The notes beneath the pieces were generated by a model, which saw nothing but the letters and a program-made list of their open reading frames with translations, was not told where the DNA came from and did not search any database. Made by a program: the position numbers and the translations under genes. From positions 1 through 47,466 of the forward strand of contig JAUSJC010000008.1 in assembly GCA_030647775.1 (NCBI GenBank): 47,466 nt of DNA, in the 5' to 3' direction. The stretch is from Candidatus Curtissbacteria bacterium (GTDB lineage Bacteria > Patescibacteriota > Microgenomatia > Curtissbacterales > GWA2-41-24). Positions 1 to 47,466 of this stretch are shown in pieces; positions within the stretch are counted from its first letter, which is position 1, and the number at the start of each line of letters is the position of its first letter.

Positions 1-2
1 GG

Positions 3-140
3 GCGGCTTGTCCAAGCGGGCCGCAGTGCGACAACAGTTTGACTGCCGCCGAGCAGTTTAACTTCGACCCGAAATACCTGGCAGGTCTGAACAACATCCT
101 TGGCAATCCAAAAATCTCCTGGGCGGAAGTAGCGCCGTAA
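3..140 (+). CDS. C-terminal end of an unidentified protein (...NNILGNPKISWAEVAP*), truncated by window edge
   Basis: Open frame from base 3 to TAA at 138-140. Confidence 0.5.
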   Translation, partial: AACPSGPQCDNSLTAAEQFNFDPKYLAGLNNILGNPKISWAEVAP

Positions 141-196
141 AGCGCGAAGCGCTTACTCAATGACCAATTTCCAAACTCCAATTTCCAATTTCTTCT

Positions 197-389
197 GTCA
201 TTGCGAGTCCCTTTTCTGCTGTCATTCTGAGCACTTTACCATTGTCATCCTGAGCGACCTGCCTGCCGGCGAGGCAGGAGCGAAGCAGTCTCAGATCCTG
301 AATAAGGACAGATCCCGAAACGAATTCGGGATGACACAAGGGTCGGTTCAGGATGACAAAACGGGTAAGATTGCTTCGCTCGCAATGAC
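197..389. repeat. Composite nested palindromic repeat (GTCATTGCGAG...CTCGCAATGAC outer arms with CCTGAA/TTCAGG and CCTGCC/GGCAGG hairpins inside)
   Basis: Inverted termini read directly; the same modules recur through the window. Confidence 0.8.
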
Positions 390-695
390 ATATAAGGATT
401 TTCGACTTGAGACGTTTTTGTTTCAAAAAAGACTGATATGAATTTGGAATTTTGTCCTTGGAGTTTCCTGTTTGATCCACTTAGGTGATATTTAGGTACT
501 AGATTTTCTTTTACTACTTGCCGAATTTGAACGCTGGATTTAAAATGGCGGCACGTCAGTTTACGGTTTACGGTTGACAGTTAACAGTTCACAGACAGAA
601 GTAAAACACTCAGGTCATTCTGAACTTGATTCAGAATCTAGATCCCGAAACGAGTTCGGGATGACACAGAAGGCTTTCGATAACCGATAACTCTA

Positions 696-1715
696 ATGAA
701 ATTTTCTCTTTTTTCATCAAAACGCCTGGGTATCGACCTTGGTACTTCCAATTGTTTAGTTTGGGCTTCCGGTGAGGGTGTGGTTTTGGCGGAACCGAGC
801 GTGGTTGCCGTCGATTCCGTTACCGGGCGAGTTGTGGCGGTTGGCAGTGAGGCGCGCGAGATGCTAGGCAGAACGGGAAGCAACCTGATTGCGCAGAAAC
901 CCTTGAGGGACGGAGTTGTAGCTGATTTTTTGGTCGCGCAGAGTATGCTCAAGTACTTTATGAATAAGGTTTTGGGGAGCTCACGGCTTGCCAGACCGGA
1001 GGTTATGGTGTGTGTGCCATCCGGAATAACCCAAGTCGAACGAAGGGCGGTTCTGGAGGCGACGCTGACTGCCGGCGCCAAGACGGCATATTTAATTGAC
1101 CAGTCGCTGGCAGCAGCCATTGGTGCCAAACTGCCAATTGAGGCGGCATTTGGCTCGATGGTTGTGGATATCGGCGGAGGCCAGGTAGGCGCGGCTGTTG
1201 TATCTTTGGGCGGCATTGTGGCAACGGCATCTGCCAAAGCGGGGGGCAATAAAATAGACGAGGCGATAACTCTTTACCTGCGGCGGGGGCATAATTTGAT
1301 AATCGGAGAGCGGATGGCCGAGGATATCAAGGTTAAAATCGGCGCCGCACTCTTAATGAACCCCAAAAAGACAATGGAAGTACGCGGCCGTGACGCCATA
1401 CTGGGACTGCCTAAAACCGTAACGGTGGATTCACACGAAATTACGCAGGCGATAGGGCCGGTTTTGAACTCAATAATTACTTGCATTAAGAACGTACTTG
1501 AGCAGACGCCGCCGGAGCTTGCCAGCGATATTATCGAGCGGGGGATGGTTTTAACCGGCGGGACGGCGCAGCTTAGGGCGCTTGACCGCTTAATTACCTC
1601 TCAAACGAACGTGCCGGCGCACGTTTCCGAAGGCCCGATGCACGCGGTGGTTTACGGAACGGGCATGGCTCTGGAGAATATCGAGGCGTGGAAGAGGTTG
1701 TTGCACACAAGGTAG
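696..1715 (+). CDS. MreB/actin-like protein, divergent paralog
   Basis: RLGIDLGTSNCLV, VCVPSGITQVERRAV, VVDIGGGQ, LTGGTAQL motifs of the MreB family. Confidence 0.85.
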   Translation: MKFSLFSSKRLGIDLGTSNCLVWASGEGVVLAEPSVVAVDSVTGRVVAVGSEAREMLGRTGSNLIAQKPLRDGVVADFLVAQSMLKYFMNKVLGSSRLARPEVMVCVPSGITQVERRAVLEATLTAGAKTAYLIDQSLAAAIGAKLPIEAAFGSMVVDIGGGQVGAAVVSLGGIVATASAKAGGNKIDEAITLYLRRGHNLIIGERMAEDIKVKIGAALLMNPKKTMEVRGRDAILGLPKTVTVDSHEITQAIGPVLNSIITCIKNVLEQTPPELASDIIERGMVLTGGTAQLRALDRLITSQTNVPAHVSEGPMHAVVYGTGMALENIEAWKRLLHTR

Positions 1716-1732
1716 TGTATAATTCATAGCCG

Positions 1733-1897
1733 ATGAAGGATCAGGAGCCTAAGAAGGGTCATGAGTACAATATCGGTCTGGTTGCCGCTGGCGGTGCCCT
1801 AATCTATATAGGTATAGCAAGTATAGAAGGACAACCAGTGATTGGGATTCTTCTTTTTGGAATTGGTGCGTATGTGATGACCAAAGCAAGTAGATAA
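1733..1897 (+). CDS. Small two-TM membrane protein (54 aa)
   Basis: MKDQEPKKGHEYNIGLVAAGGALIYIGIASIEGQPVIGILLFGIGAYVMTKASR*; below the ORF-track length cutoff. Confidence 0.5.
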   Translation: MKDQEPKKGHEYNIGLVAAGGALIYIGIASIEGQPVIGILLFGIGAYVMTKASR

Positions 1898-1965
1898 TTT
1901 TCGATTCTTACCTATAAGAATTGCTTCTATTTACCATTGACTATTTACCATTTACAATGTAGCCC

Positions 1966-2525
1966 ATGCTTATTGGTTTTGATGCGTCCCGCGCGTTTGT
2001 AGGTGAGGCTACGGGGACGGAGAATTATTCGCTGAATTTGTTGCGGGCTTTGGCCAAGATTGACCGGGAAAATAGGTATCGAGTGTACCTTAGAGAAGTG
2101 CATAGTGAAAAGTGGAGAGTGCTTAGTCAAAAAAATTCCAAAAAAGACTAACCACTAACCACTAACCATTTGTTCTCGCCGGCAAGCTTGGGTGGGACTA
2201 TCAGGAAATTTTGGCGGCACCGAAAAAATTTGGAGTAGAGAAGCAGGTTAAGTTTATTGGCAGGATTGCCGATGCCGATTTGCCGGTGCTCTTTAATTAC
2301 AGCGGCGCTAGGGTTTTTGCCTTTCCTAGTTTGTTTGAGGGGTTCGGCCTGCCTATTTTGGAGGCGATTTCTTGCGGGTGTCCGGTTGTTGCCAGCGATA
2401 TACCTTCACATAGAGAAATCATGGAAAAGTTGAAGATTGGCGAGGCTGGAGTTTTGACAAAAGCTGACATAGTGAGTGAGTCGGTGCGATTCTTATATCA
2501 AAATATAACAAACGGTAATAAATAG
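1966..2525 (+). pseudogene. Glycosyltransferase family 4 pseudogene, middle missing
   Basis: N-terminal GT4 part (MLIGFDASRAF..GTENYSLNLL) and C-terminal part ([38 protein letters not shown]) separated by heptanucleotide repeats. Confidence 0.75.
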
Positions 2526-2693
2526 TTATGCTGTGGTAACATTTAGCCTCAATCTTCTATTTTTCCAAACAGGCATGGATCGGGGGAGGATGAATTTTTG
2601 AATCTGCCTGTCGGCAGACAGGGCTAAAAAGGTATAATATAAATAGTATTTAGCTTCGGCGAGGCGCCAGTTGCCCTTAGAAGGCTAAAATTT

Positions 2694-3470
2694 ATGGAAA
2701 ACATACCGACAAGCGAAGTTTTTGTACCAAAAATCGAGGTTTTGGGGGTAAAAGTAGGGGATATAGATGAAAAAACGGCTATTTCCCGAATACTAACTTT
2801 GGCAAAAGATACTAAAGGCCACCACTATGTGGTTACAGTCAATGCGGAGTTTGTGATGTTGGCCCGCCGGAACCCTGATTTTGCCAGGATTGTGGAAAGC
2901 GCGGATCTGGCCTTAGCGGATGGTGCCGGGGTAGTCTTGGCGAAGCTAATTTTGGGGGGAAAGGCGCATTCTCGCGTGACGGGAGTAGATATGGTAGATA
3001 AACTGTGTGCGGAAAGTGCCAAAAGGGCTATTAGGGTAGGCTTTTTGGGTGGTTTTCACGCTGTAGCAAGTGAGGTTTCCAAGCGCCAAAAAGCTAAATT
3101 TCCGGGCTTAAAAGTAGTATATATTGCGTCCGGAAGCCCAATTATAGGTTATGATTTGAGGCTAAGAAAGGCAATTTCGGCCTCCGGGCGCGTTGATATT
3201 TTGTTTGTTGCTTTTGGCATGGGTGGCCAGGAGTTTTGGATATCACGGAATATTAAGCACCTGAATGTTGGTGTCGCCATTGGTGTCGGCGGGGCATTTG
3301 ACTACATTTCTTCAGTGAAAATGCGGGCGCCAAGATTCGTGCAAAGGGTTGGTTTGGAATGGTTATGGCGGTTGGTGCTCGAACCTGCCAGAATTTGGCG
3401 GATGAGAGTTCTACCGGTTTTTGCGGAGTTGGTAATTTGGCAATTTTTAAAGAAACTTTTAAAATTCTAA
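2694..3470 (+). CDS. WecG/TagA/CpsF family glycosyltransferase
   Basis: NAEFVMLARRNP..ADLALADGAGVVLA..GFLGG..FVAFGMGGQEFWI..GVGGAFDYISG-like motifs. Confidence 0.85.
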   Translation: MENIPTSEVFVPKIEVLGVKVGDIDEKTAISRILTLAKDTKGHHYVVTVNAEFVMLARRNPDFARIVESADLALADGAGVVLAKLILGGKAHSRVTGVDMVDKLCAESAKRAIRVGFLGGFHAVASEVSKRQKAKFPGLKVVYIASGSPIIGYDLRLRKAISASGRVDILFVAFGMGGQEFWISRNIKHLNVGVAIGVGGAFDYISSVKMRAPRFVQRVGLEWLWRLVLEPARIWRMRVLPVFAELVIWQFLKKLLKF

Positions 3471-4037
3471 AAATTTCATAAAAACTGAAAATTTTTGGAA
3501 AAGAGGAGTCTTGAAAATTTTTAGAAGTTATATCCTATAAATTTTAAAAATTCCCGTCGATATTTTTTATTATTTTAATAATTTCTACTTACTTATTAAA
3601 ATTTTAAGGTAGCAAAAAAAGAGAGAATTCCGCTAAATTTTGAGGGATTTTTTGTAAATGTGGGATAAGAAAGTACCTTGTATATTTTTTCGTTTTTTGT
3701 CAATTCTAGCTTCATTATATGTTAGTAACAAGTTTACTCAAAATTGGTTCATTCTGTTATTTAGGGACATTTCTAGAAATTAATTTTTATACGAGGAAAT
3801 TATAAAATTTACCGTTAATCATTTTGGCAATATGTATATCTGCATATTGCAATTTTTGCGTAGCATTTTAAAACCTGTAGTTGTTATTTTGTATTGTCTT
3901 GTTAGCTTCAAAAATGTGTTTAAACATTGAATATAGTGATTTTTCCATCTACAATGAAGTTAATATCAGCAAAGCTTAAGTTATATAATTGATTTAAGAG
4001 TTATTGGAAGCTTTCTGATATTGCTCATAAATTTGCA

Positions 4038-4976
4038 ATGGCTAAGTTTGTACCGGATGTCACGACTAACAGGTGGGTGGTTATAGCTGAAGGCCGCCTG
4101 AAGCGCCCCCACGAGCCCGGTGAGGCTAATCCGCCAGCCCATTCGGGGTCTGAGCCCTCAGGGTCGAAGACCGGCGGACCAAAAGTCTGTATATTTTGCC
4201 CAGGGAATGAAAATCCGCCAGGCGGCGGACCCGGTGAGGAAGTATACAGGATAGGCACGGGTAATGCCTACGAGCCTGGCTGGGAAGTTCGGGTGATCAA
4301 GAACAAATACCCGATTACGGATTTCCATGAAGTTATAATTCACTCGCCGGATCACGAGAAAGATATTGATAAGCTGCCGCTTGAGCAGATACACAAGATA
4401 TTGTTGACATTTAGAGACAGGTATAATTTTCATTCTAAAAATGGGCATGTAATGATCTTTGATAACGTCGGCGAAAATGCCGGAGCCTCAATTCACCATC
4501 CGCATTCACAGCTGGTGGTTGTGCCTAAACAGATTAATATTGATTCGCTGGCGTTGGAACCGGTTTTAAATGTTGTTGAAGATAATCATCACTTCGTGGT
4601 TTTTTGCCCGGAGTTTAGCCAATGGCCGTTTGAGGTATGGATTGCTCCCAAAAAAAGGGACGAGTTTTTTGGACAAATTAGCGCGGAGGCTATTGATGAT
4701 TTGGCTGCTGTCTTGAAAAATACATTGAGACGTTTAATTACCCACCTTTCTAAAGAGGAAGAGAACCAATGCCATTTTCATCCGGGTGTGCCGGAGGTGA
4801 CGTTTTCCGGCGGGCCGGCTTACAATTTTTATATCCATCACGGGAAAGACTGGTATATAAGGATTATTCCAAGGTTAATCCACAGGGCCGGGTTTGAGCT
4901 TGGAACCGGGCTTTCGGTCAATATTGTTGATCCGGCCGACGCGGCGGAAGTTTTAAGAGAAGAAAAGATAGGGTGA
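4038..4976 (+). CDS. galT: Galactose-1-phosphate uridylyltransferase
   Basis: CIFCPGNE zinc site, ENAGASIHHPHSQL (HxHxQ-type) and HHGKDWYIRIIPR motifs. Confidence 0.85.
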   Translation: MAKFVPDVTTNRWVVIAEGRLKRPHEPGEANPPAHSGSEPSGSKTGGPKVCIFCPGNENPPGGGPGEEVYRIGTGNAYEPGWEVRVIKNKYPITDFHEVIIHSPDHEKDIDKLPLEQIHKILLTFRDRYNFHSKNGHVMIFDNVGENAGASIHHPHSQLVVVPKQINIDSLALEPVLNVVEDNHHFVVFCPEFSQWPFEVWIAPKKRDEFFGQISAEAIDDLAAVLKNTLRRLITHLSKEEENQCHFHPGVPEVTFSGGPAYNFYIHHGKDWYIRIIPRLIHRAGFELGTGLSVNIVDPADAAEVLREEKIG

Positions 4977-5036
4977 GTATTTGCGCATCCGCCACATAAA
5001 AACCGTTCGGCCCAACTCCAATGTAGTCCGTTATTT

Positions 5037-5267
5037 TTACTCGGCCTCACTTAGGTCTCCGCTCGCCAATAACTTTTTTGTAGTTTGATAGTTGTTTCGG
5101 GCTCGCTCCGCCATATTTTTATGTGGCTCACGCGCAATTTGGTTAATTAGTTTGAGGGAGCTTGCTGCATCATGTTTTTGAGCTGCAAGAATCCAACTTT
5201 TGGGTAGATTGCGTTTATGTGTGAGAGGCCGTATATTATAAGGAAGCATGAAGGTAAATGAGGCCAT
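5037..5267 (-). CDS. Hypothetical 76-aa ORF, possibly not real
   Basis: ORF only; overlaps the start of the PMM gene. Confidence 0.2.
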   Translation of the reverse strand: MASFTFMLPYNIRPLTHKRNLPKSWILAAQKHDAASSLKLINQIAREPHKNMAERARNNYQTTKKLLASGDLSEAE

Positions 5268-6699
5268 TTTTCGCGATTACGACATCCGAGGAATCGTGGG
5301 TGAAGATCTAAGTGAAGAATTTGCCCAAGTATTCGGCAAGGCCTACGGAACGTTTTTGAGGCGAAAAGGCGTTTTGGAAGCACTGGTCGGCTACGACGCA
5401 CGGGAAAGCTCCCCAAAATATTTTGAATCGTGCGTAAAAGGAGTTTTATCTACTGGTGTAGACGTTATCGAAATTGGTTTGGTTACGACGCCGATGCTTT
5501 ACTGGTCCAGAAAATTTTATAAAAAGAATGGGGCAGTGGCAATTACCGCTTCGCACAACCCGCCGGAATTTAATGGTTTTAAGCCTTGTTTTGGCAACGG
5601 GGCGATGTTTGGGCAGGGTTTGCAGGATTTAAAGGACTTGATGATCTCGGAGGATTTTGAGACCGGCGAAGGGAAAGTCAGCGAGCGGGAAATCTTCGAG
5701 GATTATAAAGCCGATATTGCCTCAAAAGTTAAACTTGCCAGGCCTTTGAACGTGATAGTTGATTGCGGCAACGCGACCGGCGGGCCGTATGTTCCGGCAG
5801 TTCTCGAGGCAATTGGTGCTAATGTCGAGAAGCTTTTTTGCGACATCGATTTTAGACAGCCCAATCATCCACCTAACCCACAGGATCCACGGGCTTATCC
5901 GCAAATTCAGGAGAAGATGAGGAGCGGCCCCACTTCGCCAAGGTTTCGAGGGGTAAAAAAGTATGATGTAGGGCTTTTATTTGATGGAGATGCGGATCGT
6001 TTAGGATCAATTGACAGTGAAGGCAATATTGTTTGGGGCGATCAAATGACTGCTCTTTGCGCACGACGCATCGTCGAGGACAAACCTGGGGCTTTGATTC
6101 TGTTTGAGTTGCAATGCTCGCAAAGCGCTACAGACGATGTCGAAGCGCATGGCGGGAAGATGAAACTGGTCCGTGTTGGACATTCTTACATAGAGGAAGC
6201 ACTTTATCGGGATAAGGCAGAGCTGGCGGGCGAGATTAGCGGGCACATTTTCTTTTCCGATCGTTGGTATGGGTTTGATGATGCGGTTTATGCAGCCGCA
6301 CGGCTCCTGGAGTATATTGCTGAGTCTGGCAAGAGCTATAAAGAGCTGGTCGAATCTTTGCCGAAATATTATTCTTCGCCACTGACGCGAATTTTTGCGC
6401 CGGACGATAGGAAGTTTGAGATTATCGAAGAACTCAAAAAATATTTTACGGATCTTTCTTCCCGTCATCCCGAACTTGTTTCGGGATCTGCTCCTAAACT
6501 TGTCACAATCGATGGCGTAAGGCTCCAGTGGCCAGACGGCTGGGCGGTTATTCGAGCGGCCAACACTCAACCCCAGTTAACGCTTAGAGCTGAAGCAAAT
6601 TCGCAGACGAGGCTTGCCGAAATCGAAAAGATCGTTGAGCAATCCTTGGCCCGTTACGAAAAAGAGGGAGTTAAGGTTGAGTGGGGGAAAGTCCATTAG
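5248..6699 (+). CDS. manB: Phosphomannomutase/phosphoglucomutase
   Basis: FRDYDIRGIVGEDL, ITASHNPPEFNGFK, LFDGDADRLGSID, GEISGHIFF motifs. Confidence 0.92.
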   Translation: MKVNEAIFRDYDIRGIVGEDLSEEFAQVFGKAYGTFLRRKGVLEALVGYDARESSPKYFESCVKGVLSTGVDVIEIGLVTTPMLYWSRKFYKKNGAVAITASHNPPEFNGFKPCFGNGAMFGQGLQDLKDLMISEDFETGEGKVSEREIFEDYKADIASKVKLARPLNVIVDCGNATGGPYVPAVLEAIGANVEKLFCDIDFRQPNHPPNPQDPRAYPQIQEKMRSGPTSPRFRGVKKYDVGLLFDGDADRLGSIDSEGNIVWGDQMTALCARRIVEDKPGALILFELQCSQSATDDVEAHGGKMKLVRVGHSYIEEALYRDKAELAGEISGHIFFSDRWYGFDDAVYAAARLLEYIAESGKSYKELVESLPKYYSSPLTRIFAPDDRKFEIIEELKKYFTDLSSRHPELVSGSAPKLVTIDGVRLQWPDGWAVIRAANTQPQLTLRAEANSQTRLAEIEKIVEQSLARYEKEGVKVEWGKVH

Positions 6700-6847
6700 T
6701 AAGTGATTAGTGCATAAGAGAGCTTATTGCTCGTGAACTCGCAATAGTGATGAGTGATTAGTCAAAAATTGAGAAAAACTACGAACGAAAATCCAATTAC
6801 AAAAATTCTAGTTTAAGGCCAGAATCGCAGATTTTGAGAGGAAAACG

Positions 6848-7597
6848 TCAGCTGTTGAGTAACTTAAGTACTTGGCGGTGTAAAAGACCATTGGTTGCTA
6901 CATCACTACCGGAAGTTAACGAAAATTTCCCTGAAAGATCCGTAAATTTACCGCCGGCTTCTTCTATTAAAATTGATGGAGCAGCAACGTCGTGGATTTT
7001 ATTTCCGCCTTCCATGAAAGCGTCAATTTTCCCTTGAGCAACAAGCGCGTAACCGAAGGCGTCTCCAAAGCCTCTATCGCATTGAACTGTTTGTGAAAGC
7101 CTGAGAAGGCCACCCAGTTTATTCTGTTTTTCAAAAGATTTGATACCACCGTGAGATATAAAAGCATCTTCGATCTTAGAGATTTTAGAAACATGAATAC
7201 GCTTGTTGTTGAGGAAAGCACCTTTTCCTTTTTGTGCCATGTAAAATTCATTTATAGCGGGGAAAAAACAAATTCCAATTATTGGTTTGTCATTTTTCAT
7301 AACTGCCAGCAGCGTGGACCAAAACGGTATGCGTCTAATGAAACCCTTTGTGCCGTCGATAGGGTCGATAACCCATTTAAAGCGCGCTTGTGGGTTTACA
7401 GGTTCAAATTCCTCACCAATAATGCCATGGTCGGGGAAATTTTTGGCAATAATTTTGCGGATGAGCTGTTCGGCTTCTTTATCGGCACGGGTTACAGGAG
7501 TATTGTCCGGTTTATAAAAAACTTTGGGTTGGGATTTAAAATATTTTAGAGCCAGCTGGCCGGCCTGGCGTGCTGCATTAATAGCAATGTCAACCAT
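6848..7597 (-). CDS. Inositol monophosphatase / histidinol-phosphatase family
   Basis: IIGEEF, WVIDPIDGTKGFIRRIPFWSTLLA, WD-region IHDVAAPSILIEEAGG. Confidence 0.9.
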   Translation of the reverse strand: MVDIAINAARQAGQLALKYFKSQPKVFYKPDNTPVTRADKEAEQLIRKIIAKNFPDHGIIGEEFEPVNPQARFKWVIDPIDGTKGFIRRIPFWSTLLAVMKNDKPIIGICFFPAINEFYMAQKGKGAFLNNKRIHVSKISKIEDAFISHGGIKSFEKQNKLGGLLRLSQTVQCDRGFGDAFGYALVAQGKIDAFMEGGNKIHDVAAPSILIEEAGGKFTDLSGKFSLTSGSDVATNGLLHRQVLKLLNS

Positions 7598-7663
7598 ACG
7601 GGAAGTGTATCAGTTGTAATTGCTTTTTCCAAATTTAAGTTATAGATTCGTTAAGGAAGAAAA

Positions 7664-7697
7664 GTGCACATTATATGCTATAGCTTAAGCCGTGCAC
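7664..7697. promoter_or_regulatory. 34-bp dyad GTGCAC-N7-GCTATAGC-N7-GTGCAC upstream of the IMPase gene
   Basis: Symmetrical 6+7+8+7+6 layout; related copy at 8288-8321. Confidence 0.65.
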
Positions 7698-7721
7698 CGT
7701 ATATTTTATATTTTGTGTTCT

Positions 7722-8285
7722 CTAAAGGCCAAATTTATCTAACAGGCGATTCTTCGTATCTATATCTGTAGCGACAATGTAGGTAATGTTATTGGCAACA
7801 TCGAAGTAATGTTTAAGGAAATCTACTTCTTTTTTGCAAGGATATGGGTAAACAAAGACACTTTTTTGTAACCTGTGGAAATCCAGATTTTGCAATTTTC
7901 TTCTGAATGCTTCTCGTGAAGCCTTTTTAGCTTCTGGTATGTCGAAGACTATAACTCGCCACTTTTTATCCCATTTGGCAGGTTTTGTAACTTTCATATC
8001 TTCAATTTGATACGAGGAAACTTTTCGTTTACCTTTATCGGTTATTGTTATTTCGACCGATCCATCTGCTAATTCTTTTACCGAGATAAGTTCTTGTTTT
8101 TCCAGCGTCCTCAAGGCCCTTTTAACGTATTTGGTTTTGTACTGATTTTTCTCAAACTCACGGATTATGTAGACCAGACCGGGGAAGATAAGTATGGTAC
8201 CAATAAGGGCGGTAGCGCCAAGGGAAATCAGGATGCTTTTTGTTAGGTTGGAGCTGATTACAGTTTTTAATTTTGTATTTTTCAT
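7722..8285 (-). CDS. PaaX-like regulator with Cas2-like C-terminal domain and N-terminal hydrophobic segment
   Basis: KWRVIVFDIPEAKKASREAFRRKLQNLDFHRLQKSVFVYPYPC resembles PaaX/Cas2 fold proteins; hydrophobic ILISLGATALIGTILIFPGLVYII precedes a winged-helix-like segment. Confidence 0.75.
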   Translation of the reverse strand: MKNTKLKTVISSNLTKSILISLGATALIGTILIFPGLVYIIREFEKNQYKTKYVKRALRTLEKQELISVKELADGSVEITITDKGKRKVSSYQIEDMKVTKPAKWDKKWRVIVFDIPEAKKASREAFRRKLQNLDFHRLQKSVFVYPYPCKKEVDFLKHYFDVANNITYIVATDIDTKNRLLDKFGL

Positions 8286-8287
8286 AG

Positions 8288-8321
8288 GTGCATACTATTT
8301 GCTATAGCATATCATCTGCAC
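8288..8321. promoter_or_regulatory. 34-bp dyad GTGCAT-N7-GCTATAGC-N7-CTGCAC just upstream of the PaaX-like start
   Basis: Same layout and core as 7664-7697. Confidence 0.65.
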
Positions 8322-8434
8322 TTTTGTTTAAGGAGAGGTAGATTATGCGAGGAGTTCAGCGGAGTGAGGGTCTACAGGGAAAAGCGAAAATGATTTCTAC
8401 CCTAAGCACTCGGCACTAATCACTATGCACTATT

Positions 8435-8494
8435 TTAGGCTTCGGCGGTACTGCCGGAGGATTGACCGAGTAGCCATAAGACTGCCTCTTTTTT
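8435..8494 (-). pseudogene. Displaced 3' end of a MerR/excisionase-like gene (KKEAVLWLLGQSSGSTAEA*)
   Basis: Matches C-terminus of the intact gene 8563-8772 (KKEAVLWLLGQSSPGTSTNA*). Confidence 0.85.
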
Positions 8495-8562
8495 TAGGCC
8501 CGCAGTCCTGAGTTTGTCGAAGGACGAGGACTGCAAGAAAGAGGCTTGATAAATTGCTGATT

Positions 8563-8772
8563 TTATGCATTGGTACTTGTTCCTGGCGATGATTGTCCTA
8601 ATAACCAAAGTACTGCTTCTTTCTTATAGCGCCTGTCGCCGCGGGAATTGATGCGGATTGCCGGAAGCTTGCCGCGTTTGCCCCAGCGTTTGATTGTAAG
8701 AGGAGCAACACGCAAGATCTTTGCTACTTCTTTAACTGTTAATAAATCGGGCCAATCGTCTCCAAGTGCCAT
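8563..8772 (-). CDS. Excisionase/MerR-type helix-turn-helix protein
   Basis: LLTVKEVAKILRVAPLTIKRWGKRGKLPAIRI...RRYKKEAVLWLL. Confidence 0.85.
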   Translation of the reverse strand: MALGDDWPDLLTVKEVAKILRVAPLTIKRWGKRGKLPAIRINSRGDRRYKKEAVLWLLGQSSPGTSTNA

Positions 8773-8923
8773 AAGTTAGTGAATAGTGGTTAGTGCATAG
8801 TGGGTAGTCAAAATTTAACTACGTAACTATTTCCTTTTCGTACTCATGTATATCACTTTGCGAAAGCGGGAATCAAGGGGGCAAAATTGCATTTTCGGGA
8901 GAGCAGGATTATATTTTGTGTTG

Positions 8924-9748
8924 ATGGCAGAGAGAGAATTTGGAAGAAGACAATTGCTGCGTTTGGGAATAGGTGCAGTTGTTGTTTTAAAATCCGGCGG
9001 ATTTGGTTTGGCAGCAGCCGATGACCCCCCCGTAAACCCTTTCGGTTTCGGGTTTCCCGATATTGCCCCAGTTGGGCCAACACCCGAACCTACACCAGCT
9101 CCGCAAGCAGAAAAAATAGAAAAATATAAAGTTGGCGAATTTTTTAATCGAGGAGATCCCGATAAAAATTACGTTTATCTGACTTATGATGATGATTACA
9201 CTCCCCGGGCTGTCTGGCAAGTTATCAATACTCTGGAACAATATAGAAATCAGGGATTTGAAGTCCATGTAACATTTTTCCCCGCCGGGGGCGCTATCGG
9301 GCAGGATAAAGGCCTTTGGCGAGAAGTGATTGCAAGAGGACATAAAATTGGCAACCATACTTACAATCATCCCCGGATGGATAGGGTGTCTTATCAGGGC
9401 CTCAAGAATGAAATTCTATGGCAAGAATACGCGGTTGCCGACGCATTAAGACAGGAAAATGACGTTAAATTATTTAGACCTCCATGGGGACTGGTTACAA
9501 ACAATGTGAGAGCCGTTTGCAGGGATCTTGGATATAAAATTGTTACCTGGACTGGAGATTCAAAAGGCTATGCTACCGGAGCCACAGTAGATAGGGTGGT
9601 ATTAACAGTTAGCGCGGATCTTAAAAATGGAGTTATTGAGCTAATGCACTGTAACAATTTTGTGGATGCTTTGGCCACTCCCAGAATCCTGGAAACAATC
9701 AGGGCGCGCGGTTTGCGGCCCATTAGTATTCCGGAAGGAATCGAATAG
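8924..9748 (+). CDS. Polysaccharide deacetylase (NodB-like), twin-arginine-like signal
   Basis: YLTYDDDYTP, GHKIGNHTYNHPRM, LFRPPWG; RRQLLRLGIGAVVVL N-terminus. Confidence 0.8.
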   Translation: MAEREFGRRQLLRLGIGAVVVLKSGGFGLAAADDPPVNPFGFGFPDIAPVGPTPEPTPAPQAEKIEKYKVGEFFNRGDPDKNYVYLTYDDDYTPRAVWQVINTLEQYRNQGFEVHVTFFPAGGAIGQDKGLWREVIARGHKIGNHTYNHPRMDRVSYQGLKNEILWQEYAVADALRQENDVKLFRPPWGLVTNNVRAVCRDLGYKIVTWTGDSKGYATGATVDRVVLTVSADLKNGVIELMHCNNFVDALATPRILETIRARGLRPISIPEGIE

Positions 9749-9750
9749 AT

Positions 9751-10359
9751 TTACTTCAATTCCACCTTTGCGCCTGCTGTTTCTAATTTGGTTTTCGCTT
9801 CTGTTGCAGTCTCTTTATTGACGCCTTCCAAAATGTTTTTTGGAGGAGCGTCGGCGATGTCTTTTGCTTCTTTCAAGCCTAAAGTCGGAACGAGTTCGCG
9901 AATGGCTTTGATAACCGAAATTTTGTTAGCTCCGGTGTCGGTCAAGACTACGTTGAAAGTAGTCTGGCCTTCGTCGGCACCTTCTGCACCGCCAGCTGCT
10001 GCTCCAGCGCTTTGTGGAGCCGCCATAGCAACGCCTGCACTGGCCGAAACGCCGAATTTGTCCTCGAGCGCGTGAACCAGTTCGGAAAGTTCTACAACAG
10101 AAAGCTTTTCGATGTCGGCCATTAAGTCTCCGAGTTTTTTAGAAACCTTTTTAGATGAGGTTTTTTCTTCAACCTTTGGCTCACTTCCACTCTGGTCAGT
10201 GCCTTCGGCTTGTGGCTCTTTTGCCTGCCCGACATTGCCTGCGCCTGCCCGACTTGACTTTGTCAACTCGAAGTCAGGCGGGGCTTCAGTCGCTGGCAGG
10301 CGGGTCTCTTCTGTTACTTCTTCAGTCTTTGTTTGATTATCGTCTTGCATATTTATCAC
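9751..10359 (-). CDS. rplL: Ribosomal protein L7/L12 with about 75-aa N-terminal extension
   Basis: Canonical [18 protein letters not shown]...[40 protein letters not shown]. Confidence 0.93.
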
Positions 10360-10433
10360 CTCACTTTCGTCTCGTCATCCCGAACTCGTTTCGGGATCTA
10401 GATGCTGAAACAAGTTCAGCATGACACATTAAA

Positions 10434-10976
10434 TTAATTTGTTCCTTTCTTTGCTATTTGATTTAGGACTACTGCCAGATTCCTAATGTTTGCCTGCAAC
10501 ACATTGACGATGCCGTAGAGCGGAGAGGCAAGAACGCTGACGACTTTGGCTTGAAGTTCACCGCGGGAGGGGATTTTGGCAAGTTTTTCAATACCGGCTA
10601 AATCCAAAAGATCGCGGCCGAAAAAACCAAACTTGAATTTGGGAATGCCACCTAAAGTTTTGGCGGTGTCGGCAATGGTTCTTATCGGGGCGATTTCGTC
10701 TTCGTAGGAAAATACGGTAGCGGTTGGACCAATAAGGTCTTTAGTGCTTAGTGCATAGTGATTAGTGCTTAGGGCGCGGGACATAAGAGTGTTTTTGGCG
10801 ACAACCATCTCACCGCCAGCGGTTTTTATTTTGTCGCGAAGCTGGCTTATCTGGTTGACAGTTAAACCTTGGTAATTTACAAAGGCCATGGTTTTGGCGC
10901 GCGAAACTTTGTCGTCTAGAGATTGGACGGTTTCGATTTTGATGTCTTTTGCGCTTAACTTTGCTTTTTTATCCAT
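10434..10976 (-). CDS. rplJ: Ribosomal protein L10
   Basis: KAKTMAFVNYQGLTVNQISQLRDKIK..VVAKNTLMSRAL..GPTATVFS. Confidence 0.92.
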   Translation of the reverse strand: MDKKAKLSAKDIKIETVQSLDDKVSRAKTMAFVNYQGLTVNQISQLRDKIKTAGGEMVVAKNTLMSRALSTNHYALSTKDLIGPTATVFSYEDEIAPIRTIADTAKTLGGIPKFKFGFFGRDLLDLAGIEKLAKIPSRGELQAKVVSVLASPLYGIVNVLQANIRNLAVVLNQIAKKGTN

Positions 10977-11001
10977 AAATCCTTTTCGTCATTCCGAATT
11001 T

Positions 11002-11072
11002 ATTTCGGAATCTAGATCCTGAATCAAGCCTTCGAGGCCGTGAGCCCTCAGGCCGAATCGGTTCAGGATGAC
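11002..11072. repeat. 71-nt nested palindromic element, identical inverted copy at 25416-25486
   Basis: atttcggaatctagatcctgaatcaagccttcgaggccgtgagccctcaggccgaatcggttcaggatgac read in both places. Confidence 0.9.
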
Positions 11073-11129
11073 GTTGTAGTGGCCAAAGAAAAAAGCATTT
11101 CAAAGAAGTGCCAGGAGAAGTAAGGAAAA

Positions 11130-11204
11130 GTTTCTCTTCGCCTGCGTAGGTTTATTAAGTCTCCTTACGGATTGCACTGACCCCTACGGTCTTTGGATCT
11201 TTGG
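11130..11204 (-). promoter_or_regulatory. Probable ribosomal protein L10 leader
   Basis: ccaaagaccgtagg...acttaataaacctacgcagg upstream of rplJ resembles the L10-leader consensus. Confidence 0.6.
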
Positions 11205-11246
11205 GAAATATAGCAACTGGGACTTGAAATTGTCAAGGACAATTAA

Positions 11247-11576
11247 TTAGCCGGCTTTTCTGCTCCTATTTTTTAAAAATCTATGAGCGGATTCCGCTGT
11301 TTCCGTTTCTGGTGTTTGAGTTGCTCTTTCTCTTAATATATCGCCAATTTTTAAAAGAGGTCCTGCAAGATCAGGGTCAAATTGTGACAGGGCTGCAAGA
11401 GCTTGGTCGTTGGTGAAACCCTGCGAATCTTTTTTAGGAGTTAAGATCTCGCTTATCAAGGTCTCGTATACCGCGAGAATTCTGTCACCCGGCTCTTCTA
11501 TGCCAAGCCTATCAAGAGTATCGGAAAGATGAGAAGGAGCTTTTTCCGGCGGAACTAATTCTTTTGATTCGCCCAT
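11247..11576 (-). CDS. Hypothetical protein (109 aa)
   Basis: Complete ORF between terminator and L10 leader. Confidence 0.6.
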   Translation of the reverse strand: MGESKELVPPEKAPSHLSDTLDRLGIEEPGDRILAVYETLISEILTPKKDSQGFTNDQALAALSQFDPDLAGPLLKIGDILRERATQTPETETAESAHRFLKNRSRKAG

Positions 11577-11617
11577 AGTTATCCTTATTGTAGCAATAGA
11601 CTGAAATTTTTGCCACT

Positions 11618-11651
11618 AAAAAAGCCCCTCGACTCCGCTCGGGGCTTTTTT
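11618..11651 (-). terminator. Rho-independent terminator, possibly bidirectional
   Basis: aaaaaagcccctcgactccgctcggggctttttt. Confidence 0.85.
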
Positions 11652-11665
11652 AGATTCGAACCAAC

Positions 11666-11758
11666 TTACTCGCTTGCCTCTTCTTTTTTCTCTTCGTCCT
11701 TTTCCTCTTCGTCGTCTCCGTCGTTAGTTGGGTCTTGAACTTTTGTATCTTCGTCCAT
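11666..11758 (-). CDS. Acidic 30-aa microprotein MDEDTKVQDPTNDGDDEEEKDEEKKEEASE*
   Basis: Complete small ORF between structured RNA candidate and terminator. Confidence 0.45.
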   Translation of the reverse strand: MDEDTKVQDPTNDGDDEEEKDEEKKEEASE

Positions 11759-11787
11759 TTATTTTTTCACCGCCTTTCTTAGGTTAT

Positions 11788-11907
11788 TACCTTTTGACTG
11801 CATTGCCTTTTTAGTGCGCCAATTCAGTTAATAAAATTGGCTGGGCCCCGAAAGATTAAATTTTACGGGGCAGGGAATGCAGGCCTAAAATTTGTAGGCA
11901 AAAGGTA
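11788..11907 (-). ncRNA. Candidate multi-branched structured RNA or leader
   Basis: Nested pairings: taccttttg/caaaaggta, ctgcatt/aatgcag, ccccg/cgggg, ccaatt/aattgg, plus cctaaaatttgtagg hairpin. Confidence 0.5.
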
Positions 11908-11994
11908 CCAGAGAGGCAAGATGCTTGTCAAGAAGGCAAATGAGAATTTACTAGAGGGTAGAAATCCTTCGACTTCGCTCAGGACAAGCTATCA

Positions 11995-12966
11995 TTAAAG
12001 AGTTGATACATCAATTTTAATTCCTGGAGACATTGTGGAAGTAATAGTGGCCTTTTTGATTTTTTGAGGTCCGACTGCCAAGACCAGCGCCCTTAGATTT
12101 TCCTTTAAATTATCACTCTTTTCGGAAAGTTTGCCGATTTTTGCGTGGATTATGGGAGCAGTCGGGTCGGTTCGGTATTCGGAACCGGAGCCGGTGTTTT
12201 CTTCAATAGCCTTTGTTGGGTTTTCGGTGATGGTACCCGTTTTGGGGTTGGGCATCATGCCGGCGGGGCCGAGAATTTTGGCAACTTTGGCTAAGTGCGG
12301 CATAAACTTTGGACTGGCAATAACGATACTAAAATCACGGTTGGGTTTTAATTTGCCGCTTTCGATTTCGGCAATTGTGTCGGCATCGGCCCAAATAATA
12401 TTTTTGGTATCCGCTCCGCCAGCTGGCGGATTTTTTTCGGCAAAAACGAGATATCTTTTCTCTTTAACAGGACCAACGCTATGCGGGAAATTAACCGAAC
12501 CGCGCAGTGATTTGACGTTTATACCGAGATGGATTTCGACGGACGGGTCGAATTTGGTGTAGGAAGTTTTGGCGAGAAGCTCTAAGGCTTCGGCGGCCGG
12601 ATAAAGTTTACCCTTCTCAACTTTTGCTAAGCTTTCCAAATATTTTTTGCCTAGATGATGTTTTTGGGCTTTTGGGGCTTTGGATTTAATCTGAGCTTTT
12701 GGTTTGGAAGTTTTTTCTTCGCTGTCATTGCGAGGAGCTTGCGACGAAGCAATCTCTTCTTGATCAGATTGCTTCGCTCCTGCCTCGCCGGCAGGCAGGT
12801 CGCTCGCAATGACGGTATTAGCGTTTTCGGGTTTGGATGATTTTTCCGGTTCCTTTCCCTTCTTTATTTTGTTAACGCTTGCAAAATTTTGAGCGTGTTT
12901 TTGCGAAGCTTTGACGGATTGGTTTTCGCTGGAAAGATCAATAATTTTGATTTTAGTTGTACCCAT
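11995..12966 (-). CDS. rplA: Ribosomal protein L1 with N-terminal extension carrying a palindromic repeat
   Basis: KFDPSVEIHLGINVKSLRGSVNFPHSVG..ILGPAGMMPNPKTGTI. Confidence 0.93.
   Translation of the reverse strand: MGTTKIKIIDLSSENQSVKASQKHAQNFASVNKIKKGKEPEKSSKPENANTVIASDLPAGEAGAKQSDQEEIASSQAPRNDSEEKTSKPKAQIKSKAPKAQKHHLGKKYLESLAKVEKGKLYPAAEALELLAKTSYTKFDPSVEIHLGINVKSLRGSVNFPHSVGPVKEKRYLVFAEKNPPAGGADTKNIIWADADTIAEIESGKLKPNRDFSIVIASPKFMPHLAKVAKILGPAGMMPNPKTGTITENPTKAIEENTGSGSEYRTDPTAPIIHAKIGKLSEKSDNLKENLRALVLAVGPQKIKKATITSTMSPGIKIDVSTL
12724..12813. repeat. 90-nt palindromic element inside rplA (30 codons)
   Basis: GTCATTGCGAG...CTCGCAATGAC termini; near-identical copy in nusG. Confidence 0.9.
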
Positions 12967-13085
12967 GGCGTCGTAATGGCTCCTACTTTTTATTTGCTTT
13001 GTAGCAAATTTAACGCAGTCGCATTCCTCCTTTTCCAAAATTCTGCGAATTTTGGGCTATTTTGAAATTTATTTTTAATTAACAT

Positions 13086-13511
13086 TCAGTCTACTGATTC
13101 TATCCCCATTGAGCGAGCCGTGCCTTGGACGGTTTTAATTGCTGCCTCAATATCTTTGGTGTTTAAATCTTCCATTTTGTCTTCGGCGATTTTTTGGGCT
13201 TGGGCGCGGGTTAGTTTGGCGACAATGGTTTTGCCCGGAGCGGTGGAAGCTTTTTGTAAGTTGAGGATTTTTTTGATCATTTCGGCAACCGGCGGCTTTT
13301 TGACAATGAAAGAAAAAGTGCGGTCTTCGTAAACGGTGATGACGACCGGCAGAATGTTGCCCTGTTGGTCCTTGGTTTTTTCGTTAAAGGCTTTAACAAA
13401 GTCCATAATCGGCAGGCCGTGCGGACCAAGAGCGGTTCCGACGGGCGGCGCGGCGGTGGCACTGCCTGCCGGGACATTAAGCTTGATGAATGTTTTTATT
13501 TTTTTAGCCAT
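13086..13511 (-). CDS. rplK: Ribosomal protein L11
   Basis: IKLNVPAGSATAAPPVGTALGPHGLPIMDFVKAFNEKT. Confidence 0.97.
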   Translation of the reverse strand: MAKKIKTFIKLNVPAGSATAAPPVGTALGPHGLPIMDFVKAFNEKTKDQQGNILPVVITVYEDRTFSFIVKKPPVAEMIKKILNLQKASTAPGKTIVAKLTRAQAQKIAEDKMEDLNTKDIEAAIKTVQGTARSMGIESVD

Positions 13512-13554
13512 GTTTATAATTTAGCGACCCTTCGATTACACTCAGGGTGACTCG

Positions 13555-14436
13555 CTAAAGCTTCGCCACTTGGAGAAAATCCAGCTCCACCGGAGTTTCG
13601 CGGCCGAAAATACTAACCAGAACTTTGAGTTTGCCTTTTTCGTCATCGATTTCGGAAATTGATCCCAAAAATTCGGAAAATGGACCGTCGACGATTTTAA
13701 CAGCTTCTCCTTGCGAAAAAGTAGTCTTGAACTTTGGCGCCTCCATAGACATAAACCTTTGGATGCTTGCTACTTCTTCGTCCGGAAGGGGGGTCGGGCG
13801 GTTGCCCATGCCGACAAAGCTGGTAATGCCCGGCGTAGTCCTGACAACAAGCCAGGTGTTGTCGTCCAAAACCATCCTTATTAATAGATAACCGGGGAAG
13901 ATTTTTTCTTTAACCTTATTTTTCTTGCCTTCTTTTATTTCTATTTTTTCCTGGGTGGGGACTAAGATATCCAAAACTTTATCCTGGAGTTTTTGCGATT
14001 CGACGCGCTGTTTTAGGGTGGCGGCGACTTTGGCTTCGTGGCCGGAATAAGTGTGGACGACGTACCAATGCGCGCCCTTAACGTCTTTAACTGCGGTCAT
14101 GGATTGTTGTGGCTGGGGACTTTCTTCTTCGGCGGGAACAGTTTTTTCCGTTTCAGAAGCTTGCTCTGGTTCGCCTTCGTTGTCATTGCGAGGAGCTTGC
14201 GACGAAGCAATCTCTTCTTGAGTAGATTGCTTCGCTCCTGCCTCGCCGGCAGGCAGGTCGCTCGCAATGACAGGAGAGGATGGGTTTTCTTCGTCCGGTT
14301 TTTGGTCTGCCTCGTCTTCGACGGGTCGAGACGGGTCGTCAGTTTGCGGAGGAGTTTGTGCTTCCTCCTTCGCTGAAGCTTCGGAGGACGAGTCCTCTTG
14401 AGTCTGGTCTATTTTGCTTTGATCGTCATCCATCAT
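13555..14436 (-). CDS. nusG: NusG with about 110-aa N-terminal extension
   Basis: GAHWYVVHTYSGHEAKVAATLKQRV...FPGYLLIRM...VRTTPGITSFVG..GEAVKIVDGPFSEFLGSISEID. Confidence 0.96.
   Translation of the reverse strand: MMDDDQSKIDQTQEDSSSEASAKEEAQTPPQTDDPSRPVEDEADQKPDEENPSSPVIASDLPAGEAGAKQSTQEEIASSQAPRNDNEGEPEQASETEKTVPAEEESPQPQQSMTAVKDVKGAHWYVVHTYSGHEAKVAATLKQRVESQKLQDKVLDILVPTQEKIEIKEGKKNKVKEKIFPGYLLIRMVLDDNTWLVVRTTPGITSFVGMGNRPTPLPDEEVASIQRFMSMEAPKFKTTFSQGEAVKIVDGPFSEFLGSISEIDDEKGKLKVLVSIFGRETPVELDFLQVAKL
14182..14271. repeat. 90-nt palindromic element inside nusG (30 codons)
   Basis: Differs from the rplA copy at about two bases. Confidence 0.9.
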
Positions 14437-14621
14437 TTGTAGAGAAACCTTTCTGCTATTTTTGTAAACATGGCATCTAAGCCAGCCACATAAGCGCCGA
14501 CTACCAGTGACGTAAAGATAACAACAAGGGTAAAGCGGATCGTCTGGTCGCGGTTCGGCCAGATAACTTTTTCAAGCTCTTGTTTGCTTTCTTTGACGTA
14601 TGTTAGCGGATTAAATGCCAC
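14433..14621 (-). CDS. secE: Preprotein translocase SecE
   Basis: YVKESKQELEKVIWPNRDQTIRFTLVVIFTSLVVGAYVAGLDAMF. Confidence 0.9.
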   Translation of the reverse strand: MAFNPLTYVKESKQELEKVIWPNRDQTIRFTLVVIFTSLVVGAYVAGLDAMFTKIAERFLYK

Positions 14622-14816
14622 GAAAAAATTTATCCTACGTCGCTTTTGGCTCCGAAGGACTTTGGGTATATTATCATGCTTTTTATCTATATGACAAGTG
14701 AGATCTTGCCAAATTGCAAACGGCCCAAATTGGGGTTAAAATATCCAGAGCCATGCGGTCCTCGTCCTTACAGGACTGCGGGTCTATATACCGCGCCTTC
14801 CCAGGAAGGCTTTTAT

Positions 14817-14855
14817 ATGAAGAAAGTTAGAAAAGTAGTTATCCCGGCAGCCGGT
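14817..14855 (+). pseudogene. Displaced 5' end of galU (MKKVRKVVIPAAG)
   Basis: Same 12 residues as galU N-terminus; 9 of 12 codons differ, all synonymously. Confidence 0.85.
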
Positions 14856-14961
14856 TCCCATATAGAACTTTCCGTTCGCGAGATCTATGTTCTCGCCTCA
14901 CGGTGGCGCTTATACGGGACTGATCCCGCCTTTAATTTCAATCAAATATCGGAGGTTAACT

Positions 14962-15846
14962 GTGACTAGTTCAACTAAAAAAGTTCGGAAGGTAGTCATA
15001 CCTGCGGCGGGGTTTGGAACACGCTTTTTGCCGGCGACAAAGGCAATGCCCAAAGAAATGCTGCCGATTGTCGATAAGCCCATCATCCAGTATGTGGTGG
15101 AGCAGGCGGTCGAGGCGGGGGTGGAGCAGATTGTAATTGTTACAGGATGGCATAAAAGGGCGATTGAGGATCACTTTGATCGGCATTTTGAGCTCGAAGC
15201 GCGTCTGGAAAAAGATGGTAAGCTCGAGCAACTTGAGGAAGTGCGTAGGATTTCCGATCTTGCCGATTTTGTTTATGTGCGTCAGAAGGAACCACTCGGA
15301 AACGGCCATGCGGTTTTGGTAGCAAAAGAGGTAATTGGCGATGAACCATTTTTGGTGATGTGGGGCGATGAATTTTTCCAGGCAGATCCTTGTGCGCCAG
15401 CGCAGCTGGTTGCGGCGTTTGAACAGTTGGACGCTCCGGTTATTGCCGGAGTCCGTATCGAGAAAGAGGATCTTAGTAAATACGGAATTGCCGACATCAC
15501 GCCGGTAAAAGATAACATCTTTAAAATTAATAAGATCATCGAAAAACCGGCTATAAAAGATGCTCCTTCTAACTTGGCAACACACGGCAGTTATTTGTTT
15601 ACACCGGATATTTTTGAGATTTTGGAAGGTTTAAAACCCGGTCGCAGTGGGGAAATCTGGATCGCCGATGCCATCGCAAAATTAGTTGAGAAACGTGATG
15701 TTTACGCAGTAGAGCTGGCAAACGCCAAATATTACGACTGCGGGAGTAAGATTGGATATTTGAAGACGGTTATTGATCACGGGCTTGAGCATGATGATAC
15801 AAGCGGGGAACTGCGGGAGTACCTGAGACAGCTGAAGCTGTCGTGA
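14962..15846 (+). CDS. galU: UTP-glucose-1-phosphate uridylyltransferase
   Basis: KVVIPAAGFGTRFLPATKAMPKEMLPIVDKPIIQYVVEQAV; GTG start with GGAGG upstream. Confidence 0.93.
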   Translation: MTSSTKKVRKVVIPAAGFGTRFLPATKAMPKEMLPIVDKPIIQYVVEQAVEAGVEQIVIVTGWHKRAIEDHFDRHFELEARLEKDGKLEQLEEVRRISDLADFVYVRQKEPLGNGHAVLVAKEVIGDEPFLVMWGDEFFQADPCAPAQLVAAFEQLDAPVIAGVRIEKEDLSKYGIADITPVKDNIFKINKIIEKPAIKDAPSNLATHGSYLFTPDIFEILEGLKPGRSGEIWIADAIAKLVEKRDVYAVELANAKYYDCGSKIGYLKTVIDHGLEHDDTSGELREYLRQLKLS

Positions 15847-15871
15847 ATGGTGAATAGTAAATGGTAAATAG

Positions 15872-16243
15872 ATGGAGAGTTTTAAATTTGAGAATTTGGA
15901 AATTTGGAAACTTGCGTGTGAGTATGCGGATGAAGTCCATGAATTGATCAAAAGTTTTCCGTCTGACGAAAAGTTCAGCCTGATTGGGCAACTTAACCGA
16001 TCTACTTCTTCGATACCGGATAATATAGCAGAAGGTTCTGGAGCAACAACCGTAAAAGATTTTAGTAATTACCTTCAAACTTCCGTAAAGTCTGTTTACG
16101 AATCGGTTTCTCAGCTTTACAGGGCGTGGCGAAGAGGATATATTACAAACGAACAAAGGGCATATTTTTATGAGAAAGCGAAGACTTTGGTTGGGAAAAT
16201 TATGGCTTTCAAAAAAAGCATTAACGCAAGGGGCAGATTTTAG
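15872..16243 (+). CDS. Four-helix-bundle protein (23S rRNA intervening-sequence-protein family)
   Basis: FENLEIWKLACEYADEVHELIKSFP..SLIGQLNRSTSSIPDNIAEGSG. Confidence 0.88.
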   Translation: MESFKFENLEIWKLACEYADEVHELIKSFPSDEKFSLIGQLNRSTSSIPDNIAEGSGATTVKDFSNYLQTSVKSVYESVSQLYRAWRRGYITNEQRAYFYEKAKTLVGKIMAFKKSINARGRF

Positions 16244-16288
16244 TCCCGCTTTTTCCATTTACTATTTTCCATTTACTATTTACTGCTT

Positions 16289-16678
16289 ATGAAACACTTG
16301 GCGATATTTACGCTTGCTTCCACAAAAGACATTTTTTCTGGCAAGAAGAAAGTAGACGGCCGGTTTTCTAAAGTTAAAATTCCCCCCTTTGGCAAAGTTT
16401 GCGCCGGAGATATAGTTTTGATGAAAGTTTCCGGAGAAAAGATTGTCGGCCAGTTTTTGGTGGACCGGGTGATTAGCTTTGACCATCCGCGTGCGGAAGA
16501 ATTTGAATTTTTAAGAAAAAAGTATGGGCGAGAAATGGCAATGCCGGACTCATTTTGGCTGGCCCACGAGAAAGTTAATTATCTAACCTTAATGTTTATC
16601 CAGAACGTGACGAAATTTATTATTGCCCCGGAAGTACCGAAAAAAGATCTTAGGCCTTGGGTTGTTCTGGAGGATTAA
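16289..16678 (+). CDS. ASCH/PUA-like domain protein
   Basis: IFSGKKKVDGRFSKVKIPPFGKVCAGDIVLMK. Confidence 0.6.
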   Translation: MKHLAIFTLASTKDIFSGKKKVDGRFSKVKIPPFGKVCAGDIVLMKVSGEKIVGQFLVDRVISFDHPRAEEFEFLRKKYGREMAMPDSFWLAHEKVNYLTLMFIQNVTKFIIAPEVPKKDLRPWVVLED

Positions 16679-17981
16679 GAGTACTTACTGGACTGAAGAA
16701 GGTTCGGTGACTTTTTGGAGATTGTATCGGTGTAATTTCTCCTGATTTTATTAGTTGCTCGACGGCGCCTCTGATACTCGAACTGTAAAGATTCAGAAGG
16801 CGGCTAATAATCGATACAGTCAATTGTCCCGGATTTTGGACAATAAGGCGCTTTATTTCTTGAATTTTTGCTTCTTTATTCGCGTTTTTGTCTGGGGAGT
16901 TTTGGCAAAAACTTATTGCGATTTGTCGGAAAAGATCTAAGTAAGCTTTTTGATTAACCTTCAATTCCGAGCCGACGTCGTTAATTTCTTGGCCCTCTAT
17001 GTTTTGGCTCCATTTTACAAGCGGTTCGACGACCTGTTCGACAACCTTTCGGCCCAAAAATGTTAGCGAAACGTCTGAATAATGATATTTGTAAAATTTA
17101 TCCCTTGCCAAAAGCCCTTCACGAGCGAAATGGGAAAGGATTCCCTCCGTTGTCAGCCGATCCGCTCGATTATACTTTTTTTTAATGAATTGAGTTACAC
17201 TGTCGGTAGTAATGGGAATGCCTAAACCCGCTAGCACATCTATGGCCTCTTTGGTTCGTGGTGAATATATTGATAAGGATTTCCTTTGGTTGTCTGTATA
17301 AATTGGCCAGTTCGAAAAGTTACTACCCCTTTCCGTTATTTGGTAAGTCACCACCGATTGTCCGGCTCCAAGATCTGCGCTTTCTAAGGTGACGAGCCCG
17401 GCTGCTTCAAGTTTCTGGAGATGTTTTGATAATGTGTCCTCGGGGGTGTCAGTATTGCGAGCTAGGTCCACAATCCTTAACTGATTTTCTCTAGACAAAG
17501 TTCTAAGAATCTGTACGCGTACGGTAGAGGTGGTTCTTACTATGTTCCCTTGACTGTCTACTTTACTTTGGGATTTATTACCAAATACTGATATGGGGTC
17601 TACCCCAAGGTCCAGAAGCCTTTGCCAGGTGAAAATGAGGACAGGCTTAATTTTGATACCAAAGTCTGTCAGTGACCATTCCATATCGTCCAATGTTGAT
17701 TTTGCCACAAGGCCAAGAGGTTCTATAGAATAAAGGTAGCCCTGCGTGGTCCACGGGGTTACAACTTTCATGCCGGCCGTTTCATTCATGGCTTTATCTA
17801 TGTTTACGTAAGTCTCCCACTGTTTTGTCGAAGGCATAGTTAAAACAGTTAACGTCCTGGCTCCGTTTTGCGCTATTTTTAATAGAGTGCTTAGGCGTAG
17901 GCGCTGTTCGGACGTTTCTACCCTCTCGACTTTTCTATTTGCCGGAGATTCATTGATAGGTCTTTCCATTGTTGTCATCAC
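16650..17981 (-). CDS. Large protein with several winged-helix segments, putative transcription regulator
   Basis: QILRTLSRENQLRIVDLARNTDTPEDTLSKHLQKLEAAGLV and further wHTH-like segments. Confidence 0.6.
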   Translation of the reverse strand: MMTTMERPINESPANRKVERVETSEQRLRLSTLLKIAQNGARTLTVLTMPSTKQWETYVNIDKAMNETAGMKVVTPWTTQGYLYSIEPLGLVAKSTLDDMEWSLTDFGIKIKPVLIFTWQRLLDLGVDPISVFGNKSQSKVDSQGNIVRTTSTVRVQILRTLSRENQLRIVDLARNTDTPEDTLSKHLQKLEAAGLVTLESADLGAGQSVVTYQITERGSNFSNWPIYTDNQRKSLSIYSPRTKEAIDVLAGLGIPITTDSVTQFIKKKYNRADRLTTEGILSHFAREGLLARDKFYKYHYSDVSLTFLGRKVVEQVVEPLVKWSQNIEGQEINDVGSELKVNQKAYLDLFRQIAISFCQNSPDKNANKEAKIQEIKRLIVQNPGQLTVSIISRLLNLYSSSIRGAVEQLIKSGEITPIQSPKSHRTFFSPVSTLNPPEQPKA

Positions 17982-18022
17982 CCTATAGTATAGTACATTT
18001 GGATGGTGTCCAGCAATTAGTG

Positions 18023-18382
18023 TTAGACCTTAAATTTTCCCATGCGGATTTTGGGGCCGCCAATTCCAAGCTTCCATAGCTTATAGCGGTTGTGGGTGGA
18101 GGAGACGATGATGCGGTCCGATTGCTGCAAAAGTAAGCGCGTCACAAATTTGGGAACGGGCGGGTTTTCAAAACCCTGAATCCAGAAAAATTTTTTGCCG
18201 GAGAGCCTTGACAGAAGGACTGCGGCCATCTGCTGGGGTTTGGGCTTTTGGATCCAGATAAAATCGAATCTTTTTCTATTTTTAATCTTTTTGAAAGTTT
18301 GGCCAAACGAGGTGTGTTCCTTAATGGTGAGGATGCGGGGGTGAGACACCAAAATCGGTTTAAAGTTTTTTACATATGACAC
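18023..18382 (-). CDS. Hypothetical protein, resembles an N-terminal glycosyltransferase fragment
   Basis: FDFIWIQKPKPQQMAAVLLSRLSGKKFFWIQGFENPP...DRIIVSS. Confidence 0.4.
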   Translation of the reverse strand: MSYVKNFKPILVSHPRILTIKEHTSFGQTFKKIKNRKRFDFIWIQKPKPQQMAAVLLSRLSGKKFFWIQGFENPPVPKFVTRLLLQQSDRIIVSSTHNRYKLWKLGIGGPKIRMGKFKV

Positions 18383-18654
18383 AAAGTTAAGTTAATGGTT
18401 GATGGTTGATTGTTCATAGTAAGAAGGATTTCTAGCTTGGAATTTAACATCAAAACTCCGACTTAGCAATAGGGAGAAATTGGATCAAAAGCGGTCAATA
18501 AAACCATGAACTATGAACGATGAACTATTTACTTATCTTTGCTACACTGGAAGTAGCTAGGCTATTAGGTTTTTAGGACATTAGGCTTTTAGGAGATTTT
18601 ACCCAATTGCCCAATAACCCAATTACCTAACGACCTACTCGAGGGGGTGATTTT

Positions 18655-18927
18655 ATGTCTGACGATTCAGATTACAAAAGTCTGCTTTCGGATCTAATCC
18701 GCAAACAAATGGTGATGTTAGGGCCAGCGGTTGCTCTTTCCAAAGCCAGGAAGGTTACCGGTTTAAGTGTGGATGAAAGTGGGGAAGTGAGCGCAATTTC
18801 GGGAGATCCGCAAGAGGCGCTTAAGGCACTAGCCGGTGAATATATGGCACTTTCCGGGCAGATCGCGCAAATGACACTCGACTCGCTTTTGGAAAAATAT
18901 CCGGGAATTAAAAAACAAAACAGCTAA
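18655..18927 (+). CDS. Conserved-looking 90-aa protein upstream of the histidine kinase
   Basis: Complete ORF with RBS gaggggg, tightly spaced to the next gene. Confidence 0.6.
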   Translation: MSDDSDYKSLLSDLIRKQMVMLGPAVALSKARKVTGLSVDESGEVSAISGDPQEALKALAGEYMALSGQIAQMTLDSLLEKYPGIKKQNS

Positions 18928-18928
18928 C

Positions 18929-20665
18929 GTGGATCTGACGACGCTTTCTTTAGCTACCATAACAATTATTGGCACGCTTGCCGGGATCGCCGGTTACTTT
19001 TTGATGCGCCAAAAGTTTGAGCGCGAGCTGGAAATAGGTCGTACAAGGCAGGAGATGCTTTCACAGAAAGCTTATGAGACGGCGGTTTTAGCAGAGATTG
19101 GCGACAGGATTGGCTATTCTCTGGATGGGGCTAAGATCGTAGAAATTATTTCGGGGTCACTGGGGAAACTTTTGCCCTACAGTGCGGTTTCCTACATTAT
19201 CCTAGATCCGAAAGAGAGCAGGATTAAATTCTTCTGTATGGTTTCCGAGACGGTTTCGTCTGATTTTGTCCGTGAGGTAAAAACCAAAATGCTGGCGGCG
19301 GTAACGGAGATGAATCAGGAGCCGGTAGTTGACAGCCAGATCGATGAGACGATTTCCGGCGCAATTTTGGATGACACGCAAGCGGATACGGTAGCCTCGT
19401 TTTTTAATTTGCCGGTCATAATTTCGGGGAAACTTGCCGGCCTTATTAATGTTTCTTCAAAAATGCCCGGACAATACGGCGAGAAAAACACCGAGGTTTT
19501 ATATAGGATTGCTAAGCAGGCTTCGGAAGCAGTTTCCAGGCTTCAGGATGTTTTGGAAAATGAAAAGGGAAGGCTGGCGCAGGCTGTGGATTCCCTTTCC
19601 GACGGGCTTCTGATGGTTGATACCAAATACCAGCTTGCCATCGTTAATAAAAAACTCAAAAATCTTCTTGGAGTTGGCGAAAAACCGGAAATTTTTGATA
19701 TTGTCAACGCGCTTTCCGGGCAGCTCGACTTAAGGACAAAGATGGAAGAGGCAACTCGCAAGGGAGAAGTTGCGCTTCAGGAAATTAATGTCAAGGATAA
19801 AACCCTGCAGGTCTTTGCCGACCGGGTGATGGACCGGGATAATACTCGCCCTATGGGCGTGGTGGTGCTTTTCCATGATATTACCGATGCCAGGGCACTT
19901 GAGAGGCTGCGATCCGACTTTACTTCGATGATGGTGCATGAGCTGCGGGCGCCGTTAACTTCCATTAGGTCTTCTGTTGAAATTTTGAAACCGGAAGCCG
20001 AGAAGAGCGAAAACGAAAAGAAATATCTGGGGATTATTGATTCAACTTCCGGGATAATGCTGGAACTTGTTAACGACCTTTTGGACGTTGCCAAACTGGA
20101 ATCGGGGAAGTTTGACATTATTGGCGCAAATGATGACCTTGGTGCGGTCATAAAGGAACGGGCAGAAAGTTTTGAACCGGTGGCGGGTGCTAAAAACCTC
20201 AAGATTACAGTTAATATTGAGGAGGGGCTGCCGCAAGCCTACTTTGATAAAATCCGTACCAGACAGGTTCTTTCCAATTTGCTCTCAAACGCTGTTAAAT
20301 ATTCCCAGACCGGGGCGATTACGGTTGGCGCCAAAAAGGAAGCTGTAAACGGGAACACGGTTGACATTTTAGTTTCTGTTGCCGATACTGGAATTGGTAT
20401 CGACGCGGAGGATATTGAAAAATTGTTTTCCAGATTTGGCCAGCTGGCTGCCGGCAGAAGTGCAGGAGCAACCAAGAGTTCCGGCCTCGGGCTTTTTATT
20501 GCCAAAGGGATAGTCGAAGGACAAGGAGGGAAGATCTGGGTTGAATCGCAGGGGGCAGGAACCGGAAGCACATTTTATTTCACGGTGCCAATTGGGCGCG
20601 AAGAGCATAAAACAGTAGAGGAACACCCGATAGTTTTTTCGACAAAGAAGGTAGCACAAGCATAA
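18929..20665 (+). CDS. Sensor histidine kinase (TM, GAF-like, PAS-like, HisKA, HATPase_c)
   Basis: MVHELRAPLTSIRSSVEIL H-box, LSNLLSNAVKYS N-box, DTGIGI, GLGLFIAKGIVEGQGGKIWVES; GTG start. Confidence 0.93.
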   Translation: MDLTTLSLATITIIGTLAGIAGYFLMRQKFERELEIGRTRQEMLSQKAYETAVLAEIGDRIGYSLDGAKIVEIISGSLGKLLPYSAVSYIILDPKESRIKFFCMVSETVSSDFVREVKTKMLAAVTEMNQEPVVDSQIDETISGAILDDTQADTVASFFNLPVIISGKLAGLINVSSKMPGQYGEKNTEVLYRIAKQASEAVSRLQDVLENEKGRLAQAVDSLSDGLLMVDTKYQLAIVNKKLKNLLGVGEKPEIFDIVNALSGQLDLRTKMEEATRKGEVALQEINVKDKTLQVFADRVMDRDNTRPMGVVVLFHDITDARALERLRSDFTSMMVHELRAPLTSIRSSVEILKPEAEKSENEKKYLGIIDSTSGIMLELVNDLLDVAKLESGKFDIIGANDDLGAVIKERAESFEPVAGAKNLKITVNIEEGLPQAYFDKIRTRQVLSNLLSNAVKYSQTGAITVGAKKEAVNGNTVDILVSVADTGIGIDAEDIEKLFSRFGQLAAGRSAGATKSSGLGLFIAKGIVEGQGGKIWVESQGAGTGSTFYFTVPIGREEHKTVEEHPIVFSTKKVAQA

Positions 20666-20669
20666 GAAT

Positions 20670-21053
20670 ATGGCCAATATAATCATAGTTGAAGATGATA
20701 TTAATCTGTCTACTATTTATAAACAGAAGCTGACCGAGGGGGGGCACAATGTTACTGTCGTACCCGATACGGAAGCGGTCAAGCAGATTTTAACAGTGAA
20801 GCCAAGCTTGGTGCTTTTGGATATTTTAATGCCCAATGTTTCGGGTTTGGATATTTTGCGTGAAGTGAAGGCGGATACGATGGGATCCGTTATCCCGATT
20901 ATACTTCTTACCAATGTTGCCGAGGATACAAGTATTGCCAAGGGTTTGCAGTATGGTGCCTACGGTTACCTTTTGAAATCAGAAACTACCCCTGACCAGG
21001 TTTTGTCCAGAGTGAACATGGCACTTGAAGAAACGGTTCCGGCGGCTCCTTAA
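20670..21053 (+). CDS. Response regulator, receiver domain only
   Basis: IIIVEDDINLS, LVLLDILMPNVSG, LLTN, YLLKSE. Confidence 0.92.
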   Translation: MANIIIVEDDINLSTIYKQKLTEGGHNVTVVPDTEAVKQILTVKPSLVLLDILMPNVSGLDILREVKADTMGSVIPIILLTNVAEDTSIAKGLQYGAYGYLLKSETTPDQVLSRVNMALEETVPAAP

Positions 21054-21117
21054 GAGTACCGGGGTTAAAAGGCCGCCGGTCCATGAGGGCCTCTGGCCGG
21101 AGGGAGGTGATTAATTT

Positions 21118-21294
21118 ATGAAATTTGATATGAAAGCTTGTACACAACCTCACGCACTTTTACATAGTCTAACAGGTATTGGTCTCGGTCTTATTCTTGT
21201 TGCTCTTGTGCCAAGCCTGGTTGCTAATGCTTTGATGTTTGGTGTCGTTGTCGTTGTTGTCGGCGTTGTCGGCGAAATGATGGTTAAGAAGTGA
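21118..21294 (+). CDS. Small membrane protein (58 aa)
   Basis: MKFDMKACTQPHALLHSLTGIGLGLILVALVPSLVANALMFGVVVVVVGVVGEMMVKK*; RBS ggaggtga. Confidence 0.6.
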   Translation: MKFDMKACTQPHALLHSLTGIGLGLILVALVPSLVANALMFGVVVVVVGVVGEMMVKK

Positions 21295-21387
21295 TCGAAA
21301 ACCTTTCCGGTTTAAAGGCCGGTAAGCGTTTCGAGCTTGATTGTTTTTTGTGGAGAATTTGGCCCCGTTCAGTTTACATGAATGGGG

Positions 21388-21416
21388 TTGACATTGAGTG
21401 ACTGTGCCTATAAAAT
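21388..21416 (+). promoter_or_regulatory. Predicted sigma70-type promoter for the RRM gene
   Basis: TTGACA-N17-TAAAAT. Confidence 0.55.
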
Positions 21417-21541
21417 ATGGTTATCGCCAGTATTTGGGCGGGAGCAAGAACTATATAAGTTTACATTTTATTTCCCCATTTTTAATGTCCCATATATTTT
21501 TAAACTAAATTTATCGTGAAGAAAGGAGAGTGATTTTTTAA

Positions 21542-21808
21542 ATGTCAGCAAAATTATTTGTAGGCAGTTTGCCGTTTACAACGACTTCAGACGAACTTAG
21601 AGAAGTTTTCGCCAAAGCCGGGCAAGTTACCGAAGCTAATGTCGTTATGGATAAAATGACAGGCCGATCGAGAGGATTCGGATTTGTCGAAATGGCAACA
21701 GAGGAAGATGCGAAAAAAGCAATTGATTCTTTGAACGGAACCGAAGTCGGTGGACGCAAGATCTTTGTTTCTGAAGCAAAACCTCAAGCACCAAGAGACG
21801 ACCGTTAA
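21542..21808 (+). CDS. RRM RNA-binding protein
   Basis: KLFVGSLPF (RNP2) and RSRGFGFVEM (RNP1). Confidence 0.95.
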   Translation: MSAKLFVGSLPFTTTSDELREVFAKAGQVTEANVVMDKMTGRSRGFGFVEMATEEDAKKAIDSLNGTEVGGRKIFVSEAKPQAPRDDR

Positions 21809-21837
21809 ATTTTCTTTTGAAAATTTGAATTTGGCAA

Positions 21838-21870
21838 GAGCGCGCACTAATGTGTGCTTTTTTGCCGTGG
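21838..21870 (+). terminator. Rho-independent terminator
   Basis: agcgcgcactaatgtgtgctttttt. Confidence 0.7.
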
Positions 21871-21879
21871 ATTAGTTCA

Positions 21880-22176
21880 TCAGGTTTTATTCGGCAGGCT
21901 ATTTATGAGGGCGTCGAATTTAGCGAGCGTTGCTTTCTGCTTTGCATCAATTGGTTTTTCCCCATAAACCTCATGAGTAATATTTAGGGCGGAATCTTTT
22001 TCTCCGGTGTTTATTAAATGCTTGAAAGTAGTAGAGATAGCTAGGGTAAAGGCTTCGTTGCCATTGAATTCTTCCCTATCTTCAATAAGTCTGCGAAGTA
22101 TTTTGCGATAATATTCTTTTCCAGGTTCTGGTAATGTTGTAACTGCACCCTCTGTACCTTCCCGTTCGGTGACCAT
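21880..22176 (-). CDS. Hypothetical protein (98 aa)
   Basis: Complete ORF. Confidence 0.55.
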   Translation of the reverse strand: MVTEREGTEGAVTTLPEPGKEYYRKILRRLIEDREEFNGNEAFTLAISTTFKHLINTGEKDSALNITHEVYGEKPIDAKQKATLAKFDALINSLPNKT

Positions 22177-22228
22177 AGCTTAGCCTCTAGCTAAATTTAA
22201 GAACTTTATGAGGCGGAAAGCAAGGTGG

Positions 22229-23434
22229 CTAGATTTCAATAAGATCTTTTTGAGTTTTTCCTAAAACTTTTGCTCTGCCGCCTTTGATGACGACGAGATC
22301 TTCGATCCTGACGCCGCCCCAAGGGAAATAAAGGCCGGGTTCGACGGAAAAGACCATGTTTTCCAAAAGGATTTCTTCCGGTGGCTGTTTAATTTTTGAG
22401 GGAAGTAATGGAGCCGGCCTAAGACTTGGTTTTTCGTGGACTTCTAAGCCGATACCGTGACCCAGGCCGTGCAGAAAGTAATCATGCAGATTATTCTGGC
22501 GAAAGAGAGCATTTGCCAATTCGTGGGCGTCATGAGCCTTTAAGCCGTGATTGATTTTGGAAATAGCTTCCTTTTGAGCTTTGAGGACATGGTGAAAAAC
22601 GTTCTTATACTCATCTTTTGCCTTTCCGATAAAAATAGTCCGGGAAAGGTCGGCGCAGTAATTTTGGTATTTGGCGCCGAAATCAAAAAGCAAAACTTCG
22701 CCTGCTTTAATTTTTCTCTTACCGGTGAAGTAATGAGGAAGACCGGAATTTGGGCCGGAGGCAATAATTGATTCAAAGGCCAAACCCTCACCCCCAAGTG
22801 ATTTGATGATTTTGGCAAGATGCTCGGCAATTTCCTCTTCGGTCTGGCCAACTTTTAGAGTCGGGAGGATTTTTTCAAAGGCTTTTTGGGAAATAACTTG
22901 GGCCTTTTCGATCTTGGCAATTTCATCGGCGGTTTTGATGATTCTTTGAGATTCGATAAGATCACGGAAAGGAATCAATTTTATATTGTTCGAGGACGAA
23001 GTCCGAGAACTATTTTTAGTAGACTTCTCACTACCGTTCGAAGAATAAAGTAAGGATTTGATTTGCTTGTGTTCCAGGAAAGTTAAGTTGCCTTCTTCAA
23101 AGCCCACGCGTTTGCGGTTTTTAAGAAGGTCCTCCATGAATTTGAAAATTTCATTGCGTTCGTTGGCGATTTTGATGCCTAAATCTTTGGATTTGAGTTT
23201 ATTCGCCTCGTTTTGATAAAGACGGGCGGTGATTAACGTTGCCCCACTTCGTCCGGCAGAGCCGGACTTCGAGGGGTAAACTTTTGGATTAAAAATGAGG
23301 ATTGACTCACGCTCCGTCGGTGAAAGGCCCTTGAAACCTGTCAGGTAAAAGATGTTTACGGGGTTGGTGACGATAAAGCCGTCAAGATTATTCTGCTTTA
23401 AAATAGCCTGAAATTGCGCCAGCCTGTTTTGCAT
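22229..23434 (-). CDS. pepQ: Xaa-Pro aminopeptidase (M24 family)
   Basis: LLFDFGAKYQNYCADLSRT, HGLGHGIGLEVHEKP, FSVEPGLYFPWGGVRIED. Confidence 0.92.
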   Translation of the reverse strand: MQNRLAQFQAILKQNNLDGFIVTNPVNIFYLTGFKGLSPTERESILIFNPKVYPSKSGSAGRSGATLITARLYQNEANKLKSKDLGIKIANERNEIFKFMEDLLKNRKRVGFEEGNLTFLEHKQIKSLLYSSNGSEKSTKNSSRTSSSNNIKLIPFRDLIESQRIIKTADEIAKIEKAQVISQKAFEKILPTLKVGQTEEEIAEHLAKIIKSLGGEGLAFESIIASGPNSGLPHYFTGKRKIKAGEVLLFDFGAKYQNYCADLSRTIFIGKAKDEYKNVFHHVLKAQKEAISKINHGLKAHDAHELANALFRQNNLHDYFLHGLGHGIGLEVHEKPSLRPAPLLPSKIKQPPEEILLENMVFSVEPGLYFPWGGVRIEDLVVIKGGRAKVLGKTQKDLIEI

Positions 23435-23479
23435 AATACTGGATTTTAGCAGATTATGAGGGAAAGAGCAGAAACTTAG

Positions 23480-23503
23480 TACTAATATACTAGTATAATA
23501 GTG
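23480..23503. promoter_or_regulatory. Dyad operator copy upstream of pepQ
   Basis: tactaatatactagtataatagtg; near-palindrome matching 23939-23962. Confidence 0.75.
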
Positions 23504-23935
23504 TTAGGTCCAATCGCCGGAATAGAGTTTTGCTCGAGCTTTCATGTCCCGACCGGAGCGCATCGCCAAATCGACAGGGGCTAGAATTTTATCCACTTTT
23601 TTCCAGAATTCTTTTGCCTTTTGTCTCTTAATTAGTCTTTCTATAGTTTTTTTGAATAAACTATTTTTCAGGTTCAGCTGGTTTGTGTAAGTCCTAACTG
23701 TTTCATAGCTGACGTTTAGGGTTGACTGGATTTTTGAAGGAGTGTAGCCTTTCTCGATCATCATTATGACGACAAGGCGTTTGGCAAGCATTGTTTTTTC
23801 TTCTCTAGTTAGAAATTCTTCCAAGAAATTTTCAACCTCCTTGGAATTTTCAAGTTTGGAAATAAGGTAAAGTAGGTGGTCGTTTATTGCTTTTAGTCTT
23901 TTTTGTTGAAGTTTGAAATGTGATACTCGAGTCAT
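23504..23935 (-). CDS. TrpR/YerC-family regulator
   Basis: EEFLTREEKTMLAKRLVVIMMIEKGYTPSKIQSTLNVSYETVRTYTNQL; the upstream part of the listed ORF (GIEPSLSVLETEVLPLNDTR) is antisense tRNA-Trp. Confidence 0.85.
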   Translation of the reverse strand: MTRVSHFKLQQKRLKAINDHLLYLISKLENSKEVENFLEEFLTREEKTMLAKRLVVIMMIEKGYTPSKIQSTLNVSYETVRTYTNQLNLKNSLFKKTIERLIKRQKAKEFWKKVDKILAPVDLAMRSGRDMKARAKLYSGDWT

Positions 23936-23938
23936 AAC

Positions 23939-23962
23939 CACTAATATACTAGTATAATAGTG
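23939..23962. promoter_or_regulatory. Dyad operator CACTAATATACTAGTATAATAGTG overlapping the TrpR-like promoter
   Basis: On the minus strand TTGACC-N17-TATATT overlaps the dyad. Confidence 0.75.
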
Positions 23963-24013
23963 GTAGGTCAAGGACTTGGGAAAGACTGGACTGCTTGATA
24001 TAATTAGCAGAAT

Positions 24014-24084
24014 ACGGGTGTCGTTCAGTGGTAGGACTTCGGTCTCCAAAACCGATAACGAGGGTTCGATTCCTTCCACCCGTG
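24014..24084 (+). tRNA. tRNA-Trp(CCA)
   Basis: ACGGGTG/CACCCGT acceptor, TCGGT-CTCCAAA-ACCGA anticodon arm, GTTCGATTC. Confidence 0.95.
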
Positions 24085-24180
24085 CAGATTTTCTAAATCC
24101 ATTTTGGATTTGGGAAATTTGTGGGGGTGAGTAGAATGGACCGCAGAGCAGGTTCGCCAATTACGAAGTAATTGAGACTC

Positions 24181-24196
24181 TTCCTTCCACCCGTGC
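24181..24196 (+). repeat. Displaced tRNA-Trp 3' end
   Basis: ttccttccacccgtgc identical to 24070-24085. Confidence 0.85.
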
Positions 24197-24203
24197 TAGG
24201 CAT

Positions 24204-24908
24204 ATGAAGTATATATTCTTTGGGAAGGTTCATCCCGAAAGGGCAGCTTTAACGCTTCCCGAGACTAAAGGTGAAGTGGGGCAAAAAGATGGTGATTTTA
24301 AGGGAACTATAAAAGTATTAGTTATTCTTTCTCAGATAACTGTCGAGTTGGATACCACATCAAAATATCACATTATTGATCTTAAAAACTCTGTTGAGAA
24401 CTTTGTTCATGCAATGGTTGATACTTATGGATATTTGAAAGGCTACGCCTATTCTGTAGAGATATTGTCGGTTTTTATTCCTGAAACAGGACATGATGAA
24501 GTTTTTGGGATTGATGTTGTTCAAATTACTGAGGACGAAAAAAATAGACCGTTAAATTATAATGACGCTCTTCAACTTGCTCTTAAAATTCCTGAGCTGT
24601 ATATGGTTTTAAAAGATCTCAGAGACGCAATAAAAAGACCTTACGACACTTTTTTCCACTGTAGACGAGCAACTGAGACTATTGCCAAATATTTCACTGC
24701 TGCCAGAAATGAAGATACAGATTGGTCTATTGCTATAGACAAATTAAAATTGGATGATGAGGAATTAAAATCCATTGGGCGCGCGGGTTCTGGACAGCGT
24801 CATGGTAATTACAAATCTGTGACTGGGTCTGAAAGAGTTGAAATAATGATGAAGACCTGGAGAGTTGTGGACAGTTTTATACGCTATCTTGCTAGCAAAA
24901 ATAATTAG
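24204..24908 (+). CDS. Accessory protein of unknown function (234 aa), possible HEPN-like C-terminus
   Basis: Complete ORF; helical C-terminal part with GRAGSGQRHGNY. Confidence 0.6.
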   Translation: MKYIFFGKVHPERAALTLPETKGEVGQKDGDFKGTIKVLVILSQITVELDTTSKYHIIDLKNSVENFVHAMVDTYGYLKGYAYSVEILSVFIPETGHDEVFGIDVVQITEDEKNRPLNYNDALQLALKIPELYMVLKDLRDAIKRPYDTFFHCRRATETIAKYFTAARNEDTDWSIAIDKLKLDDEELKSIGRAGSGQRHGNYKSVTGSERVEIMMKTWRVVDSFIRYLASKNN

Positions 24909-24949
24909 ATCTTGAGTTTTTTGTGTTCGGTTACCTTGCGGCAAAATTT
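24905..24949 (-). pseudogene. Displaced 3' end of rpmG (KFCRKVTEHKKLKI*)
   Basis: Matches L33 C-terminus KFCKWCRKVTEHKELKI*. Confidence 0.85.
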
Positions 24950-25118
24950 GCCCTACACAATTTACCTTTCGCCTTTCCCGCCTGCAACGCTATGCGTAGC
25001 ATTGCGGGCAGGTCACTATTATTTCCTTCGACTCCGCTCAGGATAAACTCCGACGGCTCAAGGGGCATTTTTAGAAGGGCGCGTTATCTGGAGTTGTTAA
25101 GTGTTTTTGAAGATGATT

Positions 25119-25310
25119 TTATATCTTCAACTCTTTATGTTCTGTTACCTTACGACACCACTTGCAGAATTTTTTGAGGAGTAATTTATCTTTGCCCTCG
25201 CCGACCTTGCCTTTGGCTGCGGCGCTGTCCGGGTTTTTCTCTGTCGTGTAATTTCTGGATTTACAGACGGAACAAACCAGGTGCAATAAAATTCTCTTAG
25301 TCTTGGCCAT
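25119..25310 (-). CDS. rpmG: Ribosomal protein L33
   Basis: LVCSVCKSRNYTTEKN...LKKFCKWCRKVTEHKE. Confidence 0.92.
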   Translation of the reverse strand: MAKTKRILLHLVCSVCKSRNYTTEKNPDSAAAKGKVGEGKDKLLLKKFCKWCRKVTEHKELKI

Positions 25311-25415
25311 ATCAGTTAATTTTCAATTTTAAATTTTTAATCAATTTTTAATTCTTAAATTTTTAATATCAGAAAGGTAGTTTAACTAAGATATAGCACG
25401 TTTGGCAAGCTTCTT

Positions 25416-25486
25416 GTCATCCTGAACCGATTCGGCCTGAGGGCTCACGGCCTCGAAGGCTTGATTCAGGATCTAGATTCCGAAAT
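25416..25486. repeat. 71-nt nested palindromic element, inverted copy of 11002-11072
   Basis: Identical reverse complement. Confidence 0.9.
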
Positions 25487-25538
25487 ATACAGTGCCATGC
25501 GACCCAAAGGTCTAGGGTTCGGAATGACGGAGGCGCTT

Positions 25539-26756
25539 TTACTTGAAGTGATAAGTACCCTTGCGGATGGCCCAGGAGCCGCCGGGGCCGGAGGAAAAGG
25601 AGGCGGAAGCGAGGCCTTCGTCGTAATTTAGCACTGCTTCGTTTTTAATTTTCAATGTTTTGGCAACGAGGGCAGTTAATTGAGCGGTATTTTGAATAGT
25701 TGCCCCGCCTTCCAGCGCGTAGAAAATGGCATTGACTCCCTCGTTTTTAATATCGATAGCCTCGGAAGCGTTTGTGGATGTGGAAACAGCCATGATATAC
25801 CCTTTAGGGTTTGCGTCCGTGGGCATTATGGAGCCGCCATTTTGGACGGTTATTTTGCCATCTGAAATGATCACTGTTCCATTCGAACCGAAGTTGTTGT
25901 TAAGCTTTAAGACAGCAGAATTTTTAATATCTACGTTACCTGTTACATATATTGGGCCATTCATGGTGGCGTAAACTGTGTTTTGGAGAATTAAATTGCC
26001 CACAAACTTTTTGGGTCCAAGATCTATAAAACCGCTTGTAAAGCTGCAGTCTCCGCCACAATTTGTGGTACCGCCGGCTGTTGCGGCATCTTTCCAGTAT
26101 TGATAATCAATTGTCGGCATAATGGAGGGTGGTTGATTGGGATACTTTGTACCAAGAACGGTTGGGTCGGGAGAGGAGATGGTCTCGACGGCATAGGCAT
26201 CGCCGGTGATCTTAGAGGTTCCCGAACCGGTAATGTTGCCGTTGGAGTAGACATTGCCGTTTATCTGTGATGAGTTTTCCATGTTGACCCCACCCGCGCC
26301 CACCTGAACTGCATAGCGAAAAGAGATTGTTTCCGACGAAATCGAAGTATCGACTTTGATTATTTGTTTTTCTTTGGGGGCGGCGGCATTGGGGACAAAG
26401 CCGGTGGCGGTAATGGTTTTGATGCCGGGGCTTTTGTCGGTAACAGCTACTGTAAATGTGCCAGTTGTGCCAACTGGAGTATTGGTTTCGCCAGTGTATG
26501 TTCCAGCCGTTTGGTTTAACTGCCAGAGGGTTTTATCGATACCGGCTTCGGCCAGATGAACGGCCTGCTCACGCATAATGGAATTTGAACCGAATTTTAA
26601 AAATGCAGTAACGCTGGTGAAAAGCGAAGTGGACAGGATAAGGATCACTGCTAAAAAGATGACAGTGATGACCAGAATTTGGCCGGATTTTAACTTTAAA
26701 CTTGAAACTTGAAATCTTAAACTATCTTGTTTTTTGTTTCTTGTTTCTTGTTTCAT
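25539..26756 (-). CDS. PilX-like pilus assembly/secretion surface protein
   Basis: GQILVITVIFLAVILILSTSLFTSVTAFLKFG..EQAVHLAEAGIDKTLW; repetitive polar beta-rich C-terminus. Confidence 0.7.
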   Translation of the reverse strand: MKQETRNKKQDSLRFQVSSLKLKSGQILVITVIFLAVILILSTSLFTSVTAFLKFGSNSIMREQAVHLAEAGIDKTLWQLNQTAGTYTGETNTPVGTTGTFTVAVTDKSPGIKTITATGFVPNAAAPKEKQIIKVDTSISSETISFRYAVQVGAGGVNMENSSQINGNVYSNGNITGSGTSKITGDAYAVETISSPDPTVLGTKYPNQPPSIMPTIDYQYWKDAATAGGTTNCGGDCSFTSGFIDLGPKKFVGNLILQNTVYATMNGPIYVTGNVDIKNSAVLKLNNNFGSNGTVIISDGKITVQNGGSIMPTDANPKGYIMAVSTSTNASEAIDIKNEGVNAIFYALEGGATIQNTAQLTALVAKTLKIKNEAVLNYDEGLASASFSSGPGGSWAIRKGTYHFK

Positions 26757-26757
26757 G

Positions 26758-27348
26758 TTATTTGTTACGGAGAATTGCTTTGGCGCTTTGGACAGTCGTT
26801 TGGGTTTTGCCGTTGGCAATTGCCGCTGTGGTGACACCGGTTGTAACTTCCAATGCCAGGGTTGGGTCGGCATTGTCGTAAGAAAACGTTAGATTTGAGA
26901 CATTGGTGGCAACGATCCGAGTGCCGGATTTGCGGGTTGAGGAGGCATAGGGGTAGATTTTCCTGATAAGTTTAGTGGGAACACTGGGATCACGTCTATA
27001 TTCAATATAATCATAGTTGGTACCCATGGGGTCTTGAGGGTCGCCGCCGGTGTCAAGCGGCCAGAGTTGAAGGATCAGAATATTGGTACCGGTTGTATCG
27101 CCGCCGCAGGAGGCACAGGTAGAAACGATTGCCTGGCTTTGGCGAATCTGGTTTGTTATTTCGTCAAGCGCCAGTTTGTTTTGGGTGGCGGCATCAATGG
27201 CCGTGTTTTGGTTTGAGAAAAGGCGAAAGTGGGCAAGATAAATGGAGGCGACAATCACCAGAACAAAACCGCCGATTGCCAGACCGGTGATGAGCTCAAC
27301 AAGAGTAAATCCTGCGGATTTACGGTATATTCTTGCGGGTCCTGTCAC
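26758..27348 (-). CDS. Type IV prepilin-like protein
   Basis: GFTLVELITGLAIGGFVLVIVASIYL N-methylation motif. Confidence 0.88.
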   Translation of the reverse strand: MTGPARIYRKSAGFTLVELITGLAIGGFVLVIVASIYLAHFRLFSNQNTAIDAATQNKLALDEITNQIRQSQAIVSTCASCGGDTTGTNILILQLWPLDTGGDPQDPMGTNYDYIEYRRDPSVPTKLIRKIYPYASSTRKSGTRIVATNVSNLTFSYDNADPTLALEVTTGVTTAAIANGKTQTTVQSAKAILRNK

Positions 27349-27489
27349 GACTTTCCCTCCCGCCAGTGCTCGTCCTTTGGATCAGATTGATGTTGTGAAA
27401 TTCGATGTACTGACTGCGCGCTGTCGGGAGCCCTTCCTATCATGCCACCCGCAAGGTCTATGATACTTGATACATGATACTTGATACGT

Positions 27490-27924
27490 TTACTTAAGGC
27501 CATTTCTGTAAATTAAGGTGTCTTCGGACAATGATTTGGTGACACTGTTTTCGACCCAGTTTACCTGGATTGTGACAAGTTTTATGTCAGGGCTAGTTTG
27601 GTAAGATGTGAGGGTTTGGGTGGCCGCGCCTTGAGGAAGTTTGGAAAGGTCGGCATCGGCAAATGAGCCGGTTGGCGGGAGGGAATCAAAATCCATTTTT
27701 CTTAGCGATTCAATTTCGCGGCTTCCAATTTTGGCGGCAATGCTCCGGAGGTTTGAACTGCGGGAAGAGACGAGCGTGCCGGAAGCAGAAAGAAGCATAA
27801 CTATAATGGCCAGAATCAAAAAGAGTGCGAGGACGATTTCGAGTAGCGTAAAACCGCCACGCCCGCCATGCAAGACAAGCTTGCGAGGCGTTGCGGGCAG
27901 GCGACGGGCGGTAAACCTGGGCAT
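27490..27924 (-). CDS. Type IV prepilin-like protein
   Basis: GGFTLLEIVLALFLILAIIVMLL; the longer ORF N-terminus is antisense tRNA. Confidence 0.85.
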   Translation of the reverse strand: MPRFTARRLPATPRKLVLHGGRGGFTLLEIVLALFLILAIIVMLLSASGTLVSSRSSNLRSIAAKIGSREIESLRKMDFDSLPPTGSFADADLSKLPQGAATQTLTSYQTSPDIKLVTIQVNWVENSVTKSLSEDTLIYRNGLK

Positions 27925-27992
27925 TAATTCTATTATATATAAAATTCTGCTAAAATTGACAGGAATTCGCCCAGGTGCAGTGGTAGAATAGT

Positions 27993-28172
27993 GCCGGCGT
28001 GGCTCAGTGGTAGAGCGAGTCATTGGCCTGCCCGCCGTACTTGCCCGAATGGCTCAGTGGTAGAGCGAGTACTTGGTAAGTACTAGGCCGAGGGTTCGAT
28101 TCCCTCTTCGGGCTCAAACGGCAAGGCAGGCGGGTAATGACTAGGTCATGGGTTCGATTCCCATCGTCGGCT
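27993..28172 (+). tRNA. tRNA-Thr(GGT) interrupted in the anticodon loop by about 108 nt containing another tRNA; may be a pseudogene
   Basis: GCCGGCG/CGTCGGC acceptor, AGTCA/TGACT anticodon stem, ATGGG-TTCGATT-CCCAT T-arm; loop TTGG|...|TAA. Confidence 0.75.
28043..28114 (+). tRNA. tRNA-Thr(GGT), complete, nested
   Basis: GCCCGAA/TTCGGGC, AGTAC-TTGGTAA-GTACT, GAGGG-TTCGATT-CCCTC. Confidence 0.95.
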
Positions 28173-28180
28173 CAAGGTTT

Positions 28181-28237
28181 GCCGAGATAGCTCAGGCTTG
28201 CCCCGCTAAGCGGGGTGAGGTAGAGCGACTGTTTTGA
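28181..28237 (+). pseudogene. tRNA 5' half relic with palindromic insertion in the D-loop
   Basis: gccgagatagctcagg[cttgccccgctaagcggggtga]ggtagagcgactgttttg, no matching 3' half. Confidence 0.75.
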
Positions 28238-28288
28238 AAGAGAGCTTCTTTTGCGTAAGCAAAACTAGCGAAGCGTTATTTTTAATTT

Positions 28289-28361
28289 GCCGACGTAGCT
28301 CAGTGGTTAGAGCACCTGTTTTGTAAACAGGGGGTCGTGAGTTCGACTCTCACCGTCGGCT
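28289..28361 (+). tRNA. tRNA-Thr(TGT)
   Basis: GCCGACG/CGTCGGC, CCTGT-TTTGTAA-ACAGG. Confidence 0.95.
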
Positions 28362-28428
28362 CACAGAGCAAATTAAAAAAGAAACAGTAGTGCTAAAATT
28401 TATATCAAAATCCTAAGGATTTTGACGA

Positions 28429-28513
28429 GCTGCGGTGCCAGAGTGGACAATTGGAATGGTCTGTAAAACCATCGCCCGAAAGGGCTACGAAGGTTCGAAT
28501 CCTTCCCGCAGCA
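28429..28513 (+). tRNA. tRNA-Tyr(GTA), long variable arm
   Basis: GCTGCGG/CCGCAGC, ATGGT-CTGTAAA-ACCAT, cgcccgaaaggg arm. Confidence 0.95.
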
Positions 28514-28653
28514 CATAAATTTTGCTAGTTTTAGCTAGCAGAATTTATGTTTTGTGTAAAGCATCGAACCGCAGGTTCGACATTATGGAACACTATCGAA
28601 ACACCGATTTCGATAGTTAGTGAATAATGTGCGGAATCACGAAGTGATTTGCA

Positions 28654-28672
28654 AATCCTTCCCGCAGCACAT
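28654..28672 (+). repeat. Displaced tRNA-Tyr 3' end
   Basis: aatccttcccgcagcacat identical to 28498-28516. Confidence 0.85.
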
Positions 28673-28823
28673 CGTCAGATTGGATATAAGCGAAGCTTCT
28701 CTACGAGTAAAAATTAGTTCGGATTGTATTGGGTTGACATGATCTGATACAATTCCCTCAAGTTTAATTCTGCTCCCCAAAAGACAAGATCCCGAAACAA
28801 GTTCGGGATGACACTCAAGAAAA

Positions 28824-29366
28824 ATGGACGATCAACAACAATCACCAATGATGGCCGGGAACCCCGGACCAATTTACCAGGAATCCACCGGCGGCAAAAA
28901 CGCCAAGTGGCTTTGGCTTCTCATTGCACTTATTATTGTCGGGGCTTTAGTTTTTGCGTTTGCCCGCGGAATTGGGCCATTCGGGCAATTCAAGAAAGGC
29001 AGTACTTTGGTAGAGGAATCACCGGCGCCGGAATCGGTTGTTGCCAGTCCAATGCCCGAAGCAACGAGTGGTGCCAATATCGATAAAGCCGCGGTTAGAA
29101 TTAGGATTTTAAATGGAAGCGGTAAAGCAGGTGTGGCATCTGCCGCTAAAGATTATATTGAGGGGAAGGGTTATAAGGTTACTTCGCTTGGGAATGCCGA
29201 TAATTATGATTTTGCCCAGACAGTCGTTAAGATCAAAGACAGTTTGTCAAATATTAAAAACGTACTCGTTTCCGATCTTTCGGATAAATATTCCGTAACA
29301 GTTTCGAGTATTCCTTTGGAGGCTTCCGATTCTGCAGATGTTGAAGTAACCCTAGGGGCAAAATAA
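28824..29366 (+). CDS. Membrane-anchored protein with LytR_C domain
   Basis: TM segment then VRIRILNGSGKAGVASAAKDYIEGKGYKV. Confidence 0.8.
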   Translation: MDDQQQSPMMAGNPGPIYQESTGGKNAKWLWLLIALIIVGALVFAFARGIGPFGQFKKGSTLVEESPAPESVVASPMPEATSGANIDKAAVRIRILNGSGKAGVASAAKDYIEGKGYKVTSLGNADNYDFAQTVVKIKDSLSNIKNVLVSDLSDKYSVTVSSIPLEASDSADVEVTLGAK

Positions 29367-29461
29367 TCCATTTCCTTTGTCATCCTGAACTTGATTCAGG
29401 ATCTATATAGATGCCGAAACGAATTCGGCATGACAATTCCTTAATGTTTTAACAAAGAAAA

Positions 29462-29668
29462 AACCAGTCAATTGACTGGTTTTGATTATTTCGACCCTAC
29501 TTATGGCGCATGGCTTAATCTCTTCTTCGGTAAACATTAATATGGGCAGAAGCTCTTTTCTCCAAGGAGAAAAGGGACAATCTTTTCCGTAAACTTTTAC
29601 ATGAAGCGAAGAAAATAGATTAAGACTTTTAAAGTGCTACCCAAGTAGGGTTGTTGTCTCCTGTGGAC
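29462..29668 (-). ncRNA. Candidate free-standing structured RNA, 6S-like in architecture
   Basis: Promoter TTGACT-N16-TATTAT (29702-29675), long-range stems 29495-29502/29643-29650, 29514-29521/29617-29624 and 29523-29529/29607-29613, apical hairpin 29555-29574, terminator 29462-29481 with T-tract on the minus strand. Confidence 0.55.
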
Positions 29669-29704
29669 ATTTATATAATAGCACCTTTGTCAAAGAAGTC
29701 AAAG

Positions 29705-30424
29705 TTAGAACGGTGCGGTGAGGCCGGGGATTAGAAGGGCGAAGATAGTCGAAGTTACGGGGAAAAGGATCTGGCCGACGGCGCCGGTGACCAAAAGCAG
29801 AAGCAGGATAAAAATGCCGTATTTTTCCATCTGCATAAAATCGGCGTACCACTCGCGGGGCAGGATTCCGGCCAAGACTTTGAAGCCGTCCAGCGGAGCG
29901 ACGGGAATAAGATTAAAGACAGCAAGGACAACGTTAAAGAAGATAACCGGTGAGAGATAAAGATAGATGGTATTGATTGTCGGGCTCAGCATCTGGAACC
30001 AATAGGCAATAAGGTAAGGGATGGAAAGAGCGAGGGCGAGGGCAAAATTGGAAGCGGCGCCGGCAACGGAAATCAGGGCAGAATCCCTTTTAATATTTCT
30101 AAGGTTAAACGGATCAAACGGTGTCGGTTTGCCCCAGCCGATGCCGATAAAAAGTAAGGCGACCGTGCCGACGGGGTCCATGTGGGCCATAGGGTTTAAA
30201 GTCATCCTGCCTTCAAGTTTGGCCGTCGGGTCGCCCAGCCTGTAGGCAACATACGCGTGGGATGCTTCGTGGATGGTAATGCCGGCGACAAGACCGATTA
30301 TCATGGAGAGGCCAATTAGCGGATTTTGAACAATAGCGGAGATTAAAAATGGCAACTCGCGGGTTAAAAGCAGGTTTAAAAGAATAAAGATCGCCAGTAT
30401 TTGAATAATGGGAATGTTAAACAT
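29705..30424 (-). CDS. Site-2 protease family (M50) metallopeptidase
   Basis: GITIHEASHAYVAYRLGDPTAKLEGRMTLNPMAHMDPVGT, NLIPVAPLDGFKVL. Confidence 0.93.
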   Translation of the reverse strand: MFNIPIIQILAIFILLNLLLTRELPFLISAIVQNPLIGLSMIIGLVAGITIHEASHAYVAYRLGDPTAKLEGRMTLNPMAHMDPVGTVALLFIGIGWGKPTPFDPFNLRNIKRDSALISVAGAASNFALALALSIPYLIAYWFQMLSPTINTIYLYLSPVIFFNVVLAVFNLIPVAPLDGFKVLAGILPREWYADFMQMEKYGIFILLLLLVTGAVGQILFPVTSTIFALLIPGLTAPF

Positions 30425-30535
30425 AATTAGTGTTCGAGCTTGTCGAGAACTTCGCGACTCGACTTGCAGTCTCGCTCGAAGAATATTGAATAAGGTGTTT
30501 GTCTTATGGTATATTTTAGCATTAACAAAACCAAA

Positions 30536-30820
30536 ATGAGAGCTTGCGAAATTTGCGGAAAGAAATCCATGATCCAAAAATCCGGTGCCCACAATTACGG
30601 CGGGGGCTGGGCATATCGTGCCTCTAAGACGCGTTTTGTTTCCGAACCTAACTTACATTCCAATAAAGTGACTTACAACGGTGTCCGCAGGACCATGAGG
30701 CTTTGCACAAAATGTCTACGTAGGGTTAAAGCTCTCTCACCTGTCATTGCGAGGAGTGAAGCGACGAAGCAATCTAAATCGAAAACCCCAGAAGTTATTG
30801 TTGCTCCAGTTGCCGCCTAA
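30536..30820 (+). CDS. rpmB: Ribosomal protein L28 with repeat-derived C-terminus
   Basis: CEICGKKSMIQKSGAHNYGGGW...RFVSEPNLHSNKVTYNGVRRTMRLCTKCLR. Confidence 0.9.
   Translation: MRACEICGKKSMIQKSGAHNYGGGWAYRASKTRFVSEPNLHSNKVTYNGVRRTMRLCTKCLRRVKALSPVIARSEATKQSKSKTPEVIVAPVAA
30743..30774. repeat. Palindrome-family repeat inside rpmB
   Basis: gtcattgcgaggagtgaagcgacgaagcaatc, encodes VIARSEATKQS. Confidence 0.9.
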
Positions 30821-30892
30821 AATAATTTTTCTATTAATTCTTTACTTTTCGGATAGCCGTTGAGGAATTCTTTTTTTGTCATTTTTCGTTTG
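30818..30892 (-). pseudogene. Displaced 3' end of fmt (GKRKMTKKEFLNGYPKSKELIEKLF*)
   Basis: Matches fmt C-terminus GKRKITIKEFKNGYPKAFQKISALFE*. Confidence 0.85.
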
Positions 30893-30921
30893 CCCTTCGA
30901 CTACGCTCAGGACGGTGCTTG

Positions 30922-31764
30922 TTATTCGAATAAGGCGCTGATTTTTTGAAATGCTTTTGGGTATCCATTTTTGAATTCCTTGATCGTTATTTTTCGCTTG
31001 CCTTCCGGTTGAATGAGACCGTTTGGCAAGAATTTAATCAATTTTGCTTGCCCACCGAAGTCTTGGCGAAGGCGGATCCAAACGCCGGGCCAGGGATGAT
31101 AGGCGCGGATCATGCGATCCACTGTTTTTTTGTCGGGCGGATTTTGCTGATCAATTTCCCCATCAATTTTGGCGATATGTTTTGTGAAGGTTGCCTTTTT
31201 GTGATCTTGAGGCACAGGTTTTAATTTGCCTTCGATATAATCCGGGAGAATTTCCAAAAGAACTTCGGTACCGGCTGCCGCCAGTCTTTCATTTAAAGAA
31301 AGATGATTATCATTATCCTCAATTTCTACTTCTTTTTGTGCAAGTACCGGGCCGTGGTCTACTTCTTTGTCCAAGAGAATAATCGAGACGCCGGTTTTTT
31401 CTTCACCTTCTAAAATTGCTGTCTGAACAGGCGTCGGGCCGCGGTATTTTGGGAGCAGTGACGGGTGAATGTTGATAAAACCGAACCTTGGGATTTGGAG
31501 GATTTTTTGCGGAAGAATTTTTCCATAAGCTATTAATATTGCGAGATCGAATTTGGCGTCAAAGCTATTAAAATTTTTAGGTTCCAGGACGTCGATAGAG
31601 TTTTTAACAGCAGTTTCTTTGGCCGGACTTTGTAGGTTTTTTTGTCCCCTTGCTATTCTTGCATCCGGAGCTGTTATAACCAGCTGCGGTTTATATGGAG
31701 AATCGATTAATTTTTCTAAAACTATTTGGGCCAGGCGCGGAGTGCCGAAAAAGGCGATTTTCAT
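30922..31764 (-). CDS. fmt: Methionyl-tRNA formyltransferase
   Basis: IAFFGTPRLAQIVLEKL, FGFINIHPSLLPKYRGPTPVQTAILEGEEKTGVSI. Confidence 0.94.
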   Translation of the reverse strand: MKIAFFGTPRLAQIVLEKLIDSPYKPQLVITAPDARIARGQKNLQSPAKETAVKNSIDVLEPKNFNSFDAKFDLAILIAYGKILPQKILQIPRFGFINIHPSLLPKYRGPTPVQTAILEGEEKTGVSIILLDKEVDHGPVLAQKEVEIEDNDNHLSLNERLAAAGTEVLLEILPDYIEGKLKPVPQDHKKATFTKHIAKIDGEIDQQNPPDKKTVDRMIRAYHPWPGVWIRLRQDFGGQAKLIKFLPNGLIQPEGKRKITIKEFKNGYPKAFQKISALFE

Positions 31765-32315
31765 TTTAATACTTCAAAAGTTTTGTCATCCCAGTCGGCA
31801 AGCGGCAGTTCGATAAGTTCCTCTTTTTTCTTTTTATTGGTTTTAACTTTAAACAGTTTGCCGTTTTGTTTTTTAACATAGTCGATAAATAAAACGCCTG
31901 TTAAATGGTCCAATTCGTGCTGGAAGATTTTTGCCTCAAGACCTTTTAAGTGCTTAACAAATTTTTTGCCATAAGCATCGAAGGCTTCGATATCAACTTC
32001 TGCCGGTCTTGTGACGCCGCCATAGATTCCGCCTACGGAAAAACAGCCTTCCATAAGGTTGGCGCGGTTTTTGTAAGATTTAATAATTTTCGGATTGACA
32101 AAGGGCTTAAATTTATTGCGGATTTTGGCGACAAAAACGTGTTTGAAAACGCCGATTTGCGGGGCGGCAAGGCCAAGGGCGATGGGATTTGTCTGGGCGC
32201 TGGCAGTATCCACCAAATCGGTGATAAGTTTTACTAAAGAGTTGTCGAAGCTTTTAACTTCTTGTGAACTGATCCTGATTTTTTGATCGGGAAGGGCGAT
32301 AAAAGTTTTGATCAC
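31761..32315 (-). CDS. def: Peptide deformylase
   Basis: GLAAPQIGVFKHVFV, EGCFSVGGIYGGV, FQHELDHLTGVLFID. Confidence 0.93.
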   Translation of the reverse strand: MIKTFIALPDQKIRISSQEVKSFDNSLVKLITDLVDTASAQTNPIALGLAAPQIGVFKHVFVAKIRNKFKPFVNPKIIKSYKNRANLMEGCFSVGGIYGGVTRPAEVDIEAFDAYGKKFVKHLKGLEAKIFQHELDHLTGVLFIDYVKKQNGKLFKVKTNKKKKEELIELPLADWDDKTFEVLK

Positions 32316-32538
32316 AGAGATAATTATAAATGAAATGGGGATATTTAGTCACTCGCGGTTATATTGTTCGAGCGCAAGCGAGAACTAAACGCTTTGTCAT
32401 TCTGAACTTGTTTCAGAATCCAGATCCTGAATTGAATTCAGGATGACACGGGTGAAATGAGATTCTTTCGCTTCGCTCAGAATGACAGGGGAAGGGTTTG
32501 CAATGGCGACTAAATTATAACAAGATTGTTTTTTAAAA

Positions 32539-34209
32539 CTAAATTATGGAATCTGGTTCAACGATAATCCGTACATCTTTTTGATGAGGGAGAATGACTC
32601 GGACTTTGTCTAAGGTTTTTGTTCTAGTTGAGAGAGAGTAATCTGAGAGTTTAATTTTTAAAATAATGTTGTACTTAGAATTGCCTTCGTCTTTAATTGG
32701 GCCGAGAGCAGAAAGTTCGGGGTCGAGATTATCAAAGATTTCCTGGGCTTTTTCTTCAGTACCAGCAACTACGATTTTGACGAGTAGTGAAAACGGCGGA
32801 TAGGAAAAAGTTTTCCTTTGGGAAAGTTCCTCTTTATAAAATTGTAAGTAGTTCCCGTCGATTGCCCATTTGATGGCCGGATGATCAGGGTTATATGTTT
32901 GCAATATGACAAGTTTTTTGGCGAGCTTTTTGAGGTTTGTGATTTGCGCATAAAGTTTTTCGGAAGATGCAAAGTCAGGGAAATTCAAAACGCTGTCGGT
33001 TTTAATATGGACCGCGACATCGTATTTTTTGGGGAGGAGTTTGTAAAAAGCGGCGGCGGTTTCTATATCGATTGCGGCGCCCGGGAGAATTTTTTTAACC
33101 TGAGCAGACAGCGAATTTATGTTGACCAAGTTAAAGTAAACGTCGGGCGAACCGCAGTTGGGGCAAGCAGCAATTTGTTTTTGGACGACGGTTTGAGCTT
33201 TACAGCTTTTGCAATAAATGCTTCCGGATTCGGATTTTTTATTCAAGAAAAGAAGAGTTGATAATTTTTTGGCGGCGGCACGTTTTAAAATTTCTTCCAG
33301 TGTTTGGGAAATAGGCGAGTAGTTGCCGTAAACTTTTTCATTGGTCATATCGATGGTTTTTGTTTGCGGTAGATCCGCTTTGTCATTGCGAGGGCTCGAA
33401 GAGCCCGCGGCAATCTGTTTCTGAGATTGCTTCGCTACGCTCGCAATGACAGAAAAAGTAATGTCTTTTCCGTGATTTGTGAAAGTTGTAATTCTCGGGG
33501 AAGAATCGATGATTTCTATCTTGGCTTTTGTAAGCTCCGATATTTTTTCAGCGATAGTTAAAGTATCAAAATACGGCGAGCGCTCATCTTTATATGCACT
33601 ATCGTGTTCGTCATAGATGCATATTTTTTTAAGGTTGGGGTTGGGGGCAAAAATTGCCGAACGGGAACCAAAAATAAAATCGCATTGTCCTGACATAATT
33701 TTTTGCCAGGCGGCAAATTTCTCGGAAGCTTTTAACTGGTTATGATAGAGGACGTAATTTTTTGCCTGTGGAAAGTTGGCTAAAGTTTCGGGGATTCGAT
33801 CAATGTTTGGAACAAGGACAAGAGTTTGACTAACGACTAAGGACGAACGACTAACGCCTTGAAATTTTTTTGCATTAGTCATTAGTGTTTTAGCGTTTGG
33901 CAACTTGGGGAGCATTGCGTCTAAGCAGTTGGCCATCGGGGCGAGATAGTAGGAAGACATCCATTTGAGAAGATCAATCTGGTAAGCAAGGAGAATTGGC
34001 TGGTCGAGGATAATTGAGGCAATTGGTTTGGTTTTGATTTTCGGGTCGATTTGGTTTTGAAAACCGACGATGATTCCTTGCGGGTTTCTTTTGCCAAACG
34101 GTATAGAGACGAGCTGGCCAATTTTTACGTTTAGATTTTTTGGAATCTCGTAAGTGTAGGAATCAATATCCGGTGATTGGTAAGTTAGGACGACAACTTG
34201 CACGTACAT
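32539..34209 (-). CDS. priA: Primosomal protein N' (PriA-like), Walker A not found
   Basis: IGSRSAIFAPNPNLKKICIYDEHDSAYKDE, YCKSCK..CPNCGS, SYPPFSLLVKIVV. Confidence 0.85.
   Translation of the reverse strand: MYVQVVVLTYQSPDIDSYTYEIPKNLNVKIGQLVSIPFGKRNPQGIIVGFQNQIDPKIKTKPIASIILDQPILLAYQIDLLKWMSSYYLAPMANCLDAMLPKLPNAKTLMTNAKKFQGVSRSSLVVSQTLVLVPNIDRIPETLANFPQAKNYVLYHNQLKASEKFAAWQKIMSGQCDFIFGSRSAIFAPNPNLKKICIYDEHDSAYKDERSPYFDTLTIAEKISELTKAKIEIIDSSPRITTFTNHGKDITFSVIASVAKQSQKQIAAGSSSPRNDKADLPQTKTIDMTNEKVYGNYSPISQTLEEILKRAAAKKLSTLLFLNKKSESGSIYCKSCKAQTVVQKQIAACPNCGSPDVYFNLVNINSLSAQVKKILPGAAIDIETAAAFYKLLPKKYDVAVHIKTDSVLNFPDFASSEKLYAQITNLKKLAKKLVILQTYNPDHPAIKWAIDGNYLQFYKEELSQRKTFSYPPFSLLVKIVVAGTEEKAQEIFDNLDPELSALGPIKDEGNSKYNIILKIKLSDYSLSTRTKTLDKVRVILPHQKDVRIIVEPDSII
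33382..33450. repeat. 69-nt palindromic element inside priA (23 codons)
   Basis: GTCATTGCGAG...CTCGCAATGAC. Confidence 0.9.
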
Positions 34210-34249
34210 AGCGAGTTAATTGTAAATTGTAAATAGTTAATAGTAAATT

Positions 34250-34291
34250 GACTACCCGTTTTGTTTGCGATCGTCAACAAAACGGGTAGTC
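34250..34291. terminator. Long perfect hairpin between priA and folD
   Basis: gactacccgttttgtt-tgcgatcgtc-aacaaaacgggtagtc, 16-bp stem. Confidence 0.5.
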
Positions 34292-34367
34292 GGAATACTC
34301 CCTATTGATTTAAATCATTAAAGCGGGTTAAGCAAAGTGTTTTTGGGTTTTTGCGCCGAGTTTGAAT

Positions 34368-35207
34368 TTATAAATTTTGGTTTTGGTAGGCTTGGAGGAG
34401 GTTTTGGAAAAGGCTGGCGACGGTCATGGGGCCGACGCCGCCGGGGACGGGGGAAATCCAATCTACGATTTTTTCTACTTCGCCTGCGGCAACATCGCCT
34501 TTTAGTTTTCCGTCCACAACGGTTGTGCCAACGTCGACAACTGTCTGACCGGGGCTGACGTGGTTTTTGGTAATTAAACCCGGTTTGCCGACGGCGGAAA
34601 TTAGAATGTCAGAGTGCTTAGTGATTAGTGATAAGTGGTTAGTCTTGGAATGGCAGACGGTGACGGTTGCATCAAGATTTAAAAAGGCAAGAGCTGTCGG
34701 TTTGCCAACCAAAGATGAGCGGCCGACAACAACAACGTGTTTGCCGGCAGGGTTAATTTTGTAATGCTCAAGGAGCGTTAAAATTCCTTTGGTTGTTGCC
34801 GGGACAAGGCCGGTAGGGTTGTTTTCCATAAGCTTTTTTAAATTGGCAGAATGAAGGCAATCTACATCTTTTGCCGGATCGATGGCTTCGATGATTTGGT
34901 TTTTATCGAGATTTTCGGGAATTGGAAGTTGGATGATAATTCCGTTTATCGATTTTTCCGAGTTAAAATTTGCAATGTTGAAATTTAAAGTTTTTTCGGT
35001 TACGTCTTCCGGTAGTTTGAGATGTTTTATATTAGCACCGATTTTTTCGCCGAATTTTATTTTTTGGGCGATATAGGTGTTGGACTCGGGATTATCACCG
35101 ACTTGAATTATTACAAGCCTTGGTGCCGCCAGTAGATTCTGGATTTTAGATTTTAGTACGCCCTCGATTTTGTCGCGGACGATTTTGCCATCAAGTAGTT
35201 TTGCCAT
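34368..35207 (-). CDS. folD: Methylenetetrahydrofolate dehydrogenase/cyclohydrolase
   Basis: IIQLPIPENLDKNQIIEAIDPAKDVDC, VVVGRSSLVGKPTALAFLN, DVGTTVVDGKLKGDV, PVPGGVGPMTVA. Confidence 0.95.
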   Translation of the reverse strand: MAKLLDGKIVRDKIEGVLKSKIQNLLAAPRLVIIQVGDNPESNTYIAQKIKFGEKIGANIKHLKLPEDVTEKTLNFNIANFNSEKSINGIIIQLPIPENLDKNQIIEAIDPAKDVDCLHSANLKKLMENNPTGLVPATTKGILTLLEHYKINPAGKHVVVVGRSSLVGKPTALAFLNLDATVTVCHSKTNHLSLITKHSDILISAVGKPGLITKNHVSPGQTVVDVGTTVVDGKLKGDVAAGEVEKIVDWISPVPGGVGPMTVASLFQNLLQAYQNQNL

Positions 35208-35237
35208 ATACGAATTATCTCATTAAAACCAGATCTT

Positions 35238-35381
35238 GTCATTGCGAGGAGCGATAGCGACGAAGCAATCTGTTCCCTTGTCATCCTGAACTTGATTCAG
35301 GATCCATTTCGAGAAAGATTCCGGATCAGGTCCGGAATGACATTGTAAAAAACGAGATTGCTTCGCTTCGCTCGCAATGAC
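35238..35381. repeat. Composite nested palindromic repeat between folD and glyA
   Basis: Outer GTCATTGCGAG...CTCGCAATGAC arms enclose a complete gtcatcctgaac...ggaatgac element (35280-35341). Confidence 0.9.
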
Positions 35382-35387
35382 AAAGGT

Positions 35388-36719
35388 TTAGGGGACGGGG
35401 AATTTAGAGGTAAAGAGTTTTACTTCTTTGGCGATGGCAAGAAGGTTTTTGTTTTTATAGACGCGGGATTTGAAGTCTTTCATAAATTCGTTGCGAGCAT
35501 CTTTTTCGGCCGGCAATTTTTCTTTTTTAACTTCTTCAATAACTCTATTGATCCACTGCGCGACCTTTTTCATTTGGGGTTCTTTCATGCCGCGGGTGGT
35601 AATGGCCGGTGGGCCAAGACGAATGCCGGAAGGATAAAGTGGGGGTTGGGTATCAAAGGGTACGCCGTTAGCGTTGACAACAATATTGGCAACTTCCAGA
35701 GCAATCGCGGCAACTTTTCCGTTGACGTTTTTATTTCGCAGGTCAATCAAGATTAAGTGATTGTCCGTGCCGCCGGAGACTAAGTCAAAGTCAAAGTCGG
35801 AAAGATATGTGGCGAGGGCTTTGGCGTTTTTGACGATTTGTTTGGCGTAGGTTTTGAATGCGGGTGTAGAGTCTTCCTTTAGCATCACAGCAATTGATGC
35901 AGTTTGGTCGTCATGCGGGCCGCCTTGGATTCCCGGAATGATGGCGCTGTCGATTTTTTTACCCAAGTCGGGATCTTTTTTTAAACCTTTGGCAGTCGCC
36001 ATAATGATGGCACCTCTGGGCCCGCGGAGGGTTTTGTGGGTCGTTGTCATAAGGATATGCGCGTAAGGAGCCGGATCCGGGTGTTGGTCGGTAACAATCA
36101 AGCCTGCGATGTGAGAAATATCGGCTAAGAGGTAAGCACCGACTTTATCGGCGATTTGGCTAAACCTTTTGAAATCGATAATCCTTGGATAAGCGGTGTA
36201 ACCGCAAACAATTATTTTGGGCTTTTCGCGGACGGCTTGTTTTTCGATAGCGTCAAAGTCAAGCAAGCAGTCACGGCCCAGTTCGTAAAGAGTTGATTTA
36301 TAAAACTGGCCGGTTGCCGATTGCGGCTGGCCGTGGGTTAAGTGTCCACCGAAAGCCAAAGAAAGGCCCATGATCTTGTCTTTTAATGGTTCCAAAAGGG
36401 CAACATAAACGGCAAGATTTCCTGCAGATCCCGATAGCGCTTGGACGTTTGCGTGCGGCACGCCAAAAAGTTTTTTAGCTCTTTCTTGGGCAAGACTTTC
36501 CACACTATCGATAACAGCGTTTCCCTGATAGTAGCGTTTTTTGGGATAACCTTCGGAATATTTATTGTTGAGGACTGTACCAAGAGCTGATCGAACGGCT
36601 TGAGAGGCATAGTTTTCGGAAGGGATCATTTCCAAAACTTCGCGTTGGCGTTTTTCTTCTAGTGTTATAAGTTTGGCAATTTCGGGATCCGTTTTTTGTA
36701 GAGCTGACATTGGCGTCAT
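35388..36719 (-). CDS. glyA: Serine hydroxymethyltransferase
   Basis: MIPSENYASQAVRSALGTVLNNKYSEGYPKKRYYQGN, TTTHKTLRGPRG. Confidence 0.96.
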   Translation of the reverse strand: MTPMSALQKTDPEIAKLITLEEKRQREVLEMIPSENYASQAVRSALGTVLNNKYSEGYPKKRYYQGNAVIDSVESLAQERAKKLFGVPHANVQALSGSAGNLAVYVALLEPLKDKIMGLSLAFGGHLTHGQPQSATGQFYKSTLYELGRDCLLDFDAIEKQAVREKPKIIVCGYTAYPRIIDFKRFSQIADKVGAYLLADISHIAGLIVTDQHPDPAPYAHILMTTTHKTLRGPRGAIIMATAKGLKKDPDLGKKIDSAIIPGIQGGPHDDQTASIAVMLKEDSTPAFKTYAKQIVKNAKALATYLSDFDFDLVSGGTDNHLILIDLRNKNVNGKVAAIALEVANIVVNANGVPFDTQPPLYPSGIRLGPPAITTRGMKEPQMKKVAQWINRVIEEVKKEKLPAEKDARNEFMKDFKSRVYKNKNLLAIAKEVKLFTSKFPVP

Positions 36720-38695
36720 TGTAGCTTTTTATCCTGGATTTGATCAAGTAGGTCGCGGGCTTCCTGGTAATCCGGTTTTAGTTTAATTGATGTTTTCAGG
36801 GAATTTATTGCGTCTTCCTGTTTGCCGAGGTCCAGTTGGGCTTTTGCCAAATCAAGAAAGCTAGTTGGGTCGGTTGGGGCAAGAATAGTTTCTTTTTGGG
36901 CAAGTTCAAGATCCTTAATTTTGTAAAGCGGGTTTTGGGCTCCAAGTTCATCGTAAGCGGTTTTGACCTTTCTTAGGACCAATAAATTATTGGGAGAGAT
37001 TTCCAGGGCTTTTGTGCCGTAGGAAATCGCGTCATTTGTAAGAATATCAGTTAGTTTTGCCTGCCCGACAGCGCCTACGGCGTCAGTCGTTGGCGGGCGG
37101 GCATCTTTTTGGCTGGCGGCGTAGACGGCCAGGATATATGAATAGTCGGCAAAATAAAACGGGTTTTGGGCAGGTATGACGCTGACGGCGCTGTCGTATG
37201 CGGTAAGCCGTCCGAGACTGCGGGCACGGTTTATGAGAATGTCGGCAAAATAAAGGCGAAGAACAAAAATCAGCAGCCAGAAACCAAGAGTAGCTGTGAG
37301 AAATGAAGCAAGCCTTTTGGCGGATTGTTTTTGTTCGATTATTCGAATAATCGAAATGTTTTTAAGATCGACTGTTTTTATCTTTGGACCGGCCATGACC
37401 AGAACAGCGGCGATTTGGCAAAACATAAAAAGCTGGGTGGTGACTATAGAAAAGCCGACAGATATCGCGGCCTGATAGCCGATAATGGAAGCAATAGTGG
37501 CTTTGGCCCAGACGCCGGTTGTGCTTTTATCCTTGGATATTTTGAAAAGTTCAAATAAACAGGCGGCAAGAAATGTTAAATACGCGCCAAAGCCAAGGAT
37601 TCCGGTATTGGCGGCGTAATTTAGAAATTCGTTGTGGGCTTTGTTGTAGTAAAAGTTCCATTCGGTGGTGGCGTTGGCGGCTTGGGGGCGAAACTGGTAG
37701 TAGGAGTAAACAAAAGTCTCCGGGCCAAAGCCGAGCAAGGGTCTGGCTTTGAAAGCCCGGATGGCGCCTTCCCAGGTGACAAGCCTTATTTGGCAGGATG
37801 ACGTTCCGGCATTGGGTTTGGGGGTTTTGTCCAGACAATCGGTGATTCTGCCTTTTATCGTCGGATAAAAGAAAGCGAGAGTAGCAAGAAAGATAACGGC
37901 GGCGACACTTAAGATTTTTAAGTTTTTTCTTATTAGTTTTGAGCCGATTAAGGTTAAGAAGACAAAGAGGGAAATAAAAAGTCCCAGCATTCCAGAGAGG
38001 GATTTGGTAAAGATTAGCGCAAGAATCAGGATAAATGAGAGCAGAAAGGGAAAGCGGCGCGAGCCTTTTTTAGAAATTAAAAGGAGTGAAAGTGAGAGAG
38101 GAACCGCTATTACCATAAATGAGGCGAGCCAGTTTGGCTGGCCGAGGGTAGAAAAGATGCGGATGGTGGGATCGAATTCTTTTTGCCAGCAGGCGGCGTT
38201 CAGGCGGCCGGTTAAGACTAAGCAGTTTGGATCAAAACCAAAATGGCCGGGGATTCCCCAGAGAGCGACGACAAAAGCGGCGGCGGTCATTGTCAAAAGC
38301 AGTTTTTGGGCTTTTTGGAAATTTAAATTGATGATGGCGGCGGTAAAAATAATCAAATAAGCAAATTGGGAGAGCAACCCGCCGTTTAGGCGCGTCGGGT
38401 AGCCGAAGACGGAAGTAAATTTATCGATTGAAGTTAGGGTGGAGAGAATTTGGACCGCGACAAGAACCAAAAGGGAATAGAAAACTAAACTTCGAGGGAT
38501 TTGGATTTTACCCTGAAAGACAAATTTCAAGGCAGTTGATGTCAAAAGGATGACGGCGGTAAGGTAGACGATAAACATTTTGGGAACTTCAAAAAGTTCT
38601 GTGCCGGCTGTAGTAAAGATAAGCGGGGTAACGATGGCAGAAGCTAAAAAAGTCAAGTATATGAGTTTGTCCCAAAAGGCGGTTTTACTGTCCAC
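36716..38695 (-). CDS. O-antigen ligase/Wzy-like polytopic protein with C-terminal TPR
   Basis: Many TM segments, LLGFGPETFVYSYYQFRP...KAHNEFLNYAANTGILG, TPR-like C-terminus. Confidence 0.85.
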   Translation of the reverse strand: MDSKTAFWDKLIYLTFLASAIVTPLIFTTAGTELFEVPKMFIVYLTAVILLTSTALKFVFQGKIQIPRSLVFYSLLVLVAVQILSTLTSIDKFTSVFGYPTRLNGGLLSQFAYLIIFTAAIINLNFQKAQKLLLTMTAAAFVVALWGIPGHFGFDPNCLVLTGRLNAACWQKEFDPTIRIFSTLGQPNWLASFMVIAVPLSLSLLLISKKGSRRFPFLLSFILILALIFTKSLSGMLGLFISLFVFLTLIGSKLIRKNLKILSVAAVIFLATLAFFYPTIKGRITDCLDKTPKPNAGTSSCQIRLVTWEGAIRAFKARPLLGFGPETFVYSYYQFRPQAANATTEWNFYYNKAHNEFLNYAANTGILGFGAYLTFLAACLFELFKISKDKSTTGVWAKATIASIIGYQAAISVGFSIVTTQLFMFCQIAAVLVMAGPKIKTVDLKNISIIRIIEQKQSAKRLASFLTATLGFWLLIFVLRLYFADILINRARSLGRLTAYDSAVSVIPAQNPFYFADYSYILAVYAASQKDARPPTTDAVGAVGQAKLTDILTNDAISYGTKALEISPNNLLVLRKVKTAYDELGAQNPLYKIKDLELAQKETILAPTDPTSFLDLAKAQLDLGKQEDAINSLKTSIKLKPDYQEARDLLDQIQDKKLQ

Positions 38696-38770
38696 GAAGA
38701 AGATGTTAGCATAAGTTTGCTAATTGTCTCAAAAGTTGTTTTAAAAGACCGATAGTATTATAATCCGATT

Positions 38771-39907
38771 ATGGTTGAAGCAGTTAAAACGCTTTCGCTT
38801 ATAGACAGGATATTGAGGCATGGCAGCAAAAACGCCGAGCCGATTGTTCCTGTTCAAGAGGTTATTGAACCGATTGTACCTACCATCCCACCAACTCCAG
38901 AGCTTCCCCCGGTTGATCCAAAACAGCGATATCAGCAGGAATGGGGTGCATTCATGCAAGGGCCAGATATCGTAGGGATAAGGCAGAGGATAAATGATTT
39001 AAAAAGAGAGACAGGGACGCTTGCGGTATTGCCCGCTAGTCTAAGGGAGCAAGAAGATGCTGCTAAGCTAAAAAAAGTTGAGCTGGTTGCGAAAACTCGT
39101 GGTTCCGTCGGCAGTAGGCGAAAGTTGACTCGTCTTACAAATGAAAAACAAAATCTCGACAGCGAAATTAGAGGAGTTTCGAGGCGGATTGAAGGGCTTA
39201 GCAAAACTCTTCCGGCAACTTTGGCTAGGTTAGATGGGGAAAGAGCCGATTGTGAGCGGGAACTAGGGCAAAGGATAGAAGAATGGGCGCTTAGCGGGGA
39301 CGAGTATAGGCTTCTAAGGTTTGCCGTCGATAATCTAATAGATAACGATGCGGCAAGGGAACAACTTTTTAAAGAGTATGCAGAAGAACATGGGGCTAAT
39401 GTTGTAGCTTTAAGAAATAAATTTAAAAGGCGGGCCGGTTTGCCGCTTGCGGCAGATGACGGGGCGAAAGTAGAGGGGAACACAGAAATTAAAAGGAAGA
39501 ATAATGGAGGCCAAATAGCAGTTGCAGATAGTCCTGCGAATAGAATTTCAGAAAGAACGTATCAAAAACCTACAAAGTTCGAAATAGTTTTGGGGGTAAA
39601 TCAAGAACCAATTGCAGTTACTTCAGTTGTTGAGCTCGAGAGGCAGATTACGAAGATAAATAAACTCGGGCCGCTTCAAGCGAAAGATATTTGGGATAGG
39701 ATAGAACGTTTGGCTAATATGGATCATGATCAGATCATTCGACATGAAAGGGTTTCTGGGGGACTATTTAGGGGTTGGTATAAATATCCTATTGGTGGAA
39801 TGTGGGATGTAATTTTTAAAATTGAAGGCGGCATATTAACGTTTAGGGTAGGTCATCATGATGAGGTTTACGGGAAAGGCCCGAAGCCAAAGAGTTCGCA
39901 TCGTTAA
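38771..39907 (+). CDS. Coiled-coil protein with RelE/ParE-like C-terminal segment
   Basis: RGWYKYPIGGMWDVIFKIEGGILTFRVGHHDEVYGKG. Confidence 0.55.
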   Translation: MVEAVKTLSLIDRILRHGSKNAEPIVPVQEVIEPIVPTIPPTPELPPVDPKQRYQQEWGAFMQGPDIVGIRQRINDLKRETGTLAVLPASLREQEDAAKLKKVELVAKTRGSVGSRRKLTRLTNEKQNLDSEIRGVSRRIEGLSKTLPATLARLDGERADCERELGQRIEEWALSGDEYRLLRFAVDNLIDNDAAREQLFKEYAEEHGANVVALRNKFKRRAGLPLAADDGAKVEGNTEIKRKNNGGQIAVADSPANRISERTYQKPTKFEIVLGVNQEPIAVTSVVELERQITKINKLGPLQAKDIWDRIERLANMDHDQIIRHERVSGGLFRGWYKYPIGGMWDVIFKIEGGILTFRVGHHDEVYGKGPKPKSSHR

Positions 39908-39958
39908 GTTTCGTTTTTTGGTTCCCTATTGAGCAATTAGAGCAAGTCCGCTATACTT

Positions 39959-41020
39959 TTGGCGCTTTTCATGATTCCGATTATTGACCATATCCTCGGC
40001 AAATTTTCCCTTGATTTAGGTATCGATTTAGGTACGGCGAACACTCTTGTTTACGTGCGAGGGAAAGGGATTGTGATCCGCGAACCTTCGATTGTGGCCC
40101 AAAACAGAAAGACCAAAAAAGTTCTGGCGATTGGAACCGAAGCCAAAAGAATGGTCGGCCGGACGCCGAAAAATATAGAAGCGGTGCGGCCTTTAAAAGA
40201 CGGCGTCGTTTGCGATTTTGATACGACTTTGGCAATGATGTCGCATTTTGTGCGCAAAGTCCACGAGAAACCGGGCCGCAATATTTCCATTCCCCGACCC
40301 AAAATTATTATTGGTGTGCCGACGCAAATTAGCGAAGTTGAGAGACGGGCAGTACTGGACGCGGCATACGCTTCGGGTGCGCGCGAAGTTTATTTAATTG
40401 AGGAGCCGATGGCGGCGGCAATCGGGGCGGGTTTGCCGGTTTCGGAGCCGGTCGGTTCGATGATTGTCGATATCGGCGGGGGAACTTGCGAGATCGCCGT
40501 AATTTCACTTGGCGGCATTGTGGTTGGCAAATCCTTAAAAGCCGCCGGCGACGCAATGGAACGGGAAATAATAAATTATGTGCGGTCGCGCTGGGGGTTA
40601 TTAATCGGGGAAAAGACGGCCGAAGAATTAAAAATGCTTTTGGGGAGCGCGATCCCGATTTCGATTGAAAAAGAGATGGTTGTGCGCGGGCGGGACTTGG
40701 AAAAGGGATTGCCCAAATCAATAAAGGTGACGTCGGTGCAAATAAGAGAAGCGCTGGCACCGGCCGTTTCGACTATCGTTTCGGCAATCAAAGAAATTGT
40801 GGAGGATACGCCGCCGGAATTGGCCTCCGATATTGCCGAGCGGGGAATTATTCTTTGCGGCGGGGGCTCTTTGATTTGGGGCCTGCCGAAGTTAATTTCC
40901 CAGGAAACAAAAATGCCGGTGGCTTTGGCTGATGAACCCTTAAATTGTGTTGTTTCCGGCTGTGCCGAGCTTTTGGAAAACCCCGCGCTTCTCAAGAAAG
41001 TGGCAATTACCAAAATCTAG
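39959..41020 (+). CDS. mreB: Rod shape-determining protein MreB
   Basis: GIDLGTANTLVYVRGKGIV, IIGVPTQISEVERRAV, VDIGGGTCEIAVISLGGIV. Confidence 0.96.
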   Translation: MALFMIPIIDHILGKFSLDLGIDLGTANTLVYVRGKGIVIREPSIVAQNRKTKKVLAIGTEAKRMVGRTPKNIEAVRPLKDGVVCDFDTTLAMMSHFVRKVHEKPGRNISIPRPKIIIGVPTQISEVERRAVLDAAYASGAREVYLIEEPMAAAIGAGLPVSEPVGSMIVDIGGGTCEIAVISLGGIVVGKSLKAAGDAMEREIINYVRSRWGLLIGEKTAEELKMLLGSAIPISIEKEMVVRGRDLEKGLPKSIKVTSVQIREALAPAVSTIVSAIKEIVEDTPPELASDIAERGIILCGGGSLIWGLPKLISQETKMPVALADEPLNCVVSGCAELLENPALLKKVAITKI

Positions 41021-41051
41021 TTTGCTTGCGCTACCCGCTACAATGTAGAGG

Positions 41052-42770
41052 ATGAAAAAGAAAAAACTGCATTTGCTTGGGGCGGACAGCGCCATTTTTA
41101 GCGAGAGAGTCGGGCGGCTAAGGTTTGGCGCGCGGGGTGACGAAGAAGAATCCGGCAACCGACACAAAATCTTTGCCTTTTTAATTTTTGCCATTGTTTT
41201 AATTTTTCTTTTGAGGCTTTTTTATTTGCAGGTTGTAACTGGTGCCAAAAACCGCACGCTTGCGGAGAATAATCGCATACGGCTTATTGGTATTGTTGCG
41301 CCGCGGGGGAAGATCTTGGATAGAAACGGGCAGGTCATTGGCCAAAGCAATGTAACTTATTGGCTCAAGAAAGGTGATGAGAAAAAGGAGATTACGCTTG
41401 CGCAGAAAAACGATCTTGAGGCGCAAGGTCTGGCGAGCGAGGATTTTAGTGGAAGCCTTGGGCAAATTTACGAAGAGGTTGGACGTTCCTACCCGCTTGG
41501 AGAGGACGCTAGCCACGTTTTAGGTTACACCAGTTTGGCGCAAAAGGCGGATCTTAATAAAAGCCAACAGTTAACCTCGCAGGATCTGGTCGGGCGCGCC
41601 GGAATCGAAGAAACATACGAAGATTTTTTAAAGGGGACTGACGGGCAAAAGCTGATTGAAGTCGATGCCACAGGCGGCCGGGTTTCCATCATCAGTAAAG
41701 TAGCTTCAAAGCAAGGAGAAAACATTCGCTTAACGATTGATGCCAAGTTGCAAAAAGTGGCGTATGAAGCTTTGAAAAAAGGCGCCGAGAAAGTCTCTTC
41801 AAACCGCGGGGCGATTATTGTTTCCAATCCCGGGACGGGTGAAGTTTTGGCGCTGGCTTCACTCCCTTCGTTTGACCCGAATAATGTGGGCGGCGCAACC
41901 AATGATCCGAATAAGCCGCTTTTTAACCGGGCGCTTTTAGGGAATTATCCGCCGGGTTCAATTTTCAAAATTGTAACGGCGCTGGCCGGTTTGGAATCGG
42001 GAAAAATAAATCGCGATACGGAAATTGAAGATGTTGGCGAGTTTGAATTTTCGGGTGTGCGTTTTTCTAATTGGTATTACACGGCTTATGGCGGGAAAGA
42101 TGGTGTGGTTAAACTAGACCGCGCAATCGCCAGGTCTAACGATATTTATTTTTACAGAGTCGGGCAAACAATTGGCTTGGACCCGATTAGACAAATGGCA
42201 CTTGCGCTCGGTTTTGGCGCCAAAACGGGGATTGATATGCCAAGCGAGGATTTTGGTTTGGTGCCGGACGGGGTTTGGAAGCAGTCGACACAAAGCCAGC
42301 CTTGGTATCCGGGCGATACGATGCATATGGCAATCGGCCAGGGGTTTATGCTGGTGACACCGATGCAGATTTCCAACCTTATTAATTTTATGGCGAGCGG
42401 GAAACTGATTAAGCCGTATTTGGTAAGCCAAATTGATGGTCCAAAAACTTCTAAGATCAATCCGAAAGTCATCGGCAAAAATTTGGTAAGCGACGCCAAT
42501 TTCAATTTAGTGCGTGAGGGAATGCGCCAAGTTTGCGCAACCGGCGGAACCGGCTGGCCGTTCTTCATGGTGAAGAACTATACTTTGGGTTGTAAGACCG
42601 GAACGGCGGAAAAAACGGAGGGTAACCCGCATGCGTGGTTTGGGGCTTTCGCGCCGTTTGATAACCCGCAAATTTCTGTAACGGTTTTGGTGGAAGACGG
42701 TGGTGAGGGGTCAACTGTGGCCGGTCCGGTTGCCAAAGAGGTTTTGGACTGGTGGTTTGGACAAAAGTAA
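41052..42770 (+). CDS. mrdA: Penicillin-binding protein 2
   Basis: ILDRNGQVIG, GSIFKIVTALAGLE (SxxK), ARSNDIYFYRVG, CKTGTAEKTEG. Confidence 0.94.
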   Translation: MKKKKLHLLGADSAIFSERVGRLRFGARGDEEESGNRHKIFAFLIFAIVLIFLLRLFYLQVVTGAKNRTLAENNRIRLIGIVAPRGKILDRNGQVIGQSNVTYWLKKGDEKKEITLAQKNDLEAQGLASEDFSGSLGQIYEEVGRSYPLGEDASHVLGYTSLAQKADLNKSQQLTSQDLVGRAGIEETYEDFLKGTDGQKLIEVDATGGRVSIISKVASKQGENIRLTIDAKLQKVAYEALKKGAEKVSSNRGAIIVSNPGTGEVLALASLPSFDPNNVGGATNDPNKPLFNRALLGNYPPGSIFKIVTALAGLESGKINRDTEIEDVGEFEFSGVRFSNWYYTAYGGKDGVVKLDRAIARSNDIYFYRVGQTIGLDPIRQMALALGFGAKTGIDMPSEDFGLVPDGVWKQSTQSQPWYPGDTMHMAIGQGFMLVTPMQISNLINFMASGKLIKPYLVSQIDGPKTSKINPKVIGKNLVSDANFNLVREGMRQVCATGGTGWPFFMVKNYTLGCKTGTAEKTEGNPHAWFGAFAPFDNPQISVTVLVEDGGEGSTVAGPVAKEVLDWWFGQK

Positions 42771-42802
42771 CAAGTATCAAGTATCATGTACTTTGTATCA
42801 AG

Positions 42803-42825
42803 AGCCTGCCGCGGCAGGTTTTTAT
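42803..42825 (+). terminator. Hairpin plus T-tract after mrdA
   Basis: agCCTGCCGCGGCAGGttttta. Confidence 0.55.
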
Positions 42826-43767
42826 ATGACAAGATTAGATTTACCAAAACAATTAATCGTTAAACTTCATAAGTATAAGGACTTGCGCTACGGGGAAAAC
42901 CCGCACCAAAGGAGCGCGTTTTATATTGAAGACCCCAAAAGGCCCGGTTACAGGCAACTTTGGGGAATGCCGCTTTCACACAACAATCTAGGTGACGCTA
43001 ACCACGCTTGGCGTCTAGTTGCCGATTTTTTGGAGCCGACGGTTGCCATTATCAAACATGGTAATCCGAGCGGCATCACATCCAGAAACAATTTGGCTAA
43101 AGCTTTTAAAAAGGCGCTAGAGGCGGATCCGGTTAGTGCGTTTGGCGGAATAATTGCCGTGAACCGTCCGCCGTCCGTGGAAATGGTGGAGGCAATGCAC
43201 GGAGTTTTCTTTGAACTTTTGGTGGCACCGGATTTTTCAAAAGAAGTTTTAGCCCGGATTAAAAAACGCGGTGCCAAAATGAGGGTGGTTCGGGCCGATA
43301 AGCCGCCTCTGCAGTTGGAATTTACAAGAGTTTTTAACGGCTACTTGATCCAAACGCCGGATGCCCTGCACGAGGATAGCTCGAAGTGGCGGCTGGTAGC
43401 CGGGAAAAGACCGAGCGCCGATACCTGGAGGGATTTGGAATTTACTTGGAGAGTTGTTAAACATGTTAAATCGAACGCGATTGTTATTGCGCGAGGCGGA
43501 AGCCTGCGGGGAATGGGGACCGGTCAGCCAAACAGGGTGAATGCGGTGAAACTTGCCCTGAATCAGGCGGGGGAGAAGGCAAGAGGAGCAGTTTTGGCAA
43601 GCGACGCGTTTTTTCCTTTTGCCGATAATGTTGAACTGGCGGCCAAAGCAGGCATTTCTGTTATCATTCAGCCCGGCGGGTCAATAAATGATAAAGAAGT
43701 AATTGCTGCGGCCAAAAAACACAGGATGACAATGGTATTTACGGGAGTAAGGCACTTTAAACATTGA
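42826..43767 (+). CDS. purH: AICAR formyltransferase domain of PurH as a stand-alone protein
   Basis: LRYGENPHQRSAFY, VAIIKHGNPSGI, DPVSAFGGIIAVNR, KSNAIVIARGGSLRGMGTGQPNRV, FFPFADNVELAAKAGISVIIQPGGSI. Confidence 0.92.
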   Translation: MTRLDLPKQLIVKLHKYKDLRYGENPHQRSAFYIEDPKRPGYRQLWGMPLSHNNLGDANHAWRLVADFLEPTVAIIKHGNPSGITSRNNLAKAFKKALEADPVSAFGGIIAVNRPPSVEMVEAMHGVFFELLVAPDFSKEVLARIKKRGAKMRVVRADKPPLQLEFTRVFNGYLIQTPDALHEDSSKWRLVAGKRPSADTWRDLEFTWRVVKHVKSNAIVIARGGSLRGMGTGQPNRVNAVKLALNQAGEKARGAVLASDAFFPFADNVELAAKAGISVIIQPGGSINDKEVIAAAKKHRMTMVFTGVRHFKH

Positions 43768-43824
43768 ACGCGAATGGACACGAATTGTTAGTCCGAATTT
43801 TTCCGAATATTCGGATAAATTAGT

Positions 43825-44373
43825 ATGGAAATACAAGTAAAAAACATCTTTGTTGCGGTTTACGATAAAAGGAATTTAGATAAACTTGCCGTTATTTTAA
43901 GGCATTACAAAGTTAATGTTTTGGGGACGGAGGGAACGGCCAAATATCTTAAGGCAAAAGGCGTGAAGGTAAAGTCTGTGGTTTCCGGCTTTGATTTTGA
44001 CGGCCGGGTTAAGAGCTTGGACAGGAAAAATTTCGCGGCGATTTTGGCCGATAAGACCAAAAAGAAACACTTGACCGAGATCAGGAAACTCAAAATGCCG
44101 GCAATTGATGCGGTAGTGGTCGATCTTTATAAACCGGAGAAAAAAGGATTTCCGGAAAGTATGGATATTGGCGGGCAGGCTTTGATTCGCGCGGCTTGCA
44201 AAAACTTTCAAAGCGTGGCCGTGGCGTTTGACGCAAAATCGATTGCCGATTTGGAGTGGGAACTGACGAAAAATCGCGGTGTAACAACACTGGCTTTCCG
44301 CAAAAAGCAGGCGGGCAAAGCATTAAAGTTTATTGCCTCAAGAACAAAACTGGAAGCACAAATGCTTAAGTAA
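43825..44373 (+). CDS. IMP cyclohydrolase/MGS-like domain of PurH as a stand-alone protein
   Basis: VAVYDKRNLDKLAVILRHYKVNVLGTEGTAKYLKAKG, DGRVKSLDRK, AVVVDLYKPE, DIGGQALIRAACKN. Confidence 0.85.
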   Translation: MEIQVKNIFVAVYDKRNLDKLAVILRHYKVNVLGTEGTAKYLKAKGVKVKSVVSGFDFDGRVKSLDRKNFAAILADKTKKKHLTEIRKLKMPAIDAVVVDLYKPEKKGFPESMDIGGQALIRAACKNFQSVAVAFDAKSIADLEWELTKNRGVTTLAFRKKQAGKALKFIASRTKLEAQMLK

Positions 44374-44391
44374 ATTTCAGTACAATAGTAG

Positions 44392-45477
44392 TTGATGAGT
44401 AAAGATTTGGAATATTGGGTAGTAACTTCGGCAATACCCGGAGTCGGGACGGCAACGTTTAATTATCTTCTAAAATACTTCAAAACTTTAAAAAAATTTT
44501 GGGAAGCGCCTGATGCGCAAATCCAGAAATTAAAGATTGATGTTAGAGCGCGTGAAGCGATAATTGATTTTCGCAAAAAAGTTGACCCGAAAGTTTATTT
44601 ACAAACGGTTTACGAGCGGGGGATTAAAGTGGTTTCGCTTACGGACCGGGATTATCCGGCAAATCTACGGTCGGTTTCGGACGCGCCGCCGGTTTTGTAC
44701 TTTCGCGGAGAACTTTTGCCCCAAGATGATCTGGCGTTGGGAGTTGTCGGCGCGCGGTTTGCGACGGTTTATGGCAGACAGGTTACGGAGAAATTGGTTT
44801 TTGATCTGGTGACGAGTGGACTGACAATCGTCAGCGGTTTGGCTAGGGGAATTGATAGTATGGCGCATAGAACTGCGCTGGAGGCCGGCGGCAGGACGAT
44901 CGCGGTTTTGGGATGCGGCGTCGATTTAATTTATCCGCCGGAAAATAAAAATTTGGCGGAGGAAATAGTAAAACATGGCGCGATAGTTTCGGAATTTCCT
45001 TTAGGGTTTCCGTCAGTCCCTTCAAATTTCCCGGCAAGGAACAGGATTATTTCCGGATTATCTTTAGGCGTTTTGGTAACGGAAGCGGCGATTGACAGCG
45101 GATCTTTAATCACCGCGGGGCAGGCGGCGGAACAAGGACGCGAGGTTTTCGCGGTGCCGGGGCCAATTACGAGCAAGATGAGCGCCGGTGCCAACAACCT
45201 TTTGAAGGAAGGCGTGCATCCGGCAACGGAAGCGGCGGATATTTTGCAGGTTTTGGATATAGAAAGAAAACAGGCGCAGGTTAAATCGAAATTCGTCGGT
45301 AAGCCGAAAGACAAGATACAAGCAAAAATTCTTGGGATGTTGGCGAACGGCAATTTGCATATTGATAAACTGGCTATAGACTGCGGACTCAAAATAGAAA
45401 TTGTTTCGGCAACTTTGGGGCAGATGGAAATCTTAGGTTTTGTCAAAAACTACGGTTCAGGGGTGTGGGGAGTTTAG
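44392..45477 (+). CDS. dprA: DNA processing protein DprA
   Basis: ALGVVGARFATVYGRQ, GLTIVSGLARGIDSMAHRTALEAGGRTIAVLGCGVDLIYPPEN. Confidence 0.95.
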   Translation: MMSKDLEYWVVTSAIPGVGTATFNYLLKYFKTLKKFWEAPDAQIQKLKIDVRAREAIIDFRKKVDPKVYLQTVYERGIKVVSLTDRDYPANLRSVSDAPPVLYFRGELLPQDDLALGVVGARFATVYGRQVTEKLVFDLVTSGLTIVSGLARGIDSMAHRTALEAGGRTIAVLGCGVDLIYPPENKNLAEEIVKHGAIVSEFPLGFPSVPSNFPARNRIISGLSLGVLVTEAAIDSGSLITAGQAAEQGREVFAVPGPITSKMSAGANNLLKEGVHPATEAADILQVLDIERKQAQVKSKFVGKPKDKIQAKILGMLANGNLHIDKLAIDCGLKIEIVSATLGQMEILGFVKNYGSGVWGV

Positions 45478-45482
45478 GGAAG

Positions 45483-46001
45483 TTAATTTGGACCTAGCTC
45501 GACATTAATGTCTCGTGAGCAGGTTTCTTCGAAAAGGCGGAAAGTCTGGTAGGATATTCTGGTTTTTAAATCTGGGATAGGCAGAACTGTGTAACTTCTC
45601 CCTGAATCTATCGAGACGGAGATTTGATATTCACCGAAGCATGACGGTGTTGCCAGAGCGGCATATGTAGTACCAACACCGAGATTAATTTTAAAGTTAT
45701 CCGTATCGGTTTTCCTGCCGTCCTTTTCAATTCTTGAAACCTTGACCAGTATATCTGAACCCGAAAGACTGCCGTCTACATCCCGGATACCGAAAAACAC
45801 TATGCCTATACCAGCCTCTTTAGCTTTTTTGATGATCGTTTTTTTATCAAGGGCTATATCGTAAGATCTTTCAACAGGAGTGGTAACTTGAGGGGGAAAT
45901 GGAGCTTTGAACTCCGATTTTGGCTCGGTATTGCAGGCGAAAACCGCTGCTGTCGGAAGTGTTAAAAAAAGAAGGGCGGATCTAACGAATTCCCGATCCA
46001 T
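45483..46001 (-). CDS. Putative lipoprotein (172 aa)
   Basis: Hydrophobic N-terminus ending TAAVFAC. Confidence 0.6.
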   Translation of the reverse strand: MDREFVRSALLFLTLPTAAVFACNTEPKSEFKAPFPPQVTTPVERSYDIALDKKTIIKKAKEAGIGIVFFGIRDVDGSLSGSDILVKVSRIEKDGRKTDTDNFKINLGVGTTYAALATPSCFGEYQISVSIDSGRSYTVLPIPDLKTRISYQTFRLFEETCSRDINVELGPN

Positions 46002-46054
46002 TTGGCCGCATTATAGCCAGTGGGCAGTTTGTGCGCAAATTATCTTTTATTTTG

Positions 46055-46093
46055 CTTTTCAAAAACTACGGTTCAGGAGTTTGGGGAGTTTAA
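46055..46093 (+). pseudogene. Displaced 3' end of dprA (KNYGSGVWGV*)
   Basis: Same peptide as dprA C-terminus with synonymous changes. Confidence 0.9.
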
Positions 46094-46761
46094 GTCTTAT
46101 TGATTTTGACGATAATTCCTTCAATCTTTCGCAGGTCGTTTAAGAGATAATCCGGCTTTTTGTCTTTGAGGCGTTTTGTGCTGTTGTAGCCGTTGGTTAT
46201 GGCAACGGCGATTGCGCCAAGTTCACGGGCAATTTCTATTTCTTCAACGGTGTCGCCAACGATTAAAATTTCTGCGGGATTTATCTTTTTTGCTTTGAGA
46301 TAATCCATGAGTTTTTCGCCTTTGCCGCGGTTAAATATAATTTCGTTCGTTTGCCCATTGCCGATAACTTCTGCAAAATATTCTTCGATCTTTAATCTTT
46401 TAAGGTGTTTTATGATTTGGTAGCGGATATGATTGCTAAAAATTACAGACGGAATGTTATGCGCTTTCAGCCATTTCAGAAGACTGCGGGTACCGGCGCG
46501 GGTTCTGGAATTAGCGGCTCGTGCTTCGTAAGTTTCGTGGAAAATCGTTTCACTTTTTTCAAGCTTGGCCTTTGGGATTTTGGGGTTGACGCCGATTTTT
46601 GTGTAGAAATTAACGAGCGGCACTTCAAAGGTTTCCTGGAATTTTTTAAGAGATATAGGTTTGTAACCAAGGGCGACCAACGCGGCATCATCACCGACTA
46701 AACACGCAACCGTGTCGGAAAGGATGGTACCGTTCCAGTCGAAGGCGACGAGCTTGATCAT
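46090..46761 (-). CDS. HAD-superfamily hydrolase
   Basis: VAFDWNGTILSD, SVIFSNH, EILIVGDTVEEIEIARELG. Confidence 0.88.
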   Translation of the reverse strand: MIKLVAFDWNGTILSDTVACLVGDDAALVALGYKPISLKKFQETFEVPLVNFYTKIGVNPKIPKAKLEKSETIFHETYEARAANSRTRAGTRSLLKWLKAHNIPSVIFSNHIRYQIIKHLKRLKIEEYFAEVIGNGQTNEIIFNRGKGEKLMDYLKAKKINPAEILIVGDTVEEIEIARELGAIAVAITNGYNSTKRLKDKKPDYLLNDLRKIEGIIVKINKT

Positions 46762-46994
46762 TCCTGGCGGTGTTTTTGGTAGGCGAGGATAAACCAGCTG
46801 GCAGATGTTACAAGTGTTGAGGCGGTGGAGAGCCACAGATTTAAAGTAAGGTATGCAATTGCGAAAATGCCTAAGACAGTCCCGGTTGTAAGACTTGTTG
46901 AAATCTCCGGTTTTTGTTTACCACGAATCGTTGGAATAAGGGCTGCTACGAAAATCCAGCTCCCTACTGAAAAAACCCAATCTTGCCAAAGCAT
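46758..46994 (-). CDS. Small integral membrane protein (78 aa)
   Basis: Hydrophobic helices, 4-bp overlap with HAD gene. Confidence 0.6.
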   Translation of the reverse strand: MLWQDWVFSVGSWIFVAALIPTIRGKQKPEISTSLTTGTVLGIFAIAYLTLNLWLSTASTLVTSASWFILAYQKHRQE

Positions 46995-47060
46995 TTTTTA
47001 AGTTTATCCTTTGTGGGTTAAGAGGTCTAGTAGGCAACAAAAGTTTAATGATTCAGATCA

Positions 47061-47466
47061 TCAAACTAGCGTTTTCTTTTTGTGGCCCAGTTTATGTTTG
47101 ATTGCACCTTCCGGCATGAATGCTTTGCCGGGGCTACTTATACGGTACATGGCACTTCCTATATCCTGCCAAAATTCCCGGGTTGCTTCGCTTTTGGCGA
47201 TTTTGTTAATTACAATTTTATAGCCCGGATTTAAATTTAGAGTTAAGGAAACTTTGGCAACAGTAGGATTGGAGACTTTTAGGATATCCATAACAGATTC
47301 ATAAGTGTGTCCCTTCAAAAGTAGAGCCGCTATTGCTAAACGCTTAGCAAGCATTGTCCTTTCGGTTGGGGAGAGAAGATCATGTAAGAACATTTGGATT
47401 TCTTTCTGATTCTGAAGTTTAGCAATTGCTTCCCAGAAAGTTTGAAAGATTTTATCCTCGACCTTT
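47061..47466 (-). CDS. Second TrpR/YerC-family regulator, 5' end beyond window
   Basis: DLLSPTERTMLAKRLAIAALLLKGHTYESVMDILKVSNPTVAKVSL; the frame stays open to the window edge. Confidence 0.8.
   Translation of the reverse strand, partial: KVEDKIFQTFWEAIAKLQNQKEIQMFLHDLLSPTERTMLAKRLAIAALLLKGHTYESVMDILKVSNPTVAKVSLTLNLNPGYKIVINKIAKSEATREFWQDIGSAMYRISSPGKAFMPEGAIKHKLGHKKKTLV

Follow-up and report, generated by a model that had tools for sequence, protein, structure and literature searches.

The 47,466-nt stretch of Candidatus Curtissbacteria DNA analyzed here (the window) contains a complete tRNA-Thr(GGT) gene lying within the anticodon loop of a second tRNA-Thr(GGT) gene. About 55 distinct nests of this kind were found across Patescibacteria. 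We favor, at a probability of about two in three, an explanation in which a palindromic unit that carries a tRNA gene inserts into the loop of a tRNA gene with the same anticodon; the inner gene then replaces the broken outer gene, which decays.

Anatomy of the nested tRNA-Thr genes

The Thr(GGT) nest occupies positions 27993–28174 of the window and is composed of the following elements.

27993..28026, + strand: 5′ half of the outer tRNA-Thr(GGT), positions 1–35; its stems all pair with the 3′ half, with which it is contiguous in the syntenic genome G014
28027..28036, + strand: left arm of the inserted unit, CCTGCCCGCC; the same 10-nt end is found in dozens of nests and in free palindromes
28037..28042, + strand: left spacer GTACTT, from the sequence
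28043..28115, + strand: intact inner tRNA-Thr(GGT) (ARAGORN; Rfam RF00005, 72.5 bits)
28116..28124, + strand: right spacer AAACGGCAA, partially paired with the left arm and spacer in the fold
28125..28134, + strand: right arm of the inserted unit, GGCAGGCGGG; end shared with other nests
28135..28174, + strand: 3′ half of the outer tRNA-Thr(GGT), positions 36–73 plus CA, assigned by stem pairing and a match to G011

The insert is 108 nt in length (28027–28134) and is placed cleanly between loop positions 35 (G35) and 36 (U36) of the outer tRNA. A 2-nt ambiguity at the junction was settled because comparison with other nests fixes the ends of the unit as CCYGCCYGCC and GGCRGGCRGG. When the outer halves were joined (AGTCATTGGTAATGACT across the junction), ARAGORN called a tRNA-Thr(GGT) with the loop TTGGTAA in which 21 of 21 pairs are intact (7/7 acceptor, 4/4 D, 5/5 anticodon, 5/5 T); random halves scored in the same way retained a mean of 13 pairs and a maximum of 17. 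Default ARAGORN and Rfam scans of the locus report the inner tRNA and miss the outer one. The first-pass annotation had described a tRNA-Thr(GGT) nested in the anticodon loop of another, a well-formed rejoined outer tRNA, and flanking arms able to pair, and each of these descriptions is borne out.

The 180-nt locus folds at −84 kcal/mol (z −4.2; none of 200 shuffled sequences folded as well) into a structure in which the inner cloverleaf tops an arm helix extending from the outer anticodon stem. Read from this minimum-free-energy fold alone, the arm helix has a 3′-side bulge and no clear two-bulge motif is apparent. Crossing (pseudoknot) pairing of the arms was considered and dropped; CCTGCCCGCC and GGCAGGCGGG pair in antiparallel fashion with one U-G and one C-A. 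The Rfam scan of the window returned tRNAs only, with no group I intron or other known RNA in the insert. Arms and tRNA make up the entire contents of the insert, in which no encoded integrase or duplicated att core was found, and its junctions are clean. Both outer halves flank this single insert in the correct order, rather than occupying separate loci as in split tRNAs of the Nanoarchaeum type.

The inner gene is the sole intact Thr(GGT) of the assembly. It is 84% identical to the outer gene, and the differences fall on both strands of the acceptor and T stems. A 31-nt run in the outer 3′ half (28143–28173) is identical to the Thr(GGT) of G011, a genome of the same family, and the run AAACGGCAAGGCAGGCGGGTAA in the right-arm region is identical in G028, where it lies beside a Thr(TGT).

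A second nest, of Thr(TGT), adjoins the first at 28181–28392. Its arms are unrelated in sequence to those of the Thr(GGT) nest.

28181..28236, + strand: decayed 5′ half of the outer tRNA-Thr(TGT), read from the sequence, with a D-loop palindrome GCTTGCCCCGCTAAGCGGGGTGAG at about 28196–28219
28279..28290, + strand: left arm TTTTTAATTTGC, a perfect 12-nt inverted repeat with 28368–28379; it overlaps the start of the inner tRNA by two bases
28289..28362, + strand: intact inner tRNA-Thr(TGT) (ARAGORN, Rfam)
28368..28379, + strand: right arm GCAAATTAAAAA, inverted repeat with the left arm
28380..28392, + strand: remnant of the outer 3′ half, AAACAGTAG, without U36 and the T-arm

Nested tRNA genes elsewhere in the genome

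An arm-independent test, in which the flanks of each tRNA were joined and then analyzed with ARAGORN, revealed outer genes with the same anticodon around 5 of the 42 tRNAs in this genome (G000): Thr(GGT), Ile(TAT), Gly(CCC), Gly(TCC), and Lys(TTT). Shuffled flanks yielded no joined tRNA in 126 trials. Decayed outer genes surround Thr(TGT), Val(TAC), Leu(TAG), and possibly also a Met tRNA. The locations outside the window are as follows.

G000:C4:69797-69903 (L217): Gly(TCC) nest
G000 C7, about 496441 (L006): Gly(CCC) nest
G000 C3, about 19149 (L003): Ile(TAT) nest
G000 C7, about 523619 (L017): Lys(TTT) nest
G000 C4, about 41249 (L005): decayed outer gene around Val(TAC)
G000 C4, about 33487 (L007): decayed outer gene around Leu(TAG)

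The arms vary between these nests but are inverted repeats; those of the Lys, Ile, and Thr(TGT) nests are unrelated. Cys, Ile(GAT), and Ala(TGC) tRNAs were found neither intact nor interrupted in this 93.7%-complete assembly, which thus offered no candidate for an essential tRNA encoded solely by an interrupted gene. At G000:C4:62317-62405, a 90-nt tRNA-like gene called as Asp(atc) is flanked by a perfect 12-nt inverted repeat (TAGGGTAAAAGA and TCTTTTACCCTA).

Recurrence of nests across Patescibacteria

We counted nests with a search for armed units (CCYGCCYGCC, 70–100 nt, GGCRGGCRGG) that does not require an outer gene; earlier pattern searches demanded a good outer 5′ half and were biased in this respect. 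Applied to 384 genomes of the class, the search detected 32 tRNA-bearing units, every one of which is nested in a second tRNA gene; the site is the anticodon loop in 25, the D-arm in 6, and the T-loop in 1. These units measure 104–116 nt. Within the anticodon loop, the insertion point is 35|36 in Thr, Ile, Met, Arg(TCT), and Gly and 37|38 in Val and Ala. Outer and inner anticodons are identical in 30 of the 32 cases, differ by one base in one, and cannot be compared in one whose outer anticodon is unreadable; in D-arm, T-loop, and decayed cases, the outer anticodon was identified by visual inspection of the flanking sequence.

An independent Thr(CGT)-in-Thr(CGT) nest is present in G019, which belongs to another family, and the first search of relatives revealed 3′ outer remnants in G028 and G033. 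The nests recovered by pattern searches of the 384 genomes represent anticodons for Thr, Val, Ile, Met, Ala, Arg, Gly, Pro, and Leu; triple nests were seen in G071, G055, and G177. Ile(GAT) nests are syntenic in three genera of one family; we rejected this synteny as proof of inheritance, given that the nests share a host gene but have different arms. At another locus (L117, G106:C10), five tandem repeats of ~37 nt derived from the 5′ part of tRNA-Thr precede one intact tRNA-Thr(GGT).

When 85,462 species genomes were scanned with the nest pattern, 45 stretches matched, about 20 of which overlap a tRNA. Among these tRNA-overlapping records, the ones with Patescibacteria titles include Kerfeld-, Levy-, Roizman-, Berkel-, Doudna-, Gottesman-, and Parcubacteria as well as Kazan, and some are complete chromosomes; two records titled as chromosomes, CP011216 and CP066689, contain nests. 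Three titles depart from this pattern. One belongs to a 7.5-kb contig assigned to Flammeovirgaceae, which we suspect is misbinned, another reads simply "bacterium," and the third is that of a Myxococcota stretch in which the tRNA call looks spurious. The remaining matches outside Patescibacteria have no tRNA inside.

Empty sites and kinship of inner and outer genes

Comparison with related genomes, suggested at first pass, revealed nests in many relatives and uninterrupted counterparts in others. Val(CAC) is nested in G278 and uninterrupted in G365 of the same genus, with synteny on both sides; the 106-nt insert of G278 is bounded exactly by the arms, with no duplication or loss relative to G365. 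Empty and filled sites likewise correspond to the base for Arg(CCT) (G081 and G164, respectively) and Gly(TCC) (G011 and G000). For the window locus, G014 of the same family has Thr(GGT), Thr(TGT), and Tyr in the same order, uninterrupted, and none of 10 same-family Thr(GGT) genes compared is nested.

The outer gene of the window is close to same-family Thr(GGT) genes of the G005/G018/G011 type (0.86–0.88), and G053 of another family reaches 0.89; the inner gene is nearest to a tRNA of another family (0.92, G041). Across pairs of nests with the same anticodon, inner copies resemble each other more than outer copies do in 114 of 125. Inner and outer genes of one nest mostly share 45–85% identity, with complementary changes on both strands of the acceptor and T stems, and relaxed constraint rather than transfer could account for part of these differences. 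Nor is a native outer gene with a foreign inner gene universal: in the Gly(TCC) nest of G000, the inner gene is 99% identical to that of G003 and has a family-native look, and the outer gene resembles those of G011 and G377.

Several very different versions of Thr(GGT) exist within one family (L034–L041, L051, L062), and Arg(TCT) genes vary in their acceptor stems while the rest is conserved (L246–L257). The pattern is as if tRNAs were often replaced. Because Thr(GGT) has been exchanged for very different versions within the family, the nests are plausibly intermediates of such replacement.

A nest might instead arise locally, if replication template switching at hairpins placed a tRNA gene, or a copy of it, back into its own loop; the two genes would then be identical at first, with no foreign DNA or element involved. 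Such self-copying would fit the Lys(TTT) nest of G000, in which inner and outer genes differ at few bases, one of them part of a compensated pair, as well as the D- or anticodon-arm features common to inner and outer genes in some genomes and the unrelated arms found within a single genome. We nevertheless regard it as unlikely to explain the nests: the degree of divergence and the complementary stem changes require either selection on both copies or separate origins, the CCYGCCYGCC ends are conserved across Patescibacteria, and inner genes are close to tRNAs of other genera or families.

Resemblance of the unit to mobile palindromes

The ends of the unit belong to a family of mobile palindromes, because free palindromes with those ends occur at other sites. 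Free palindromes of 30–43 nt, most with the same ends, were found in 9 of 59 relatives, and interspersed copies ending in CCTGCCCGCC and GGCAGGCGGG are present in several genomes. One 39-mer, CCTGCCCGCCATCGCTGCGCTCAGGCGCTGGCAGGCGGG, is identical in G016, G019, and G024, which represent three families; identical or nearly identical 39-nt copies lie at L319, L323, and L327 (G024), L316, L322, and L326 (G019), and L315 (G016). Some free palindromes sit between short direct repeats, gaatttg (L314, L325) or tttggatc (L316, L326). Empty and filled alleles, as expected of a palindromic mobile element, are provided by G365/G278, G081/G164, G011/G000-Gly, and G014/G000-Thr. The tRNA-bearing units look like members of this family with a tRNA in the middle. 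Phage was considered as the vehicle and rejected: no tRNA-bearing unit was present among 14 armed stretches in IMG/VR, from which the 39-mer is also absent.

Fate of the outer gene

Among 24 readable outer genes interrupted in the anticodon loop, 14 keep 20–21 of 21 pairs and about 10 show some decay, compared with decay in all 6 interrupted in the D-arm. This difference is suggestive, although the numbers are small and it may reflect age. Some damaged outer genes carry further palindromes in their D- or T-loops, and outer genes are often destroyed while the arms still pair. We conclude that the outer gene is usually a relic of varying age because of these damaged copies, the failure to find RtcB described below, missing or wrong bases at the junctions of nests with other types of arm, and the greater conservation of inner than of outer copies. 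At the window locus, the outer gene is so intact that the insertion is probably recent, or else the outer gene is still used.

Continued use would entail release of the inner tRNA by RNase P and RNase Z (or equivalents), retention of the outer halves by the paired arms, and joining by an endonuclease and a ligase, so that each locus supplies two tRNAs. The perfect outer cloverleaf, correct joined loop, and pairing arms of the window locus are compatible with this scheme. The survival of intact outer genes in the anticodon loop (14/24) and not in the D-arm (0/6) is what would be expected if only anticodon-loop inserts could be spliced, and the differences between the outer genes of G164 and G081 preserve pairing. 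However, RtcB (PF01139) was detected in only 2 of 30 genomes searched and was not found in G000 (93.7% complete), G019, or G028. Many outer genes are dead even though their arms pair, rejoining leaves an anticodon loop with a missing or incorrect base in two nests of G000, Thr(TGT) and Lys, and at both levels of the triple nest in G071, insertions into the D-arm and T-loop exist, and a second tRNA with an identical anticodon would be of little benefit. Functional nesting is therefore improbable in our judgment. The first-pass annotation had left the choice between a tRNA-in-tRNA or split arrangement and a very recent relic; the nesting stands and recurs, a recent relic fits better, and halves held together and joined find little favor given the RtcB searches and the frequency of dead outer genes. 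We are more skeptical still of the proposal that anticodon-loop nests are two-for-one tRNA genes, in which RtcB-free bacterial splicing would use the arms as a splice helix and repeated nesting would stack two to three tRNAs of the same anticodon in one transcript.

Sequencing or assembly artefact, or chance juxtaposition, is exceedingly unlikely: metagenome-assembled genomes are drafts, and the G330 contig ends within such a tRNA, but the same architecture is present in dozens of independent assemblies, including complete chromosomes, empty sites are exact to the base, and real flanks yielded 5/42 joined tRNAs against 0/126 for shuffled ones.

A model for insertion and replacement

In the insertion-and-replacement model that we favor, a small mobile palindrome of these genomes would have acquired a tRNA, producing a unit of ~105–115 nt in which inverted-repeat arms enclose a complete tRNA gene. 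The unit would enter the loop of a resident tRNA gene with the same anticodon, in this case at the G35–U36 junction of tRNA-Thr(GGT), with clean ends and no target duplication. The inner tRNA probably arrives by horizontal transfer from a related bacterium. Once in place, the inner gene would be expressed and decode, and the outer gene, silenced by the interruption, would then decay. Because tRNAs are single-copy in these genomes, mismatched insertions would be lost, leaving only same-anticodon survivors. The failure to find units outside tRNA genes would need, in addition, a preference for tRNA loops.

Several observations run counter to the simplest form of this model. The 14 of 24 intact outer genes are more than might be expected of relics of random age, and the unrelated arms of the Lys, Ile, and Thr(TGT) nests in one genome mean that a single sequence-specific element cannot explain all cases. 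Finally, the anticodon match extends to C34 tRNAs, whose loss is perhaps tolerated, and selection alone may not explain it.

Transfer RNA genes are usually regarded as stable, vertically inherited, and intact. The insertion-and-replacement model describes a phylum-wide process in which tRNA genes are repeatedly disrupted and a gene for the same tRNA is delivered in a single event; nested copies would then be snapshots of horizontal tRNA replacement. It would constitute an undescribed route for replacing essential tRNA genes in the tiny-genome bacteria of the CPR/Patescibacteria. It also implies a mobility system that acts on hairpin loops, and resembles a natural disrupt-and-rescue design. Nests are easily missed by annotation, and they offer defined substrates for asking whether RtcB-less bacteria can join tRNA halves.

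Comparison with known systems

In the literature searched, which comprised open-licence papers, we encountered no account of one tRNA gene nested in another; a prior report elsewhere is possible. Rickettsia palindromic elements and REP/BIME sequences are short hairpin-forming repeats that occupy many sites, including sites within genes. The units described here are likewise hairpin repeats, and free palindromes with the same ends accompany them; they differ in carrying a whole tRNA gene, in being found only in tRNA genes, and in nearly always matching the anticodon. Integrating phages and plasmids, as well as tycheposons, use tRNA genes as insertion targets and either restore the tRNA or bring one along. 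The nests share with these elements the target and the preservation of essential tRNA function after insertion, but their units are about 105 nt, have no integrase or duplicated tRNA 3′ end, and contain a complete second tRNA.

Intron-containing, split, and permuted tRNA genes of archaea and eukaryotes have been reviewed (PMC3978253, PMC4090602, PMC3218864). Like the nests, they have halves parted in the anticodon loop and complementary flanks. In contrast, the genes reported here belong to bacteria, their "intron" encloses an intact tRNA gene, 28 of the 30 genomes searched yielded no RtcB, and the outer genes are often dead. A tRNA-Sec gene nested inside selB (PMC8124441), described in the one paper on a nested tRNA that a full-text search returned, provides another example of a nested tRNA; its host is a protein gene, whereas the hosts described here are themselves tRNA genes.
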